Shown: one piece after another, positions 1-52,075 of the stretch
Position numbering within the stretch: position 1 is the first letter of the stretch
Layout of the letters: each line of letters starts with the position of its first letter
Assembly: GCA_017431345.1 (NCBI GenBank)
Contig: JAFRLH010000080.1
Location: 1 to 52,075 of the forward strand
Source of the DNA: Lachnospiraceae bacterium
GTDB taxonomy: Bacteria > Bacillota > Clostridia > Lachnospirales > Lachnospiraceae
Length of the DNA stretch: 52,075 bases
Direction of reading: 5' to 3'
Notes under the pieces: generated by a model
Told to the model about the DNA's origin: nothing
Seen by the model: only the letters and a program-made list of their open reading frames with translations
Database searches by the model: none
Position numbers and translations under genes: made by a program

Positions 1-72
1 GCGGGAGGGTCACCAGCGCTTCAAGAAAGAATTGACGAAATAAAGATGCATGGTAGAATGAGTGTATTCTAA
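1..72 (+). CDS. Possible 3' end of an unidentified gene
   Basis: Frame 1 is open from the window edge to a TAA at 70-72 and encodes about 23 residues, including the stretch ALQERIDEIKMHGRM. It may be the C-terminus of a gene that begins outside the window. The fragment is too short to assign to a family, and an open frame of this length could also arise by chance. The bases between it and position 148 contain nothing I can recognise. Confidence 0.25.
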   Translation, partial: AGGSPALQERIDEIKMHGRMSVF

Positions 73-147
73 ATCACATCCATTAGCTCATCAAGAGGTC
101 TCTCATTCCCCATCAACTGATGATTAGTTTACGCCGTCCAGGAGTTT

Positions 148-267
148 ATGTCCTTGCAGTTCCTTCCCGTAATTGATAAAATCAAAGAGACCCGGAACCG
201 GCAGGATCTGCCCTTCGGGAATGACATGAGGGAGATTACAGACCATGCGCAGCTTTTTCAGGAATAA
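148..267 (+). CDS. Possible small ORF or gene remnant (39 aa)
   Basis: An ATG at 148 sits just behind an AGGAG at 140-144 and opens a 39-codon frame ending in TAA at 265-267. The peptide has a protein-like, charged composition (for example FLPVIDKIKETRNRQDLPFG). It overlaps the start of the oxidoreductase gene at 245 by 23 bases in another frame. It could be a short leader peptide or the tail of a decayed gene; the reverse strand here is also open, so the coding call is weak. No family is recognised. Confidence 0.2.
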   Translation: MSLQFLPVIDKIKETRNRQDLPFGNDMREITDHAQLFQE

Positions 268-1263
268 GAAGGATGAAACGGTAACCCCGGCGTCGGACGC
301 GTTCCGCTGGTGTTTTGTCGGAACGGGAACGCTTGCTGTGCAGGTGGCAGACGAGATCACAAAGACAGGCCGGCATGCTGTCACGGCAGTCTGCTCCAGA
401 AGATTTGAATCCGCGGAAGCGTTTGCGGAAAAATACGGTGCGGAAGCGTATCATGATCTGAACGAAGCGCTTGCTTTCGGACAGGTGGACGGCGTCTATG
501 TGGTCACGCCGCACAGTTCCCATTATGAATATACAAAAGCGGCGATCGAAGCCGGCGTTCCTGTCCTGTGCGAGAAACCGTTTTCGACTGACGCAAAGAA
601 GACAAGGGAGCTGTTTGCCCTGGCCAGGAAGAAAAAAGTATATGCCGCCGAGGCAATGTGGACATGGTTCTCTCCGGTCGCCCACAAAGTGAAGCAGTGG
701 CTGGATGACGGTGAATTCGGCACGATCAGCAAAGTCAGTCTCAGCTATCACATGAACTTCTATAAAAATCTGGACAGGCTGACGAATCCGGAGAAAGCCG
801 GCGGGGCGCTGCTGGATATCGGGATTTATCCGGTCACCTATATTTACAGACTGTTCGGACGGCCGAAAAAAGTGGTCTGCCGGGGGAAAGTCGTGGACGG
901 CATCGACCACGGAGAAGAGATTTTCCTGCAGTATCCGGATGGCCTGGTATGTCATGCGACCGTTTCCATGGAGGATTTCAGAGGACTGGAGCGGCTTGAG
1001 ATCAGCGGAACGAAAGCTTCCGTGAGGCAGTTCCTGTTCCATTATGCGGAAGGGTGAAGCTTATACGGAAAAAAGGCGGGAATGAAGTGTTCTGCGGGGA
1101 CGGCAGCTACACAAATGAATTCGACTGCGCGGCAGCGGAGATCCGCGGCGGCCTGACAGAGAGCATGCTCGTCCCGCCGAAAGCAACGAAGGATGTGATG
1201 GTGATCCTCGATGAATGCAGGAGGCAGATGGGCGTGGTATACCCGTTTGAGGAGCAGCGGTAA
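245..1263 (+). pseudogene. Gfo/Idh/MocA-family oxidoreductase, broken by a frameshift
   Basis: The first frame (245-1057) encodes a Rossmann-type NAD(P)-binding dehydrogenase. It has an N-terminal dinucleotide segment (FVGTGTLA), the family EKPF motif around residue 115 with its catalytic-type lysine, and the C-terminal GGALLDIGIYPV segment. It stops at a TGA at 1055-1057, while the natural C-terminus (LIRKKGGNEVFCGDG onward) continues in another frame from 1054 to 1263. Joined, the two pieces give about 339 residues, the usual length for the family. A single missing base in the G run at 1052-1054 would explain the break. The start is supported by GGGAGA upstream of the ATG. It lies 11 bp before a GH2 glycosidase, so a role in sugar metabolism is likely. 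It may be a true mutation or a sequencing error. Confidence 0.8.
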
Positions 1264-1274
1264 GGAGAGAAGCA

Positions 1275-3059
1275 ATGAGACTGACGGATGCAGTGAAATC
1301 CCTGCAGCTGGGAAAGAAGAAGATCAGGGAAAAGAAAAAACTGAGGACAGTCTGGTCTCCGGAACAATGGGAGGCAGACGCCTGCCCGCTGCCGGAATAT
1401 CCCCGTCCACAGCTCGTCAGAGACCATTGGATCAATCTGAACGGCTGGTGGGAGTATCAGATCGTAAAAGCGGGAGGGCGGTTCAGCAGACCTGACGGCA
1501 GGATCCTCGTACCGTTCTCACCGGAAACGGATGCTTCCGGTGTAAACCGCGTGCTGCAGCCCGGGGAAGGGCTGTGGTACAGGTGCTATTTCGAATGTCC
1601 GGAGACAGAGAACGGTCACAGGGTGCTTCTGCATTTCGGTGCAGTGGATGAACGGTGCGCAGTCTTTATAAACGGACAGACGGCCGGAAAGCACCGGAAT
1701 GGCTATCTTTCTTTTTCTTTTGATATAACAGAGCTTGTACGGCCCGGTGAAAATGAACTGCGGGTGTATGTCAGGGATGATTCCGATACCGGGATGGAAT
1801 GCCGCGGCAAGCAGCGTCTTTCTCCCGGCGGGATGTTCTATCAGGCGCAGAGCGGGATCTGGCAGACGGTATGGATGGAGACCGTGCCGGAAAACCATAT
1901 CACGGATCTGCAGATCATTCCCCTGGACGACCTGCGTACTGTTCGTTTCAGGATCACCCTGAAAGATCCTGCGCCGGTAGAGATCAATCTGGGCAGCACC
2001 ATGTACAGAATGGATGAATGCGGCTTTCAGAAAAGCAAAGAAGCTGCAGTTCTGGAGACAGAGATCACAGTCCATGAGCCCCGGCTCTGGTCGCCGGAAT
2101 CGCCGGCACTTTATGAAGCGGATATTATTGCCGGGAAAGATCATGTACAGAGTTATTTCGCCATTCGTTCCTTCGGCACCGGTACAGACGAAAACGGTCA
2201 CGCCTGCCTGACACTGAATGGAAAGCCGTATTTCATGAACGGTGTGCTGGATCAGGGATACTGGCCGGAAAGCCTGATGACAGCGCCCTCCGACGAGGCG
2301 CTGCTCTATGATATCACGGAAATGAAGCAGGCCGGGTTCAACATGATCCGTAAGCATGAGAAGATCGAAGCGGAGCGGTGGTATTATCATTGTGACCGGC
2401 TTGGCATGATCGTATGGCAGGATATGGTGCATGGCGGCGGACGGATCGATGCGATGCGGATGACCTACCTGCCGACTGTCTTCCCGTGGATCTGGACACA
2501 TCTGAAGGATGAAGGAAATTACAGGCTGTTCGGCAGAACGGACGCACAGGCGCGTACCCGGTTTGAAAAGGATCTCCTCCGCATGATCAGGCAGCTCGAA
2601 AATCATCCCTGCATCGGATTGTGGAACATTTTCAATGAAGGCTGGGGGCAGTTCGATGCGCTTCGCCTGACGGAGATGGTCAGAGAGGCGGATCCGGCAC
2701 GGCTCATAGATCACGCCAGCGGCTGGTTCGACCAGGGCGGCGGGGATGTAAAGAGCGTGCATAATTATTTCCGGAAGCTGGTTGTGGAGAAAGATGCGCG
2801 GCCGTTTGTTCTTTCCGAATACGGCGGGTATACATGCGATATACCGGGACATGTCATGTATGAAGAGAATTACGGATACAGAGATTACAGCCCGGAGGAT
2901 CTCCCGGATGCGTTTGACGAATTGATGGCGGAGATCGAAGCGCTTAAAAAAGACGGACTCGCCGCGGCAGTTTACACACAGATCTCCGATATTGAGGAGG
3001 AAAAGAACGGGATCCTGACGTACGACAGGAAGGTAAAGAAAGCCGGTAAACAGGAATGA
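1275..3059 (+). CDS. Glycoside hydrolase family 2 protein (beta-glycosidase)
   Basis: This 594-residue protein follows the GH2 plan: an N-terminal jelly-roll sugar-binding domain (about residues 40-190), an immunoglobulin-like domain, then a TIM barrel. The barrel carries GLWNIFNEGWGQ, where the Asn-Glu pair is the expected acid/base, and LSEYGGYT, where the Glu is the expected nucleophile. Both catalytic glutamates appear to be present. GH2 enzymes act on beta-galactosides, glucuronides or mannosides; the sequence alone does not choose among them. No signal peptide is visible, so the enzyme is probably cytoplasmic and acts on imported oligosaccharides. The start follows AAGGAGAG by a normal spacing. 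It lies directly behind the broken Gfo/Idh/MocA gene and probably shares its transcript. Confidence 0.88.
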   Translation: MRLTDAVKSLQLGKKKIREKKKLRTVWSPEQWEADACPLPEYPRPQLVRDHWINLNGWWEYQIVKAGGRFSRPDGRILVPFSPETDASGVNRVLQPGEGLWYRCYFECPETENGHRVLLHFGAVDERCAVFINGQTAGKHRNGYLSFSFDITELVRPGENELRVYVRDDSDTGMECRGKQRLSPGGMFYQAQSGIWQTVWMETVPENHITDLQIIPLDDLRTVRFRITLKDPAPVEINLGSTMYRMDECGFQKSKEAAVLETEITVHEPRLWSPESPALYEADIIAGKDHVQSYFAIRSFGTGTDENGHACLTLNGKPYFMNGVLDQGYWPESLMTAPSDEALLYDITEMKQAGFNMIRKHEKIEAERWYYHCDRLGMIVWQDMVHGGGRIDAMRMTYLPTVFPWIWTHLKDEGNYRLFGRTDAQARTRFEKDLLRMIRQLENHPCIGLWNIFNEGWGQFDALRLTEMVREADPARLIDHASGWFDQGGGDVKSVHNYFRKLVVEKDARPFVLSEYGGYTCDIPGHVMYEENYGYRDYSPEDLPDAFDELMAEIEALKKDGLAAAVYTQISDIEEEKNGILTYDRKVKKAGKQE

Positions 3060-3090
3060 TCAGGCTGGAAGGTGCTTCGGAGAAGAAACC

Positions 3091-4170
3091 ATGAAAAAAA
3101 TCATTGTCAGCATTGCTTTTCTGGCTCTTGTTATGCAGGTATCTGTTTGCGGTACGGCGTTTTCTTCAGATCATACACCGGCAGCAGGGGAAAGGACAGA
3201 GATTACTGCAGCGGCAGGAACTGCGGAGAAGGCAGACTCTGAAACCGCAGCAGATAATCTGTCGGATGGACCGGAGGTCTTTCACTTTGATCCGCATGTG
3301 CATACGGAATTGATTTCAGAGGTCTGCAGGGAAGAATGGTGGGAATCTTTCTACAATCTTTGCGATGCGATCCGTTCCGGAGCGGATACTTTTGAATGCT
3401 GTGAGAAGGATGCATATCTATGGTGCACAGATGATACGACGCTCAGCACCTTTTTTCCTGCGGCATGTACGCTTGTGAAGGGGGATGGTTATGAGGACGG
3501 TGTCGGACAGATCAGCTATCAGAGGCCGAAGGACGAGATCCTTGCCAGACAGAAAGCGTTTGAAGAAGAAATAGAAAGAATGATAAACGAAGCGGTCCGT
3601 CCGGATTATACGGATTTTGAAAAATGTCTGGCCCTCTTCGATTATATTTCTTCAAATTTCACCTATGACGATGCCCCTGTCGACGGCCAGGGTATAGATG
3701 AATTCAGCAACTATGCCTGCCTTATGAGCAAGAAGGGGATTTGCTGTGAGATTGCCGGTTCCTATACGTATCTGCTTCTCCAGTGCGGGATAGAAGCAGC
3801 CGACATGTCTGGTGAGGGCATGGCAGGAGCACATGACTGGACCTATATTGTGATTGACGGGAAGGGATATCATGCCGATGTGACATGGACACTGCACGGC
3901 GACTTTCCGGATGATCCATGCAGCCTGGTTTATTTCCTGCAGACGGATGACGAACGGGCAGCCGACGGATTCGAAAAGGACTCTTTTAAACCGGATCTGA
4001 TCTGCTATTGGAAGAACGATTACGACAGGACCGTATTTGCCGCAGAGGATAACAGATACAGGGCTCTTCATGAGGACGGATGGACAATCCTTCTGGATAT
4101 GAATACCGACAGGAAAGTCATCAGGTATAAGAATATAAATGACGAAGTGCTGGAATTTCGTTACGAATAA
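3091..4170 (+). CDS. Secreted transglutaminase-like cysteine protease-fold protein
   Basis: The 359-residue product begins with a Sec-type signal peptide (MKKIIVSIAFLALVMQV) and a low-complexity Ala/Thr/Glu linker to about residue 60, so it is probably exported. The C-terminal half has the transglutaminase-like triad in order: Cys within KKGICCEIAGSYTYLL, His within AHDWTYIVIDG, and Asp within YHADVTW. Such domains act as proteases, cross-linkers or peptidoglycan-associated hydrolases, and the substrate here is unknown. The region between residues 70 and 170 is not recognised. GGAGAAG precedes the ATG. It lies 31 bp after the GH2 gene on the same strand, but a functional link is not obvious. 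Confidence 0.75.
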   Translation: MKKIIVSIAFLALVMQVSVCGTAFSSDHTPAAGERTEITAAAGTAEKADSETAADNLSDGPEVFHFDPHVHTELISEVCREEWWESFYNLCDAIRSGADTFECCEKDAYLWCTDDTTLSTFFPAACTLVKGDGYEDGVGQISYQRPKDEILARQKAFEEEIERMINEAVRPDYTDFEKCLALFDYISSNFTYDDAPVDGQGIDEFSNYACLMSKKGICCEIAGSYTYLLLQCGIEAADMSGEGMAGAHDWTYIVIDGKGYHADVTWTLHGDFPDDPCSLVYFLQTDDERAADGFEKDSFKPDLICYWKNDYDRTVFAAEDNRYRALHEDGWTILLDMNTDRKVIRYKNINDEVLEFRYE

Positions 4171-4215
4171 TTATTCAGAGATGCAGGAAAAAATCATACA
4201 GGGGGAACACTTATC

Positions 4216-4470
4216 ATGTTTTTCACAGAAGAAAACCGGATCTATATGCAGGATGATGCAGGCAGGATCATTGCCGAGGTCACATTTCCGGAAACCTCCG
4301 AAAATGTATTTACCATCGATCATACTTTTGTTGACAGCAGCCTGAGAGGACAGGGCATTGCAGGAAAGCTTGTGCAGGCGGCAGTGGATGAGATCGAAAA
4401 GAAAGGCGGCAAAGTGAAGGCTACCTGTTCCTATGCAGTGAGCTGGCTTGAGAAGCATGGCAGACTGTGA
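4216..4470 (+). CDS. Small GNAT-type N-acetyltransferase (YjdJ/NATD1-like)
   Basis: The 84-residue protein is about half the size of ordinary GNAT enzymes, which is normal for the YjdJ/NATD1-like family. It carries the strand-turn-helix acetyl-CoA motif DSSLRGQGIAGKLVQAAVD followed by a conserved Cys near the C-terminus (KATCSYAVSWLEKH). It should be a cytoplasmic acetyl-CoA-binding protein; substrates for this short family are largely unknown. GGGGGAA supports the ATG. It lies between a secreted protein and an AEC transporter with short gaps, suggesting one transcript. Confidence 0.8.
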   Translation: MFFTEENRIYMQDDAGRIIAEVTFPETSENVFTIDHTFVDSSLRGQGIAGKLVQAAVDEIEKKGGKVKATCSYAVSWLEKHGRL

Positions 4471-4487
4471 TATAGCAAAGGACCATT

Positions 4488-5426
4488 ATGGATAGTTTTT
4501 TTACCGCATGCAAAGTGGTGGTACCGCTTATCATCTATATGGGCATCGGCTGCGCAGTGCGTACCGGCGGTATCCTCACCAGGGATCAGATGAGGGCATT
4601 CAATGTCCTTGTTTTTAAGGTGCTGCTGCCGATCTCCCTGTTCTTTAACGTTTATCAGGTGAATCTTGCAGATGCTGTCGATCCGCTGCTTTTTCTTTCC
4701 TGCTTTTTCGGCATGATCCTCTTCAGCATCATGACCTGGCTGCTTTCGGGCATGATCGCTGAAACACCGGCTGACCGCGCGACGATTACACAGGGAGCAT
4801 TCCGCAGCAATTACGTTCTTTACGGCGGGAGTATTGCAGCAGTGCTGTGCAGCGAAGCGGGCAATGCGGTGATCGCAGCGCTGACAGCGATCATTGTTCC
4901 CACGATCAACATTCTGTCTGTCATTTATTTCGAAAAGGCCCGCGGCGGGAAACTGAATATCCGAAGGACTCTGACGGAGATCCTCAAAAACCCGCTTGTT
5001 ATTGGCGGTTTTGCGGGACTTCTCGGGAGCGCGGTCGGGCTTAAACTGCCGGAAATGCTGTCATTCCCGCTGAAGCAGCTGACTGGCGCGACTACACCGC
5101 TTGCACTGGTCATGCTCGGCGGCATCCTGGCCGTCAACAGTCTGAAAAAACATAAAACGATGCTGCTCTACGCAGTATTTATGAGGCTGCTCTGCATCCC
5201 GCTCACAGCGGTCATCATTTCCGTTCTGCTCGGGATGAGAGGCGATCAGCTGGTGGCGGTCATTGCCGTATTCGCGTCGCCGACCGCGGTGGCATCCGCA
5301 CCGATGGCGCAGGTCATGGGCGGTAATGGAGACCTGGCGGGCGAGATCGTTGCGACCACGACCATCGTCAGTATCGTGACGATCTTCGCGTTCGTTTATG
5401 TATTGTCAGCATACAGGCTGATATGA
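4488..5426 (+). CDS. AEC-family (auxin efflux carrier type) membrane transporter
   Basis: The 312-residue protein is almost wholly hydrophobic, with about ten predicted membrane segments split by a short hydrophilic loop near residue 150. This matches the inverted-repeat layout of the AEC family. The C-terminal half shows the helix-breaking stretch FASPTAVASAPMAQVMGG, typical of these carriers. Bacterial members export or import organic acids such as malate; the substrate here cannot be read. AAGGA precedes the ATG, and the gene starts 17 bp after the acetyltransferase. Confidence 0.85.
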   Translation: MDSFFTACKVVVPLIIYMGIGCAVRTGGILTRDQMRAFNVLVFKVLLPISLFFNVYQVNLADAVDPLLFLSCFFGMILFSIMTWLLSGMIAETPADRATITQGAFRSNYVLYGGSIAAVLCSEAGNAVIAALTAIIVPTINILSVIYFEKARGGKLNIRRTLTEILKNPLVIGGFAGLLGSAVGLKLPEMLSFPLKQLTGATTPLALVMLGGILAVNSLKKHKTMLLYAVFMRLLCIPLTAVIISVLLGMRGDQLVAVIAVFASPTAVASAPMAQVMGGNGDLAGEIVATTTIVSIVTIFAFVYVLSAYRLI

Positions 5427-5442
5427 TCACGGGATAATAAAT

Positions 5443-6006
5443 ATGGATCATCAGATAAAATATACGGTCGTCCGCTCCGGCAGGCGTACGCTCGGGCTGC
5501 AGGTGAAAAAAGACGGAGAGATCATCGTCCGCGCGCCGTATAAGATCTCTCAGGTGCAGATCGACAGGTTCGTAAAAGAACATGAAGAATGGCTCCTTAA
5601 GCACCTGGAGAAAGCGGAAAAGCAGAGTGCGGCGCTGGAAAATGTTGAGAAGCTGACAGCAGAGGAAATAAAAAAACTGGCTGATCAGGCCGGTAAGATC
5701 ATTCCCGGACGTGCCGCTTATTATGCGCCGAAGATCGGTGTGACATACGGCAGGATCACCATCCGGAACCAGAAAACAAGGTGGGGATCCTGCAGCAGCA
5801 AAGGGAATCTGAATTTCAACTGCCTGCTGATGCTGGCGCCGCCGGAAGTCATTGACAGTGTCGTGGTCCACGAACTCTGCCACAGGAAGGAAATGAATCA
5901 TTCGAAGCGCTTTTATGATGAAGTGCTGAAAGTATTTCCCGAATATCATCAATGGAACGGATGGCTGAAGGAACACGGGAATGAACTGCTGGCAAGGCTG
6001 CCTTAA
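5443..6006 (+). CDS. YgjP/DUF45-type zinc metallopeptidase
   Basis: The protein has 187 residues. The zinc-binding motif HELCH sits in VVVHELCHRKEMNHSKRFY, with a third His-containing turn just after it. It follows the family signature TRWGSCSSKGNLNFN. These are features of the M48-like YgjP/SprT-related peptidases. The N-terminal 70 residues form a beta-rich region typical of the family. No signal peptide is visible, so it is probably cytoplasmic. Substrates of YgjP-like proteins are poorly known. It starts 16 bp after the AEC transporter, and the ribosome site is weak. Confidence 0.85.
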   Translation: MDHQIKYTVVRSGRRTLGLQVKKDGEIIVRAPYKISQVQIDRFVKEHEEWLLKHLEKAEKQSAALENVEKLTAEEIKKLADQAGKIIPGRAAYYAPKIGVTYGRITIRNQKTRWGSCSSKGNLNFNCLLMLAPPEVIDSVVVHELCHRKEMNHSKRFYDEVLKVFPEYHQWNGWLKEHGNELLARLP

Positions 6007-6062
6007 GAAACGCCGGGACCAGCATGGAAAATGTACACAGACAGGAATAGCAGCAGGTTTTC

Positions 6063-6194
6063 ATGAACGAAAAAGAATGGGATAAATTACTGAATATCCG
6101 TACTTCCGGGCAGGACGATTTCCGGACCGGAATGTTTTACAATGACGGTAATCGTGGAAAATGCGGTAAAGCTGATCTGCAGATAAGGATTTGA
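6063..6194 (+). pseudogene. Fragment resembling the N-terminus of a class I SAM methyltransferase
   Basis: The frame opens with MNEKEWDKLLNIRTSGQDD. I recognise this as close to the opening of a family of class I SAM-dependent methyltransferases common in Lachnospiraceae, where it is normally followed by a YEPTPY segment and the DYGCGKGR SAM-binding loop. Here neither follows, and the frame ends after 43 residues at a TGA. The simplest reading is an internal deletion that left only the first 20 or so codons. The family match comes from memory of the pattern and was not searched. Confidence 0.45.
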
Positions 6195-6199
6195 CAGGC

Positions 6200-7315
6200 A
6201 TGAATAAGAAGCGGAACCAGACATTTGTTTATCTGTATGTTTTGGCGATTCTCATGGTGATTGATGATCACTGCGGTACCAGAATCGGTTTTCTTTCAGG
6301 CATTTTCCCATATAATTCTTTTTACATGCCGCTGTTTGTCTTTGCATCAGGTTATTTCTATCGCCCGGGAAGGCTTTGGGACGCAATTGAACATAAAGCG
6401 AAGAAATTTGCGATCCCTTTTATTATTTACGATGCTGTCATGATCCTTCTGGCAATGATTATTGACAGTATCTTTAACACCCGCTGGAGCAGAAGTGTTT
6501 CTCTTAAGACCATTCTCAGGATGTTGGCCGGACATCCGACCACCACCTTAAATGGTGCGGCATGGTTTGTCATGATGCTGTTTTGGGTCAGTATAGGATA
6601 CTGTATCATTCGTGCCGTGTTCTTTGAAAGCAGATTGAATGATTATTTATTAACTGCGATTTTCATACTATGCGGATTCGTCAGTCTCTATATCTGCATT
6701 CTGATGCCGGTCGACGAACGTGAGGTGTTGAAAGTCATTCGGGGTTTATGCAAGATCGCGTTTTACATACAGTTTTATCATCTGGGATATATGTTTAACC
6801 GTTATGGCGAGTCCTTATTAAACAGGCTGAAAAAGAGAGATGTCTGCTTATTCTGTGTTGCTGTAAGTGTCTTTCTCATTATGATATATGGCGATCAGAT
6901 CAATTTTTATGAAACAGAGGGGATGGAATCCTTCCATTCTGTTGTTCTTCCTCTTATCACTTCCGTCACCGGCATTTTGTTCTATTATGAAGTGATGAGT
7001 TTTCTGTCGGGGAAAATAGGAGAAAGAAAAGAACTTTCGTTTATAGGAAGGAATACTTTCGTCATAATGGAGGTACACTTATTATTTGTTAACATACCGA
7101 ATTTTTATGTATATCATGCCATTGTGCACGGCAGCAGCAGGTACAATGATTTTCCTATAGACCAGTTTGTTAATAATACCTGGGTCCGCTACAGTCCCAA
7201 TACAAGACTTGCCGGGTTTTTCTGCGGCGTGATCGGGAGCCTTATGATTGCGTATTTGCTGGAAAGGGCGAAGAGATTATATCAAAAGAGCCTTCCGTCA
7301 GGTCATTCGATGTGA
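6200..7315 (+). CDS. Acyltransferase 3 family membrane protein
   Basis: The 371-residue product has about ten hydrophobic segments. It shows the acyltransferase-3 pattern: an early His in the first helix region (LMVIDDHCG), an FMPLFVF-like motif (FYMPLFVFASGYFYR), and Tyr/Arg-rich loops. Such enzymes O-acylate cell-surface sugars or peptidoglycan. The ATG at 6200 is preferred over the in-frame TTG at 6191 because AAGGAT lies about 10 bases upstream of it. By eye the gene is more A+T-rich than its neighbours, which may point to recent acquisition. It follows a methyltransferase remnant and precedes YbaK with little space. Confidence 0.8.
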   Translation: MNKKRNQTFVYLYVLAILMVIDDHCGTRIGFLSGIFPYNSFYMPLFVFASGYFYRPGRLWDAIEHKAKKFAIPFIIYDAVMILLAMIIDSIFNTRWSRSVSLKTILRMLAGHPTTTLNGAAWFVMMLFWVSIGYCIIRAVFFESRLNDYLLTAIFILCGFVSLYICILMPVDEREVLKVIRGLCKIAFYIQFYHLGYMFNRYGESLLNRLKKRDVCLFCVAVSVFLIMIYGDQINFYETEGMESFHSVVLPLITSVTGILFYYEVMSFLSGKIGERKELSFIGRNTFVIMEVHLLFVNIPNFYVYHAIVHGSSRYNDFPIDQFVNNTWVRYSPNTRLAGFFCGVIGSLMIAYLLERAKRLYQKSLPSGHSM

Positions 7316-7380
7316 GCCGGAAATGGAAGGCGGATATCCTGAAGGCAGTCAATAAGATCGAAAAATGGGAGAGATACAGA

Positions 7381-7857
7381 ATGGCATTTGAAAAAGCAAA
7401 GCAGCATCTGGAAGCACAGGGACTGGGAGACCGGATCATCGTCCCGGAACACAGCAGCGCCACCGTTGCGGAAGCGGCGGAAGCCCTCGGCTGCGAACCG
7501 GGAATGATCGCCAAAACGCTCTCTTTCCTGCAGGGAGAGCAGCCGGTCCTGATCCTGGTGGAAGGGATGGCGCGGATCGACAATAAGAAATACCGCCATT
7601 GCTTCGGCTGCAAGGCGAAAATGATCCCGGCCGATCAGGTGGAAGCGCTTGTGGGGCACGAGATCGGCGGAGTCTGTCCTTTCGGCATCCTGCCCGGTGT
7701 GACTGTCTATCTGGACGAAAGCCTGAAGAAACATGAGACCGTGTATCCGGCGGCGGGATCGGATCACAGCGCTGTGCGGCTGTCGATTGGGGAACTGGAG
7801 AGGAGCAGCGGTGCTGCCGGCTGGGTCGACGTGTGCAAGAGTGAGGAAACAGTGTGA
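7381..7857 (+). CDS. YbaK/EbsC-family aminoacyl-tRNA deacylase
   Basis: The protein has 158 residues and the YbaK/ProX-type fold. It shows the entry segment EAAEALGCEPGMIAKTLSF with its conserved Lys, the strand PVLILVEGMARID, and the GHEIGGVCPFG motif of the substrate pocket. It should hydrolyse misacylated tRNA such as Cys- or Ala-tRNA(Pro), protecting translation fidelity in the cytoplasm. The start at 7381 follows GGGAGA; an upstream in-frame start at 7312 would add residues absent from the family. It probably shares a transcript with the downstream ligT/thpR-type gene. Confidence 0.88.
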   Translation: MAFEKAKQHLEAQGLGDRIIVPEHSSATVAEAAEALGCEPGMIAKTLSFLQGEQPVLILVEGMARIDNKKYRHCFGCKAKMIPADQVEALVGHEIGGVCPFGILPGVTVYLDESLKKHETVYPAAGSDHSAVRLSIGELERSSGAAGWVDVCKSEETV

Positions 7858-7910
7858 AGACCGGTTTTACAAAGGAGAGCCGCTGACTATACATCGGGAG
7901 GAGATCCTGT

Positions 7911-8402
7911 ATGCGTTTATTTATTGCCATAACATTGTCAGAAGAAATGAAAGCCTCCGCGACAGGGGCTATGCACGCCCTGAAGAAAGCCGGTGTAAAG
8001 GGAAATTATTCTCCGTCCGCAAATCTGCATCTGACGCTGGCCTTTATCGGCGAAATGGAAAATGCTGCGCCTGTGAAGGAGGCTTTGCAGACTGTATCCT
8101 ATAAACCGTTCAGGCTGTCTTTTTCGGAAATGGGAACGTTCGGAGATATCCTCTGGATCGGCGTGAAAGGCAATCAGGGCCTGAACGGTCTGGCGAAAAG
8201 CATCCGCACAGCGCTGGATGCATTCGGCATCGGATATGATAAAAAAGCATTCAGTCCGCATATCACGCTGATCCGCAAAATGAACGGACCGTGGAAGAGC
8301 GTGCCGGCGCCAAGGGGAGAGATGATCGTAAAGAAAGTCTCGCTGATGAGATCCGAAGTAAAGGGCGGCAGGCGGGTCTATACCGAGATCTGCGCTGTCT
8401 GA
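7911..8402 (+). CDS. thpR: RNA 2',3'-cyclic phosphodiesterase (ThpR/LigT)
   Basis: The 163-residue protein carries the two HxTx catalytic motifs of the 2H phosphoesterases: HLTLAFIGE near residue 43 and HITLIRK near residue 122. It opens with RLFIAITL, typical of ThpR. The family opens 2',3'-cyclic phosphate ends to 2'-phosphates and is cytoplasmic. GGGAGGAGA precedes the ATG. The gap to YbaK is 53 bp, consistent with one operon of RNA-related housekeeping enzymes. Confidence 0.9.
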   Translation: MRLFIAITLSEEMKASATGAMHALKKAGVKGNYSPSANLHLTLAFIGEMENAAPVKEALQTVSYKPFRLSFSEMGTFGDILWIGVKGNQGLNGLAKSIRTALDAFGIGYDKKAFSPHITLIRKMNGPWKSVPAPRGEMIVKKVSLMRSEVKGGRRVYTEICAV

Positions 8403-8429
8403 AGTGCATAGTATAGAAGGTGCCTGAAC

Positions 8430-8492
8430 ATGAGCGGGAATGCAACAGAATCATTGATCATGATCGATATGCAGAACGATTTTTCAATATGA
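8430..8492 (+). pseudogene. Fragment of an isochorismatase/nicotinamidase-like hydrolase
   Basis: The ATG at 8430 opens a 20-codon frame reading ESLIMIDMQNDF near its end and then stops at a TGA. IDMQNDF is the N-terminal catalytic motif of cysteine hydrolases of the isochorismatase superfamily, with the Asp of the catalytic triad, at the expected distance from the start. Everything after it is missing, and an unrelated membrane gene begins 10 bp later. This is best read as the stump of a deleted gene. Confidence 0.6.
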
Positions 8493-8501
8493 GAAACAGC
8501 C

Positions 8502-9029
8502 ATGAACAATAAGAAGACGGCCGGGTATGTTGCGGTCTGCGGGATCACAATTGCACTGAATATCGTTTTCATCATGATGCTTGCCGCGACGCCGGTCAGT
8601 GCATACAGTTGTACACTCGCTGTCATTGTCATGACGCCGGCAATGGCAAAATTCGGATGGAAAAAGGCGTTTCCGGTTTATATCGGCACTGCACTGCTGG
8701 GCGCTTTATTTATGGAACCGGAACTGGCCATGCTCTATTTCTGCACCGGTTTTCAGCCATTCGGCGCAGATACGGACAGCTATGGCAGGAATCAGAAATT
8801 CCTGAAACTGCTGCTTCACTGCGTGGTCATGGGCACGATCTCCTCGGTCCTGCTGTTCGGCCTCGGAAAGCTGTTCGGCATAGCGGAAATATTTGATGAA
8901 GACTTTGTCATCCTTATTTATCCGGCGATGATCCTGCTTGCTTTTTTCCAGGGTGTGATCTACCGGAGTACCAAAGGGCTGCTTTATAAAAAACTGCTGA
9001 AGCCGATATTGGATGAGATCATGAGATAG
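8502..9029 (+). CDS. Uncharacterised small integral membrane protein
   Basis: The 175-residue protein has about four membrane segments: residues 8-30, 33-52, 102-125 and 135-157. It lacks a recognised catalytic motif. A conserved-looking loop FCTGFQPFGADTD lies between the second and third segments. I do not recognise the family; it resembles small DUF-type permease fragments. The frame is fully open with normal codon usage, and the start lies just after the hydrolase stump. Confidence 0.6.
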   Translation: MNNKKTAGYVAVCGITIALNIVFIMMLAATPVSAYSCTLAVIVMTPAMAKFGWKKAFPVYIGTALLGALFMEPELAMLYFCTGFQPFGADTDSYGRNQKFLKLLLHCVVMGTISSVLLFGLGKLFGIAEIFDEDFVILIYPAMILLAFFQGVIYRSTKGLLYKKLLKPILDEIMR

Positions 9030-9058
9030 ACTGACAGCAGAACAGGAGAGGTTGACGG

Positions 9059-9304
9059 ATGCAGATCAGTGATCTTGAAAAGGAGCTGCAGAGAACTTAC
9101 GGAACTGCTGAAGGAAGCAGGGTGTTAAGGACAGTCATGCCCGGCATTCTGGCGGACTTCCTGAAAATGTATAAAAAGGCGGCAGCCGGCAGTACTGTGC
9201 GGGAAGAATACCGTCTCGAAGACGGAAAGGGAACCATCGTACTGGCTGCTGAAAAGACCGGCGGAGAGCCGGTTGTTGACACAGCGTTTATCCAGGGGAG
9301 ATAA
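9059..9304 (+). CDS. Small hypothetical protein (81 aa)
   Basis: GGAGAGG lies at a good distance from the ATG, and the frame encodes a soluble 81-residue protein with an amphipathic first half and a charged second half. No domain is recognised. It lies between two membrane-protein genes on the same strand with gaps of about 30 bp, so it may belong to the same transcript. Confidence 0.5.
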   Translation: MQISDLEKELQRTYGTAEGSRVLRTVMPGILADFLKMYKKAAAGSTVREEYRLEDGKGTIVLAAEKTGGEPVVDTAFIQGR

Positions 9305-9334
9305 GGGCTCCGCAGAAGAGAAAAGAGACATACC

Positions 9335-9811
9335 ATGGAAACAAAACGGGAATTTACGATCAGCCTGGCGCTTGTTGATCTGCTGCCGGTGCTGTTCTTC
9401 GGCGCTGCCATGGCCGTGCTCGGCCTCAGGCTGGGCAGTTTTCTATTCACGGCAGGGGCAGTTATCTGTGTTCTTGCAGGTCTCGGGAAAGTGATCTGGA
9501 AAATTATGATCGCAGCGTGGGGAAAAGATATCCGACTGCTGGGCGCGCAGCTTCGTTTTGTCATGCCGGTCGGATTTCTGCTTATGATCGCAGGTGCGTT
9601 TTCAGCTGACAGGAGGACGGCTGCGGAACTGCTTCATAAAGCGGTCAGAATGCCGTCCGTGATGTTCTTCGTGCTGGCTGCATGCGGGATCGCGGGAATG
9701 ATCCTTTGCGCAAAGAAGTTCGACAGATATGACGTCAGAGGGAACTGGATCGAACAGGTGCTCAACAGCGCGGCGCAGGGATGTGTGCTGGCAGGCATTC
9801 TGCTTTTGTAA
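9335..9811 (+). CDS. Uncharacterised membrane protein (158 aa)
   Basis: The product has about five hydrophobic segments separated by short loops, with a hydrophilic N-terminus (METKREF). No motif points to a function. GAGAAAAGAGA precedes the ATG. It follows the small ORF by 30 bp and ends 60 bp before the esterase gene. I do not recognise a family. Confidence 0.55.
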   Translation: METKREFTISLALVDLLPVLFFGAAMAVLGLRLGSFLFTAGAVICVLAGLGKVIWKIMIAAWGKDIRLLGAQLRFVMPVGFLLMIAGAFSADRRTAAELLHKAVRMPSVMFFVLAACGIAGMILCAKKFDRYDVRGNWIEQVLNSAAQGCVLAGILLL

Positions 9812-9871
9812 ACGGAACAACAGAAATTAACATAAATATATTATTAATGAAGGAACAAGGGGGATACACTT

Positions 9872-10663
9872 ATGGCAAGCGGAAGAATGGAATTTCACGC
9901 CCAGTCGATCATGCAGCATTCGAATTTTACATTCGTGCTGCCGAATGACGTCCATGTGCCGGACATTAAGGATCTGAGACACTATGACCGTCCGACAAAG
10001 TCGCTGATCCTGCTGCACGGGCTGACGGGCACCGACACGGACTGGCTTTACGGCGGCGTGGCGCAGGATATGGCTGTCCAGTATAATCTGGCAGTCTTCA
10101 TGCCGACGACCGGCAACAGTTTTTATCTGGACAGAGGCTATCCCGGAGGCAATTACTGCGAATTCATCGGGAAGGAACTGCCCGATTATATCCGGAAGGT
10201 CTTTGGATTCTGTGAGAGCAGGGAGAACACAATGATCGCCGGCCTTTCCATGGGCGGCTTCGGTGCGCTGCATACGGCGTTTTCATATCCGGATACTTTT
10301 TCTGGCTGCATCGCGCTCTCCTCGGCAATGATCTGTAAAGAACTGGCAGGAAAAGGGAGAAGAACCGATGATCCGATCCCGCCGGCAATGACCAGGGATA
10401 TTTTCGGCGACACGATGAATATCTTAAAATCCGACAAGAATCCCGAATACCAGTATCAGATGCTCAAAGAGCAGGGAAAACAGATCCCGAAGATCTACAT
10501 GGCGATCGGAACGGAGGACAGTCTGTACGAAGGAAATGTGGATTTCAGTAAGTTCCTGAAAGAACAGGATGCGGATTTCCTGTTTGAAGACGGCCCCGGG
10601 AAGCATGACTGGAAATTCTGGAATGAATATATTGACCGCGGACTCGGCTGGCTGCTCCGGTAA
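9872..10663 (+). CDS. Alpha/beta-hydrolase esterase (esterase D/tributyrin esterase type)
   Basis: The 263-residue protein has the esterase D-like plan: an early strand ILLHGLTGTDTDW, the nucleophile elbow GLSMGGFGAL with Ser at its centre, an Asp in MAIGTEDSLY, and the catalytic His in GPGKHDWKFWNEY close to the C-terminus. All three triad residues are present. It probably deacylates acetylated sugars or other short-chain esters in the cytoplasm, since no signal peptide is visible. An AAGGAACAAGGGGG stretch precedes the ATG. A GH13 glycosidase lies directly downstream. Confidence 0.88.
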   Translation: MASGRMEFHAQSIMQHSNFTFVLPNDVHVPDIKDLRHYDRPTKSLILLHGLTGTDTDWLYGGVAQDMAVQYNLAVFMPTTGNSFYLDRGYPGGNYCEFIGKELPDYIRKVFGFCESRENTMIAGLSMGGFGALHTAFSYPDTFSGCIALSSAMICKELAGKGRRTDDPIPPAMTRDIFGDTMNILKSDKNPEYQYQMLKEQGKQIPKIYMAIGTEDSLYEGNVDFSKFLKEQDADFLFEDGPGKHDWKFWNEYIDRGLGWLLR

Positions 10664-10752
10664 ATGCCGGATAAACGGTGCTTTGGCGCAGGGCAGCTTT
10701 CAGAGGACGGCAGGTACATGATGACGATCATTATAAAAGACGGGACATAATT

Positions 10753-12132
10753 ATGGCATTCAACACACCGAAATCACTCAGGAATCAGGTCATTTATTCC
10801 GTGTTTGTAAGGAATTACAGCAAAGAAGGGACGTTCGAAAAAGTACGGGAGGATCTCCCACGGATCCGCAGTCTTGGTACGGATATCCTCTGGCTCATGC
10901 CGGTCCATCCGATCGGCGTGAAAAACAGAAAAGGAACGCTGGGCTCTCCGTATGCGATCTCGGATTACCGCGCGGTAAATCCGGAATACGGTACGGAAGA
11001 GGATCTGAAAGCACTGGCAGAGGAAGCGCATGCGCTGGGCATGAAGGTCATTATCGATGTGGTATACAACCATACTTCTCCGGATTCCGTGCTCAGCAGG
11101 AAACATCCGGAATGGTTCTATCATAAAGAGGATGGTTCATTCGGCAACAAAGTCGGAGACTGGTGGGACGTGATCGATCTTGATTATGCGGACCGGGGAC
11201 TGTGGGCGTACCAGATCGAAACGCTGAAGAAGTGGGCCGGCATCGTGGACGGATTCCGCTGCGATGTGGCTTCCATCATTCCCGTTGGTTTCTGGGAAGA
11301 AGCGAGGAAAGCGGTGGAGGAGATCCATCCGGGAACGGTCTGGCTGGCGGAATCGGTAGAAGCGGAATTTATTAAATATCTGCGCTCCCGGCGCATTCCC
11401 GCATGGTCTGACGCAGAACTGTATTCCGCGTTTGACCTCGAATACGAATATGACATCTATGAGGAATTCTACGGATTTCTGAAAGGTGAAAAGCCGCTGC
11501 CGGAATACTGCGCTGCCGTGAACCGGCAGGAGTTCATTTATCCCGATAATTACGGGAAGGCGAGATATCTTGAAAATCATGACCGTCCGAGGATCCGCTC
11601 GCTCGTTAAAGATCCGCGGATCCTGAAGAACTGGCTGGCCCTGCAGTTCTTCCATAAAGGGACAGTTCTTCTGTATGCGGGGCAGGAAGCCGGGTGCACC
11701 CGGCAGCCGTCGCTCTTTGACAGGGATACGGTCAACTGGGAGGCGGATGACGGAATCGATCTTTCTGCTTACATCTGCAGGTTATCGGAGATCAAACATC
11801 TGCCGGTGTTTACGGACAGCACTTATCGAATGACAGCTGTCTCTGACACGATCGCGGCTGCTGTCCATACGGAGAATGAATGGCTGCCGGATGAACAGGA
11901 GGCGCGGAAGGGGCAGGCAGCGGCCGGGTTCTTCTGCCTGAAGGAGAGCGCGGATGCCGGGCAGCCCGCAGAATACAGGATCGATCTTTCGCGGATTAAA
12001 AGCGGGGATGGAAGAACGCTTACGGATATTTTCCCGGACGGTAATTATAAGGATCTGATCGGCAAAAAGATCGTGCCCGTCAAAGACGGGAAACTGTTCT
12101 TTCATGGCGATGCGATCATTATCGTAAGGTAG
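10753..12132 (+). CDS. Alpha-amylase family (GH13) glycosidase
   Basis: The 459-residue enzyme shows the four GH13 conserved regions in order: IDVVYNHTSP (region I), GFRCDVASIIP with the nucleophile Asp (region II), WLAESVEA with the acid/base Glu (region III), and ENHDRPRI with the transition-state Asp (region IV). It has no signal peptide, so it should act on imported maltodextrins or related oligosaccharides. The start MAFNTPKSL at 10753 is preferred to an in-frame start at 10678, because family members begin near this point. It follows the esterase on the same strand and converges on the LysR remnant. Confidence 0.88.
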   Translation: MAFNTPKSLRNQVIYSVFVRNYSKEGTFEKVREDLPRIRSLGTDILWLMPVHPIGVKNRKGTLGSPYAISDYRAVNPEYGTEEDLKALAEEAHALGMKVIIDVVYNHTSPDSVLSRKHPEWFYHKEDGSFGNKVGDWWDVIDLDYADRGLWAYQIETLKKWAGIVDGFRCDVASIIPVGFWEEARKAVEEIHPGTVWLAESVEAEFIKYLRSRRIPAWSDAELYSAFDLEYEYDIYEEFYGFLKGEKPLPEYCAAVNRQEFIYPDNYGKARYLENHDRPRIRSLVKDPRILKNWLALQFFHKGTVLLYAGQEAGCTRQPSLFDRDTVNWEADDGIDLSAYICRLSEIKHLPVFTDSTYRMTAVSDTIAAAVHTENEWLPDEQEARKGQAAAGFFCLKESADAGQPAEYRIDLSRIKSGDGRTLTDIFPDGNYKDLIGKKIVPVKDGKLFFHGDAIIIVR

Positions 12133-12174
12133 TTCCCGGAGACCGGAATCCTTATGGTGCGGCGTATGGTCTTT

Positions 12175-13041
12175 TCAGGCAGGATCATCCGGGTTCATAT
12201 GTGCTGTAAATGCTTTCACAGCATTGGAAATATATCTTTTTCCGGAAAGAACGATATCAAATTGGCGGACGGCATAAGGGGAATCCAGTCTGAAAAAACG
12301 CATAGGGCTGTCCGGCCTGTTTATCAGCCTGTCAGGCACGAAAGCGGCGCCCATGCCGGCTTCGCAAAGATGGAAGCAGGTAGTAAGCTGGCCGGCCATG
12401 ATACGGATCACAGGGGATATGCCGGCTGCCGCGAATACCGTCATGGCACGGTCGTGCAGGCCGTTCCCGGGCGTAAGGAGGACAAAAGGGAGGTCTGCAA
12501 AGGCTGCCGCGGAGACGGCAGAAAATTCATCCCTGAGATGCCTGCCGGACAGGATATCCTCTCCCGTCATGGCGGCAGACAGAAGAGGTGCCGGTATCGC
12601 AAAAGCTTTCGGTACCGCAAGCAGAATATGATCAGTAAAACAGGGGATCCGGAGGAATGTTTCTTCCGGATCTTTTTCACAGTTGAATGTAAGATCGATC
12701 TCGTGGTCTTCAAGCATGTCGAGAAGGGAATCCGCTCCGGATTCGATCAGCTCCAGATTAAGCCCGGGATATTTTCCCGAAAAGGAAGCCAGGAACGGGG
12801 GCAGGATATGGGAGATAATATAATGGGAGCCGCCGATCTTCAAAGACCCGGTCTTCAGGCCGGAGATGTCATTCAGCTGCATTGCGAGTTCCTCCTCCAG
12901 GGACCGGATCTCCTCATATTTCCGGATATAAGCTTCCCCGGCGGCTGTCAGCGTGAGCGGCCTTGCGGAACGGTCGAACAGAGGCATGCCGATCCGCGAT
13001 TCGACTTTGGAGACCGCTATGCTGAGGGCCGGCTGGGCTGT
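12175..13041 (-). pseudogene. LysR-family transcriptional regulator lacking its N-terminus
   Basis: Read leftward, the frame begins inside the helix-turn-helix with AQPALSIAVSKVESRIG, runs through MPLFDRSARPLTLTAAGE, and then a full LysR substrate-binding domain of about 220 residues. The first 25-30 residues, which hold the start of the DNA-binding domain, are absent because the sequence changes into the 5' part of an esterase gene near 13031-13041. An internal ATG at 12987 could give a 270-residue product without a complete DNA-binding domain, so it is unlikely to work as a repressor or activator. Confidence 0.8.
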
Positions 13042-13702
13042 CGGCCATGCAGAGTGTGACGATTATTATTCCGGATATATGGCAGATCAGATCAAAGGAA
13101 CTGTGATCGATGTGGATTATACAACTTCCTTCTATGCTGATATCCATGTTATGTATGCGCAGACCAGGGATGCCATCGAATATGCAGTGGAAAGCGCAGC
13201 GGCGCTCGGCTGCAGCCCGGAACGGATCGTGATCGGCGGATACAGCGCAGGCGGTCATCTGACGGCAGGAGTGCTGATCAGGATGCTGGAAGAAGGGAAA
13301 TGCCCGTTTGCCGGTGTGATCCTTGCTTATGCCCCGCTCGATCTGCGTCCGAAGGCTTCCCAGGCTCCTGCAACGCCCCGCGATGAAGCCATGCAGCTCA
13401 GAGGCGCGGCGTATGAGGAACTGGTGCTGCGGGGGAACGATGAGATCCGGTATGATCATATCGTAAGCCCGCTGCTTACATCGAAGCAGCTGTTCCAGAA
13501 GCTGCCCAGAATGATGGTCCTTTCCGCCAAGCTCTGCGAATTCAAGGAACAAGATGAAGAATTCGCGAAGACGATCTCCCGGATCGGTGTGGAGACCACA
13601 TCCTGCAGATTCATGCGTTCCGCCCACGGATTTATCCCGCATTTCCGTCAGGAGTGGAAGGAAGCATGCGCAAGGACTGCCAGATTTATAAAGAGCTGCT
13701 GA
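13031..13702 (+). pseudogene. Alpha/beta-hydrolase (HSL/BD-FAE type esterase) lacking its N-terminus
   Basis: The readable protein begins with GWAVGHAECDDYY. In intact relatives this follows the HGG oxyanion-hole motif, which is missing here together with about the first 60-90 residues. The rest is well kept: the nucleophile elbow GGYSAGGHL, the strand GVILAYAPLD, and the likely catalytic His in SAHGFIPHF. The frame is open upstream only because it reads through the antisense of the LysR remnant. A single deletion of a divergent LysR/esterase promoter region explains both truncated ends. Confidence 0.78.
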
Positions 13703-13710
13703 AAAACGAA

Positions 13711-13753
13711 GGGCAGTACGGTCGTCACTGTATGTGACAGAGCCGTACTGCCC
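13711..13753. terminator. Hairpin terminator between convergent genes
   Basis: GGGCAGTACGG at 13711-13721 pairs with CCGTACTGCCC at 13743-13753, with an inner GTCAC/GTGAC stem in the loop. TCTTTGTTT follows on the plus side. It lies between the esterase remnant and the leftward eutH gene and could serve both strands. Confidence 0.75.
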
Positions 13754-13780
13754 TCTTTGTTTATAGGAGCGATGAGGTCG

Positions 13781-14959
13781 TTATTCGTATTTTTTTCTGA
13801 ATACAGAGGACCACAGTGCATTCGCAGCGATCACGGCAGTGAGGCCGCCGGCCAGTTTTGCCGCCATCATCGGAACGATCAGCTGCTGATTGACTCCGGC
13901 AGTAAATCCTAAGTGGTCGCCGAGCATGAAGCAGGCAGACACTGTGAACGCACAGTTCAGGATCTTTCCCTTGGGCTTCATGTCCTTCATCATCTGGAAC
14001 ATCATAATGTTGTTCGCGAGGTTCGCGATCATTCCGGCTACGGCGTATTCGTCCAGATCGAATTTTGCGCCGGCCTTTTTTAATGGTTCAGAGAATTTCT
14101 TCGTAATGAACATAACCATCGGGAAGGCGCCAAGCAGGACGATCGCAATGCCGCCGATGACCTGGAAACCGTCTTCCAGAGGGATGATCCCCTCTGCATT
14201 TGGCTCGACCATCACGTTAAAGAGCGGAAGCCGGATGCCGGTCAGATACTGCGCTACGGCGATCACGGTAGCCGCGGTGACCAGTGCGGTGACGCCTTTT
14301 CCGAATGTAATAAAGCCTTTCAGCATCTTTTCCTGCGCGAAAACAAGTCCGATAATGATCAGCAGCGCGACGACCAGTACCGGGATGGTATTCATGATGA
14401 TGTCCCGCACAGTCAGTTCGAAGCCGGAACCCATCATGACAAAGCCGCCGGCCAGACACCCGATCGGTACTGTCGCAAATCCGACCAGCATGCCGGTCGC
14501 GAGGAATTCCCTGTCGGATTCCTTTATGATCCCCATTCCGACCGGAATATTGAACACGATATTGATGCCCATGATCGAAGCGATCACAAGGCCGGTGAAG
14601 CTGCCAACTGCCTCTGATTCCGCAAGTTCCATGGCAAGCGGGTAGCCGCCGAGATCGCAGCCGAGCAGGATGCCGGCGAAAAGGGAAGGATCAGCGCCGA
14701 TCAGGCGGAAGAACGTGCCCAGCACGCCGCCGAGGACGATCTTGATTACAGGCACCAGAGCGATCATTCCGACCATGGCTGCGCCGAGGGATCCCAGGGC
14801 CTCGAAGCCTTCCAGGAATTTCTCTCCGTATCCGAGCCGGTTCCCCAGGATGCGGTCGATGCCGCCGACGAACAGGAAAATAATGATCACGATCATGACC
14901 GCTTTGTTCAGCGAAAATGTGGCGATGTAGTTCTGAAGAGACTGTGTAAATACTTCCAT
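13781..14959 (-). CDS. eutH: EutH-type ethanolamine permease
   Basis: The 392-residue protein is strongly hydrophobic with about ten membrane segments. It carries EutH-type stretches such as GCDLGGYPLAMELAE, FNIPVGMGIIKESD and MIANLANNIMMFQMM. EutH helps ethanolamine enter the cell when it is scarce. No eutABC, microcompartment or regulatory eut gene lies in this window, so the copy stands alone and is probably part of a scattered pathway. It is read leftward from its own promoter and ends at the terminator shared with the esterase remnant. Confidence 0.88.
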   Translation of the reverse strand: MEVFTQSLQNYIATFSLNKAVMIVIIIFLFVGGIDRILGNRLGYGEKFLEGFEALGSLGAAMVGMIALVPVIKIVLGGVLGTFFRLIGADPSLFAGILLGCDLGGYPLAMELAESEAVGSFTGLVIASIMGINIVFNIPVGMGIIKESDREFLATGMLVGFATVPIGCLAGGFVMMGSGFELTVRDIIMNTIPVLVVALLIIIGLVFAQEKMLKGFITFGKGVTALVTAATVIAVAQYLTGIRLPLFNVMVEPNAEGIIPLEDGFQVIGGIAIVLLGAFPMVMFITKKFSEPLKKAGAKFDLDEYAVAGMIANLANNIMMFQMMKDMKPKGKILNCAFTVSACFMLGDHLGFTAGVNQQLIVPMMAAKLAGGLTAVIAANALWSSVFRKKYE

Positions 14960-15044
14960 TTTGATCTCCGCTCTGCCGTTTCAGGCGTGATGTATCCGGG
15001 AAGGACTGCAGCCGTTTCCGGGGAAACCGCTTTCTTTTCTGCCC

Positions 15045-15086
15045 ATTATAACAATCGGCAGGGTTATTTCAATTGTTTTGGACAAT
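15045..15086 (-). promoter_or_regulatory. Likely eutH promoter with an upstream palindrome
   Basis: On the minus strand TTGAAA (15072-15067) and TATAAT (15050-15045) are 16 bases apart and point at eutH. The palindrome ATTGT-N5-ACAAT at 15072-15086 touches the -35 box and could be a regulator site. This is read from the sequence; no regulator is assigned. Confidence 0.55.
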
Positions 15087-15094
15087 CGTGTGGA

Positions 15095-15117
15095 TTGACA
15101 ATTCAGATACCTGAATT
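15095..15117. promoter_or_regulatory. Palindrome AATTCAG-ATAC-CTGAATT behind a TTGACA box
   Basis: TTGACA at 15095-15100 is followed at once by a perfect 7-bp inverted repeat (15100-15106 and 15111-15117). It lies in the 317-bp gap between eutH and a secreted-protein gene. The layout suggests an operator, but no good -10 box is seen at the matching distance. Confidence 0.4.
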
Positions 15118-15180
15118 CAAAATAATTGATAAACCGGGCAGCTGCCGAAGCAGCGTTGCCATAAAAAGCACCTATAAATG

Positions 15181-15209
15181 ATGACAATGACAGAATATGG
15201 TGTTATATT
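15181..15209 (+). promoter_or_regulatory. Possible promoter of the secreted-protein gene
   Basis: ATGACA at 15181-15186 and TATATT at 15204-15209 are 17 bases apart and face the gene at 15277. A TATAAA also lies close by. The match is moderate. Confidence 0.4.
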
Positions 15210-15276
15210 ATAAATACAGGAGTATTTTGTGAACAGTTGATCTGCCGGCTGAAAAAGAAAAGGAGGATTTGAAGAC

Positions 15277-16083
15277 ATGAAACACTTTAAGAAACTGATC
15301 TCTGCAGTATGCGTACTGTGTATGGTCATGTCACTTGCGGTTTCCGTAACCTATGCTTCGTCCGAAGAAACGACTGCTGCGGATAACGGACAGCTTAAGG
15401 AAACACAGGAAAAGGAAGGGGAAACAGCGCCTGCTGCGGACAATACCCAGCTTCTTGCAATGCTGGAACAGGCGAAAGGAACAGCTCCTGCAGACACCCG
15501 GCTCTGTGTTTTTTACACAGCGGTCAACGCCGGTCCCACGATTCATTATTCCTATGATTATCAGCGTGATTACACAGATGATTTCATGGATGTGTCCGGA
15601 AAGGTGGAAGTTTTCGCAAAGGAAGACGCTTTTTATTCCATGACAGAAGCAGAAAGGGACGGCGATACCAGTTACAACGGTACGTTTATTAATGCTGACG
15701 GCGTGTTTTCTCTGTCCCCTGCAGAAAATAAAGCCTATTATGCGATTGATTCGGAGGGAGTGAACTATCGGGTCATGCTCGGAATGGATGAATTCTGTCA
15801 GAAACTGGAGAGACATTCCGAAGATACTGATTTTACGGAAGAGACCCGTGAAATAGACGGCGTAACTTATATTGCGGATGTATATCCGGCGGACGAGTTC
15901 AATCCCGAATATACTTACTGTTTTACGGAGGAAGGCATTCTTACGTATATCTTTACCGGTCCTGCTAAAGCAGGCGATGTTGATCTCGGCGAAAACACCT
16001 ATAAATTGAACAGCGTTTATTCAGAAGTGGATGAAAGTGTGTTCAGCCTGGATGGCTACGAAATTGAGGGCGCACCGGAGTAA
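15277..16083 (+). CDS. Secreted hypothetical protein
   Basis: The 268-residue product starts with a clear Sec signal peptide (MKHFKKLISAVCVLCMVMSL), a likely cleavage after TYAS, and a Glu/Thr/Ala-rich linker to about residue 55. The mature part is acidic, and its later part is predicted to be beta-rich, reminiscent of LolA/LppX-like or DUF-type extracytoplasmic folds. I do not recognise a specific family. AAAGGAGGA gives it a strong ribosome site. It is bounded by its own promoter region and a terminator, so it is probably a single-gene unit. Confidence 0.65.
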   Translation: MKHFKKLISAVCVLCMVMSLAVSVTYASSEETTAADNGQLKETQEKEGETAPAADNTQLLAMLEQAKGTAPADTRLCVFYTAVNAGPTIHYSYDYQRDYTDDFMDVSGKVEVFAKEDAFYSMTEAERDGDTSYNGTFINADGVFSLSPAENKAYYAIDSEGVNYRVMLGMDEFCQKLERHSEDTDFTEETREIDGVTYIADVYPADEFNPEYTYCFTEEGILTYIFTGPAKAGDVDLGENTYKLNSVYSEVDESVFSLDGYEIEGAPE

Positions 16084-16104
16084 ACTTACAAAAGCGTTTG
16101 AAAG

Positions 16105-16136
16105 AAGAGCGGAAGCAATATCCCGCTCTTTTTTTG
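16105..16136 (+). terminator. Rho-independent terminator
   Basis: AAGAGCGG at 16105-16112 pairs with CCGCTCTT at 16123-16130, followed by a T run. It ends the secreted-protein unit. Confidence 0.85.
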
Positions 16137-16223
16137 TCCGGAAATGCTGCCTGAAAGTGTTGCGGTTTCCGCCCGGCGTATTATAATGTACTTCACGAAT
16201 GAAACGATCCGGAGAAGTCATCC

Positions 16224-17576
16224 ATGACATACAGAGAGGACAGAAAAAAATTTTTCAGCCGGCTGATCATACTTGCTTCGCCAATTATCCTGCAGCAGCT
16301 GATGCTGGCCATGGTCGCCGCCTGCGACGCCATGATGCTCGGGCGGGTGGCGCAGGAGCAGATGGCGGCGGTGTCACTCGCATCCCAGGTCCAGTTCATC
16401 CAGAACATGTTCCTGTTTTCGATCACGACAGCCGGCACGATCCTGGGGGCTCAGTATTACGGGAAAGGAGATCTGAAAACGATCGGGGAACTGTTCCGCC
16501 TGATCCTGCGGTGGAGCATTCTTCTTTCGCTGGCCTTCTTTGTATCCTGTGAGCTTTGTCCGGAGATCCTGATGCGCGTCTTTGCGCATGACGAGACGCT
16601 TATCAATATAGGAAGCGGATATCTCCGCATTGCCGGCTGGTCTTATCTGATGACGGGCATCTCCCAATGTTACCTGGCTGTCATGAAAGTGACGGACCAT
16701 GTGACGCCCGGGGCGCTGATCAGTTCTTCGGCAGTTGTTATTAATATCGTTCTGAACGCAGTCTTCATTTTCGGCCTTCTCGGAGCGCCGAGGATGAATT
16801 CGCGGGGCGCTGCGCTGGCAACAGCCGCTGCCAGGATGATCGAACTTGGGCTGTGCATAGGGTTTTCTCAGAAAAGGGGCTATATCCGTCCTGCATGGAA
16901 CAGGCTCTTCTCCGGAAGAAAAGAACTGGAACAGGATTTTTCGCGTCAGTGTCTGCCGCTTCTGGGCGGCGGACTGCTGTGGGGCGTCGGTTTTACCTCC
17001 TATACGGCGATCCTGGGACATCTTGGTGTGGATGCGGCGGCAGCGAATTCGGTTTCTGCAGTCATCCGTGACCTGATCTGCTGCGCATGCAACGGCATAG
17101 GAAGTGCCGCTGCGATCATGGTAGGGAATGAACTCGGCGCAGGGCGGCTGGAAGCCGGAAAGGAAGTCGGCCTGCGGCTCAGGAACCTTTCCTGGGCCGT
17201 CGGGTTCGGATCGATGGGCGTGATCCTGGCGCTGACGCCGCTGGCCGTACGGCTGGTGCTTCTTACAGACCGCGCCCGCGGATATCTTACTGGAATGATG
17301 GTCATCATGGCAGTGTATATGGTCGGGCGGTGCGTGAACACGATCTGCATCAACGGCGTGCTGGACGGCGGAGGCGATACGATCTTTGATATGTACAGCC
17401 TGGCGGTCTGCATGTGGGGAATCGCGATTCCGCTGGCGCTTTGCGGCGCATTCCTGCTGCACTGGCATGTCCTGGCGGTATACGCGTGCACCTGCCTGGA
17501 CGAAGTCGGCAAGCTGCCGTGGGTGATGTACAGGATCAGGAAATACAAATGGGTACAGAATCTGACGAGAGACTAG
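16224..17576 (+). CDS. MATE-family efflux transporter
   Basis: The 450-residue protein has about twelve membrane segments in two similar halves, as in the MATE family. The first helix has ASPIILQQLMLAMV, and the second half has the CCACNGIGSAAAIMVG stretch matching the paired repeat. It should export organic cations, drugs or metabolites by Na+ or H+ antiport. GGAGAAG precedes the ATG. It is followed by its own terminator and is a separate transcription unit. A second MATE gene lies at 25870-27219. Confidence 0.9.
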   Translation: MTYREDRKKFFSRLIILASPIILQQLMLAMVAACDAMMLGRVAQEQMAAVSLASQVQFIQNMFLFSITTAGTILGAQYYGKGDLKTIGELFRLILRWSILLSLAFFVSCELCPEILMRVFAHDETLINIGSGYLRIAGWSYLMTGISQCYLAVMKVTDHVTPGALISSSAVVINIVLNAVFIFGLLGAPRMNSRGAALATAAARMIELGLCIGFSQKRGYIRPAWNRLFSGRKELEQDFSRQCLPLLGGGLLWGVGFTSYTAILGHLGVDAAAANSVSAVIRDLICCACNGIGSAAAIMVGNELGAGRLEAGKEVGLRLRNLSWAVGFGSMGVILALTPLAVRLVLLTDRARGYLTGMMVIMAVYMVGRCVNTICINGVLDGGGDTIFDMYSLAVCMWGIAIPLALCGAFLLHWHVLAVYACTCLDEVGKLPWVMYRIRKYKWVQNLTRD

Positions 17577-17591
17577 GGAGACAGGGGACAG

Positions 17592-17615
17592 CGGGGAAAT
17601 GCTCCCCGTTTTTTT
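17592..17615 (+). terminator. Rho-independent terminator
   Basis: CGGGGA at 17592-17597 pairs with TCCCCG at 17603-17608, followed by seven T residues. It ends the MATE gene. Confidence 0.8.
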
Positions 17616-17696
17616 GAGCGGTAAAATGGATTTGCGATGGATCCCGGGATGCTTTATACTGTATTTGCATTCTGCAGAAAAGAAGGGAAAGCATCA

Positions 17697-18458
17697 ATGA
17701 CGGAAAAAGAATTAAACGAAGTATACAGCACCGGCAATATCGTGCCGGCGGAAGCAGCCAGAGCTTCCCATGCGCAGTCGATCAACGCGCAGCGCATTAC
17801 CATGGAGATGAATACAAAATTCCATACGCCGGAGGAACTGAATGCGCTTTTCTCGGAACTGACCGGGAAGACCGTAACAGACATCAGTATCTTCCCGCCG
17901 TTTTATACGGATTACGGCAGAAATATTACTGTCGGACACAGGGTATTCCTGAATTCCGGTGTCTGCATGCAGGATCAGGGCGGCATCACGATCGGGGACG
18001 GCACGCTGATCGGACACCATGTCGTGCTGGCGACGCTGAATCACAATCCGGATCCCGCCCGCAGGCATGAGCTGTATGGAAGTCCGATCACAATCGGGAA
18101 GAATGTCTGGATCGGGTCGAATGCGACGATCCTGTCCGGTGTGACGATCGGAGACGGGGCAATCGTAGCCGCGGGTGCCGTGGTGACAAAAGATGTGGAA
18201 GCCCGTACTGTTGTCGGAGGGGTGCCGGCAAAGCTCTTAAAGATCCTTCGGGAGTATGATCAGGAAGAGGGAAATGCTTCCGGCGCTTCTGCAGCGGAGC
18301 AGATCGGTCAGACGGGGCCTGCCGGTGGAGATGATATTGTGGCAAAGCAGATCGCCTGCGAGATGCTGCTGCGCGGCATGCAGGATGATTATATCCACGC
18401 CGCAACAGGAGTTCCGCTTGCAGTGATCAGGGAACTCCGCTCCCAGATATCGGATTAA
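17697..18458 (+). CDS. Hexapeptide-repeat O-acetyltransferase with a C-terminal extension
   Basis: Residues 1-190 are a maltose/galactoside acetyltransferase-type left-handed beta helix. Hexapeptide repeats run through [20 protein letters not shown] and [20 protein letters not shown], and the catalytic-type His sits in the TLNHNPD segment. The enzyme should acetylate sugars with acetyl-CoA in the cytoplasm. Residues 190-253 are an extension not expected in this family. Its end ([20 protein letters not shown] plus TGVP) resembles the helix-turn-helix-like tail of PD-(D/E)XK nuclease-family transposases. The start at 17697 follows GAAGGGAAAG; the upstream in-frame start at 17637 adds nothing family-like. 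Confidence 0.8.
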
Positions 18459-18461
18459 AAG

Positions 18462-18488
18462 TCCCGGAACTTGATAATCTTTCCGGGA
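18462..18488. terminator. Hairpin after the acetyltransferase, possible weak terminator
   Basis: TCCCGGAA (18462-18469) and TTCCGGGA (18481-18488) form a perfect 8-bp stem just after the stop codon. No good T run follows, so termination may be weak or the hairpin may stabilise the mRNA end. Confidence 0.45.
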
Positions 18489-18643
18489 TGAAGTATTATT
18501 TATTGCAACAGACGTTTTGTTGTCTCTGATCATGTATATTTCAAAAAGATGGAAGAATCTGGTTCTTTCCCAGCGTTTGCGGAAATGCCCTTATAAGCAG
18601 GCATTTTCACTGCGCTGAACAATGTACACGAGAGGTAAAGAGT

Positions 18644-19411
18644 ATGAGCGGTGTGAATTCCCCTGTAGAGATTACGGAAATATGGATCGGCAACGGTGTG
18701 AAGAAGGCGAATCTGCCGGCGGTCAAAATGCTCCTTTTGGGCATGCTTGCCGGTGCTTATATCGGATTCGGCGCCTATGTTTTTATTCTTGCTACGGCAG
18801 CAGGCGGGGACGCATTTCAGAGCATGATCGCGAAGCTGACCGGCGCGGCGCTTTTCCCGGTCGGTCTGATGATGGTCATCCTGTGCGGTGCGGAACTTTT
18901 TACCGGCAACAATCTGCTGACGCTGGCGCTGATGGATAAAAAGATCACGGCAGGACAGATGCTGAAGAACTGGGTGATCGTGTATATCGGGAATCTGATC
19001 GGTTCCGTCCTGCTGGCATTTCTGCTTGCAAAAAGCGGCCTGCTGGCGGATGCTGCGGCGGAGAGAGCCATGGCAGTGGCTGCTTCGAAGGCGTCGATTC
19101 CTTTCGCAGCAGCGGTGATCCGCGGTATTCTCTGCAATGTCCTTGTCGTCCTGGCGTGCTGGCTGCAGGCCGGTGCGAAGGATCTGATCGGAAAGATCTT
19201 CGGGATCTGGTTCCCGATCATGCTTTTCGTATTTGCGGGATTCGAGCACAGCGTCGCGAACATGACGTATATTCCCATGGGCATGTTCCTCGGTGCAGAA
19301 GTGACGGTCGGCGCATTCTTTATCGGGAATCTGCTGCCTGTCACGATCGGAAATCTGATCGGCGGCGCGGTCGTGGTACCGTTCGCTTATTACTTCGCTT
19401 ATAAGAAATAA
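18644..19411 (+). CDS. Formate/nitrite transporter (FNT) family channel
   Basis: The 255-residue protein has six hydrophobic segments and typical FNT signatures: LGMLAGAYIGFGAYVF in the first helices, CGAELFTGNN in the second, and the Asn-rich HSVANMTYIPMG loop. FNT pentamers carry formate, nitrite or related small anions across the membrane. With a fermentative, hydrogen-producing set of genes nearby, formate is the likely substrate, though this is inference. GAGAGGTAAAG precedes the ATG. It is separated from its neighbours and may be a single-gene unit. Confidence 0.9.
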   Translation: MSGVNSPVEITEIWIGNGVKKANLPAVKMLLLGMLAGAYIGFGAYVFILATAAGGDAFQSMIAKLTGAALFPVGLMMVILCGAELFTGNNLLTLALMDKKITAGQMLKNWVIVYIGNLIGSVLLAFLLAKSGLLADAAAERAMAVAASKASIPFAAAVIRGILCNVLVVLACWLQAGAKDLIGKIFGIWFPIMLFVFAGFEHSVANMTYIPMGMFLGAEVTVGAFFIGNLLPVTIGNLIGGAVVVPFAYYFAYKK

Positions 19412-19478
19412 ACAGTTATTGTGGGGGCCGGATCATATCTGCCGGCAGGACTTTGCATATTGATACAGGAGGAGATGG

Positions 19479-20168
19479 ATGAGCAGGATTCTTATTGTTG
19501 AAGACGAAGAAAGCATTGCCGAACTCGAGAAGGATTATCTGGAGCTTTCGGGGTTTGAAGTCGAGATCGCGACGTCCGGAGATACCGGGCTGGAGATGGC
19601 GCTGAAAGGGGATTACGATATTTTCATCCTGGATCTGATGCTGCCGGGCGTGGATGGATTCGAGATCTGCAAGCAGATCAGGAAGGAAAAGGATACGCCG
19701 GTCCTGATGGTCTCTGCCAGGAAGGATGATATTGACAAGATCCGCGGGCTCGGCCTCGGCGCGGATGATTATATCACCAAGCCGTTTTCCCCGAGCGAAC
19801 TGGTCGCCAGGGTGAAGGCGCATCTTTCCCGTTATAAGAGACTTGTCGGGAAAGACGTCCAGAAAAATGAAGTGATCGAGATCCGCGGCCTGAAGATCGA
19901 CCGTACTGCCAGACGCGTGTTCGTGGATGGCGTTGAAAAGAATTTTACGACCAAGGAATTCGATCTCCTGACCTTCCTTGCTTCCAATCCGAACCGCGTG
20001 TTCACGAAAGAAGAACTTTTCTCCAATATCTGGGATATGGAGTCGCTCGGCGATATCGCGACGGTGACTGTGCATATCAAGAAGATCCGGGAGAAGATCG
20101 AGCTGGATACCAGTAAGCCCCAGTATATTGAGACGATCTGGGGTGTGGGCTACCGCTTTAAGATCTAG
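19479..20168 (+). CDS. OmpR/PhoB-family response regulator, no partner kinase nearby
   Basis: The 229-residue protein has a complete receiver: acidic pair in ILIVEDEE, phospho-acceptor Asp in FILDLMLPG, the Ser in LMVSAR and the Lys in YITKPFS. A winged-helix output domain follows (FTTKEFDLLTFLASN and ETIWGVGYRF). It should bind DNA after phosphorylation. No histidine kinase gene is adjacent; instead the RiPP precursor begins 92 bp downstream on the same strand, with no clear promoter or terminator between them. It may therefore control, or be co-transcribed with, the RiPP cluster. AGGAGGAGA gives a strong start. Confidence 0.9.
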   Translation: MSRILIVEDEESIAELEKDYLELSGFEVEIATSGDTGLEMALKGDYDIFILDLMLPGVDGFEICKQIRKEKDTPVLMVSARKDDIDKIRGLGLGADDYITKPFSPSELVARVKAHLSRYKRLVGKDVQKNEVIEIRGLKIDRTARRVFVDGVEKNFTTKEFDLLTFLASNPNRVFTKEELFSNIWDMESLGDIATVTVHIKKIREKIELDTSKPQYIETIWGVGYRFKI

Positions 20169-20260
20169 TAGATTCCTTATTCCGGCACCGGGACCTGACT
20201 CGAAAACACATGAAATCAATATGTAAAAACACGCTGTAAAAGCAGAAAGCGAGGAAAAAC

Positions 20261-20626
20261 ATGGATAAAGAAAGAATGGAAGCGTTGAAGAAGCTCATCA
20301 ACGGGAATGACGAGATCATTGAAAAGATGCTTGGCATCAAACAGGATTCGGAGGAAGGCGGAGAACCGGTCAGAGGGTATGCCGAAAAGGTGCACCTGGT
20401 ACTGCAGGAAGCCGGGATCGACTGTACGGCGGAAGAGATCGAAGAGTTTATCGAGGCGAATTCTGTCATTGAGCTTTCTCCGGATGATCTGGATGATGTG
20501 GGCGGCGGCTGCGACACGCCTGTCTGTCATCCGGTATGCGACCGTGTTTTTGACAGGGAAAAATGCTGCGAAAAGAGCGGGTCCTGTGTGGGCATCTGTG
20601 CGGACGGGTCCAGCTCATGCTACTAA
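20261..20626 (+). CDS. RiPP precursor peptide: Nif11-like leader, eight-cysteine core
   Basis: The 121-residue peptide divides clearly. Residues 1-83 are an acidic, helical leader ending in VIELSPDDLDDVGGG, the Nif11-like pattern (ELS-x2-L-x2-V-GG) at which leaders are usually cut. Residues 84-121 are a core starting CDTPVCHPVC and ending SSSCY, with Cys at core positions 1, 6, 10, 19, 20, 26, 30 and 37. The next three genes are radical SAM/SPASM enzymes, so installation of carbon-linked thioethers or other crosslinks on the core is the expected fate. GCGAGGAAAAAC places the ribosome site well. No second precursor copy is seen. The exact cut site and product class are inference. Confidence 0.85.
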   Translation: MDKERMEALKKLINGNDEIIEKMLGIKQDSEEGGEPVRGYAEKVHLVLQEAGIDCTAEEIEEFIEANSVIELSPDDLDDVGGGCDTPVCHPVCDRVFDREKCCEKSGSCVGICADGSSSCY

Positions 20627-21936
20627 AGTATTCTAGGTTCAACCATCTGGTGCCGATGCCCGAAGGCGGCTTTGCCCTGTACAATTTCAGAACCGGCAGC
20701 TGCCTGAAACTGAACTTCCTGACAAAAGACATCTTTGACCGGGCAGTGACACTTGATCCGGCCAGGCAGGATGTATCGACATTTAAGGCCCTTGGTTTCC
20801 TTGTGGACTTTGATGAGCTGCGCCATTTAAAAAACATGACGCGTCTTGCCGCCGGAAGGACCGATCAGATCGGCGTCTGTCTGTGTCCCACCTTTGACTG
20901 CAATTTTGACTGTCCCTATTGCTTCGAACACAGACGGCCTGGAAAAATGAGCCAAAAGACACAGGACAACTATATGCGGTTTCTCGAGAAAGAGTTCGGG
21001 AAGCTTCATCCGGGGCTTCTTACCGTCACCTGGTTCGGCGGAGAGCCCCTTCTGACGCCGGACGTGATCCGGGATCTGTCGAGCCGCATGATCCGTCTGT
21101 GTAAAGAAAACAATGCGGAGTATTCCGCCAGCATCATCACCAACGGATGGTTCCTGAACCAGAAAACCGCAGAACTTCTGGAGGAAGCGCAGATCTGCAG
21201 TATTCAGGTCACGCTGGACGGCCCGGATGCGGAAATGCATGATAAGACTAGAAAACTCCGGAGCGGAGGAGGGACCTTTGAGCGGATCATGGGGAATCTG
21301 CGCAGCATACGAACCGGGATCCGGATCGAGGTGCGCTGCAATCTGCAGCGTGAGAATGCGGAGTCTTTTGACCGGGTGAAGGACATGGTCCGGGAGATCA
21401 AAGAAGAAACGGGCAATCAGATCTCTGCCTATATCGGTTATCTGGACGGAGAGATCAGCGTGCATGATCCCGCCTACAGCAGAGAGATCGGGATGGACGC
21501 GGAAGAGTATTCGGTATTGTTGAAGAAAAAGGAAAAGCATCCGAAGCTGCTGTACAGAAGGACCCACTGCATCGCCCAGAACGGCGCGGGGATCGCGGTT
21601 GATGAACTCGGCAATCTCTATAAGTGCTGGGAGAATATCGGGCTGCCGGAGGAATCCTTCGGGAATCTGGAGAATTTCGGTTTCCGCCGGGAGCCGGATG
21701 CCCGCATCGAAAACCTGTACAAATATCTCGATACGGCCTGGCCGGAGGATGATCCGGAGTGCATGGAATGTGTGCTGCTTCCATATTGTCTGGGGGGATG
21801 TCCCCATAAGCGCGTCAGGTATGGCGAAAAGAAGTGCAGCTCCTACCGCTATATGCTGGACGAGTATGTCATTAACAGGTGCCGGTATGTCTACAGCGAC
21901 GAGTATAAAGAAAAGAAAAAGCGCAGGCAGCAGTGA
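20617..21936 (+). CDS. Radical SAM/SPASM peptide maturase A, with an N-terminal RRE-like domain
   Basis: The 439-residue enzyme has an N-terminal PqqD/RRE-like segment (about residues 3-72: SRFNHLVPMPEGGFALYNF, later GFLVDFDE) that would bind the leader. The radical SAM core has CNFDCPYC (Cys 95, 99, 102) binding the SAM cluster, a TWFGGEPLL motif, and a C-terminal SPASM region (YKCWENIG, then CMECVLLPYCLGGCP) for auxiliary Fe-S clusters. The start chosen at 20617 lies inside the precursor's last codons: the ATG and the TAA overlap by 10 bases, which suggests translational coupling. It is the likeliest core-modifying enzyme because it alone has an RRE-like domain. Confidence 0.87.
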   Translation: MLLKYSRFNHLVPMPEGGFALYNFRTGSCLKLNFLTKDIFDRAVTLDPARQDVSTFKALGFLVDFDELRHLKNMTRLAAGRTDQIGVCLCPTFDCNFDCPYCFEHRRPGKMSQKTQDNYMRFLEKEFGKLHPGLLTVTWFGGEPLLTPDVIRDLSSRMIRLCKENNAEYSASIITNGWFLNQKTAELLEEAQICSIQVTLDGPDAEMHDKTRKLRSGGGTFERIMGNLRSIRTGIRIEVRCNLQRENAESFDRVKDMVREIKEETGNQISAYIGYLDGEISVHDPAYSREIGMDAEEYSVLLKKKEKHPKLLYRRTHCIAQNGAGIAVDELGNLYKCWENIGLPEESFGNLENFGFRREPDARIENLYKYLDTAWPEDDPECMECVLLPYCLGGCPHKRVRYGEKKCSSYRYMLDEYVINRCRYVYSDEYKEKKKRRQQ

Positions 21937-23110
21937 TCTGCGGGAGCTGTTTTCCTTTCATCCGGACAAAAAGGCGAAACGGGAGCGTCTGATAAAAGAG
22001 GCGCGAAGGCTGTATCGGGCGGGGCGAAACGGAGAGCGTCTGCAGCCGGTCTATGACAGTTATGATGGCCTCCTGGGAAAGTTCTATCTCTATCCCACTT
22101 TCCGATGTCCCCTGCGGTGTCCCTACTGCTATGCGGAAGGCGGAGAGCGGGAGTCGGAAGAGCTTCTCCCGGGGCAGCTGATCAGGATCACAGAAGAGGC
22201 CGTGCATGCCGGATACCGTGCTGTGGTGATCGTGGGCGGAGAACCGCTTGTTTATTCAGGGTTTAAGGCGTACCTGTCCGGACTTGAGGCCATGGATAAG
22301 AGGGGCTGCAGGTTTGTGCTGCGGACGTCCTTCGCGTTTCCGGTAAAAGCGGATCTGATGGCCCGCCTTTGCCATGTGTTTGATGAGATCTGCGTAAGCC
22401 TTGACGGGAACGAGAAAACAAATGACGTAAATCGCGGGAAAGGTTCTTTTACGAAAACCCTCGCAAATATCGACCTTGCCCTTGAGCTTGGCGGGCAGAT
22501 CAGCGTCAGCGCGGTGCTTTCGGAGGAAGATGCAAAGGCGGAGCCGGGAGATGATCTGATTGCCGTCTGCAGGGAGCGGGGGATCAAAAAACTGGTCATG
22601 AACAACGCCATTCCCATGGGCAGGGCGAAAAGATCCGGCTGTTCCGCTTATTATGAGTGGCGCGCCGACCGTGCATCGAAGATGCCGGACCGGATCGAAC
22701 CGTCCTTTTCCTGCGGACTCGGAAGAAGCCTTTACATGCAGCCGGACGGGAAAGTGTATCCCTGTTACGCCTGGTGTGAAGACCATCACCTGCTGGGGGA
22801 TCTGTCCAGAGAATCTTTAGGCGACATCCTCGCCCGGAAGGAACTGCTGGGCATACTTAACACCGGTGTTGATACCAATCAAAAATGCTGCCGCTGCGAT
22901 GTGCGCTATTTCTGCGGCGGAAAGTGCAAGATCTGGGTAGGGGACAGAACAGACATCAACAGCGGTGATTTTGACTGCGGGAAGACCAGGGAAGGAATCC
23001 TTCGGATGCTGCAGGCGTACGGCGTGATTCCTGAGAATGGAGAAGACAAGTCGAACATCGAAAAAAAAGATCCGGAGGAACCGTGTACTACAGACTCTGT
23101 GAACATATAG
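21887..23110 (+). CDS. Radical SAM/SPASM peptide maturase B
   Basis: The start at 21887 follows AGGTG and overlaps maturase A by 50 bases in another frame; it gives 407 residues. CPLRCPYC (Cys 74, 78, 81) is the radical SAM motif, VVIVGGEPLVYSG the GGEP motif, and the C-terminal half has SPASM-type cysteines (SCGLGRSLY, PCYAWC, CCRCDVRYFCGGKCK). It lacks the RRE-like front of maturase A and has a short basic helix instead. An in-frame start further upstream at 21599 would lie deep inside maturase A and is not believable. The enzyme is clearly different in sequence from A and C, so the three are not recent duplicates. Confidence 0.83.
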   Translation: MSTATSIKKRKSAGSSDLRELFSFHPDKKAKRERLIKEARRLYRAGRNGERLQPVYDSYDGLLGKFYLYPTFRCPLRCPYCYAEGGERESEELLPGQLIRITEEAVHAGYRAVVIVGGEPLVYSGFKAYLSGLEAMDKRGCRFVLRTSFAFPVKADLMARLCHVFDEICVSLDGNEKTNDVNRGKGSFTKTLANIDLALELGGQISVSAVLSEEDAKAEPGDDLIAVCRERGIKKLVMNNAIPMGRAKRSGCSAYYEWRADRASKMPDRIEPSFSCGLGRSLYMQPDGKVYPCYAWCEDHHLLGDLSRESLGDILARKELLGILNTGVDTNQKCCRCDVRYFCGGKCKIWVGDRTDINSGDFDCGKTREGILRMLQAYGVIPENGEDKSNIEKKDPEEPCTTDSVNI

Positions 23111-24576
23111 GGCTGCGCTCGTGGAAACGGGCGCCCTATGCCTGTTACGTGAAAAAAGAAGCCTTTGCGAAGAGGCTTTCAAAAGATGACTATGAGCTGC
23201 TCTGTCTTTGTGACGGGGCGCATGATCTTCCGGGGAGCGATCGTCTGAAAAGACTGGAAGAAGAGGGATTCGTCGTACCGTGTCGGAAAGGGGATCTGCC
23301 GGATGAATGGTCCTTGCCCCGCAGGTATGACAACCGGTATTTTCCAAAGATGAATCTGATGATCACCGGGAAGTGCAATTATAACTGCCGGCACTGTTTC
23401 AACGCCGCAGACAATGCCCCGCTGATGGCGGAGTGGGCTTTTGAGCCGCTCCTCGGGCTCCTTGATCAGGCACGGGATTGCGGCATACACGCCTTCACGA
23501 TCACCGGCGGCGAACCGATGCTGCATCCGCGGTTCATGGACATTCTCGGGGAAATCATCAGACGGGACATGTTTGTGGAGGAACTGAATACCAACGGGTT
23601 CTTTATTACAGCAGACGTTCTTTCACAGATGAAGTCAATGGGATGCCGTCCGCTGATGAAGATCTCCTTTGACGGCATCGGCTGCCATGACTGGATGCGT
23701 GCGGCAAAGGGGACAGAAGAACGCACATTGTCCGCCATAAGGCGCTGCGTTCAAAATAGATTTCCGGTCATGGTTCAGATGCAGGTCAATAAAAAAAACC
23801 TGGAGTCACTGCTGCCGTCTTTGGATATGCTGGAGCAGGAGGGCGTCCGGAGCGTGCGTTTGATACGCACCACGGAGTCGGGACGATGGAGATTGAACCA
23901 TGGTGACGAGATTCTTTCTTTCCCGGAATATTATGAGCAAATGCTTGCCCTTGCCGAAAGATATTGTAAAAACGAGCACCGTATGGATATCGATATCTGG
24001 CAGTTTCTCCATGTATATCCCGCGGAAAGGAGCTTTTCCATCGGCCCGGTGCAGCAGAGCGGCGGCATGTATCGCGGCAGCGCGCCTGTGTGCAGGGGGA
24101 ACCGCGGCATGGTTGCCGTTACCGCGGAGGGAGACCTGGTTCCCTGCCTTCAGTTAAGCGGGTATTACAAGTTATATGGACTTAAGCTTGGAAATCTGCA
24201 TGACACAGCGCTGAAGGACCTGCTTACGGAAAGCAGCTATCTTGATACCGTGTGCGCCACGGTCGATCAGCTGAAAAACGGGAATGCGGAATGTGCATCC
24301 TGCGAACATTTCCGGTACTGCTGCGGCGGATGCAGGGCGATCGGGATCATGCTTTCCGGTGTGAAGTATGACAAATTCGGCACGGACAGATCGAAGTGCC
24401 GGTTCTTTAAGGACGGATGGTATGAGAAAACAACCCTGGCCCTGCGGGGCTGGAAGAATCTTACTGCTGTCCATTGCGGCAAAGCGGCTGATCAGGGAGA
24501 AAACGGATGGAATGATCTCACAGCCGGTCATCACCGTACTGCTGGAGGAGTGCGCGGATTTTATTGCTGTTTTTGA
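23083..24576 (+). CDS. Radical SAM/SPASM peptide maturase C
   Basis: The start is a GTG at 23083 with a strong GGAGGAA just upstream, inside the end of maturase B (28-base overlap). The product has 497 residues. Its front segment (YYRLCEHIGLRSWKRAPYA) is typical of a radical SAM family common in Lachnospiraceae. CNYNCRHC (Cys 98, 102, 105) is the SAM-cluster motif, TITGGEPMLHP the GGEP motif, and the SPASM region runs from VCRGNRGM through CASCEHFRYCCGGCRA. The family-like sequence ends near GWYEKTTLALRGW; the last 35 or so residues look non-conserved and may be a run-on tail. Confidence 0.87.
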   Translation: MYYRLCEHIGLRSWKRAPYACYVKKEAFAKRLSKDDYELLCLCDGAHDLPGSDRLKRLEEEGFVVPCRKGDLPDEWSLPRRYDNRYFPKMNLMITGKCNYNCRHCFNAADNAPLMAEWAFEPLLGLLDQARDCGIHAFTITGGEPMLHPRFMDILGEIIRRDMFVEELNTNGFFITADVLSQMKSMGCRPLMKISFDGIGCHDWMRAAKGTEERTLSAIRRCVQNRFPVMVQMQVNKKNLESLLPSLDMLEQEGVRSVRLIRTTESGRWRLNHGDEILSFPEYYEQMLALAERYCKNEHRMDIDIWQFLHVYPAERSFSIGPVQQSGGMYRGSAPVCRGNRGMVAVTAEGDLVPCLQLSGYYKLYGLKLGNLHDTALKDLLTESSYLDTVCATVDQLKNGNAECASCEHFRYCCGGCRAIGIMLSGVKYDKFGTDRSKCRFFKDGWYEKTTLALRGWKNLTAVHCGKAADQGENGWNDLTAGHHRTAGGVRGFYCCF

Positions 24577-24621
24577 AGCTGACGCTGACCGGCAGGTCAT
24601 AACGATAGAAGGAGGATCAGG

Positions 24622-25197
24622 ATGGGATTTTTATCAAAATTCGGAGGGTTTCACGGTGCGGGTGAAGGCCCGAATGATATCAGCACGGAGAAGTACGGCA
24701 TGCCGGCCTATTCCCTCTATACGGAGCTGGACCCCGGTGACATGCACCAGAAGATATCCGTAAAGGACGAGCAGGGAAAGACGCTGTACTGGACAAAGTC
24801 TTCCGTCATTGCCATCAAGGGAAAGACAGAGATGTTTGATGCCGGCGGTACTCTGGTAGCAAAGCTGGAGAAAAAACCGATCAGCTTTCATGAGGAGCAC
24901 TATATCACCATGGATGACGGGCAGAAGATCACGCTCTCCAATGAGCTCTTCCATGTTTTTAAGGATATCACGAACATTAAAGGGCTGGGGTGGAAGCTGA
25001 AAGGCAATGTGATAGGTCTGAATTTTACGCTTTTTGATGAGAACAGCGAGCCGATTGCCGTGATCGGGCAGAAGATGATCTCCCTGCATGACCGCTACAG
25101 CATCGACCTTTATCAGCCGCAGCACGAAAAAGCTGTGGCGGCGATCGTGATTCAGCTTCAGAAGATGCTCACAGCCCGCCGGGAGAATAAGGAATAA
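24622..25197 (+). CDS. LURP-one-related (YxjI/Tubby-like barrel) protein in the RiPP operon
   Basis: The 191-residue protein is beta-rich with the alternating pattern of LURP-one-related proteins, for example GKTLYWTKSSVIAIKGKTE, LNFTLFDENSEPIAVIGQ and the C-terminal helix HEKAVAAIVIQLQKML. This family forms a closed barrel around a hydrophobic helix, and its bacterial members are largely unassigned. GAAGGAGGA gives a strong start, 45 bp after maturase C on the same strand. A RiPP cluster is an unusual place for it; a binding, chaperone or immunity-like role is possible but not shown. Confidence 0.72.
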   Translation: MGFLSKFGGFHGAGEGPNDISTEKYGMPAYSLYTELDPGDMHQKISVKDEQGKTLYWTKSSVIAIKGKTEMFDAGGTLVAKLEKKPISFHEEHYITMDDGQKITLSNELFHVFKDITNIKGLGWKLKGNVIGLNFTLFDENSEPIAVIGQKMISLHDRYSIDLYQPQHEKAVAAIVIQLQKMLTARRENKE

Positions 25198-25219
25198 GGA
25201 GCTGCTTCCTTATCAGCCC

Positions 25220-25261
25220 GCTGAAAAAGGTACAGAAAACATCAGAAACCGCCTTTTTAGC
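25220..25261 (+). terminator. Weak terminator-like stem after the RiPP cluster
   Basis: GCTGAAAAAGG (25220-25230) can pair with CCTTTTTAGC (25252-25261) around a 21-base loop. It is the only candidate end for the RiPP transcript. The A/T-rich stem makes it uncertain. Confidence 0.35.
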
Positions 25262-25325
25262 ATATTGTCATTCACTTTATAAAACGGGCATGATCGGGCA
25301 TGATAACTGCGGCCAACGGCAGGAA

Positions 25326-25823
25326 ATGAACTACGAGCATATTATTCACCCCATACCTCCTTTTTATGAGCAGGGTTCCCGGATCCTGATCCTGGGAAGT
25401 TTTCCGTCCGTAAAGACCAGGGAAAGCGGCTTCTTTTACGGACATCCGCAGAACCGATTCTGGAAACTGATGGCGGCGCTGTTCGAAGAGGAGACGATTC
25501 CGGCCTCGAAAGAAGAAAAGAGGGCTTTTGCCGCCCGCCATCACATCGCGCTGTGGGATTCCATCCACTCCTGTGATATCGTGGGTTCCAGTGACAGCTC
25601 GATCAGGAATGTCAAGCCCAATGATATCCGGATGATCCTGGAAGAAGCGGATATCCGTATGATCGTGACGAACGGTAAGAAATCCCATGAGATCTACCGG
25701 AAATACTGCATGACTCTGACAGGACGGGAGGATGTCTGCCTGCCGTCTACATCGCCTGCCAACGCGGCCTGGACGATGGAGAAGCTGGCACAGGCCTGGA
25801 GAGTGATCCTGGAAACGACATAA
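25326..25823 (+). CDS. Uracil-DNA-glycosylase-fold DNA-deoxyinosine glycosylase
   Basis: The protein has 165 residues and the uracil-DNA glycosylase superfamily fold: ILILGSFPSVKTRESG followed by GHPQNRFWKLM at the front, and the LPSTSPANA motif near the end. These match the family annotated as DNA-deoxyinosine glycosylases, which remove deaminated bases. The ATG at 25326 with GGCAGGAA upstream fits the family start (HIIHPIPPFY); an in-frame ATG at 25290 adds an unrelated stretch. It forms a single-gene unit ending at a terminator shared with the convergent MATE gene. Confidence 0.85.
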   Translation: MNYEHIIHPIPPFYEQGSRILILGSFPSVKTRESGFFYGHPQNRFWKLMAALFEEETIPASKEEKRAFAARHHIALWDSIHSCDIVGSSDSSIRNVKPNDIRMILEEADIRMIVTNGKKSHEIYRKYCMTLTGREDVCLPSTSPANAAWTMEKLAQAWRVILETT

Positions 25824-25824
25824 A

Positions 25825-25860
25825 AAAAGTCCGAAGGAATAAACCCCTCCGGACTTTTTG
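25825..25860. terminator. Bidirectional terminator
   Basis: AAAAAGTCCG (25825-25834) pairs with CGGACTTTTT (25851-25860). Runs of A and T on the two sides allow termination in both directions between convergent genes. Confidence 0.88.
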
Positions 25861-25869
25861 CGTTTCCTT

Positions 25870-27219
25870 CTATGACGCCGGCTGTTTCCGGTAAATATGC
25901 ACCATATATATTGCCAGGACCGCCATCAGCAGGAACCATGACACCGGGAAGGAAGCATGCACCCATTCAATCCCGCGGGACGCGGTCAGATTGATCCATA
26001 CTATGCGGCACACGCAGGTGCAGAAAAGATTGATCAGCATCGGCGCCACGGATACGGCGTAACCGCGCAGCGTACCGGTCAGCACATCCGCGATTCCATA
26101 GATCACATACAGGGAGCCGACGATCCGAAGGCGTCTTACGCCTTCCGCGATGACGCCGGGATCCGTATTATAGATAGCGATCAGCTTCGGCGCGAACAGT
26201 ACTGCCAGACCGGATGTGAAAGCTCCCGTAACGACCGTGCACAGGAAGCATAACCGCAGTACCCGGCGGACACGTTTGTAATCGGCGGCGCCCAGATTCT
26301 GGCTGGTAAATGTCTGTGCCGCCTGATGGAAGGCGTTCATGGATACGTACAGGAAGCCTTCGATGCTGAAGGCGGCTGACACCCCTGCCATTACGGTGCT
26401 TCCGTAAGAATTAATGGCGGACTGAATGACGATATTCGCGATGCTGAACAGACTGCTCTGAAGGCCGGCCGGCAGTCCGAGACGCATCAGTTCGAGGAAT
26501 ACTCTGCGGTCCGGCCGCAGCTTCGCCGGATCGAGATGCAGCTCGTCCTCAGAGCGCAGCAGGAACCGCAGGATCAATGCGGCGCTGACGCCCTGACTGA
26601 TCACCGTGGCCAGTGCCACGCCGGCGACGTCCATGTGAAACAGAATGACGAAGGTCACGTTCAGCACAACGTTGAGCAGCCCGCTGAGGAAGAGATAAAG
26701 GAGCGGCCGTTCCGTGTCGCCCCTGGCGCGCAGCAGTGCCGAACCGTAATTGTAGATCAGCGTAAAAGGAATGCCCGTAAAATAGATCCGGATGTAGAGG
26801 AGCGCGAGATCGAACACTTCTTCCGGTGTGGAGACCAGATTCAGCAGCGCGCGGGAAGCAGCAAGTCCCGCCAAGGTAAAAGCGATGCCGCCGGTCAGCG
26901 CCACAAACATGGAAGTGTGCACTGTTTTTTCGATTTCGTCTTTCCGCAGACCGGTACCGTAGCAGCGGGCGACCACTACATTTACGCCAACCGACAGGCC
27001 GACCAGAATATAAACGAACAAAGCGGTTATGCTGGAGGTACTGCCGACAGCCGCCAGGCTCAGCTGGCTGTTCGGACCGGCAAAACGGCCGATCACGATG
27101 ATATCCGCAGCATTGAAAAGAAGCTGCAGGAGGTTGGAGATCATGAGCGGCAGCGCGAAGACAAGGATCTTCGGCAGCAGCGGACCATGGATCATGTCGA
27201 TGGATGTGCGCTTAAACAT
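25870..27219 (-). CDS. MATE-family efflux transporter
   Basis: The 449-residue protein has about twelve membrane segments and the MATE signatures GPLLPKILVFALPLMISNLL and FNAADIIVIGRFAG at the front, with NLGAADYKRVRR after the seventh segment. It should be a Na+- or H+-driven exporter. The start at 27219 has AAGGAAT upstream; the longer frame from 27318 adds 33 residues not typical of the family. It resembles the DinF/NorM-like branch and differs from the MATE protein at 16224. Confidence 0.88.
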   Translation of the reverse strand: MFKRTSIDMIHGPLLPKILVFALPLMISNLLQLLFNAADIIVIGRFAGPNSQLSLAAVGSTSSITALFVYILVGLSVGVNVVVARCYGTGLRKDEIEKTVHTSMFVALTGGIAFTLAGLAASRALLNLVSTPEEVFDLALLYIRIYFTGIPFTLIYNYGSALLRARGDTERPLLYLFLSGLLNVVLNVTFVILFHMDVAGVALATVISQGVSAALILRFLLRSEDELHLDPAKLRPDRRVFLELMRLGLPAGLQSSLFSIANIVIQSAINSYGSTVMAGVSAAFSIEGFLYVSMNAFHQAAQTFTSQNLGAADYKRVRRVLRLCFLCTVVTGAFTSGLAVLFAPKLIAIYNTDPGVIAEGVRRLRIVGSLYVIYGIADVLTGTLRGYAVSVAPMLINLFCTCVCRIVWINLTASRGIEWVHASFPVSWFLLMAVLAIYMVHIYRKQPAS

Positions 27220-27423
27220 GGCTGTATTCCTTATTCGTTCGGTTAATTGGTGATTCCCGTCCGGAATTTCTACAGTATAGCGAATACAGATCGAAAACAC
27301 AATACCGTAAAGTTGCATTTTCAGAAAGAATGTGGTATATAAAGTGCTGATAAAGGCGGGACCCGGACGGGTTCCTTCATTTTGGTTATAAAGAACGATT
27401 TTTTTACTGAGGAGGCGGTATTC

Positions 27424-28581
27424 ATGACAAAGATAGATGTTATTTCAGGATTTCTGGGAGCCGGAAAGACCACGCTCATCAGCAAGCTTTTAAAGGAAGC
27501 GCTGACAGGCGAGCAGGTCGTGCTGATCGAGAATGAATTCGGGGAGATCGGAATCGACGGCGGTTTCTTAAAGGAAGCCGGCGTTGAGATCAAGGAAATG
27601 AATTCAGGCTGCATCTGCTGCACGCTGGTCGGAGATTTTGAGGCTTCGCTGAAGGAAGTCCTTTCCAAATATCATCCGGACAGGATCATCATCGAGCCTT
27701 CAGGCGTAGGCAAACTTTCGGATGTGATCGTTGCGGTAAACAATGCCGTGGCAGGAACAGACGCAGTCCTGGGAAGCCCTGTGACTGTAGTGGACGCCAT
27801 GAAGTGCAAGATGTATATGAAGAATTTCGGCGAGTTTTTCAACAATCAGATCGAGACAGCCAAGGCTGTTATCCTGAGCCGTACCGGAAAGTGTTCTGAG
27901 GCTAAACTGGCGGAAGCTGTCGCGCTGATCAGAAGCCTGAATGAAAATGCGGATCTGATCACGACGGACTGGGAGAAGATCTCCGGCGCGCAGATCCTGG
28001 AGACGATGGAAAATGCCGAGAAATTCGAAGAGGCGGCTCTTCGCGAGCTCCTGGAAGAGCACCTGAAGGAAGCGGAAGAGCATGAACACGAGCATCACCA
28101 TCACCATCATGGCCATGATCATGACGAGGATGAACATGAGCACCATCATCACCACCATGATGACGATGATGACGACGAGCATGAGCACCATCATCACCAC
28201 CATGATGACGATGATGACGACGAGCATGAGCACCATCACCATCATCACGAACACGGAGAGCATCATCATCACCATCACCACGGTCATCACCATGCCGACG
28301 ATGTCTTCACCAGCTGGGGATTTGAGACGACCCGTTCCTTCACGAAGGAGGAGATCAGCGATATCCTTGCAAAACTCGGTGACGGAGAAACGTTCGGTAC
28401 AGTGCTTCGTGCCAAGGGTATGGTCCCGCAGACCGGCAGCGACAGATGGATCCATTTTGATATGGTTCCCGAAGAGACCGAAGTCAGGGACGGCGCACCG
28501 GATGTTACCGGTAAGCTGTGCGTGATCGGCGCGGATATTCATACTGACAAACTTGCAGAAGTATTCGGAAAGAAAGCCTGA
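27424..28581 (+). CDS. CobW/P47K-family GTPase metallochaperone with a His/Asp-rich tract
   Basis: The 385-residue protein has the COG0523 plan: Walker A GFLGAGKTT at the front, the metal-binding CxCC motif in GCICCTL, and a C-terminal CobW_C domain. Between the G domain and the C-terminal domain, residues of about 220-292 form a metal-binding stretch of HHHHHH and DDDDDD runs in a repeated pattern. Such proteins deliver zinc, cobalt or iron to client enzymes under GTP control, and the tract would store or sense metal. GAGGAGG supports the ATG at 27424. It is followed by a second, different CobW-type gene. Proximity to hydrogenase genes suggests, but does not prove, a metal-supply link. Confidence 0.87.
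   Translation: MTKIDVISGFLGAGKTTLISKLLKEALTGEQVVLIENEFGEIGIDGGFLKEAGVEIKEMNSGCICCTLVGDFEASLKEVLSKYHPDRIIIEPSGVGKLSDVIVAVNNAVAGTDAVLGSPVTVVDAMKCKMYMKNFGEFFNNQIETAKAVILSRTGKCSEAKLAEAVALIRSLNENADLITTDWEKISGAQILETMENAEKFEEAALRELLEEHLKEAEEHEHEHHHHHHGHDHDEDEHEHHHHHHDDDDDDEHEHHHHHHDDDDDDEHEHHHHHHEHGEHHHHHHHGHHHADDVFTSWGFETTRSFTKEEISDILAKLGDGETFGTVLRAKGMVPQTGSDRWIHFDMVPEETEVRDGAPDVTGKLCVIGADIHTDKLAEVFGKKA
28138..28227 (+). repeat. Perfect 45-bp tandem duplication in the CobW gene
   Basis: Bases 28138-28182 and 28183-28227 are identical 45-bp units, each encoding 15 residues (E, six H, six D, E, H). A third, partial and diverged unit follows from 28228. Length is a multiple of three, so copy-number change would keep the frame. 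Confidence 0.9.
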
Positions 28582-28677
28582 TGAAGGGCTGCCCTCACAA
28601 TGACAGACGGTTTCAGCTGACGGCATTGCCGATGACGAAACCAGGGCCGGCTTATCATTACAGAAAGGACTGATAAC

Positions 28678-29616
28678 ATGCAGAAACCTGAAATTCCCGT
28701 TTTCCTGATCACGGGTTTTCTTGAGAGCGGGAAGACGACATTTCTGTCACAGACAATAGGCGAGGATTATTTTAAGATCGATGGAAATACCCTGCTGCTT
28801 CTCTGCGAAGAAGGCGTCGAGGAATATGATCCGAATCTTCTCGCATGGAGCCGCACAAAACTTGAAGTGATCGAAGAGCAGGAAGAGCTGACGCCGGTGC
28901 ACATGGAAGAACTTCGAAAGAAGCATAAGGCCGAGCGCGTCATCATTGAATACAACGGCGTGTGGGACCCCAGGGATCTGCAGCTTCCGGAGCACTGGTT
29001 CCTGCACCAGCAGCTGATGCTGGTGGACGGCTCGACCTTCGATACTTATTATATGAACATGAAATCCGTTTTCGGCAACAATGCGAGAAATTCGGAAGTC
29101 ATCATGGTGAACCGCTGCACAAAGGATATGGATCTTGCAAGGATCAAGAGGATCTTCCGCGGCGTCAACCAGCAGGCGGAGATCGTGTTCGAGGATGACG
29201 AGGGCGAACTGGATGCCTTCATTGAAGAAGATCTTCCCTTCGATCTGAATGCCGACATCATCGATCTGACAGCGAACAGCTACGGCATCTGGTTCCTGGA
29301 TGCTGCCGAGAATCCGGACAGGTATGACGGCAAAAAAGTGCGTTTTACCGCCATGATCCACAAAGAACCCGGCCTGCCGGAGGATGCCTTCGTCCCCGGA
29401 CGTATGGCCATGAACTGCTGCGAAGCGGACATGATCTTTCTCGGGTATCTCTGCAGGAGCACGGAAGCGCCGAAGTGGAAAGAAGGCACCTGGGCCAGGC
29501 TGACTGTCTATATCAGGAAGGAATTCGTGGAAGCCTACGGCGAAGACGGCCCTGTGATGTACGCGATCAGGATCGAACCGGCGCAGCCGATCAAAGAACC
29601 GGTGAGTTTTGTATAA
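28678..29616 (+). CDS. CobW-type GTPase fused to a YcgQ/TIGR03943-like C-terminal domain
   Basis: The 312-residue protein starts with a G domain (Walker A TGFLESGKTTFL). It lacks the CxCC motif of classical CobW proteins. From about residue 200 the C-terminal part (GKKVRFTAMIHKEP, FVPGRMAMNCCEADMIFLGY) resembles the OB-like C-terminal domain of YcgQ/TIGR03943 proteins, normally separate membrane-associated proteins that accompany YcgR-type permeases. The Cys-Cys pair could bind metal. It follows the His-rich CobW gene by 96 bp with a structured hairpin between, so the two are probably one metal-related unit. Confidence 0.75.
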   Translation: MQKPEIPVFLITGFLESGKTTFLSQTIGEDYFKIDGNTLLLLCEEGVEEYDPNLLAWSRTKLEVIEEQEELTPVHMEELRKKHKAERVIIEYNGVWDPRDLQLPEHWFLHQQLMLVDGSTFDTYYMNMKSVFGNNARNSEVIMVNRCTKDMDLARIKRIFRGVNQQAEIVFEDDEGELDAFIEEDLPFDLNADIIDLTANSYGIWFLDAAENPDRYDGKKVRFTAMIHKEPGLPEDAFVPGRMAMNCCEADMIFLGYLCRSTEAPKWKEGTWARLTVYIRKEFVEAYGEDGPVMYAIRIEPAQPIKEPVSFV

Positions 29617-29641
29617 CTTGCTGCCGGGATCGTTTTTGGCA

Positions 29642-29670
29642 TTGACAAAAAAGTAACAGTAGTGTATAGT
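29642..29670 (+). promoter_or_regulatory. Strong promoter of the hydrogenase maturation cluster
   Basis: TTGACA (29642-29647) and TATAGT (29665-29670) are exactly 17 bases apart. Transcription should begin near 29676-29678, about 265 bases before the first gene. Confidence 0.8.
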
Positions 29671-29676
29671 TCTGTA

Positions 29677-29799
29677 TGACCTGAGAGAAAGCGGCACGGC
29701 TGCTGACGGGAAGGTGCACAGAGAATTTATGGGATGCCGAAGGGAAGGGAGATCTGACCGGGGGAAGATCCGATCCATATAGTTTGTTTGTGTACATCG
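29677..29799 (+). promoter_or_regulatory. Structured 5' leader, possible riboswitch or attenuator of unknown class
   Basis: The stretch between the promoter and the terminator is G/A-rich and fully non-coding. It can form at least an AGCGGC-ACG-GCTGCT hairpin at 29689-29705. The segment CCGAAGGG at 29738-29745 could pair with the left arm of the downstream terminator (CCCTCGG), a candidate anti-terminator. Parts such as GGGAAGGTGC and GCCGAAGGGAA recall aptamer junctions, but I could not match any known riboswitch class. Confidence 0.5.
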
Positions 29800-29827
29800 C
29801 GCCATGCCCTCGGGTATGGCGTTTTTT
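29800..29827 (+). terminator. Attenuator-type terminator before the hydrogenase maturation genes
   Basis: CGCCATGC and GTATGGCG form a stem around CCTCGG, followed by six T residues. It lies downstream of the promoter at 29642 and upstream of the first gene at 29942, so read-through must be regulated or inefficient. Confidence 0.82.
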
Positions 29828-29941
29828 CTGTCATGGCCGGCAGAAGGTACGCTTTGCGGGATTATTTGAGGAAGATGTTTTGAACTGCCGGTCTGCAGGT
29901 GTTCCTGCGGAAGGGCAGAGTATCGCGGCAGGGGAAAGGAT

Positions 29942-30193
29942 ATGGAAAACAGAGTTGCGGTCATCAGTGTGATCGTCGGAAAAGAAGGAAATACGGAAAC
30001 GCTCAACAGTCTTCTGCACGATTACGGGCAGTATATCGTCGGACGTATGGGCATCCCGTACAGAAAACGGAACATCAATATCATCAGTGTTGTCATAGAC
30101 GCGCCGCAGAACGAGATCGCGACCCTTTCGGGCAAGATCGGGAATCTGCCGGGCGTCAATGTGAAGACGGCCTATTCCAATGTGCAGGACTGA
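29942..30193 (+). CDS. TM1266-family iron-only hydrogenase system regulator (ACT-like)
   Basis: The 83-residue protein matches the small ACT-domain-like family named for its regular place in [FeFe]-hydrogenase gene sets: NRVAVISVIVGKEGNTETLN, IVGRMGIPYRKRNINIISVV and LSGKIGNLPGVNVKT. Its mechanism is not established; small-molecule sensing is suggested by the ACT fold. GGGGAAAGG precedes the ATG. It is followed by hydE, hydG and hydF on the same strand, confirming the context. Confidence 0.87.
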   Translation: MENRVAVISVIVGKEGNTETLNSLLHDYGQYIVGRMGIPYRKRNINIISVVIDAPQNEIATLSGKIGNLPGVNVKTAYSNVQD

Positions 30194-30342
30194 GACGGGA
30201 TGGACATTCGTATGTGCAGGTCCTGCGGCGGGACCGCCGCGCCGTCGAACGAACGGGGGTGAATGCGATCGGAATAAAAGAAGATAACAGAATCGCCGGA
30301 GTGGCTCCCGCTTCTGCGGAAATCGTGCAAAGAGATGAAAAC

Positions 30343-31413
30343 ATGGCCGGCGCAGCAGATTCTGCTGCCGCTGCTGTAGAAAAACTGATCCGGACGCACA
30401 GCCTTTCGGTGCCGGAATATGCAGCGCTGATCGAAGGACGGACTCCGGAGATCGCAGAACGCCTGAAAGAGGAAGCCGTAAAGCTGCGGAAGGAAATCTA
30501 CGGGAATGCGGTCTTCACCCGCGGTCTGATCGAGATCAGCAACATCTGCAGGAACGACTGCCTGTACTGCGGCATCCGGCGCAGCAACCGGAATTGCGAC
30601 AGATACCGGCTGACCCGGGACGAGATCCTTTCCTGCGCAGAAGAAGGATACGGACTTGGCTTCCGAACCTTTGTAATGCAGGGAGGAGAGGATCCGTATT
30701 TCACCGACGAAATACTGTGCGGGATCGTGTCAGAGATCAAGAGAAGACATCCGGACTGCGCAGTGACCCTGTCTATGGGAGAACGGAGCCGGGAGAGCTA
30801 TGAACGCATGCATGCTGCGGGAGCGGACAGATACCTGCTCCGGCATGAGACAGCCGATCCCGAGCATTACGGGAAACTGCATCCGAAAGAAATGTCTTAT
30901 GAGAACAGGATGAACTGTCTGCGGCAGCTCAGGGAGACGGGATATCAGGTGGGCTGCGGTATGATGGTCGGCTCACCGTATCAGACAGTCAGGAATCTGG
31001 CGCAGGATCTGAAATTCATAGAAGAATTCAAGCCTGACATGTGCGGAATCGGCCCTTTCATCCCTCACAAGGATACACCGTTCGCCGAGGAATCTGCCGG
31101 AACATTTGAACTGACATGCTTCCTGCTTTCCGTGATCAGGCTCATCCATCCGCCGGTCCTGCTTCCCGCGACCACTGCGCTTGGGACGATCCATCCGCTC
31201 GGCAGGGAACTGGGAATCCAGTCAGGGGCAAATGTAGTGATGCCGAACCTGTCGCCGGTGGCTGTCAGAAAGAAGTATGAACTGTATGACAACAAGATCT
31301 GTACGGGTGATGAATCCGCCCAGTGCAGAAGCTGTCTGAACCTCAGGATGGAGTCGATCGGTTACGAACTGGTCACCGACCGCGGAGACGTCCGGAGAGC
31401 GGCGTTATCCTGA
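30343..31413 (+). CDS. hydE: [FeFe]-hydrogenase maturation radical SAM protein HydE
   Basis: The 356-residue protein carries the radical SAM motif CRNDCLYC in ISNICRNDCLYCGIRRSN, a GFRTFVMQGGEDPYF stretch, and the PFIPHKDTPF loop of HydE. HydE works with HydG and HydF to make the diiron subcluster of the H-cluster. Start choice: the ATG at 30343 fits the family N-terminus (VEKLIRTHSLS); in-frame starts upstream at 29899 and 30259 add unrelated residues. It also retains a C-terminal Cys trio (ICTGD, QCRSC). Confidence 0.9.
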   Translation: MAGAADSAAAAVEKLIRTHSLSVPEYAALIEGRTPEIAERLKEEAVKLRKEIYGNAVFTRGLIEISNICRNDCLYCGIRRSNRNCDRYRLTRDEILSCAEEGYGLGFRTFVMQGGEDPYFTDEILCGIVSEIKRRHPDCAVTLSMGERSRESYERMHAAGADRYLLRHETADPEHYGKLHPKEMSYENRMNCLRQLRETGYQVGCGMMVGSPYQTVRNLAQDLKFIEEFKPDMCGIGPFIPHKDTPFAEESAGTFELTCFLLSVIRLIHPPVLLPATTALGTIHPLGRELGIQSGANVVMPNLSPVAVRKKYELYDNKICTGDESAQCRSCLNLRMESIGYELVTDRGDVRRAALS

Positions 31414-31827
31414 TGGAAACCGAAGATGCGTTTGACGGATATTTAAAGTGCCTGTTCATATAGCAAGGCGATTTGAAAAAAATACATCCTGCAACTTGCC
31501 CTGAAACGGGCAGCAGCAATGATTCAGATGGATCTTTGTTCAAACAGGAAGAAGATCTGCGATTTATACATCCCCGCTGTATCCGGGAAGAACTTCTTGT
31601 AAAGCGTTTGAGGGTGTAAAAATTCCGAACAAGATCCATATATGAACAAAAGAAGGAATATGCTTTCAAAAGCATGACGGCAGAACAAAAACAGGGGTGT
31701 GCAAATTTTTTGAAAGCCGCATTTCTGAACAATCAGGAAACAAGAACACAATATAACACTATAATAAATATATCCTTTTTCACCTGGGCAGATCGCCGGG
31801 GAGAACGGACATCAGAAAGGAAAAACA
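31414..31827. other. 414-bp gap between hydE and hydG
   Basis: No believable gene was found; frames on both strands are short or A+T-rich. Two -10-like boxes, TATAAC at 31752-31757 and TATAAT at 31760-31765, lie ahead of hydG but lack a matching -35 box. A small GCCC-TGAAAC-GGGC hairpin sits near 31498-31511. hydG may have its own promoter here. Confidence 0.5.
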
Positions 31828-33276
31828 ATGTACAAATACGATCCCAAATCTCTCATCGCCGATGAATTCATCAATGATGAGGAAATCAAAGCGACACTGG
31901 CTTATGCCGAGGCAAACAAGAACAATTTCGAACTGATCGATGCGATTCTGGAGAAAGCCCGTCCCGGCAATCTGCAGGCTGCCGAGCACGGAACCGCGCT
32001 GACACACAGGGAGGCATCCGTCCTGCTCGCCTGCGAGGATCCGGAGCGTGTCCAGAGAATGTTTGAGATCGCAGGGGAGATCAAGCAGGCTTATTACGGG
32101 AACCGTATCGTTCTCTTTGCGCCGCTCTATCTGTCCAACTACTGCGTGAACGGATGTCTCTACTGTCCTTACCATGCGAAGAACAAGACGATCCCGAGGA
32201 AGAAACTGACCCAGGAAGAGATCAAAGCCGAAGTCATCGCGCTGCAGGATATGGGCCACAAGAGGCTTGCGATCGAAGCCGGCGAGGATCCGGTCAACAA
32301 TCCGATCGAGTATATTCTCGACTGTATTAAAACGATCTACAGCGTTCATCATAAGAACGGCGATATCAGGCGTGTAAATGTCAATATCGCTGCGACAACT
32401 GTAGAAAATTACAGGAAGCTGAAAGAAGCCGGCATCGGGACCTATATCCTTTTCCAGGAGACGTATCATAAGAAGAGCTACGAGCATCTGCATCCGACCG
32501 GACCGAAGCACAATTACAATTATCATACGGAAGCCATGGACCGCGCCATGGACGGCGGTATCGACGATGTCGGTCTCGGCGTGCTGTTCGGGCTGGAACT
32601 GTACAAGTATGAATTCGCGGGACTGATCATGCATGCAGAACATCTTGAAGCAGTGCATGGCGTCGGACCGCACACCATCAGTGTTCCCCGTGTAAAGAAA
32701 GCCGACGATATTGATCCCAACGAATTCGACGGCGGCATCGATGATGAGACCTTTGAAAAGATCATCGCCTGCATCCGTCTGGCCGTTCCTTATACCGGCA
32801 TGATCATCTCCACCAGAGAAGGCCAGGCGGTCAGGGAAAAAGCGCTGAAGATGGGCATTTCCCAGATCAGCGGCGCTTCCAGGACATCGGTAGGCGGGTA
32901 CACCGAGGAGGAGCGCCCGACCGATACCGAGCAGTTCGATGTCAGCGACCAGAGAACGCTGGATGAAGTCATCCGATGGCTGATGGAAAATGACCATGTG
33001 CCGTCATTCTGCACGGCCTGTTACAGAGAAGGCCGTACCGGAGACCGTTTCATGAGCCTCTGTAAGAGCGGGCAGATCCTTAACTGCTGCCATCCGAACG
33101 CACTGATGACACTGGCTGAGTTCCTGGTGGACTATGCGTCGCCCGAGACAAAGGAAATCGGCTGGGAACTGATCAAAAAGGAGCTGGAGAAGATCCCGAA
33201 GGAAAAGGTAAGACAGATCTGCGCGCAGCATATTGAGGAGATCCGGACTTCCAACAGCAGGGATTTCAGATTCTGA
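31828..33276 (+). CDS. hydG: [FeFe]-hydrogenase maturation radical SAM protein HydG
   Basis: The 482-residue protein is of normal HydG length. The SAM-cluster motif CVNGCLYC sits near residue 107 in LYLSNYCVNGCLYCPYHA, and the C-terminal second-cluster motif is CTACYREGRTGDRFMSLC, continuing with a further Cys pair in LNCC. HydG cleaves tyrosine to give CO and cyanide bound to iron for the H-cluster. CAGAAAGGAAAA precedes the ATG. It lies 414 bp after hydE, so it may be transcribed partly from its own promoter. Confidence 0.95.
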   Translation: MYKYDPKSLIADEFINDEEIKATLAYAEANKNNFELIDAILEKARPGNLQAAEHGTALTHREASVLLACEDPERVQRMFEIAGEIKQAYYGNRIVLFAPLYLSNYCVNGCLYCPYHAKNKTIPRKKLTQEEIKAEVIALQDMGHKRLAIEAGEDPVNNPIEYILDCIKTIYSVHHKNGDIRRVNVNIAATTVENYRKLKEAGIGTYILFQETYHKKSYEHLHPTGPKHNYNYHTEAMDRAMDGGIDDVGLGVLFGLELYKYEFAGLIMHAEHLEAVHGVGPHTISVPRVKKADDIDPNEFDGGIDDETFEKIIACIRLAVPYTGMIISTREGQAVREKALKMGISQISGASRTSVGGYTEEERPTDTEQFDVSDQRTLDEVIRWLMENDHVPSFCTACYREGRTGDRFMSLCKSGQILNCCHPNALMTLAEFLVDYASPETKEIGWELIKKELEKIPKEKVRQICAQHIEEIRTSNSRDFRF

Positions 33277-33304
33277 TAAAAAGGTGTCCGCTGAAGGGGG
33301 AGGG

Positions 33305-33396
33305 AGAGAATGCCTTCCCCTTCAGGGGCGTGAGCCGCGGCAGCGGCAGGAGAGAATGCCTCCCCCTTTTGGGGAGGGTGCCGCAGCAGCGGCAGG
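33305..33396 (+). repeat. Tandem REP-like element, two 46-bp copies between hydG and hydF
   Basis: Two 46-bp units (33305-33350 and 33351-33396) both start AGAGAATGCC and end CGGCAGCGGCAGG or CAGCAGCGGCAGG. Their middles are palindromic: CCCCTTCAGGGG in the first and CCTCCCCCTTTTGGGGAGG in the second. This resembles the dispersed palindromic elements often seen between genes in gut Clostridia. A third start (AGAG) follows and supplies the hydF ribosome site AGGAGAGG. Confidence 0.75.
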
Positions 33397-33405
33397 AGAG
33401 GTACT

Positions 33406-34641
33406 ATGAGCCTTAACAACACACCAGCATCCGAACGCCTTCATATAGGCTTCTTCGGCCTCATGAACGTCGGCAAATCCAGCCTGATCAATGCGGTCAC
33501 CGCGCAGCAGCTCTCGCTCGTCTCGGATATTCCGGGAACAACGACCGACCCGGTCCACAAGACCATGGAGCTTCTGCCGCTCGGTCCGGTCGTGATCATC
33601 GACACGGCCGGCATCGACGACACCGGAAAGCTCGGTGAAATGAGAGCGGAGCGCGCCAGAAAAGTGCTGGAGCAGACGGATATCGCGGTGCTCGTGACGG
33701 AAGCCGGAAGAGAACTGCAGCCGTCTGAAAAGGAACTGATCAGTCTTTTCAATGAGAAAAACATCAGCTATATCATCGCTTATAACAAGGACGATCCGGA
33801 AGGCAGACAGATAACAGAGGCCGGTCAGACGGACAGCTTCACGCCGGATGCGGAACACGGCATCTGCGTCAGCGCGCTGACAGGCAAGAATATCAATGCG
33901 CTGAAAGAGAAACTGGGAGAATTTTCGAAAAAATGGGAAGAAAAGAAACATGTGATCGTAACAGACCTTCTTGCACCGTATGATATGACGATCCTGGTGA
34001 TCCCGATCGATGAGTCCGCGCCGAAGGGCAGGCTTATTCTCCCGCAGCAGCAGGTGATGAGAGAACTGCTGGACGCGCACATGAGCTTTATCGCATGCCA
34101 GCCGGAAGAGATCCCGCAGGTGCTTGCAGACCTGCAGAAAAAGCCGGCCCTGGTCATTACTGATTCCCAGGCGTTCGGCAAAGTTTCAAAACTGGTGCCG
34201 GAAGAGATCACACTGACGTCGTTTTCGATCCTTTTCGCCCGTTATAAGGGATCGCTGAAAACGCTTGTGGCAGGTGCAGCGGAGCTTTCAAAGCTCGCAG
34301 ACGGGGATAAAGTGCTGATCTCCGAGGGCTGTACTCATCACAGGCAGTGCAATGATATCGGAACGGTAAAGATGCCGGGCTGGATCGAAGGGTTCGCCGG
34401 CGTGAAGCCGGAGTTCGGATTCACCTCCGGGCACGGATTCCCGGATGATCTGAAAGAATACAAGCTGATCGTGCACTGCGGCGGCTGTATGCTTAACGAG
34501 CAGGAAATGAAGAGCCGGATGAAGGCCGCGAAGGCAGCCGGCGTACCGATGGTCAATTACGGGATCGCGATCGCGCATATGCACGGGATCCTGAAAAGAA
34601 GCCTGGAGCCGTTTCCGGATGTGCTGGAAATGATCGGGTAG
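33406..34641 (+). CDS. hydF: [FeFe]-hydrogenase maturation GTPase HydF
   Basis: The 411-residue protein has a G domain with Walker A GLMNVGKSS, the switch segment DIPGTTTDPV and the DTAG motif. The C-terminal cluster-binding domain carries EGCTHHRQCND followed by HCGGCM, matching the HydF CxH...HCxxC pattern. HydF is the scaffold that carries the diiron subcluster to HydA. Its ribosome site AGGAGAGG comes from the edge of the repeat upstream. The gene ends at a strong terminator. Confidence 0.93.
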   Translation: MSLNNTPASERLHIGFFGLMNVGKSSLINAVTAQQLSLVSDIPGTTTDPVHKTMELLPLGPVVIIDTAGIDDTGKLGEMRAERARKVLEQTDIAVLVTEAGRELQPSEKELISLFNEKNISYIIAYNKDDPEGRQITEAGQTDSFTPDAEHGICVSALTGKNINALKEKLGEFSKKWEEKKHVIVTDLLAPYDMTILVIPIDESAPKGRLILPQQQVMRELLDAHMSFIACQPEEIPQVLADLQKKPALVITDSQAFGKVSKLVPEEITLTSFSILFARYKGSLKTLVAGAAELSKLADGDKVLISEGCTHHRQCNDIGTVKMPGWIEGFAGVKPEFGFTSGHGFPDDLKEYKLIVHCGGCMLNEQEMKSRMKAAKAAGVPMVNYGIAIAHMHGILKRSLEPFPDVLEMIG

Positions 34642-34693
34642 AACGCGAGCCAGGGGGACGGTTCACCGGCTCGCGGAAATGGTCAGGAAAAAG

Positions 34694-34745
34694 AAGAAGG
34701 AACCGGGGGGCGGGTCTTGAGAGACCCGCCCCCCGGTTTCTTCTT
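34694..34745. terminator. Long bidirectional terminator
   Basis: A long stem pairs AAGAAGG-AACCGGGGGGCGGGTCT with AGACCCGCCCCCCGG-TTTCTTCTT around a 4-base loop. It lies between the convergent hydF and PHP genes and can end transcription from both sides. Confidence 0.88.
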
Positions 34746-34750
34746 CATCT

Positions 34751-35449
34751 TTACAGTATCTTATATCTTCTCAGAAAATCCTCGATCCGCTTATCCAGCT
34801 GCCGGTCCGGCTCCGCGATATCCCACAGATAATGTGCGTCCGAATTGTGCAGCCAGGGCTTGTATTTCAGCAGCGGATGCTTTTCCATGATCTCGTCATA
34901 CAGCCCGACATGGTACAGCTCATAAAAAGGAAAGTCCACATCGTCCGGCACACCGCCCATGATCGCCAGCAGACTGTTGGCACTTCTGTCCACATGAGCC
35001 GGGAAGAAGATCCCGCCGTACTGCTTCATCAGATCAGGCAGCTCGGAAAGGGAGACACCGCTGGCCGTGATGATAAGTGTATCGATGGTGCCGATACGCT
35101 CATCGTTCTCATCTACCAGGATCTGGTCTCCGAATATCTCCGGCTTGTTCTTAACCGGCGGCAGCATGGAAAAGACATAGGAATCAAAATCCATCGCCGC
35201 ATCCAGCGTCGGGAAAAGGCAGACGGCATGGATCTCTTCCGCCGTATTGATCTCCATGCCGGGAATCGCTTTAATGCCGGCTTCTTCGGCGACCTTCATA
35301 AAAGCCGGACAGTTCTTTGACGAATTGTGATCCGTCAGCGCGATCACATCCAGCTCCTTCAGCGCTGCCATGTTTACGATGTTATTCACTGTCATGTCAT
35401 TGTCGCCGCAGGGAGACAGGCATGAGTGTATGTGAAGATCGTAGGTCAT
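34751..35449 (-). CDS. PHP-domain metal-dependent phosphoesterase
   Basis: The 232-residue protein has PHP metal-ligand motifs: YDLHIHSCLSPCGD at the front, ALTDHN with its Asp-His, and a final NSDAHYLWDI with Asp-x-His. PHP enzymes are metal-dependent phosphoesterases acting on small phosphates or nucleotides. It is the last gene of a leftward operon with DRTGG and hydrogenase-like proteins, a grouping seen in other anaerobic Firmicutes. GGAGGA precedes its ATG. Confidence 0.85.
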   Translation of the reverse strand: MTYDLHIHSCLSPCGDNDMTVNNIVNMAALKELDVIALTDHNSSKNCPAFMKVAEEAGIKAIPGMEINTAEEIHAVCLFPTLDAAMDFDSYVFSMLPPVKNKPEIFGDQILVDENDERIGTIDTLIITASGVSLSELPDLMKQYGGIFFPAHVDRSANSLLAIMGGVPDDVDFPFYELYHVGLYDEIMEKHPLLKYKPWLHNSDAHYLWDIAEPDRQLDKRIEDFLRRYKIL

Positions 35450-35469
35450 CGGGGCATCCTCCTGCGGGA

Positions 35470-35802
35470 TCAGCTTATTGCTTCGTGAATCAGCAGCCCC
35501 GTATCAAAAGCGGGCTTATCGGAGAGCAGCACGGCGATATCCTGCTGCTCAGCTTTCTTCAGCATATCCTCGTCCGGCTGTACCCTGTCACAGAGCACGA
35601 TGCATGCGACGTCTGTCAGGGAGGCAACCGCCACAGAATTCATGTTTCCCATGACTGTGATCCATGCATAATCCTCGGGCGCCCGGCCCATCGCAAAACT
35701 GAGGAGATCGCAGCAGTAGATCCCTTCTATTGTTCGGGTGAGCGCATCGTCTCCGGCGGCAATTTTAAAACCGCATTTTTCGGCAATCTCATTTACATTC
35801 AT
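35470..35802 (-). CDS. DRTGG-domain protein
   Basis: The 110-residue protein is a stand-alone DRTGG-like domain (IYCCDLLSFAMGRAPEDYAW, then VACIVLCDRVQPDEDMLKKA). Such domains are thought to bind nucleotides or serve as sensors and are usual companions of hydrogenase-type regulatory operons. It lies 20 bp before the PHP gene and 27 bp after the hydrogenase-like gene. Confidence 0.75.
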   Translation of the reverse strand: MNVNEIAEKCGFKIAAGDDALTRTIEGIYCCDLLSFAMGRAPEDYAWITVMGNMNSVAVASLTDVACIVLCDRVQPDEDMLKKAEQQDIAVLLSDKPAFDTGLLIHEAIS

Positions 35803-35829
35803 AGCAGTATCCTTTGCTCTGATCAGGGA

Positions 35830-37155
35830 TCAGTCTTCTTTCGTTTCGGCATCTGCCGTGTTTTTGCGGCCCAGCTGTATTCCGGAGATACGGGAGAGCG
35901 AATTCGCGATCTGATGCACTTCGTCCCGGAGAACGAATACGCAGGCTTCTTCCGTAGAATAGCCCCTTACGATATCTTCCGCAAGCGACCGGCAGGAAGG
36001 AGATCCGCAGGATCCGCAGTCCAGACCCGGGAATTTCTTGATGAGCCGTTCGATCTCATCCATCTTCTGGAAGGCCTTTTCCATATCTGTATCCAGTTCC
36101 ATGACCGGAAGATATTCGAGCTTGTAAGTCCAGCGGTAATCTTCCGGGACCTCCTGGGTATCCAGCACGTTCCGGTAGGGCGGCATATATCTGATCAGGG
36201 ATTTGATCTTGGTCTTGGCGAGGAAGGGATTCTCGACCTGCAGAACGCCGCCGACACATCCGCCGGGACAGGCGTTCAGTTCCACGAATTTGATATAATT
36301 CAGCTTCTCGTCCTCCAGATCATTCAGCACCTTGATGCAGTTCTCGATCCCGTCCGCTGCCAGATACAGGTCTGACAGGAGCGCGTGCGCCTCACCGCCG
36401 GAAGAACCCCACCTTACACCTGCGCGTCCGCTGTCGGATATGTCGCAGGTGTCTTCAGCCCGGTGCATCAGGCCGACCAGTCGGGGATACACTTCCTTGA
36501 TCGGAATAGCAGCATCGATATAGCTTTTGTCAAGCCCGAGCGGCATATTGATGCTGGCTGCCTTGGCAGGGCAGGGCGTGAGGAAAATGACGCCGATCTT
36601 TTCGGGCGGAAGACCGGTCTCTCTGCAGGCCTTTTCCCTGGCAAGTTTTCCGGCGAGTTCCGCCGGGGTCAGCAGCGGAGACATGTATTCGATCAGATCC
36701 GGGAAACGGATCCTTATGAGCCGCGAGATGGTAGGGCATGCGCAGCTGATCATGGGCATGGGTGCTTTCCCGGAGTTGATCAGCTTTCTGGTGGCATCGG
36801 AGATCAGTTCTGCGGCCTGGGCGACTTCAAATACATCGTCAAAGCCGAGGAGTTTCAGCCCCTCCACGACCGTGCCGGGGCCTTCCAGATTGTTGAACTG
36901 CGCATACAGAGAAGGTGCCGGAAGCGCAACGGTATATTCATATCTGTCAAGGATATCAAGCGTTTCACAGACGGCGATCTTGGCATGATGCGGACAGACA
37001 CGGATGCATTCCCCGCAGTCAATGCACCGTTCGGAGAGGATCCTGGCTTTGCCTTCCTGTACTCTGATCGCGCTGGTGGGGCATCTTTTTATGCAGTTGG
37101 TGCAGCCGAGGCACTTGTCTCTGTCAAGTGTAACGCTGTGGAAAAATTCAGACAA
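35830..37155 (-). CDS. Sensory-type [FeFe]-hydrogenase-like iron-sulfur protein
   Basis: The 441-residue protein begins with two [4Fe-4S] ferredoxin motifs (CLGCTNCIKRCP and CIDCGECIRVCP). An H-cluster-type domain follows whose motifs differ from the catalytic consensus: SCACP in place of TSCCP, TPCPAK in place of MPCxxK, and NACPGGCVGG in place of the CPGGCxNGGG signature. A C-terminal CGSCGSPSCRSLAEDI four-Cys motif binds a further cluster. This suits a hydrogen- or redox-sensing variant rather than a main hydrogenase. The start is a TTG at 37155 supported by GAGGTG. It lies in a leftward operon with an anti-sigma-type ATPase. Confidence 0.82.
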   Translation of the reverse strand: MSEFFHSVTLDRDKCLGCTNCIKRCPTSAIRVQEGKARILSERCIDCGECIRVCPHHAKIAVCETLDILDRYEYTVALPAPSLYAQFNNLEGPGTVVEGLKLLGFDDVFEVAQAAELISDATRKLINSGKAPMPMISCACPTISRLIRIRFPDLIEYMSPLLTPAELAGKLAREKACRETGLPPEKIGVIFLTPCPAKAASINMPLGLDKSYIDAAIPIKEVYPRLVGLMHRAEDTCDISDSGRAGVRWGSSGGEAHALLSDLYLAADGIENCIKVLNDLEDEKLNYIKFVELNACPGGCVGGVLQVENPFLAKTKIKSLIRYMPPYRNVLDTQEVPEDYRWTYKLEYLPVMELDTDMEKAFQKMDEIERLIKKFPGLDCGSCGSPSCRSLAEDIVRGYSTEEACVFVLRDEVHQIANSLSRISGIQLGRKNTADAETKED

Positions 37156-37205
37156 AATGACACCTCGTTTCGATAGTCAGACAGTACGGCTTTGCGCCGC
37201 AGTAT

Positions 37206-37622
37206 TCAGGAGTGATTGTAGACTTTCATTCTTACGGTGGTACCGACGCCCACTTCGCTTTCAATATGGAATTCGTCCGTGTACTTCTTCATGTTGGGAA
37301 GGCCCATGCCGGCGCCGAAACCGAGGTTCCTGACCTGTTCGGTGGCGGTGGAGTAGCCGTCCTGCATGGCTTTTTCAATATCCGGAATACCGGGACCGGT
37401 ATCAGCGAGCGTGAGGTCGATCTCGGAAGAGGAAATCTCTGCCGTGATCTCTCCGCCGTAGGCATGGATCACCATGTTGATCTCGCCTTCATATAAAGCG
37501 ATGGAGACTTTGCGGATGACATCGCTCGGAAAGCCGAGTTTCTTCATCTTGCGCTTCAGATCCCCCGATGCTTCGCCCGCACGGGTAAAATCGTCTCCGG
37601 GAACAATGTAATGCAGAGTCAT
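37206..37622 (-). CDS. Anti-sigma-type ATP-binding regulatory protein (HATPase fold)
   Basis: The 138-residue protein carries the GHKL ATP-binding signature: KVSIALYEGEINMVIHAYGG with the N-box Asn, DTGPGIPD, and GFGAGMGLPNMKKYTD. It resembles RsbW/SpoIIAB-type kinases. It overlaps the preceding DRTGG gene by four bases (ATGA), so the two are translationally coupled. It probably signals redox state to the sensory hydrogenase-like protein downstream. Confidence 0.85.
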   Translation of the reverse strand: MTLHYIVPGDDFTRAGEASGDLKRKMKKLGFPSDVIRKVSIALYEGEINMVIHAYGGEITAEISSSEIDLTLADTGPGIPDIEKAMQDGYSTATEQVRNLGFGAGMGLPNMKKYTDEFHIESEVGVGTTVRMKVYNHS

Positions 37623-37972
37623 ACGCTGTGTCCTCCGCGCAGACCGTGCTTATACAGGATCCCGCAGGCGCAGAACATTGTGTGCTCGGTCTTCAGCACA
37701 CAGATGTCCCTGTCTTTGGCCAGTTCAATCACATTTTCAAGAGGATCCTTTCCGCGGACCAGGACAATACATTTCATATCCATCATTTCCGCGGTCCTTA
37801 CAGCCTGGGTGTTGATCAGCCCTGTAAGGAGCACTGCCTGATCCTTTACGAAGGCAAGCACATCGCTCATCATATCGCTTCCGCAGGCATGCTGTACTTC
37901 CTGGTCAAGCAGTTCGTCATCGCCGAAGAGCAGTTCGGCATCCAGATAATCAATAATGTCTCTTACTGTCAT
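37619..37972 (-). CDS. DRTGG-domain protein, first gene of the leftward sensory operon
   Basis: The 117-residue protein (MTVRDIIDYLDAELLFGDDE onward, LAFVKDQAVLLTGLINTQ) is a DRTGG-like domain related to the one at 35470. The ATG at 37972 is the likeliest start, but the strong AGGAGG lies more than 20 bases upstream of it. A GGCCG/CGGCC hairpin lies in between and may bring it close. The longer frame from 38062 has an unsuitable hydrophobic front overlapping the promoter. Confidence 0.72.
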   Translation of the reverse strand: MTVRDIIDYLDAELLFGDDELLDQEVQHACGSDMMSDVLAFVKDQAVLLTGLINTQAVRTAEMMDMKCIVLVRGKDPLENVIELAKDRDICVLKTEHTMFCACGILYKHGLRGGHSV

Positions 37973-38019
37973 AGTGATCGGCCGTTGATACCGGCCTTCC
38001 TCCTTTGTGAGTATGATAG

Positions 38020-38035
38020 TGTTAATTATTATACA
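38020..38035. promoter_or_regulatory. Rex-like palindrome over the leftward -10 box
   Basis: TGTTAATTATTATACA resembles the Rex consensus TTGTTAANNNNTTAACAA with two changes in the right half. It covers the TATAAT of the leftward promoter. Rex is the NADH-sensing repressor of fermentation genes; this is inference from pattern. Confidence 0.4.
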
Positions 38036-38056
38036 AATTGCAGGAAATAATTGCAA
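38028..38056 (-). promoter_or_regulatory. Promoter of the leftward sensory operon
   Basis: On the minus strand TTGCAA (38056-38051) and TATAAT (38033-38028) are 17 bases apart and face the DRTGG gene at 37972. Confidence 0.65.
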
Positions 38057-38183
38057 TAGCAATACAGGAGAAGGAATTCAACAATCCAAAATGGTTAGAT
38101 ACAGCAAACTGACATTTTTTTTATTGATGGCATTAATGTTAAATAATGATGGATAAAATCCGAAAAAATGTATACTGACTGTC

Positions 38184-38212
38184 TTGCTAATATGCAGGTT
38201 TACATCTATAAT
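38184..38212 (+). promoter_or_regulatory. Promoter of the hydrogenase operon
   Basis: TTGCTA (38184-38189) and TATAAT (38207-38212) are 17 bases apart and face the NuoE-like gene at 38302. The leader is about 80 bases long. Confidence 0.65.
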
Positions 38213-38249
38213 AATAAAGCATAAAAAGGGTATAGTCTGTACTTTTTCA

Positions 38250-38265
38250 TGTTATTAATTTAACA
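38250..38265. promoter_or_regulatory. Rex-like operator in the hydrogenase leader
   Basis: TGTTATTAATTTAACA matches the Rex consensus TTGTTAANNNNTTAACAA with one change in the inner part. It lies about 40 bases downstream of the -10 box and could act as a roadblock. Confidence 0.5.
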
Positions 38266-38301
38266 ATGTAAAAATTATTCAAAGGAAGAGAGGACGTCAA
38301 T

Positions 38302-38802
38302 ATGGCAAACTCGAAAACCAATGTTCCCTTCCAGGGCACTCCCGAACAGGAGAAAGCACTTATGGAGGTCATTGAGCGCCTCAAGGATGAAAAAGGAGCG
38401 CTGATGCCGATCCTGCAGGAAGCACAGGATATCTACGGCTATCTGCCGGAGGAAGTTCAGCGCATGATCGCGCTCGGTCTGAATATACCTTTTGAAGAGG
38501 TATATGGCGTAGCAACTTTCTACTCTCAGTTCACGCTGAATCCCAAGGGCAAGTACAAAGTTTCCGTATGTCTCGGAACCGCCTGCTATGTTAAGGGCTC
38601 CGGAGAAGTGTATGCAAAGCTGCAGGAAGAGCTCGGCATCAAGGGCGGTGAATGCACGGCGGATAAGAAGTTCTCCCTGGAAGCCTGCCGCTGCGTGGGC
38701 GCCTGCGGACTTGCGCCGGTCATCATGATCAATGATGAAGTCTACGGCCGCATGACGCCCGGTCAGGTCCAGGTAGTCCTGGCCAAGTATAAGGATGCCT
38801 GA
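38302..38802 (+). CDS. hydC: NAD-linked hydrogenase NuoE-like subunit (HydC/HndA type)
   Basis: The 166-residue protein is the thioredoxin-like [2Fe-2S] subunit: VYGVATFYSQFTLNPKGKYK, then CLGTACYVKGS and ACRCVGACGLAPV. It carries the four cluster cysteines. It passes electrons between the NAD site of HydB and the hydrogenase. AAAGGAAGAGAGG precedes the ATG. It opens the rightward operon containing an ATPase, a ferredoxin-like protein, HydB and HydA. Confidence 0.92.
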   Translation: MANSKTNVPFQGTPEQEKALMEVIERLKDEKGALMPILQEAQDIYGYLPEEVQRMIALGLNIPFEEVYGVATFYSQFTLNPKGKYKVSVCLGTACYVKGSGEVYAKLQEELGIKGGECTADKKFSLEACRCVGACGLAPVIMINDEVYGRMTPGQVQVVLAKYKDA

Positions 38803-38805
38803 TCA

Positions 38806-39363
38806 ATGCAGGAACTTTCGATGAATGTGCTCGACGTAGCTGAGAATTCCATGAGAGCACAGGCGGAGAATGTGACCGTTAAGATCGTCGAAGACACCGA
38901 AAAAGACATCATGAGCATCCTGATCGAAGATGACGGATGCGGGATGACGGAAGAACAGGTCAGACAGGTGACGGATCCGTTCTTTACCACGAGAACCACA
39001 AGAAAAGTCGGTCTGGGCGTGCCGCTCTTTAAAATGGCGGCGGAGATGGCTGACGGCGAGTTCTCGATCCATTCAACACCAGGTGTCGGAACAAAGACAT
39101 TCGCATCCTTCAAACTGTCGCATATAGACAGGATGCCGCTCGGAGATATCGCATCCACTATGCAGCTCCTGATCTGCAGCCACGAAGATGTGAATGTTAT
39201 GTACACACACATTGTGAACGGAAATGAATTTTCCGTTTCCACCGCACAGCTGAAAGAGGTCCTGGAGGGCGTATCCCTGGAAACGCCGGAGATCAGGATT
39301 TTCATAGGCGATTATTTAAAAGAGAATATTGAAGCATTGTACAATACGGAGGACAGTATATGA
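38806..39363 (+). CDS. GHKL-type ATP-binding protein within the hydrogenase operon
   Basis: The 185-residue protein shows the GHKL ATPase motifs: the N-box in LSMNVLDVAENSMRAQAENV, IEDDGCGM, and the TTRKVGLGVPLFKMAAEMAD lid. It lacks a dimerisation or histidine-phosphotransfer domain. It is a histidine-kinase-like ATPase regularly placed between NuoE- and ferredoxin-like subunits in clostridial hydrogenase operons. Its role is unknown, but regulation of hydrogenase activity is suggested. Three bases separate it from hydC, and it overlaps the next gene by ATGA. Confidence 0.82.
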   Translation: MQELSMNVLDVAENSMRAQAENVTVKIVEDTEKDIMSILIEDDGCGMTEEQVRQVTDPFFTTRTTRKVGLGVPLFKMAAEMADGEFSIHSTPGVGTKTFASFKLSHIDRMPLGDIASTMQLLICSHEDVNVMYTHIVNGNEFSVSTAQLKEVLEGVSLETPEIRIFIGDYLKENIEALYNTEDSI

Positions 39364-39737
39364 AGAGCTTAGCTGAGCTTAAGGCTTTAAGAGATAAAGC
39401 CAGAGGTGAAATGGGTATGAGAGAGGACGCACCGGACAATATCCGCATCGTTGTCGGTATGGCTACATGCGGTATCGCTGCAGGCGCCCGTCCCGTGCTC
39501 AATTCATTTGTCAACGAAGTCGCAAAACGCGGACTGAAGAATGTTACCGTTTCCCAGACGGGCTGCATCGGCATCTGCCAGTTCGAGCCGGTCGCCGAGG
39601 TATTTGAGCCCGGCAAGGAAAAAGTGACCTATGTCAAGCTGGACGCGGACAAGGCTGCTAAGATCGTAGTAGATCATATCGTAAACGGAAGCGTTGTCAC
39701 GGATTACACCATCGGCGCCGCAAACGCAGCAAAATAA
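39360..39737 (+). CDS. hndB: [2Fe-2S] ferredoxin-like subunit (HndB type)
   Basis: The 125-residue protein is a thioredoxin-like [2Fe-2S] ferredoxin domain with the ATCGIAAGARPVLNSF front and the cluster segment TGCIGICQFEPVAEV. It matches the HndB family of NADP- or NAD-linked hydrogenases. The start overlaps the previous stop as ATGA, which indicates coupling. It should pass electrons within the complex. Confidence 0.87.
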   Translation: MKSLAELKALRDKARGEMGMREDAPDNIRIVVGMATCGIAAGARPVLNSFVNEVAKRGLKNVTVSQTGCIGICQFEPVAEVFEPGKEKVTYVKLDADKAAKIVVDHIVNGSVVTDYTIGAANAAK

Positions 39738-39749
39738 GGAGGAGAGAAG

Positions 39750-41543
39750 ATGTATCGAGCACATGTACTTATCTGCGGAGGTACCGGATGTACTTCCTCC
39801 GGCAGCATGAAAGTCCAGGAAGCTCTCGCTGCCGAACTGAAGGCCTACGGCCTGGAAGATGAAATCTCGATCGTCCGCACCGGCTGCTTCGGACTCTGCG
39901 AGAACGGCCCGGTCATGATCGTCTATCCCGAAGGATCTTTCTATTCACGCGTTACTCCGGAGGATGTCAAGGAGATCGTTTCCGAGCATCTGCTGAAGGG
40001 ACGTATCGTACAGCGCCTCCTTTACAAGGATTCCGTGGATGAAGACAACAATACGATCAAGTCCCTGGATGAGACGCCTTTCTATAAGAAACAGAAGAGA
40101 GTCGCGCTCAGGAACTGCGGTATCATCAATCCCGAGATCATTGATGAATATATCGCTTACGACGGCTATCAGGCACTCGGCAAAGTCCTTACCGAGATGA
40201 AGCCCGAAGACGTTATCGAAACACTGAAAGCTTCCGGTCTCCGCGGCCGCGGCGGCGCAGGCTTCCCGACAGGCGTGAAGTGGTCCTTCGCCGCTGTCCA
40301 GCCCGGACCTGATAAATTTGTATGCTGCAACGCCGACGAAGGCGACCCCGGCGCATTCATGGACCGTTCCGTTCTGGAAGGCGATCCCCATGTTGTCATC
40401 GAAGCCATGACGATCGCGGGATATGCCATCGGTGCACATCAGGGTTATATCTACGTCCGTGCAGAGTACCCCATCGCCGTCAAGCGTCTGAAGATCGCGA
40501 TCGGCCAGGCCAGGGAATACGGCCTGCTCGGCAAGGATATCCTTGGTTCCGGATTTGATTTCGACCTGGATATCAGACTCGGCGCCGGCGCATTCGTCTG
40601 CGGTGAGGAAACAGCCCTGATGACTTCCATTGAAGGCAAGAGAGGCGAGCCCAGACCCAGACCGCCGTTCCCGGCAGTGAAAGGTCTGTTCCAGAAACCC
40701 ACCATCCTGAACAACGTTGAGACCTATGCGAACATCCCCCAGATCATCCTGAAGGGACCGGAATGGTTCGCATCGATGGGTACCGAGAAATCCAAGGGCA
40801 CCAAGGTCTTCGCACTCGGCGGAAAGATCAAGAATACCGGTCTTGTCGAGATCCCCATGGGAACCACGCTCCGCGAAGTCGTCGAAGAGATCGGCGGCGG
40901 CATCCCGAACGGCAAGAAGTTCAAGGCTGCACAGACCGGCGGACCTTCCGGCGGCTGCATCCCTGCAGAGCATTTTGATGTTCCGATCGATTATGACAAC
41001 CTGATCGCCATCGGCTCCATGATGGGATCCGGCGGACTGATCGTTATGGACGAGGATAACTGCATGGTCGATATCGCCAAGTTCTTCCTCGAGTTCACCG
41101 TCGATGAGTCCTGCGGTAAATGTACGCCCTGCCGTATCGGTACCAGGCGTATGCATGAGATCCTTGACAGGATCACAAAGGGCCAGGGAACACTGGAAGA
41201 TCTGGACAAGCTGGAAGAACTCGCAAAGTACATCAAAGCGAATTCGCTGTGCGGACTCGGACAGACCGCTCCGAACCCCGTGCTTTCCACCATGAGATAC
41301 TTCCGTGACGAATATATCGCCCATGTTGTTGAGAAGCGCTGTCCTGCGGGAGTCTGCAAAGGACTTCTTTCCTACACGATCGATCCTGAGAAGTGTAAGG
41401 GATGTACAGCCTGCTACCGTAAGTGCCCTGTGGAAGCAATCTCCGGCACAGTCAAACAGCCTCATGTTATCGACCAGAGCAAGTGCATCAAGTGCGGAAG
41501 CTGCCTTGATACATGTAAGTTCGGCGCTATAACAAAGAAGTAA
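39750..41543 (+). CDS. hydB: NAD(P)-linked hydrogenase flavoprotein subunit HydB (NuoF-like)
   Basis: The 597-residue protein has three parts: an N-terminal [2Fe-2S] thioredoxin-like domain (CGGTGCTSSGS, TGCFGLCENGP); a NuoF domain with the FMN and NAD motifs GRGGAGFPTGVKW and GAGAFVCGEETALM and the cluster segment ESCGKCTPCRIGT; and two C-terminal [4Fe-4S] motifs (CKGCTACYRKCP and CIKCGSCLDTC). It exchanges electrons with NADH and, in bifurcating hydrogenases, pairs this with ferredoxin. AGGAGGAGAG supports the ATG. Confidence 0.94.
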   Translation: MYRAHVLICGGTGCTSSGSMKVQEALAAELKAYGLEDEISIVRTGCFGLCENGPVMIVYPEGSFYSRVTPEDVKEIVSEHLLKGRIVQRLLYKDSVDEDNNTIKSLDETPFYKKQKRVALRNCGIINPEIIDEYIAYDGYQALGKVLTEMKPEDVIETLKASGLRGRGGAGFPTGVKWSFAAVQPGPDKFVCCNADEGDPGAFMDRSVLEGDPHVVIEAMTIAGYAIGAHQGYIYVRAEYPIAVKRLKIAIGQAREYGLLGKDILGSGFDFDLDIRLGAGAFVCGEETALMTSIEGKRGEPRPRPPFPAVKGLFQKPTILNNVETYANIPQIILKGPEWFASMGTEKSKGTKVFALGGKIKNTGLVEIPMGTTLREVVEEIGGGIPNGKKFKAAQTGGPSGGCIPAEHFDVPIDYDNLIAIGSMMGSGGLIVMDEDNCMVDIAKFFLEFTVDESCGKCTPCRIGTRRMHEILDRITKGQGTLEDLDKLEELAKYIKANSLCGLGQTAPNPVLSTMRYFRDEYIAHVVEKRCPAGVCKGLLSYTIDPEKCKGCTACYRKCPVEAISGTVKQPHVIDQSKCIKCGSCLDTCKFGAITKK

Positions 41544-41556
41544 GGTGGTGCAGAAT

Positions 41557-43296
41557 ATGGAAATGATCAAAGTTAAGATAAACGGGATCGAAGTTGAAGT
41601 AGAAAAGAATACCACTATCCTTGACGCCGCCAGAAAAGCCGGCGTACGGATCCCCACGCTCTGCTATCTGCGTGAGATCAATGCGATCGGCGCCTGCCGT
41701 ATCTGCCTTGTGGAAGTAAAGGGAGCCAGAGGCCTTTGCGCAGCCTGCGTATATCCGCTGGACCGCGACGGCACGGAAGTGTTCACCAACACCCCTGCGA
41801 TCCGCGCTTACAGAAAGATGACCCTGGAGCTGATGCTCTCCAACCATCGTATGGAATGCCTTTCCTGCGTACGTTCGGATGACTGCGAACTCCGTCAGCT
41901 TGCTTCCGAGTACGGCGTAGACCAGAACAAGTTCAAGGGCACAGAGGACCTGAAGCCCGATCTTGATGAAGCAGTACATCTGGTAAGAGACAACTCCAAA
42001 TGTATCCTCTGCCGCCGCTGCACGGCTGTCTGCCGCCAGAATCAGTATGCCGGCGTGATCGGACCGAACAACCGCGGATTTGCGACCCATATCGGAAGCC
42101 CGTTCGATGAGCCGCTCAGCAACACTTCCTGCGTGAACTGCGGACAGTGTACGGCTGTATGTCCTACCGGCGCATTGACTGAGAAGGATGATACCCCGAA
42201 GGTATGGGCTGCGATCGCCGATCCGGAGAAGCATGTTGTTGTCGCTCCCGCTCCGTCCGTACGTGTACAGCTCGGAGAGTACTTCGGATTCCCGATGGGC
42301 TCCAATGTCGAAGGAAAGATGATCGCCGCCATCAGAAGACTTGGCGTCGACAAGGTATTCGATGTTGACAATGCGGCTGACTTCACCATCATGGAAGAAG
42401 GCACCGAGCTCCTTGAGAGACTGCAGAACGGCGGAAAGCTGCCGCTCATCACATCCTGCTCACCCGGCTGGATCAAGTTCTGCGAACATTACTATCCTGA
42501 TATGACCGAGAACCTGTCCTCCTGCAAGTCTCCTCAGCAGATGTACGGCGGTCTCGTGAAGACCTACTATGCAGAGAAGGCCGGCATTGATCCGAAGGAC
42601 ATCTATGTCATATCCGTCATGCCCTGCACAGCCAAGAAGTTCGAAGTAGGCCGTGATGATATGTCCGCTTCCGGTTATCCGGATGTTGACTGCTCCATCA
42701 CCACCCGTGAGCTTGCCAGAATGATCAAGACGGCAGGCATCGTATTTGAAGATCTTCCGGATGAAGAGTGCGATCCCGCTCTCGGCATCGCATCCGGTGC
42801 TGCCCATATCTTCGGCGCTACCGGCGGTGTTATGGAAGCTGCCCTTCGTACCGTTGCCGAGATCGTTACCGGCCAGAGCCTTGAGAATCCGGAATTCCAC
42901 GAGGTCCGCGGTGTTGAGGCTATCAAGGAAGCCGAGTATGATCTGGCAGGAACCAAGGTCAAAGTCGCTGTCACCAGCGGACTTAAGAATGCTGCGAAGC
43001 TGCTCGACAGAGTCAAGAGCGGAGAGGCTGATTATCAGTTCATCGAAGTCATGGCATGCCCCGGCGGCTGCGTAAACGGCGGCGGCCAGCCTCATCAGCC
43101 CGCATCCGTCAGGAACTTCACAGACGTCCGTGCCGTCAGAGCCGGCGGTCTGTATTCCGAGGATCAGGGCATGGCGCTCAGAAAGAGCCATGAGAACCCG
43201 ATCGTCAAGCAGGTCTATGATGAGTATCTCGGCAAGCCCGGAAGCCATAAGGCCCATGAGATCCTTCATACGACTTATGTAAAGAGAGGACTGTAA
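41557..43296 (+). CDS. hydA: [FeFe]-hydrogenase catalytic subunit HydA (HndD type)
   Basis: The 579-residue protein is a full M3-type catalytic subunit. It has an N-terminal [2Fe-2S] domain, the His-ligated HRMECLSCVRSDDC cluster, two [4Fe-4S] motifs (CILCRRCTAVC and CVNCGQCTAVCP), and the three H-cluster signatures TSCSPGWIKFCE, MPCTAKKFE and MACPGGCVNGGGQP. All residues needed for activity appear present. It makes or uses H2. AAGGTGGTG lies at the right distance from the ATG at 41557; the GTG at 41545 belongs to that ribosome site. The operon ends at a strong terminator. Confidence 0.95.
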   Translation: MEMIKVKINGIEVEVEKNTTILDAARKAGVRIPTLCYLREINAIGACRICLVEVKGARGLCAACVYPLDRDGTEVFTNTPAIRAYRKMTLELMLSNHRMECLSCVRSDDCELRQLASEYGVDQNKFKGTEDLKPDLDEAVHLVRDNSKCILCRRCTAVCRQNQYAGVIGPNNRGFATHIGSPFDEPLSNTSCVNCGQCTAVCPTGALTEKDDTPKVWAAIADPEKHVVVAPAPSVRVQLGEYFGFPMGSNVEGKMIAAIRRLGVDKVFDVDNAADFTIMEEGTELLERLQNGGKLPLITSCSPGWIKFCEHYYPDMTENLSSCKSPQQMYGGLVKTYYAEKAGIDPKDIYVISVMPCTAKKFEVGRDDMSASGYPDVDCSITTRELARMIKTAGIVFEDLPDEECDPALGIASGAAHIFGATGGVMEAALRTVAEIVTGQSLENPEFHEVRGVEAIKEAEYDLAGTKVKVAVTSGLKNAAKLLDRVKSGEADYQFIEVMACPGGCVNGGGQPHQPASVRNFTDVRAVRAGGLYSEDQGMALRKSHENPIVKQVYDEYLGKPGSHKAHEILHTTYVKRGL

Positions 43297-43314
43297 GTCT
43301 GATCTGACAGAATG

Positions 43315-43346
43315 AAAAATCCCTGCCGGAAACGGCAGGGATTTTT
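43315..43346 (+). terminator. Rho-independent terminator of the hydrogenase operon
   Basis: AAAAATCCCTGCCG pairs with CGGCAGGGATTTTT around a GAAA loop. This is a strong terminator just after hydA. Confidence 0.92.
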
Positions 43347-43558
43347 CATTGGATCTCGGCTTTCGCAGGACTGTCTGCTGCATGAAAGGAATCTGTTGAT
43401 TCGTTATGTTTGCTGAAGTGACAGGCAGTTGCAAAATCTGACACTGACAGATCTTGAAAAAATGATTCTCATATACTTCATAGTATGGTAAAATATTTCG
43501 GAAATCAAATTCGGTTTCCAAAAACTGAGCGATTATTAAAAGGCAGGAGAAGAAAAAC

Positions 43559-45382
43559 ATGAAAATCTTATTTGTGACCAGCGAATGTGCTCCGTTTTCA
43601 AAATCGGGCGGACTTGCGGATGTGGCATTTTCACTGCCGCCGGCCCTTGCCGAAACAGGCAATGAGATCGCCATTATTACGCCGCTGTACCAGTGTGTGA
43701 AGGAAAATTACGGGGAGACTCTTAAGACGGTCTGGACAGGCAGCATTTCTCTTGGCGGAAACGAGCGCTACTGCGGATTGCTGCGCGGGGAACTTCACGG
43801 TGTCACTGTCTGGTTCGTGGACAATGAAGATTTCTTCCTTCGCCCGAGGCTTTACGGATATGATGACGACAAGCTTCGCTTTGCCTGGTTCTGTCGGGCG
43901 GTGATCGATCTGCTGCAGCGTCTGGACTTCATGCCGGAGATCCTGCACTGCAATGACTGGGAGACAGCCCCGGCGATCCTTTATCTGAAGAACGACCAGG
44001 TGACCAGGGAGGATCTGCACGGCATCAAGAGCGTTTATACGATTCACAATATTGCCTATCAGGGGCAGTTCGGCGCAAATGAACTGGAAGATACCTTTGC
44101 ACTTCCCGGCGGATGGTATCTGGGCGGCCTCGGCTATGAATATGAGGGGCGTCATGATATCAACCTGATGAAAGGTGCGATGCTGATGGCGGATGCCGTC
44201 TCTACTGTTTCACCGACCTACGCCAGGGAACTGCACTATCACGAATTCGGAATGGGCCTGGAAGGCGTCGTGGATATCGTGGAGAACAAGCTGTACGGTA
44301 TCATGAACGGGATCGATATGGATCATTATGATCCCCGGCTCGACAAGCGGCTGCCGCATTCCTTTTCGGTTAAAAAGATGGCGGGAAAAGCCTTATGCAA
44401 GAAGGCATTGCAGAAACAGTTCGGACTGGAGGAAGAGCCTGGATATCCGCTGTTCTGTTCCGTCGCGCGTCTTGTGGAACAGAAGGGCATCGAACTGATC
44501 AGGGAACTGCTTCCCCGCCTGATGGAACTGGGTGTTCAGCTGATCATCTACGGACAGGGCGATCAGCATTATATCGATTATTTTGAGGAATGCACCAGGC
44601 TTTGGCCCGGACAGATCGGATTCTCCAGTGACTACAATGAGACGACTGCCAGCCAGGTGTTCGCAGGTTCCGATTTCTATCTGATGCCTTCCCGTTTTGA
44701 ACCCTGCGGTCTGAGCCAGATGATGGCGATGCGTTACGGAACGATCCCGATCGTACATGAGACCGGGGGCCTGAAGGATTCTGTCCGGCCTTACAGCGAG
44801 TTCGACGGGATCGGCGACGGATTCTCCTTCCCGAATTATCTGAGTAAGAGCCTGATGCTTGCCATTATGGCAGCGCTCAGGGTATATCTGTCGGATGAGG
44901 AGACTTTCCGGCTGCTGCAGAAACGCTGCATGGAGAAGGATTTCTCCTGGACACGCAGTGCCGAACAGTATGAGCGTATGTACAGCAGTATCTTTGAGGG
45001 AGATCAGAAAGAGGTCATTCCGTTTGAAGAAGCTTTTGCAAAGCTGAAAGAACTGTACAGGAAGCTGGATGCGAAGAACAGGATACGGTTCTTCGACCGT
45101 TTCCCGTCCGAATATCACCGCGTGGTACAGATCCGTATGACAGGCCGCGCTTCCGGGATCTGTTATGTAGAGTTCATTCATCATGAAGGAAAACCGTGCT
45201 TCCACATGGAACCTTACGCCTATGAGGGGGCGGATGGCTATATTACCGCGAGTTATGACAACCTGATCGGCATGGCAGAGGGAACGATCGACCCTGACAG
45301 GCTGTTCCGGAACGGACAGCTAAAGGTGGAAGGAAATATGGCGAAGAGCGCGGAACTGCGGACATTGCTGAAAAAATCGTAA
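43559..45382 (+). CDS. glgA: Glycogen synthase fused to a C-terminal SCP2-like domain
   Basis: Residues 1-481 are a complete GT5 ADP-glucose glycogen synthase: FSKSGGLADVAFSLP at the front with the ADP-glucose-binding KxGGL motif, SVYTIHNIAYQG, and SRFEPCGLSQMMAMRYG with the catalytic Glu. Residues 482-607 are extra. Ordinary GlgA ends near residue 480. The extra part, particularly TIDPDRLFRNGQLKVEGNMA, has the layout of an SCP2 sterol/lipid-binding domain. It has its own start (AGGCAGGAGAAG) and no other glycogen gene nearby. Confidence 0.9.
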   Translation: MKILFVTSECAPFSKSGGLADVAFSLPPALAETGNEIAIITPLYQCVKENYGETLKTVWTGSISLGGNERYCGLLRGELHGVTVWFVDNEDFFLRPRLYGYDDDKLRFAWFCRAVIDLLQRLDFMPEILHCNDWETAPAILYLKNDQVTREDLHGIKSVYTIHNIAYQGQFGANELEDTFALPGGWYLGGLGYEYEGRHDINLMKGAMLMADAVSTVSPTYARELHYHEFGMGLEGVVDIVENKLYGIMNGIDMDHYDPRLDKRLPHSFSVKKMAGKALCKKALQKQFGLEEEPGYPLFCSVARLVEQKGIELIRELLPRLMELGVQLIIYGQGDQHYIDYFEECTRLWPGQIGFSSDYNETTASQVFAGSDFYLMPSRFEPCGLSQMMAMRYGTIPIVHETGGLKDSVRPYSEFDGIGDGFSFPNYLSKSLMLAIMAALRVYLSDEETFRLLQKRCMEKDFSWTRSAEQYERMYSSIFEGDQKEVIPFEEAFAKLKELYRKLDAKNRIRFFDRFPSEYHRVVQIRMTGRASGICYVEFIHHEGKPCFHMEPYAYEGADGYITASYDNLIGMAEGTIDPDRLFRNGQLKVEGNMAKSAELRTLLKKS

Positions 45383-45421
45383 TGACCGGCAGAAAAGACG
45401 TGCAGAATAAAGGAGGAACAG

Positions 45422-46354
45422 ATGAAATATGCGGTTCTGGGTGCCGGCGGCACCGGCGGGATGATCGGCTTTCAAATGGCGGAAGCCGGGAAGGATGTGA
45501 CGCTCATCGCGAGGGGAGAGCATCTGGAAGCGATCAGGAAGAACGGGCTGACGGTCAGCAGGATCTGGTGCCATACAAGGAAGACGGTCCGCATACCGGC
45601 ATTTTTGGCGGAAGAATACGATGAGAGACCGGATGTGATCTTCGTCTGCGTAAAAGGGTATTCTGTAGATGGGATCATTCCGTTCCTGCAAAGGGTATCT
45701 GGTCCTGAAACGGTCATTATCCCGATCCTGAACATTTTCGGGACCGGCGGAAGGCTGCAGAAAGACCTGCCGGGCGTGACGGTGACAGACGGCTGCATTT
45801 ATGTCGCTTCCAGCATCAAGTCTCCCGGTGTCATTGTACAGAACGGGGAGATCCTGCGGGTGATCTTCGGTATAAGATGCGGAGAGACATGCGATGAGCA
45901 GACTGCCGCAAAACTGAAAAGGATCGAACAGGATCTGAAGGATTCGAAGATAGACGGGAGGTTTTCGGATCATATCGAAAGAGACTGCCTGCAGAAATTC
46001 TCTTATGTTTCCCCTGCGGGAGCAGCCGGGTTGTTCTATAATGCGAAATCAAAGGAACTGCAGACGGAAGGTCCTGCCAGAGAGATGTTCAAGGCTATGA
46101 TCGCCGAGATTACGGATCTGGCTGCTGCCATGGGTTATCCGTTTGATAACGACTATGTGAAGATCAACCTGGATATTCTGGGCCGCCTTGATCCAGCCTC
46201 AGACACCTCCATGCAGAGGGATGTAGCAGCCGGAAAGGAATCCGAGCTGGACGGGATGGTATTCGAAGTGGTCAGGCTCTGCGATCAGTATGATGTTGCC
46301 GCACCGACATACCGGATGGCAGCGGAACTGCTCGGTAAAAAATATAATTCATGA
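45422..46354 (+). CDS. Ketopantoate reductase (PanE/ApbA)-family protein
   Basis: The 310-residue protein starts with the dinucleotide motif VLGAGGTGGMIGFQMAEAG and has the VCVKGYSVDGIIPFL and DLPGVTVTDGC stretches of the family. Asp and Lys residues typical of the active site are present near the C-terminal domain (LQKFSYVSPAG). Members reduce ketopantoate for pantothenate synthesis or related 2-oxo acids; without other pan genes this one may be a paralogue. AAAGGAGGA precedes the ATG. Confidence 0.85.
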   Translation: MKYAVLGAGGTGGMIGFQMAEAGKDVTLIARGEHLEAIRKNGLTVSRIWCHTRKTVRIPAFLAEEYDERPDVIFVCVKGYSVDGIIPFLQRVSGPETVIIPILNIFGTGGRLQKDLPGVTVTDGCIYVASSIKSPGVIVQNGEILRVIFGIRCGETCDEQTAAKLKRIEQDLKDSKIDGRFSDHIERDCLQKFSYVSPAGAAGLFYNAKSKELQTEGPAREMFKAMIAEITDLAAAMGYPFDNDYVKINLDILGRLDPASDTSMQRDVAAGKESELDGMVFEVVRLCDQYDVAAPTYRMAAELLGKKYNS

Positions 46355-46358
46355 AAGA

Positions 46359-46389
46359 AAAATGCCCTCCCCGCGCGGGAGGGCATTTT
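46359..46389. terminator. Bidirectional terminator
   Basis: AAAATGCCCTCCC (46359-46371) pairs with GGGAGGGCATTTT (46377-46389). It separates the convergent PanE-like and ANTAR genes. Confidence 0.9.
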
Positions 46390-46412
46390 GGAGCCGGAAA
46401 ACCGGCTCCTGT

Positions 46413-47000
46413 TCAGACTTTATATCTCGCGATGATCTCTTCTGCGGCAGTCCGCTTGGAAATACCGCAGTCCATGGCGGTTTTTTCAATATATCTGTGG
46501 GCATGGGGTTCATCCATGCCTTCTTTTTCTATGAGCATCCATTTGGCGCGGTTGACGATCCGGATCTCAGCCATCTTTTCTTCAATGGAAAGCGTCTTTT
46601 TCTCGGAAGAACGCAGCTTTTCCCTTGCGGAACACACCCAGTTTACCGCCGTCTGAATCATCGGAAGCGTGACCGGCTTTTTTAATGTAAAGATACCATA
46701 GCTGACGACATTTTCATAAATCTCATCGTGGATCTCATTCCGCACAAGCAGCAGAACGACAGTATTTCCGGACGCGCTCCGGTCAATGGCGAACCGGATG
46801 CCTGCATCGTCCGGCAGCGGAGAGTTGATGAGTATGATATCGAACTGCTTCTCGGCGCATTTCCTGGCGGCAGCGCCGATATCCCTGACTGTGCAGGTAT
46901 CCGTAAAGGAGGATCCGGGGAGCAGAGAGTGAATGGCAGTATTGAGCTTTTCCGAAGCGGAGACCAGCAGGATGCTGTAGCTTCGTTCTCGGATATTCAT
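46413..47000 (-). CDS. ANTAR-domain response regulator with a degenerate receiver
   Basis: The 195-residue protein pairs an N-terminal receiver-like domain with a C-terminal ANTAR RNA-binding domain (about residues 130-190: VNRAKWMLIEKEGMDEPHAH, then KRTAAEEIIARYK). ANTAR proteins relieve transcription termination at paired hairpins, often in nitrogen genes. The receiver lacks the acidic pair at the front (ILLVSASE) and has Asn where the phospho-acceptor Asp should be (FDIILINSPLP); the Lys (LKKPV) remains. It is thus probably not phosphorylated. GGGGAGGTGAG gives a strong start, and an unusual repeat array lies directly upstream. Confidence 0.88.
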   Translation of the reverse strand: MNIRERSYSILLVSASEKLNTAIHSLLPGSSFTDTCTVRDIGAAARKCAEKQFDIILINSPLPDDAGIRFAIDRSASGNTVVLLLVRNEIHDEIYENVVSYGIFTLKKPVTLPMIQTAVNWVCSAREKLRSSEKKTLSIEEKMAEIRIVNRAKWMLIEKEGMDEPHAHRYIEKTAMDCGISKRTAAEEIIARYKV

Positions 47001-47052
47001 TTCTGCTCACCTCCCCTCTCCCTGTAATTTAGATCTGATACTGTATATTGTG

Positions 47053-47493
47053 TGCAAACGCAAGTGGGTTGTGATTGGATTGCGCCTGTATTGTGTAAAA
47101 ATCAGCAGAATTGTTTTTTATACTGCCCAGTCTTTGAAAAAGACGGCTGATTCGTTCTTCGTACTATTCTGCCTGTGCAAAAAATGATCGATTCTTTCTT
47201 TGTACTGCCATGCCTGTGCAAAAACAGACCGGATACAAAATTCTACTTCCTCGATTTGTGCAAAATCAGCTTGAATCTCAGTTTATACTGTTATCATCGG
47301 TGCAATATTTAAAGTGATAATCATTACTACTGTCATTATTTCAATGCTGCGGAACAGAAAGCCGGCATATATTGGGCAGTAGAAATGAAATATCAACAGA
47401 CATTTGCACAGACAGCCATTATCTGGAATGAGATCATGTTAACTGACGGAGAAACCAGGACAGTATAAACCTGATTAATACTGCATTATTGCA
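47053..47493. repeat. Phased array of 32-nt elements upstream of the ANTAR gene
   Basis: Elements of the form TGCAA-N22-TACTG (32 nt) start at 47094, 47135, 47176, 47217, 47259 and 47301, spaced 41, 41, 41, 42 and 42 bp. Most are preceded by TG, giving TGTGCAAA. A weak seventh copy begins at 47053, again 41 bp away. Two copies lie inverted at 47377-47408 (32 nt) and 47461-47493 (33 nt). Interiors are related (AATCAGC then GATTC then TTTATACTG) but not identical. The array fills the 557-bp gap between glnA and the ANTAR gene, and no gene was seen in that gap. I know no named family for it. Confidence 0.85.
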
Positions 47494-47557
47494 TGAGAAC
47501 TCATTTATAGAAAAGAAACAGATAACGGCATGGTTGGAATACTGATTATCCGGCTGC

Positions 47558-48769
47558 TTATCTTCCGCAGTAGATGTCCAGGATCGCTTCCGGGACGTGT
47601 TCGCGGATGAATTCACTGCCTGCTGCGATCCTGCAGGCAAGTCCGAGATCGTGCGGAAGTCTCCTGTACGAGGATAATACAGCCGGGTCTGCTGTGTACA
47701 TATTGATATCGGCAGGCACGGCCAGTGCGGGTTTTTCCGTCAGGCCGTAAAGCCCTGCGTAGATCAGGAGCGTAAAGGCAAGATAAGGGTTGGCGGTAGG
47801 ATCCGGGGATCTCAGCTCAGCCCTGAAATATTCACCTACAGCCGCAGGAATACGGATCAGCTGGGAGCGGTTCTCGTGTGACCAGGAGATGTAGGATGGC
47901 GCTTTATTGTGTCCCAGCCTCTTGTAGGATTCCTCGGTCGGATTCAGGAACGCAGTCATTTCTTCGATCCTGTCCATAATCCCCGCGATCATATAATAGA
48001 GATTTTCCTTTCCGCCGGACGGCTGCACGGAGATGTTCACATGGAAGCTGTTGCCGGGGCAGTTCTCCAGAGGCTTGGGAGAGAAATCGGCAAACAGCCC
48101 GTTGCGTCTGGCGATCGTTTTGACAACGCTTCGGAAAGTCATTGCGTCATCCGTGGCTGTCAGAGCGTCGGAATAGCGGAAGGCGATCTCATTCTGGCCG
48201 GGCCCCTCTTCATGGTGGGCGCTCTCCGGGCGGATCCCCATTTTTTCAAGGGTGAGGCAGATCTCTCTGCGGATGTTATCGCAGCGATCCTCGGGGGCGG
48301 TGTCCATGTAGCCTGCCGTGTCATAAGGGATCTTTGTCGGCCTGCCGTTCTCATCCAGCTCGAACAGATAAAATTCCTGTTCTGTGCCGAAGGAGAAGCT
48401 GTAGCCGAGAGATGCCGCGTACGCGACGGCTTTTTTCAGAAGGCTTCTTGTGTCACGGTCAAAGAGGGTGCCGTCCGGGTAGGAGATCGTGCAGAACATC
48501 CGGATCATCTTGCCGTGCTCGGGCCGCCAGGGAAGGAGCATCAGCGTATCCGGATCCGGATGCAGGAGCAGATCGGATCGCGTCTCATCTCCGAAACCTG
48601 CAATGGCGGAGGCATCGAACGCAATGCCGTATTCAAACGCCCGCGGAAGTTCCTCGGGCATGATGGAAATATTTTTTCTTTTTCCGAAAACATCACAAAA
48701 ATCAAGCCGTACGAACTGCACGTCTTCTTCATTGACAAACTGTATGACCTCTTCTTTTGAGTATCTCAT
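47558..48769 (-). CDS. glnA: Glutamine synthetase, type I, short form
   Basis: The 403-residue protein keeps most GSI landmarks: SFSFGTEQEFYLFE, HHEEGPGQNEIAF, NPTEESYKRLG, NRSQLIRIPA and RAELRSPDPTANPYLAF. Two points differ. The usual GSGMHVH segment reads GNSFHVN, so the first His is kept but the second is Asn. The C-terminus is about 40 residues shorter than normal. It should make glutamine from glutamate and ammonia, or act as a paralogue on a related amine. It lies upstream of the ANTAR gene on the same strand. Confidence 0.85.
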   Translation of the reverse strand: MRYSKEEVIQFVNEEDVQFVRLDFCDVFGKRKNISIMPEELPRAFEYGIAFDASAIAGFGDETRSDLLLHPDPDTLMLLPWRPEHGKMIRMFCTISYPDGTLFDRDTRSLLKKAVAYAASLGYSFSFGTEQEFYLFELDENGRPTKIPYDTAGYMDTAPEDRCDNIRREICLTLEKMGIRPESAHHEEGPGQNEIAFRYSDALTATDDAMTFRSVVKTIARRNGLFADFSPKPLENCPGNSFHVNISVQPSGGKENLYYMIAGIMDRIEEMTAFLNPTEESYKRLGHNKAPSYISWSHENRSQLIRIPAAVGEYFRAELRSPDPTANPYLAFTLLIYAGLYGLTEKPALAVPADINMYTADPAVLSSYRRLPHDLGLACRIAAGSEFIREHVPEAILDIYCGR

Positions 48770-48935
48770 AATATACCTGCCCTTCGGGTACGGTCTGCGG
48801 CAACACTTTGTATGGTAATATACTACAGATCATGAAATGACGCCACCTGTTTTGAAAACGTGGGAACATCTTTTTGCAGCCGGCGTTCTGGTTCCGGCGC
48901 CTGCAGGTGGATCGTATATAGTATGAGCAAGAGCC

Positions 48936-48974
48936 GTTAAACCTATTGACAAACTAGGTGAATAGGTTTAACAT
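48936..48974 (+). promoter_or_regulatory. Promoter of the AGCS gene inside a 12-bp palindrome
   Basis: GTTAAACCTATT (48936-48947) and AATAGGTTTAAC (48961-48972) are perfect inverted repeats. TTGACA (48946-48951) and TAACAT (48969-48974), 17 bases apart, form a promoter inside them. A third related half-site ACTAGGT lies between. The layout indicates a repressor operator. The rest of the 303-bp gap from 48770 to 49072 shows no gene and no convincing glnA promoter. Confidence 0.7.
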
Positions 48975-49072
48975 TTCTTTTAATCAGCGAAAACACGGAA
49001 GGGAAAAATGCCGGTAATGCAGGAATGACCGGCGTCCGTTTCAAGCTGACAGAAAAAGGAAAGCGGGGAAAA

Positions 49073-50482
49073 ATGAATATGAGCGGTGGATTGGCTGCGC
49101 TGGATAATTTCTTTAACACATGCACCGGATTTCTTTTCGGTCCGGTCATGCTGGTTGTGTTTTTCGGGACCGGCATACTGATGACCGTGGTCACGCGGGG
49201 CGTACAGTTCCGCAAGTTCGGGACGGCAGTAAGAGAGATATTTTCCAATCTCAGGCATATTGGTACAGAGGGAGACGGCCAGTTAAAACCGTTCCAGGCG
49301 CTGGCAACAGCACTGTCATCCTGTGTCGGGAACGGAAATGTGGTAGGCGTTTCGGCAGCGCTGGTATCCGGCGGCCCCGGAGCCATTTTCTGGATGTGGA
49401 TCGCAGCGGTGACCGGTATGGCGACAAAATATGCCGAGATCCTTCTCGCCATGCATTTCAGGGAGAAGGATGAGAACGGCGTATGGCGCGGCGGCGTCAT
49501 GTATATCCTGACACGCGGTATGAAGGAGAACTGGAAATGGCTCGCAAAGATACTGGGCGCGGTATTTGCGGTGTGCTGTGTACTGGTATCCTTCGTATCG
49601 TGCAACGCCGTCCAGTCAAGCTCCATGAGCAGCGTTCTGGGAAGTACGATCCCGTTTATCCCGGCATGGGTCTGGGGACTTCTGGCGGCTGTGCTCTCCG
49701 GCATATGTATCGTGGGCGGTATCCGCAAGATCGGCCATGTCTGTTCTTTCCTGACGCCGATCATGGCCGTGATCTATATTTTCTTCGGCATCATCATTCT
49801 TGTGCTGAATATAGGGGAGATCCCCGGCGCGCTTGCGCTGATCGTAAAAAGTGCATTCAGCAGCCAGGCGGCATGGGGCGGTGTGACCGGCATTACGATC
49901 AGGACCGCCATCTCCAAAGGCGTGACCAGAGGAATCTTCTCAAATGAAGCCGGCGTCGGCGGTGCGCCGCTTGTCCATGTCACCTCCGATATTGAGGTGC
50001 CGGCAAGACAGAGTCTGTACGGGATCATTGAAGTTTTCTTTGATACGATTATCATCTGCACTTTTACTGCGCTCGTGATCCTTGTATCGGGTGTGGGCGA
50101 TATTGTGGCTGGCGGAGGGATCCCTGTTACGGAGACAGCAGCTATATCGAATACAGCCTGGAGCATGTCGCTGGGAGCAGTGGGAGACGTGGTGGTGACG
50201 ATATCGCTGGTGCTGTTCTGTTTTTCCACGATCATCGGATGGTGTACATACGGTGAAACATCGTGGGAGTATCTCTTCGGCTCAAAATCCCTGATCGTTT
50301 TCAGGATCATGCATGTAACGATGACTTTCCTGGGATTTGTGATCTCTGCCCAGGTGCTGTGGGATGCCGCTGATTTCTGCAACGGCGTTATGTGTATTCC
50401 CAACCTGTTCTCGCTGATCATTTTCTGGAAAATCATTGCGGGAGACACGAAGAAGTATATCGATCCGGTGTATTCGAAATGA
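49073..50482 (+). CDS. AGCS-family sodium:alanine/glycine symporter
   Basis: The 469-residue membrane protein has about eleven membrane segments and the family motifs ALATALSSCVGNGNVVGVSA, GGPGAIFWMWIAAVTGMATK and FSNEAGVGGAPLVH. It imports alanine or glycine with sodium. The ATG at 49073 fits the family N-terminus (GGLAALDNFF) and has AAAGGAAAGCGGGG upstream; a start at 49025 is less likely. It is controlled from the palindromic promoter at 48936. Neighbouring glnA and ANTAR genes suggest a shared nitrogen theme. Confidence 0.92.
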   Translation: MNMSGGLAALDNFFNTCTGFLFGPVMLVVFFGTGILMTVVTRGVQFRKFGTAVREIFSNLRHIGTEGDGQLKPFQALATALSSCVGNGNVVGVSAALVSGGPGAIFWMWIAAVTGMATKYAEILLAMHFREKDENGVWRGGVMYILTRGMKENWKWLAKILGAVFAVCCVLVSFVSCNAVQSSSMSSVLGSTIPFIPAWVWGLLAAVLSGICIVGGIRKIGHVCSFLTPIMAVIYIFFGIIILVLNIGEIPGALALIVKSAFSSQAAWGGVTGITIRTAISKGVTRGIFSNEAGVGGAPLVHVTSDIEVPARQSLYGIIEVFFDTIIICTFTALVILVSGVGDIVAGGGIPVTETAAISNTAWSMSLGAVGDVVVTISLVLFCFSTIIGWCTYGETSWEYLFGSKSLIVFRIMHVTMTFLGFVISAQVLWDAADFCNGVMCIPNLFSLIIFWKIIAGDTKKYIDPVYSK

Positions 50483-50631
50483 CTCTTCCTGCAGTTTCAG
50501 ATCCCGGCACCTGCAAAGTGTTTTATTGTGTCTTGAAAGATGTTCTGCTACAATAGCAGATAGATTCATGCGGCTGCAGGCAGCTGAAAAACAGAAGCGG
50601 AAAAGGATACTTTTGGAAGGAGACTTCATAA

Positions 50632-51267
50632 ATGGGTAAAAAGGTCATTGCAGTAAATGCCGGTCCGAGGAAGGGCTGGAATACGGACACGCTGATCAGC
50701 GAAGCATCTAAAGGCGCGGAAGCGGCCGGAGCGGAAGTGGAGAGATTTGATCTCTTCCGTCTGGAGCGGTATACGGGATGTATTTCCTGCTTCGGATGCA
50801 AGAAAGAGAAATTCAAAGGGCACTGCATCTGCCGGGACGGCCTGACGCCGGTGCTGGATGCGATCCGCGAAGCAGACGGCCTGATCATCGGTTCCCCGAA
50901 TTATCTGAGTGAGCTGACGGCGTCGTTCCGCGCGCTTTATGAGCGCCTGATTTTTCAGAATCTCACATATAATCTGGAAAAGCCCTGCTGTAATGAGCAT
51001 CCGATCCCCGTACTCCTGATCATGACAAGCAATGCACCGGACACAGCGTATCAGGAACTGGTGCAGAATTATCAGCAGGTACTGAGCCGCTTCGTTGGTC
51101 CCACCGAAGTACATGTCAGCGGCAATACACTGCAGCTGAAGGATTACGGCAAAACGGACTGGCCCTGGACATTGTTCGATCCGGCAGCGAAAAAAGAACA
51201 GCATGAGACCGTGTTCCCGGAAGAATGCAGGAAAGCCTTTGAGATGGGCAGGAAGCTTGCGGAATGA
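50632..51267 (+). CDS. Flavodoxin-fold NAD(P)H-dependent FMN reductase
   Basis: The 211-residue protein has the flavodoxin-like fold: AVNAGPRKGWNTDTLISEA for the phosphate loop, a cysteine-rich insert YTGCISCFGCKKEKFKGHC, and ADGLIIGSPNYLSELTASF for the flavin pocket. It resembles iron-sulfur flavoproteins of anaerobes and probably transfers electrons or detoxifies quinones. GGAAGGAGA supports the ATG. It is followed by a cyclase-family gene 39 bp later. Confidence 0.85.
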   Translation: MGKKVIAVNAGPRKGWNTDTLISEASKGAEAAGAEVERFDLFRLERYTGCISCFGCKKEKFKGHCICRDGLTPVLDAIREADGLIIGSPNYLSELTASFRALYERLIFQNLTYNLEKPCCNEHPIPVLLIMTSNAPDTAYQELVQNYQQVLSRFVGPTEVHVSGNTLQLKDYGKTDWPWTLFDPAAKKEQHETVFPEECRKAFEMGRKLAE

Positions 51268-51306
51268 AGTAAATAATCCAAAGGATCAGCAAAGAGAGGA
51301 ACGTCA

Positions 51307-51900
51307 ATGAAGATTTATGATATTTCCCAGGAAGTGTTCGGCTGCGCTGTCTACCCCGGAGATCCGAAGCCGGAGAAGACGGAACTGCTGAAGATGAGCG
51401 AAGGCGCAGTGTGCAATCTGAGCGCCCTGTCCATGTGCGCCCATAACGGCACGCATGTTGACGCGCCGCTTCATTTTATCGAAAACGGAAAGAGCATTGA
51501 TCAGGTCGGACTGGACTGCTTCATTGGCTATGCTTATGTGGCTGCACACGAAGGACAGATCCTGGCAGCAGACGCAGAAAGGATCCTGAAAACAGCTGCA
51601 GAATATGATGTCCGCGCGGCAGAGCGGATCCTTGTCAAAGGCAGGGCAGAAGTGACGGCGGAAGCTGCCGGGGTCTTTGCAGACGCCGGAATCAGGCTGT
51701 TCGGCAATGAATCCCAGACCGTCGGTCCGGAAGACGCGCCGAAGGAGGTGCACCGGATCATGCTCGGCGCGGAGATCGTCCTGCTGGAAGGCATCCGGCT
51801 GGAGGATGTGGACGAGGGCGTCTATATCCTGTATGCGGCGCCGCTGAATCTGGGCGGGGCGGAAGGAGCGCCGTGCCGGGCAGCGCTGATCAGACTGTAA
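51307..51900 (+). CDS. Cyclase-family (kynurenine formamidase-like) metal hydrolase
   Basis: The 197-residue protein carries the family motif HNGTHVDAPLHF with His-x3-His-x-Asp metal ligands, and a C-terminal EGIRLEDVDEGVYILYAAPL stretch typical of the fold. Members hydrolyse formyl-kynurenine or cyclic amides. No tryptophan or kynurenine gene lies nearby, so the substrate is open. The gene ends at a terminator and probably shares its transcript with the flavin reductase. Confidence 0.87.
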   Translation: MKIYDISQEVFGCAVYPGDPKPEKTELLKMSEGAVCNLSALSMCAHNGTHVDAPLHFIENGKSIDQVGLDCFIGYAYVAAHEGQILAADAERILKTAAEYDVRAAERILVKGRAEVTAEAAGVFADAGIRLFGNESQTVGPEDAPKEVHRIMLGAEIVLLEGIRLEDVDEGVYILYAAPLNLGGAEGAPCRAALIRL

Positions 51901-51909
51901 GGAAGCCAG

Positions 51910-51933
51910 GGGACGGTCCGCCGTCCCTTTTTT
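51910..51933 (+). terminator. Rho-independent terminator
   Basis: GGGACGG (51910-51916) pairs with CCGTCCC (51921-51927) around TCCG, followed by six T residues. Confidence 0.88.
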
Positions 51934-51971
51934 ATCTAATAGGAAAGTCCTCCATTTTGCCGGAGAACATA

Positions 51972-51996
51972 GAAAAAGCCCGCTGAAAGACGGGCA
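51972..51996 (-). terminator. Terminator of the leftward gene at the window end
   Basis: Read leftward, TGCCCG pairs with CGGGCT around a short loop, followed by TTTTTC. It follows the stop codon of the partial gene at 52015-52075. Confidence 0.75.
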
Positions 51997-52014
51997 GACA
52001 AACAAAACGAGATC

Positions 52015-52075
52015 TTAGAAGATATAAAAACCTTCTTCTCCAAAATCGTCAAGATCTTCGTCATTAAGGAAATAA
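52015..52075 (-). CDS. 3' end of an unidentified leftward gene
   Basis: Read leftward from the window edge, the frame is open for about 19 codons (FLNDEDLDDFGEEGFYIF) and stops at TAA (52017-52015). The acidic tail and the following terminator support a real gene. The family cannot be named from this fragment. Confidence 0.6.
   Translation of the reverse strand, partial: YFLNDEDLDDFGEEGFYIF

Follow-up and report, generated by a model that had tools for sequence, protein, structure and literature searches.

The 52,075 nucleotides analysed here (the window; positions 1-52,075 of contig JAFRLH010000080.1, C91, in the assembly GCA_017431345.1 of a Lachnospiraceae bacterium, G000) contain a radical SAM RiPP cassette which we read, with reasonable though not full confidence, as a mosaic of the Nif11/NHLM mix-and-match type that was probably acquired horizontally and is served by an exporter in trans. 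A precursor-rSAM1-rSAM2 module as found in Coriobacteriaceae MAGs would here have been combined with a third enzyme whose family is separate and often NHLM-linked. According to the open reading frame coordinates, the precursor, rSAM1, rSAM2, rSAM3 and a LURP-one-related (LOR) gene follow one another on the plus strand:

20261..20626, plus strand: precursor peptide, 121 aa, with a Nif11-like leader of ~83 aa ending in GGG and a 38-aa core
20617..21936, plus strand: rSAM1, radical SAM/SPASM enzyme, 439 aa, Pfam Radical_SAM above cut-off
21887..23110, plus strand: rSAM2, 407 aa, a radical SAM/SPASM enzyme with both Pfam domains (Radical_SAM, SPASM) scoring above cut-off
23083..24576, plus strand: rSAM3, starting at GTG, likewise a radical SAM/SPASM enzyme with both Pfam domains scoring above cut-off
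24522..24576, plus strand: probable gene remnant of 55 bp inside the 3' end of rSAM3, 85% identity to a lipoprotein-like gene
24622..25197, plus strand: LOR protein, 191 aa, PF04525 above cut-off
20167..25325, no strand: segment missing from two same-genus genomes, where homology breaks off and resumes (L041, L042)

This is the content that the first-pass annotation had described, a single eight-Cys precursor, three radical SAM/SPASM genes that differ from each other and whose reading frames overlap, and then LOR, and the coordinates agree. rSAM1 overlaps the precursor gene by 10 nt, rSAM2 overlaps rSAM1 by 50 nt and rSAM3 overlaps rSAM2 by 28 nt, the last of which suggests coupled expression. 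All three enzymes carry a CX3CX2C motif and a SPASM-type CX2CX5CX3C motif, share 22-26% pairwise identity over the aligned stretches and reach the curated cut-off of no named maturase family among the best 25 NCBIfam matches for each; the reading as a RiPP-type cassette, in which a Nif11-like leader goes with three enzymes unlike one another, is supported. Side by side, rSAM1, rSAM2 and rSAM3 occur in no other genome examined. Promoter-like sites (5 against 3.7 expected) include none just 5' of the precursor on the plus strand, and terminator-like sites (10 against 5.2 expected) include none directly 3' of LOR.

The C-terminal part of the precursor runs ...LDDVGGG up to the leader/core border and continues as CDTPVCHPVCDRVFDREKCCEKSGSCVGICADGSSSCY. 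A double-glycine motif (VGGG) is followed by a short Cys-rich core, whose 38 residues include eight cysteines (binomial chance 1.4e-6 at a background Cys frequency of 2.2%, taken from 12 other ORFs of the window). The leader of this Nif11-like precursor matches TIGR03798 (E 1.7e-4), but the score of that match, 21.7 bits, is under the curated cut-off of 32.3. Precursors near relatives of rSAM3 are also under this cut-off (29.8 bits in L055; 22.8 and 18.3 bits in L057). Neither a Clo7bot nor a SCIFF peptide model matched the window precursor in the NCBIfam search.

Precursor, rSAM1 and rSAM2 recur with their order kept in two Coriobacteriaceae MAGs (L010, CACXDP010000138.1 from genome G702; L011, CADBYM010000050.1), in both of which rSAM1 and rSAM2 overlap by 14 nt. 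These cassettes resemble that of the window in precursor-enzyme order, in enzyme identity (43-55% overall, 43-46% for rSAM1 and 54-55% for rSAM2) and in the leader, whose alignment score is attained by 0 of 2000 shuffles; the precursor as such matches that of L011 with a BLASTP E of 1e-9. In contrast to the window, the L010 and L011 cores have four cysteines each instead of eight, neither rSAM3 nor LOR lies beside rSAM1-rSAM2 in either of the two close loci, and L010 possesses an adjacent NHLM-type exporter. The L010 and L011 precursors have no TIGR03798 match at E 0.05. A conserved Cys pattern was considered and rejected: MAFFT put four core cysteines of L010/L011 in register with cysteines of the window precursor, whereas pairwise alignment did so for three, with a score no better than that of shuffled cores (reached for the two cores by 292 and 152 of 2000 shuffles in local and by 841 and 674 of 2000 in global alignment). 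The expectation that homologous precursors share the Cys pattern was therefore not borne out, and since the core is not demonstrably conserved, identical target residues for rSAM1 and rSAM2 cannot be shown. L010 also encodes another Nif11-like precursor (12783-13058) with a zinc-binding-type core; by our own reading, the L055 precursor looks zinc-binding-type too.

Among the NCBIfam matches listed, Clo7bot, TIGR04463 and CefB maturases are the named families nearest to rSAM1. Although Clo7bot-, PapB- and SCIFF-type maturases are among its nearest named relatives, rSAM1 lies far below their cut-offs, with 215.6 bits against 600 for the Clo7bot maturase TIGR04334, 125.3 of 340 bits for PapB and a likewise distant match to the SCIFF maturase model; for contrast, L062 reaches 775 bits for Clo7bot and has a TIGR04333 peptide nearby. 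The SPASM model TIGR04085 is matched by rSAM1 with 48.7 bits (cut-off 27), and its best PDB sequence match is 5wgg, which we take to be CteB. For rSAM2, the best NCBIfam match is StsB, distant at 95 of 625 bits, and the other family and class genomes searched hold no match. An AlphaFold2 model of rSAM1 from a three-row alignment is of low confidence (mean pLDDT 48.3). When the N-terminal parts of rSAM1 and rSAM3 were checked for a PqqD-like RRE domain, Pfam gave no PqqD hit up to an E of 1; the rSAM1 model is too poor to bear on this point.

rSAM3 belongs to a family separate from that of rSAM1 and rSAM2 and has distant similarity to SkfB. Relatives with 39-47% identity are present in G261, G581, G639 and G702, the last being the genome of L010, where the relative (47%) is encoded on a different contig from the cassette. 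NHLM exporter genes lie beside rSAM3 relatives at four of the nine loci read, with ABC1 under its cut-off at two (827 and 775 of 853) and present as a fragment only at one. Such relatives directly precede NHLM-type genes at G261:C7, G261:C2 and G702:C179, and in G581 the relative follows a Nif11-like precursor. Furthermore, a Nif11-like cluster with NHLM ABC1 (G540:C11) combines two rSAM3-like enzymes (30% and 27%) with a distant rSAM1-like one (25%). At three further loci with rSAM3 relatives (L056, L079, L080), no clear RiPP neighbour was seen. The enzymes are also found separately: rSAM1-rSAM2 lack an adjacent rSAM3 in L010 and L011, and rSAM3 relatives occur in four genomes with no rSAM1 or rSAM2 match at the thresholds used. 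The two closest rSAM3 relatives stop near residue 465 and a third (L055) is ~15 residues longer; the last ~30 residues of rSAM3 look like read-through into the gene remnant at its 3' end.

This remnant (24522-24576) shares 85% identity with the 3' portion of a gene, lipoprotein-like, at a second LOR locus of the host (G000:C16) and probably marks the 3' edge of the cassette. The term lipoprotein-like is our own reading of the G000:C16 gene, which has no Pfam match. The LOR protein of the window matches PF04525 with 30.4 bits (cut-off 24.5) and has a host paralogue of 82% identity at G000:C16:60697-61266. No match to rSAM1-3 or the precursor was found at the five other LOR loci compared (L040, L082, L083, L088, L089), three of which are stretches of 3.4-3.6 kb; weaker LOR places (G011:C66, G703:C4) were left out. 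LOR proteins of ~40% identity exist elsewhere in both Coriobacteriaceae genomes that hold rSAM1 and rSAM2, and the L010 and L011 stretches themselves have no LOR match. On grounds of linkage LOR was rejected as a cassette component, despite its presence elsewhere in these two genomes. It is more probably a passenger or neighbour, since the remnant separates it from rSAM3 and none of the five other loci read links it to the enzymes; its inclusion in the combination first described is not supported.

Homology to same-genus relatives breaks off after position 20166 and is picked up again at position 25326 in L041 and 25323 in L042. Between the flanks these relatives have 1129 and 1148 bp with one unrelated gene of ~1.1 kb in place of the segment; of all stretches compared, L041 and L042 alone have this gene. 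Flanks adjoining one another were seen in two genomes only, so that any view of the ancestral state depends on these two nearest relatives; in G302 and G305, response regulator and glycosylase matches are on one contig, ~9.5-9.7 kb apart and on opposite strands. With a G+C content of 50-54%, the cassette genes are like the host and unlike L010/L011 (60-61%). No repeat pair of at least 14 nt is present at the two segment edges, plasmids gave no match to rSAM2 or rSAM3, and viral contigs gave no confirmed match. The replacement at this site is in line with a probable horizontal acquisition of the cassette.

That neither an exporter nor a leader peptidase is encoded in the window, as noted at first pass, is consistent with the profile search of the host genome, in which the only C39 match is on contig C17 and none is on C91. 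On C17, the host has two NHLM components above cut-off, ABC1 with C39 peptidase (923.3 against 853.3 bits) and ABC2 (725.4 bits, cut-off 709.4), together with an HlyD-like gene (partial match, 28.3 of 156.2 bits). In L010, genes for an NHLM HlyD-like protein, ABC1 with C39 (923 bits, cut-off 853) and ABC2 (682 bits, cut-off 709) are located directly upstream of the precursor. The ABC1 proteins of host and L010 are 54% identical, and both HlyD-like proteins are short, partial matches. The host exporter may fill the exporter and leader peptidase gap of the cassette in trans.

In the scheme that we favour, translation of the precursor would be coupled to that of the enzymes, at least one of which would hold its long leader. 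rSAM1 and rSAM2 would work jointly, perhaps in a complex, and introduce thioether bonds within the peptide from its Cys residues in the manner of ranthipeptides or sactipeptides, and rSAM3 would put a further radical modification on the same core. For sactipeptide links (Cys sulfur to alpha-carbon) the sequence signs are the distant similarities of rSAM2 to StsB and of rSAM3 to SkfB, and for ranthipeptide links (Cys sulfur to a non-alpha carbon) those of rSAM1 to PapB, the SCIFF maturase model and 5wgg. The C39 domain of the host NHLM exporter would then cut the leader at the glycine motif and secrete a crosslinked peptide of ~38 residues that would probably serve as a bacteriocin or as a signal. 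As a tentative extension, which we consider possible but less likely than not, the three radical SAM/SPASM lineages, a two-enzyme module and an exporter-linked third enzyme, may follow a fixed sequence in equipping the 38-residue eight-Cys core with radical crosslinks of at least two kinds.

Most characterised radical SAM peptides have one or two maturases. The sactipeptides thuricin CD (TrnC/TrnD; PMC12093266) and ruminococcin C (RumMC1/RumMC2; PMC8188230) are described as products of two enzymes working together, a precedent for the proposed rSAM1-rSAM2 pair, compared with three in the window. It is conceivable, though rather doubtful in our view, that the cassette represents a distinct RiPP class, in which three enzymes act in sequence on one core and introduce two or more linkages into a multiply crosslinked eight-Cys peptide, with a contribution of LOR, for example to immunity or carriage. 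In its favour are the single precursor followed by three overlapping genes for enzymes unlike one another, the lack of a named maturase family at cut-off among the NCBIfam matches listed, the 47% rSAM3 relative on another contig of the L010 genome and the ~40% LOR proteins in both Coriobacteriaceae genomes. The open-access literature searched yielded no paper on three radical SAM enzymes with RiPP and SPASM, none on LURP-one together with radical SAM, and for 'three rSAM' only an unrelated passage (PMC11118758). Against a distinct class, all five other LOR loci read lack a link to the enzymes, rSAM3 is not adjacent to the rSAM1/2 pair elsewhere, and earlier papers already describe precursors of the Nif11/NHLP kind whose maturases are interchangeable and which can have several radical SAM genes close by (PMC2887384, PMC3023750, PMC4289311). 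The earlier proposal of a new class is not upheld, given homologous precursors without the eight-Cys pattern and enzymes that are found apart, two outcomes that the first-pass annotation had itself named as refuting it, and such multi-enzyme loci in print. The cassette shares with Nif11/NHLP-NHLM systems (TIGR03798, TIGR03793, TIGR03794/6/7; PMC2887384, PMC3023750) a double-glycine leader, a variable Cys-rich core, the use of a dedicated ABC exporter with C39 peptidase, here predicted in trans, and maturases of the interchangeable kind, radical SAM enzymes among them. It departs from them in a leader below the TIGR03798 cut-off, an exporter on a separate contig of the host, and one precursor combined with three radical SAM/SPASM enzymes nearest to three different families.

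rSAM3 could serve some other precursor in trans. An unlikely version of this has rSAM1 and rSAM2 mature the window precursor while rSAM3, a recent arrival, acts on other exported host precursors, for example on contig C68, where further double-glycine precursors are encoded; it accords with the absence of rSAM3 beside rSAM1/2 in L010 and L011 and with the continuation of its frame into the remnant, but not with the 28-nt overlap with rSAM2 and the intact radical SAM and SPASM motifs of rSAM3. Even less probable is that rSAM1 and rSAM2 build a redox or metal-binding peptide and not a secreted antimicrobial or signal: the Cys-rich core and the zinc-binding-type cores noted above for L010 and, by our own reading, L055 would fit, whereas secretion is indicated by the GGG motif and by the NHLM-type export genes, with C39 peptidase, that adjoin the L010 cassette. 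Finally, the host assembly is a draft of 94 contigs with 5.14% contamination, and rSAM2 has no match in the other family and class genomes searched, but stitching of the cassette into the contig from another organism is very improbable, as it lies inside one contig, both flanks match the same locus in two relatives and its G+C content agrees with the host.

What is new here looks like a patchwork that brings three radical SAM enzymes together within a peptide system whose type is known, the Nif11/NHLM mix-and-match scheme being established. rSAM2 and the family of rSAM3 represent two maturase families beyond the NCBIfam models at cut-off, among the matches listed. Should a single short precursor indeed be shared by three unrelated radical SAM enzymes, a small co-expression system would allow tests of the order in which they act, of the division of the cysteines among them and of their interdependence, and the two-enzyme, four-Cys cassettes, set against that of the window, offer a natural experiment on the contribution of the third enzyme. 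The arrangement also suggests how a radical SAM cassette without its own exporter may depend on an exporter elsewhere in the genome.

The first-pass annotation had described a Nif11-like, cysteine-rich precursor, three distinct radical SAM/SPASM enzymes in overlapping reading frames and a LURP-one-related protein, and all five genes are found where it had placed them:

20261-20626: precursor with a Nif11-like leader, a GGG motif and a 38-residue core containing eight cysteines
20617-21936: rSAM1, with a CX3CX2C radical SAM motif and a SPASM-type CX2CX5CX3C motif
21887-23110: rSAM2, with the same two motifs
23083-24576: rSAM3, likewise with both motifs
24622-25197: LOR, a LURP-one-related gene

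Neighbouring frames indeed overlap throughout the precursor and the three enzymes (here termed the cassette), and the enzymes are distinct, each carrying both motifs and sharing 22-26% pairwise identity over aligned stretches. The eight-cysteine core is likewise borne out (chance enrichment P = 1.4e-6). The leader resembles Nif11 and carries the GGG motif, but its score lies under the curated cut-off. Among the best 25 NCBIfam matches shown for each enzyme, the top match differs: Clo7bot maturase for rSAM1 (215.6 bits, cut-off 600), StsB for rSAM2 (95, cut-off 625) and ScmF/ScmE for rSAM3 (94, cut-off 400). In a PDB sequence search, 5wgg, which we take to be the SCIFF maturase CteB, is the top match of both rSAM1 and rSAM2, and SkfB that of rSAM3. 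Relatives of rSAM1 in seven class genomes besides its own (E 1e-50) score 186-253 bits versus 800 for itself; judged by sequence they are distant, and one of them is a Clo7bot locus (L062).

A two-enzyme version of the cassette occurs in Coriobacteriaceae. When an 84,980-species collection was scanned once with rSAM2, four loci came up: L010 (55% identity) and L011 (54%) are close, L012 (33%) and L013 (22%) distant. The close loci stem from MAGs titled uncultured Coriobacteriaceae, whose RUG isolate names presumably denote rumen genomes. The gene order is partly found elsewhere: precursor, rSAM1 (43-46% identical) and rSAM2 follow one another as in the window, but neither rSAM3 nor LOR was found adjoining the rSAM1-rSAM2 pair in L010 or L011. 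Their leaders are homologous to that of the window (0 of 2000 shuffles reach the score; BLASTP E 1e-9 for the window and L011 precursors). Conservation of core cysteines across homologous precursors is not upheld, since the core shared by L010 and L011 has four cysteines versus eight in the window and alignment scores fall within the shuffle range. Within the family (299 genomes, E 1e-30) and the class (391 genomes, E 1e-40) rSAM2 was detected solely in the window's own genome.

Among 11 genomes of the genus, own included, the flanks of the cassette segment adjoin each other in two (G301:C38 and G308:C157). Homology with G301:C38 stops at window position 20166, the end of a response regulator, and restarts at 25326, where a DNA glycosylase gene begins; with G308:C157 it restarts at 25323. 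The site measures 1129 and 1148 bp in these relatives and holds a single gene for a secreted-looking protein without a Pfam match, our reading of which is an SGNH hydrolase. This replaced gene was not found in the compared stretches of other relatives, and in G302 and G305 the flank genes are on opposite strands, separated by about 9.5-9.7 kb. On sequence grounds, the cassette segment is an insertion or replacement. Because the G+C content of the cassette genes is like that of the host, a donor is not identifiable from composition.

LOR is a probable passenger. A paralogue on host contig C16 is 82% identical to it, and a 55-bp stretch shortly before LOR in the window (24522-24576) shares 85% identity with the end of a lipoprotein-like gene at the C16 locus. 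As the two closest rSAM3 relatives terminate near rSAM3 residue 465, shortly before this stretch, the 3' edge of the cassette probably lies near 24,480-24,520; a third relative extends about 15 residues further. LOR was matched in 2 of 41 relatives (E 1e-10) and in 3 of 391 class genomes (E 1e-15), each count including its own genome. They also occur somewhere in both Coriobacteriaceae genomes, a weak point against the passenger reading. Membership of the LURP-one gene in the cassette is not supported by the five other LOR loci read (three of them short; G011:C66 and G703:C4 (weaker) lie outside this count), where searches for rSAM1-3 and the precursor gave no match.

rSAM3 forms a module of its own. 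Counting the window's own genome, 5 of the 391 class genomes match it (E 1e-30), and the L010 and L011 genomes have further relatives. Genomic context was read for nine relatives, those forming the rows of alignment A4; for four of them, genes of the NHLM export type are adjacent or belong to the same cluster:

G261:C2: NHLM ABC1, 912 bits (cut-off 853)
G261:C7: NHLM ABC1, 827 bits (cut-off 853)
G540:C11: NHLM ABC1, 775 bits (cut-off 853)
G702:C179: NHLM ABC1 fragment

One of the nine, in G581, has a Nif11-like precursor (29.8 bits) immediately upstream, and three (G639, G703:C10, G703:C2) have no clear RiPP neighbour. The closest relative, at 47% identity, stands directly after a LANC-like gene on G702:C438, a contig of 3.6 kb from the L010 genome; that genome thus has relatives of all three enzymes, not side by side. 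The pairing with the LANC-like gene (L069, 168-3031) is possibly a lanthipeptide and radical SAM hybrid. The G540 cluster contains two Nif11-like precursors, a YcaO protein, a B12-binding radical SAM protein, NHLM ABC1, a diphthamide-synthase-like protein, a distant rSAM1-like enzyme (25%) and two rSAM3-like enzymes (30% and 27%), so that the window is not alone in having a cluster with at least three radical SAM genes. This heavily equipped RiPP cluster forms one run (L057, G540:C11, 5602-17103) with three radical SAM peptide-maturase-like genes, and one precursor core reads ACCGNACAQC. Near the ABC1 fragment on G702:C179 lie three rSAM3-like genes (L078, 4144-16556), which look intact because the counted stops sit at open-frame ends. 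Nif11-like leaders fused to a CxxC...CxxC core are encoded in L010 (12783-13058, minus strand) and at the G581 locus L055 (9794-10072, minus strand); the L010 product matches an insertion-element zinc-binding model slightly under cut-off.

Immediately upstream of the L010 precursor stand an NHLM HlyD-like gene, ABC1, which has the C39 peptidase and scores 923 bits (over its cut-off of 853), and ABC2, which at 682 falls short of 709. The same set is present on host contig C17, with ABC1 (923) and ABC2 (725) both above cut-off; the ABC1 proteins of L010 and C17 share 54% identity, and the C17 set holds the sole C39 match of the host genome. The C17 exporter may act on the cassette precursor in trans. 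According to passages of the work of Haft and co-workers, such precursors can sit far from modification and export genes, and modification clusters of several kinds accompany a single exporter type (PMC2887384, PMC3023750). Further double-glycine precursors lie on host contig C68, in a run of about four small genes with double-glycine-like leaders (L081/L059) and no radical SAM match on the contig.

Elsewhere in the window, 27382-28581 encodes what we read as a CobW-like protein with long His/Asp repeat blocks; its same-genus copy in L041 has 451 aa versus 399 aa, and the number of repeats is therefore variable. Two further radical SAM genes and a GTPase-like gene (29899-34641) look like HydE/HydG/HydF hydrogenase maturases in our reading and are unrelated to the cassette.

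In the working proposed here, precursor and enzymes would be translationally coupled, the rSAM1-rSAM2 pair, together in all three genomes in which it was found, would make thioether crosslinks, rSAM3 would add a further radical modification, and the NHLM exporter would cleave at the glycine motif and secrete the peptide. Passages of one article report two radical SAM genes per precursor in C. difficile 630 and note several such genes near NHLP/Nif11 precursors in anaerobes (PMC4289311). The claim of a new class with LURP-one does not stand on the evidence obtained. The cassette is real and well bounded, its gene combination was found nowhere else in the searches made here and its parts are of known kind; three enzymes with one precursor still merit a bench test.
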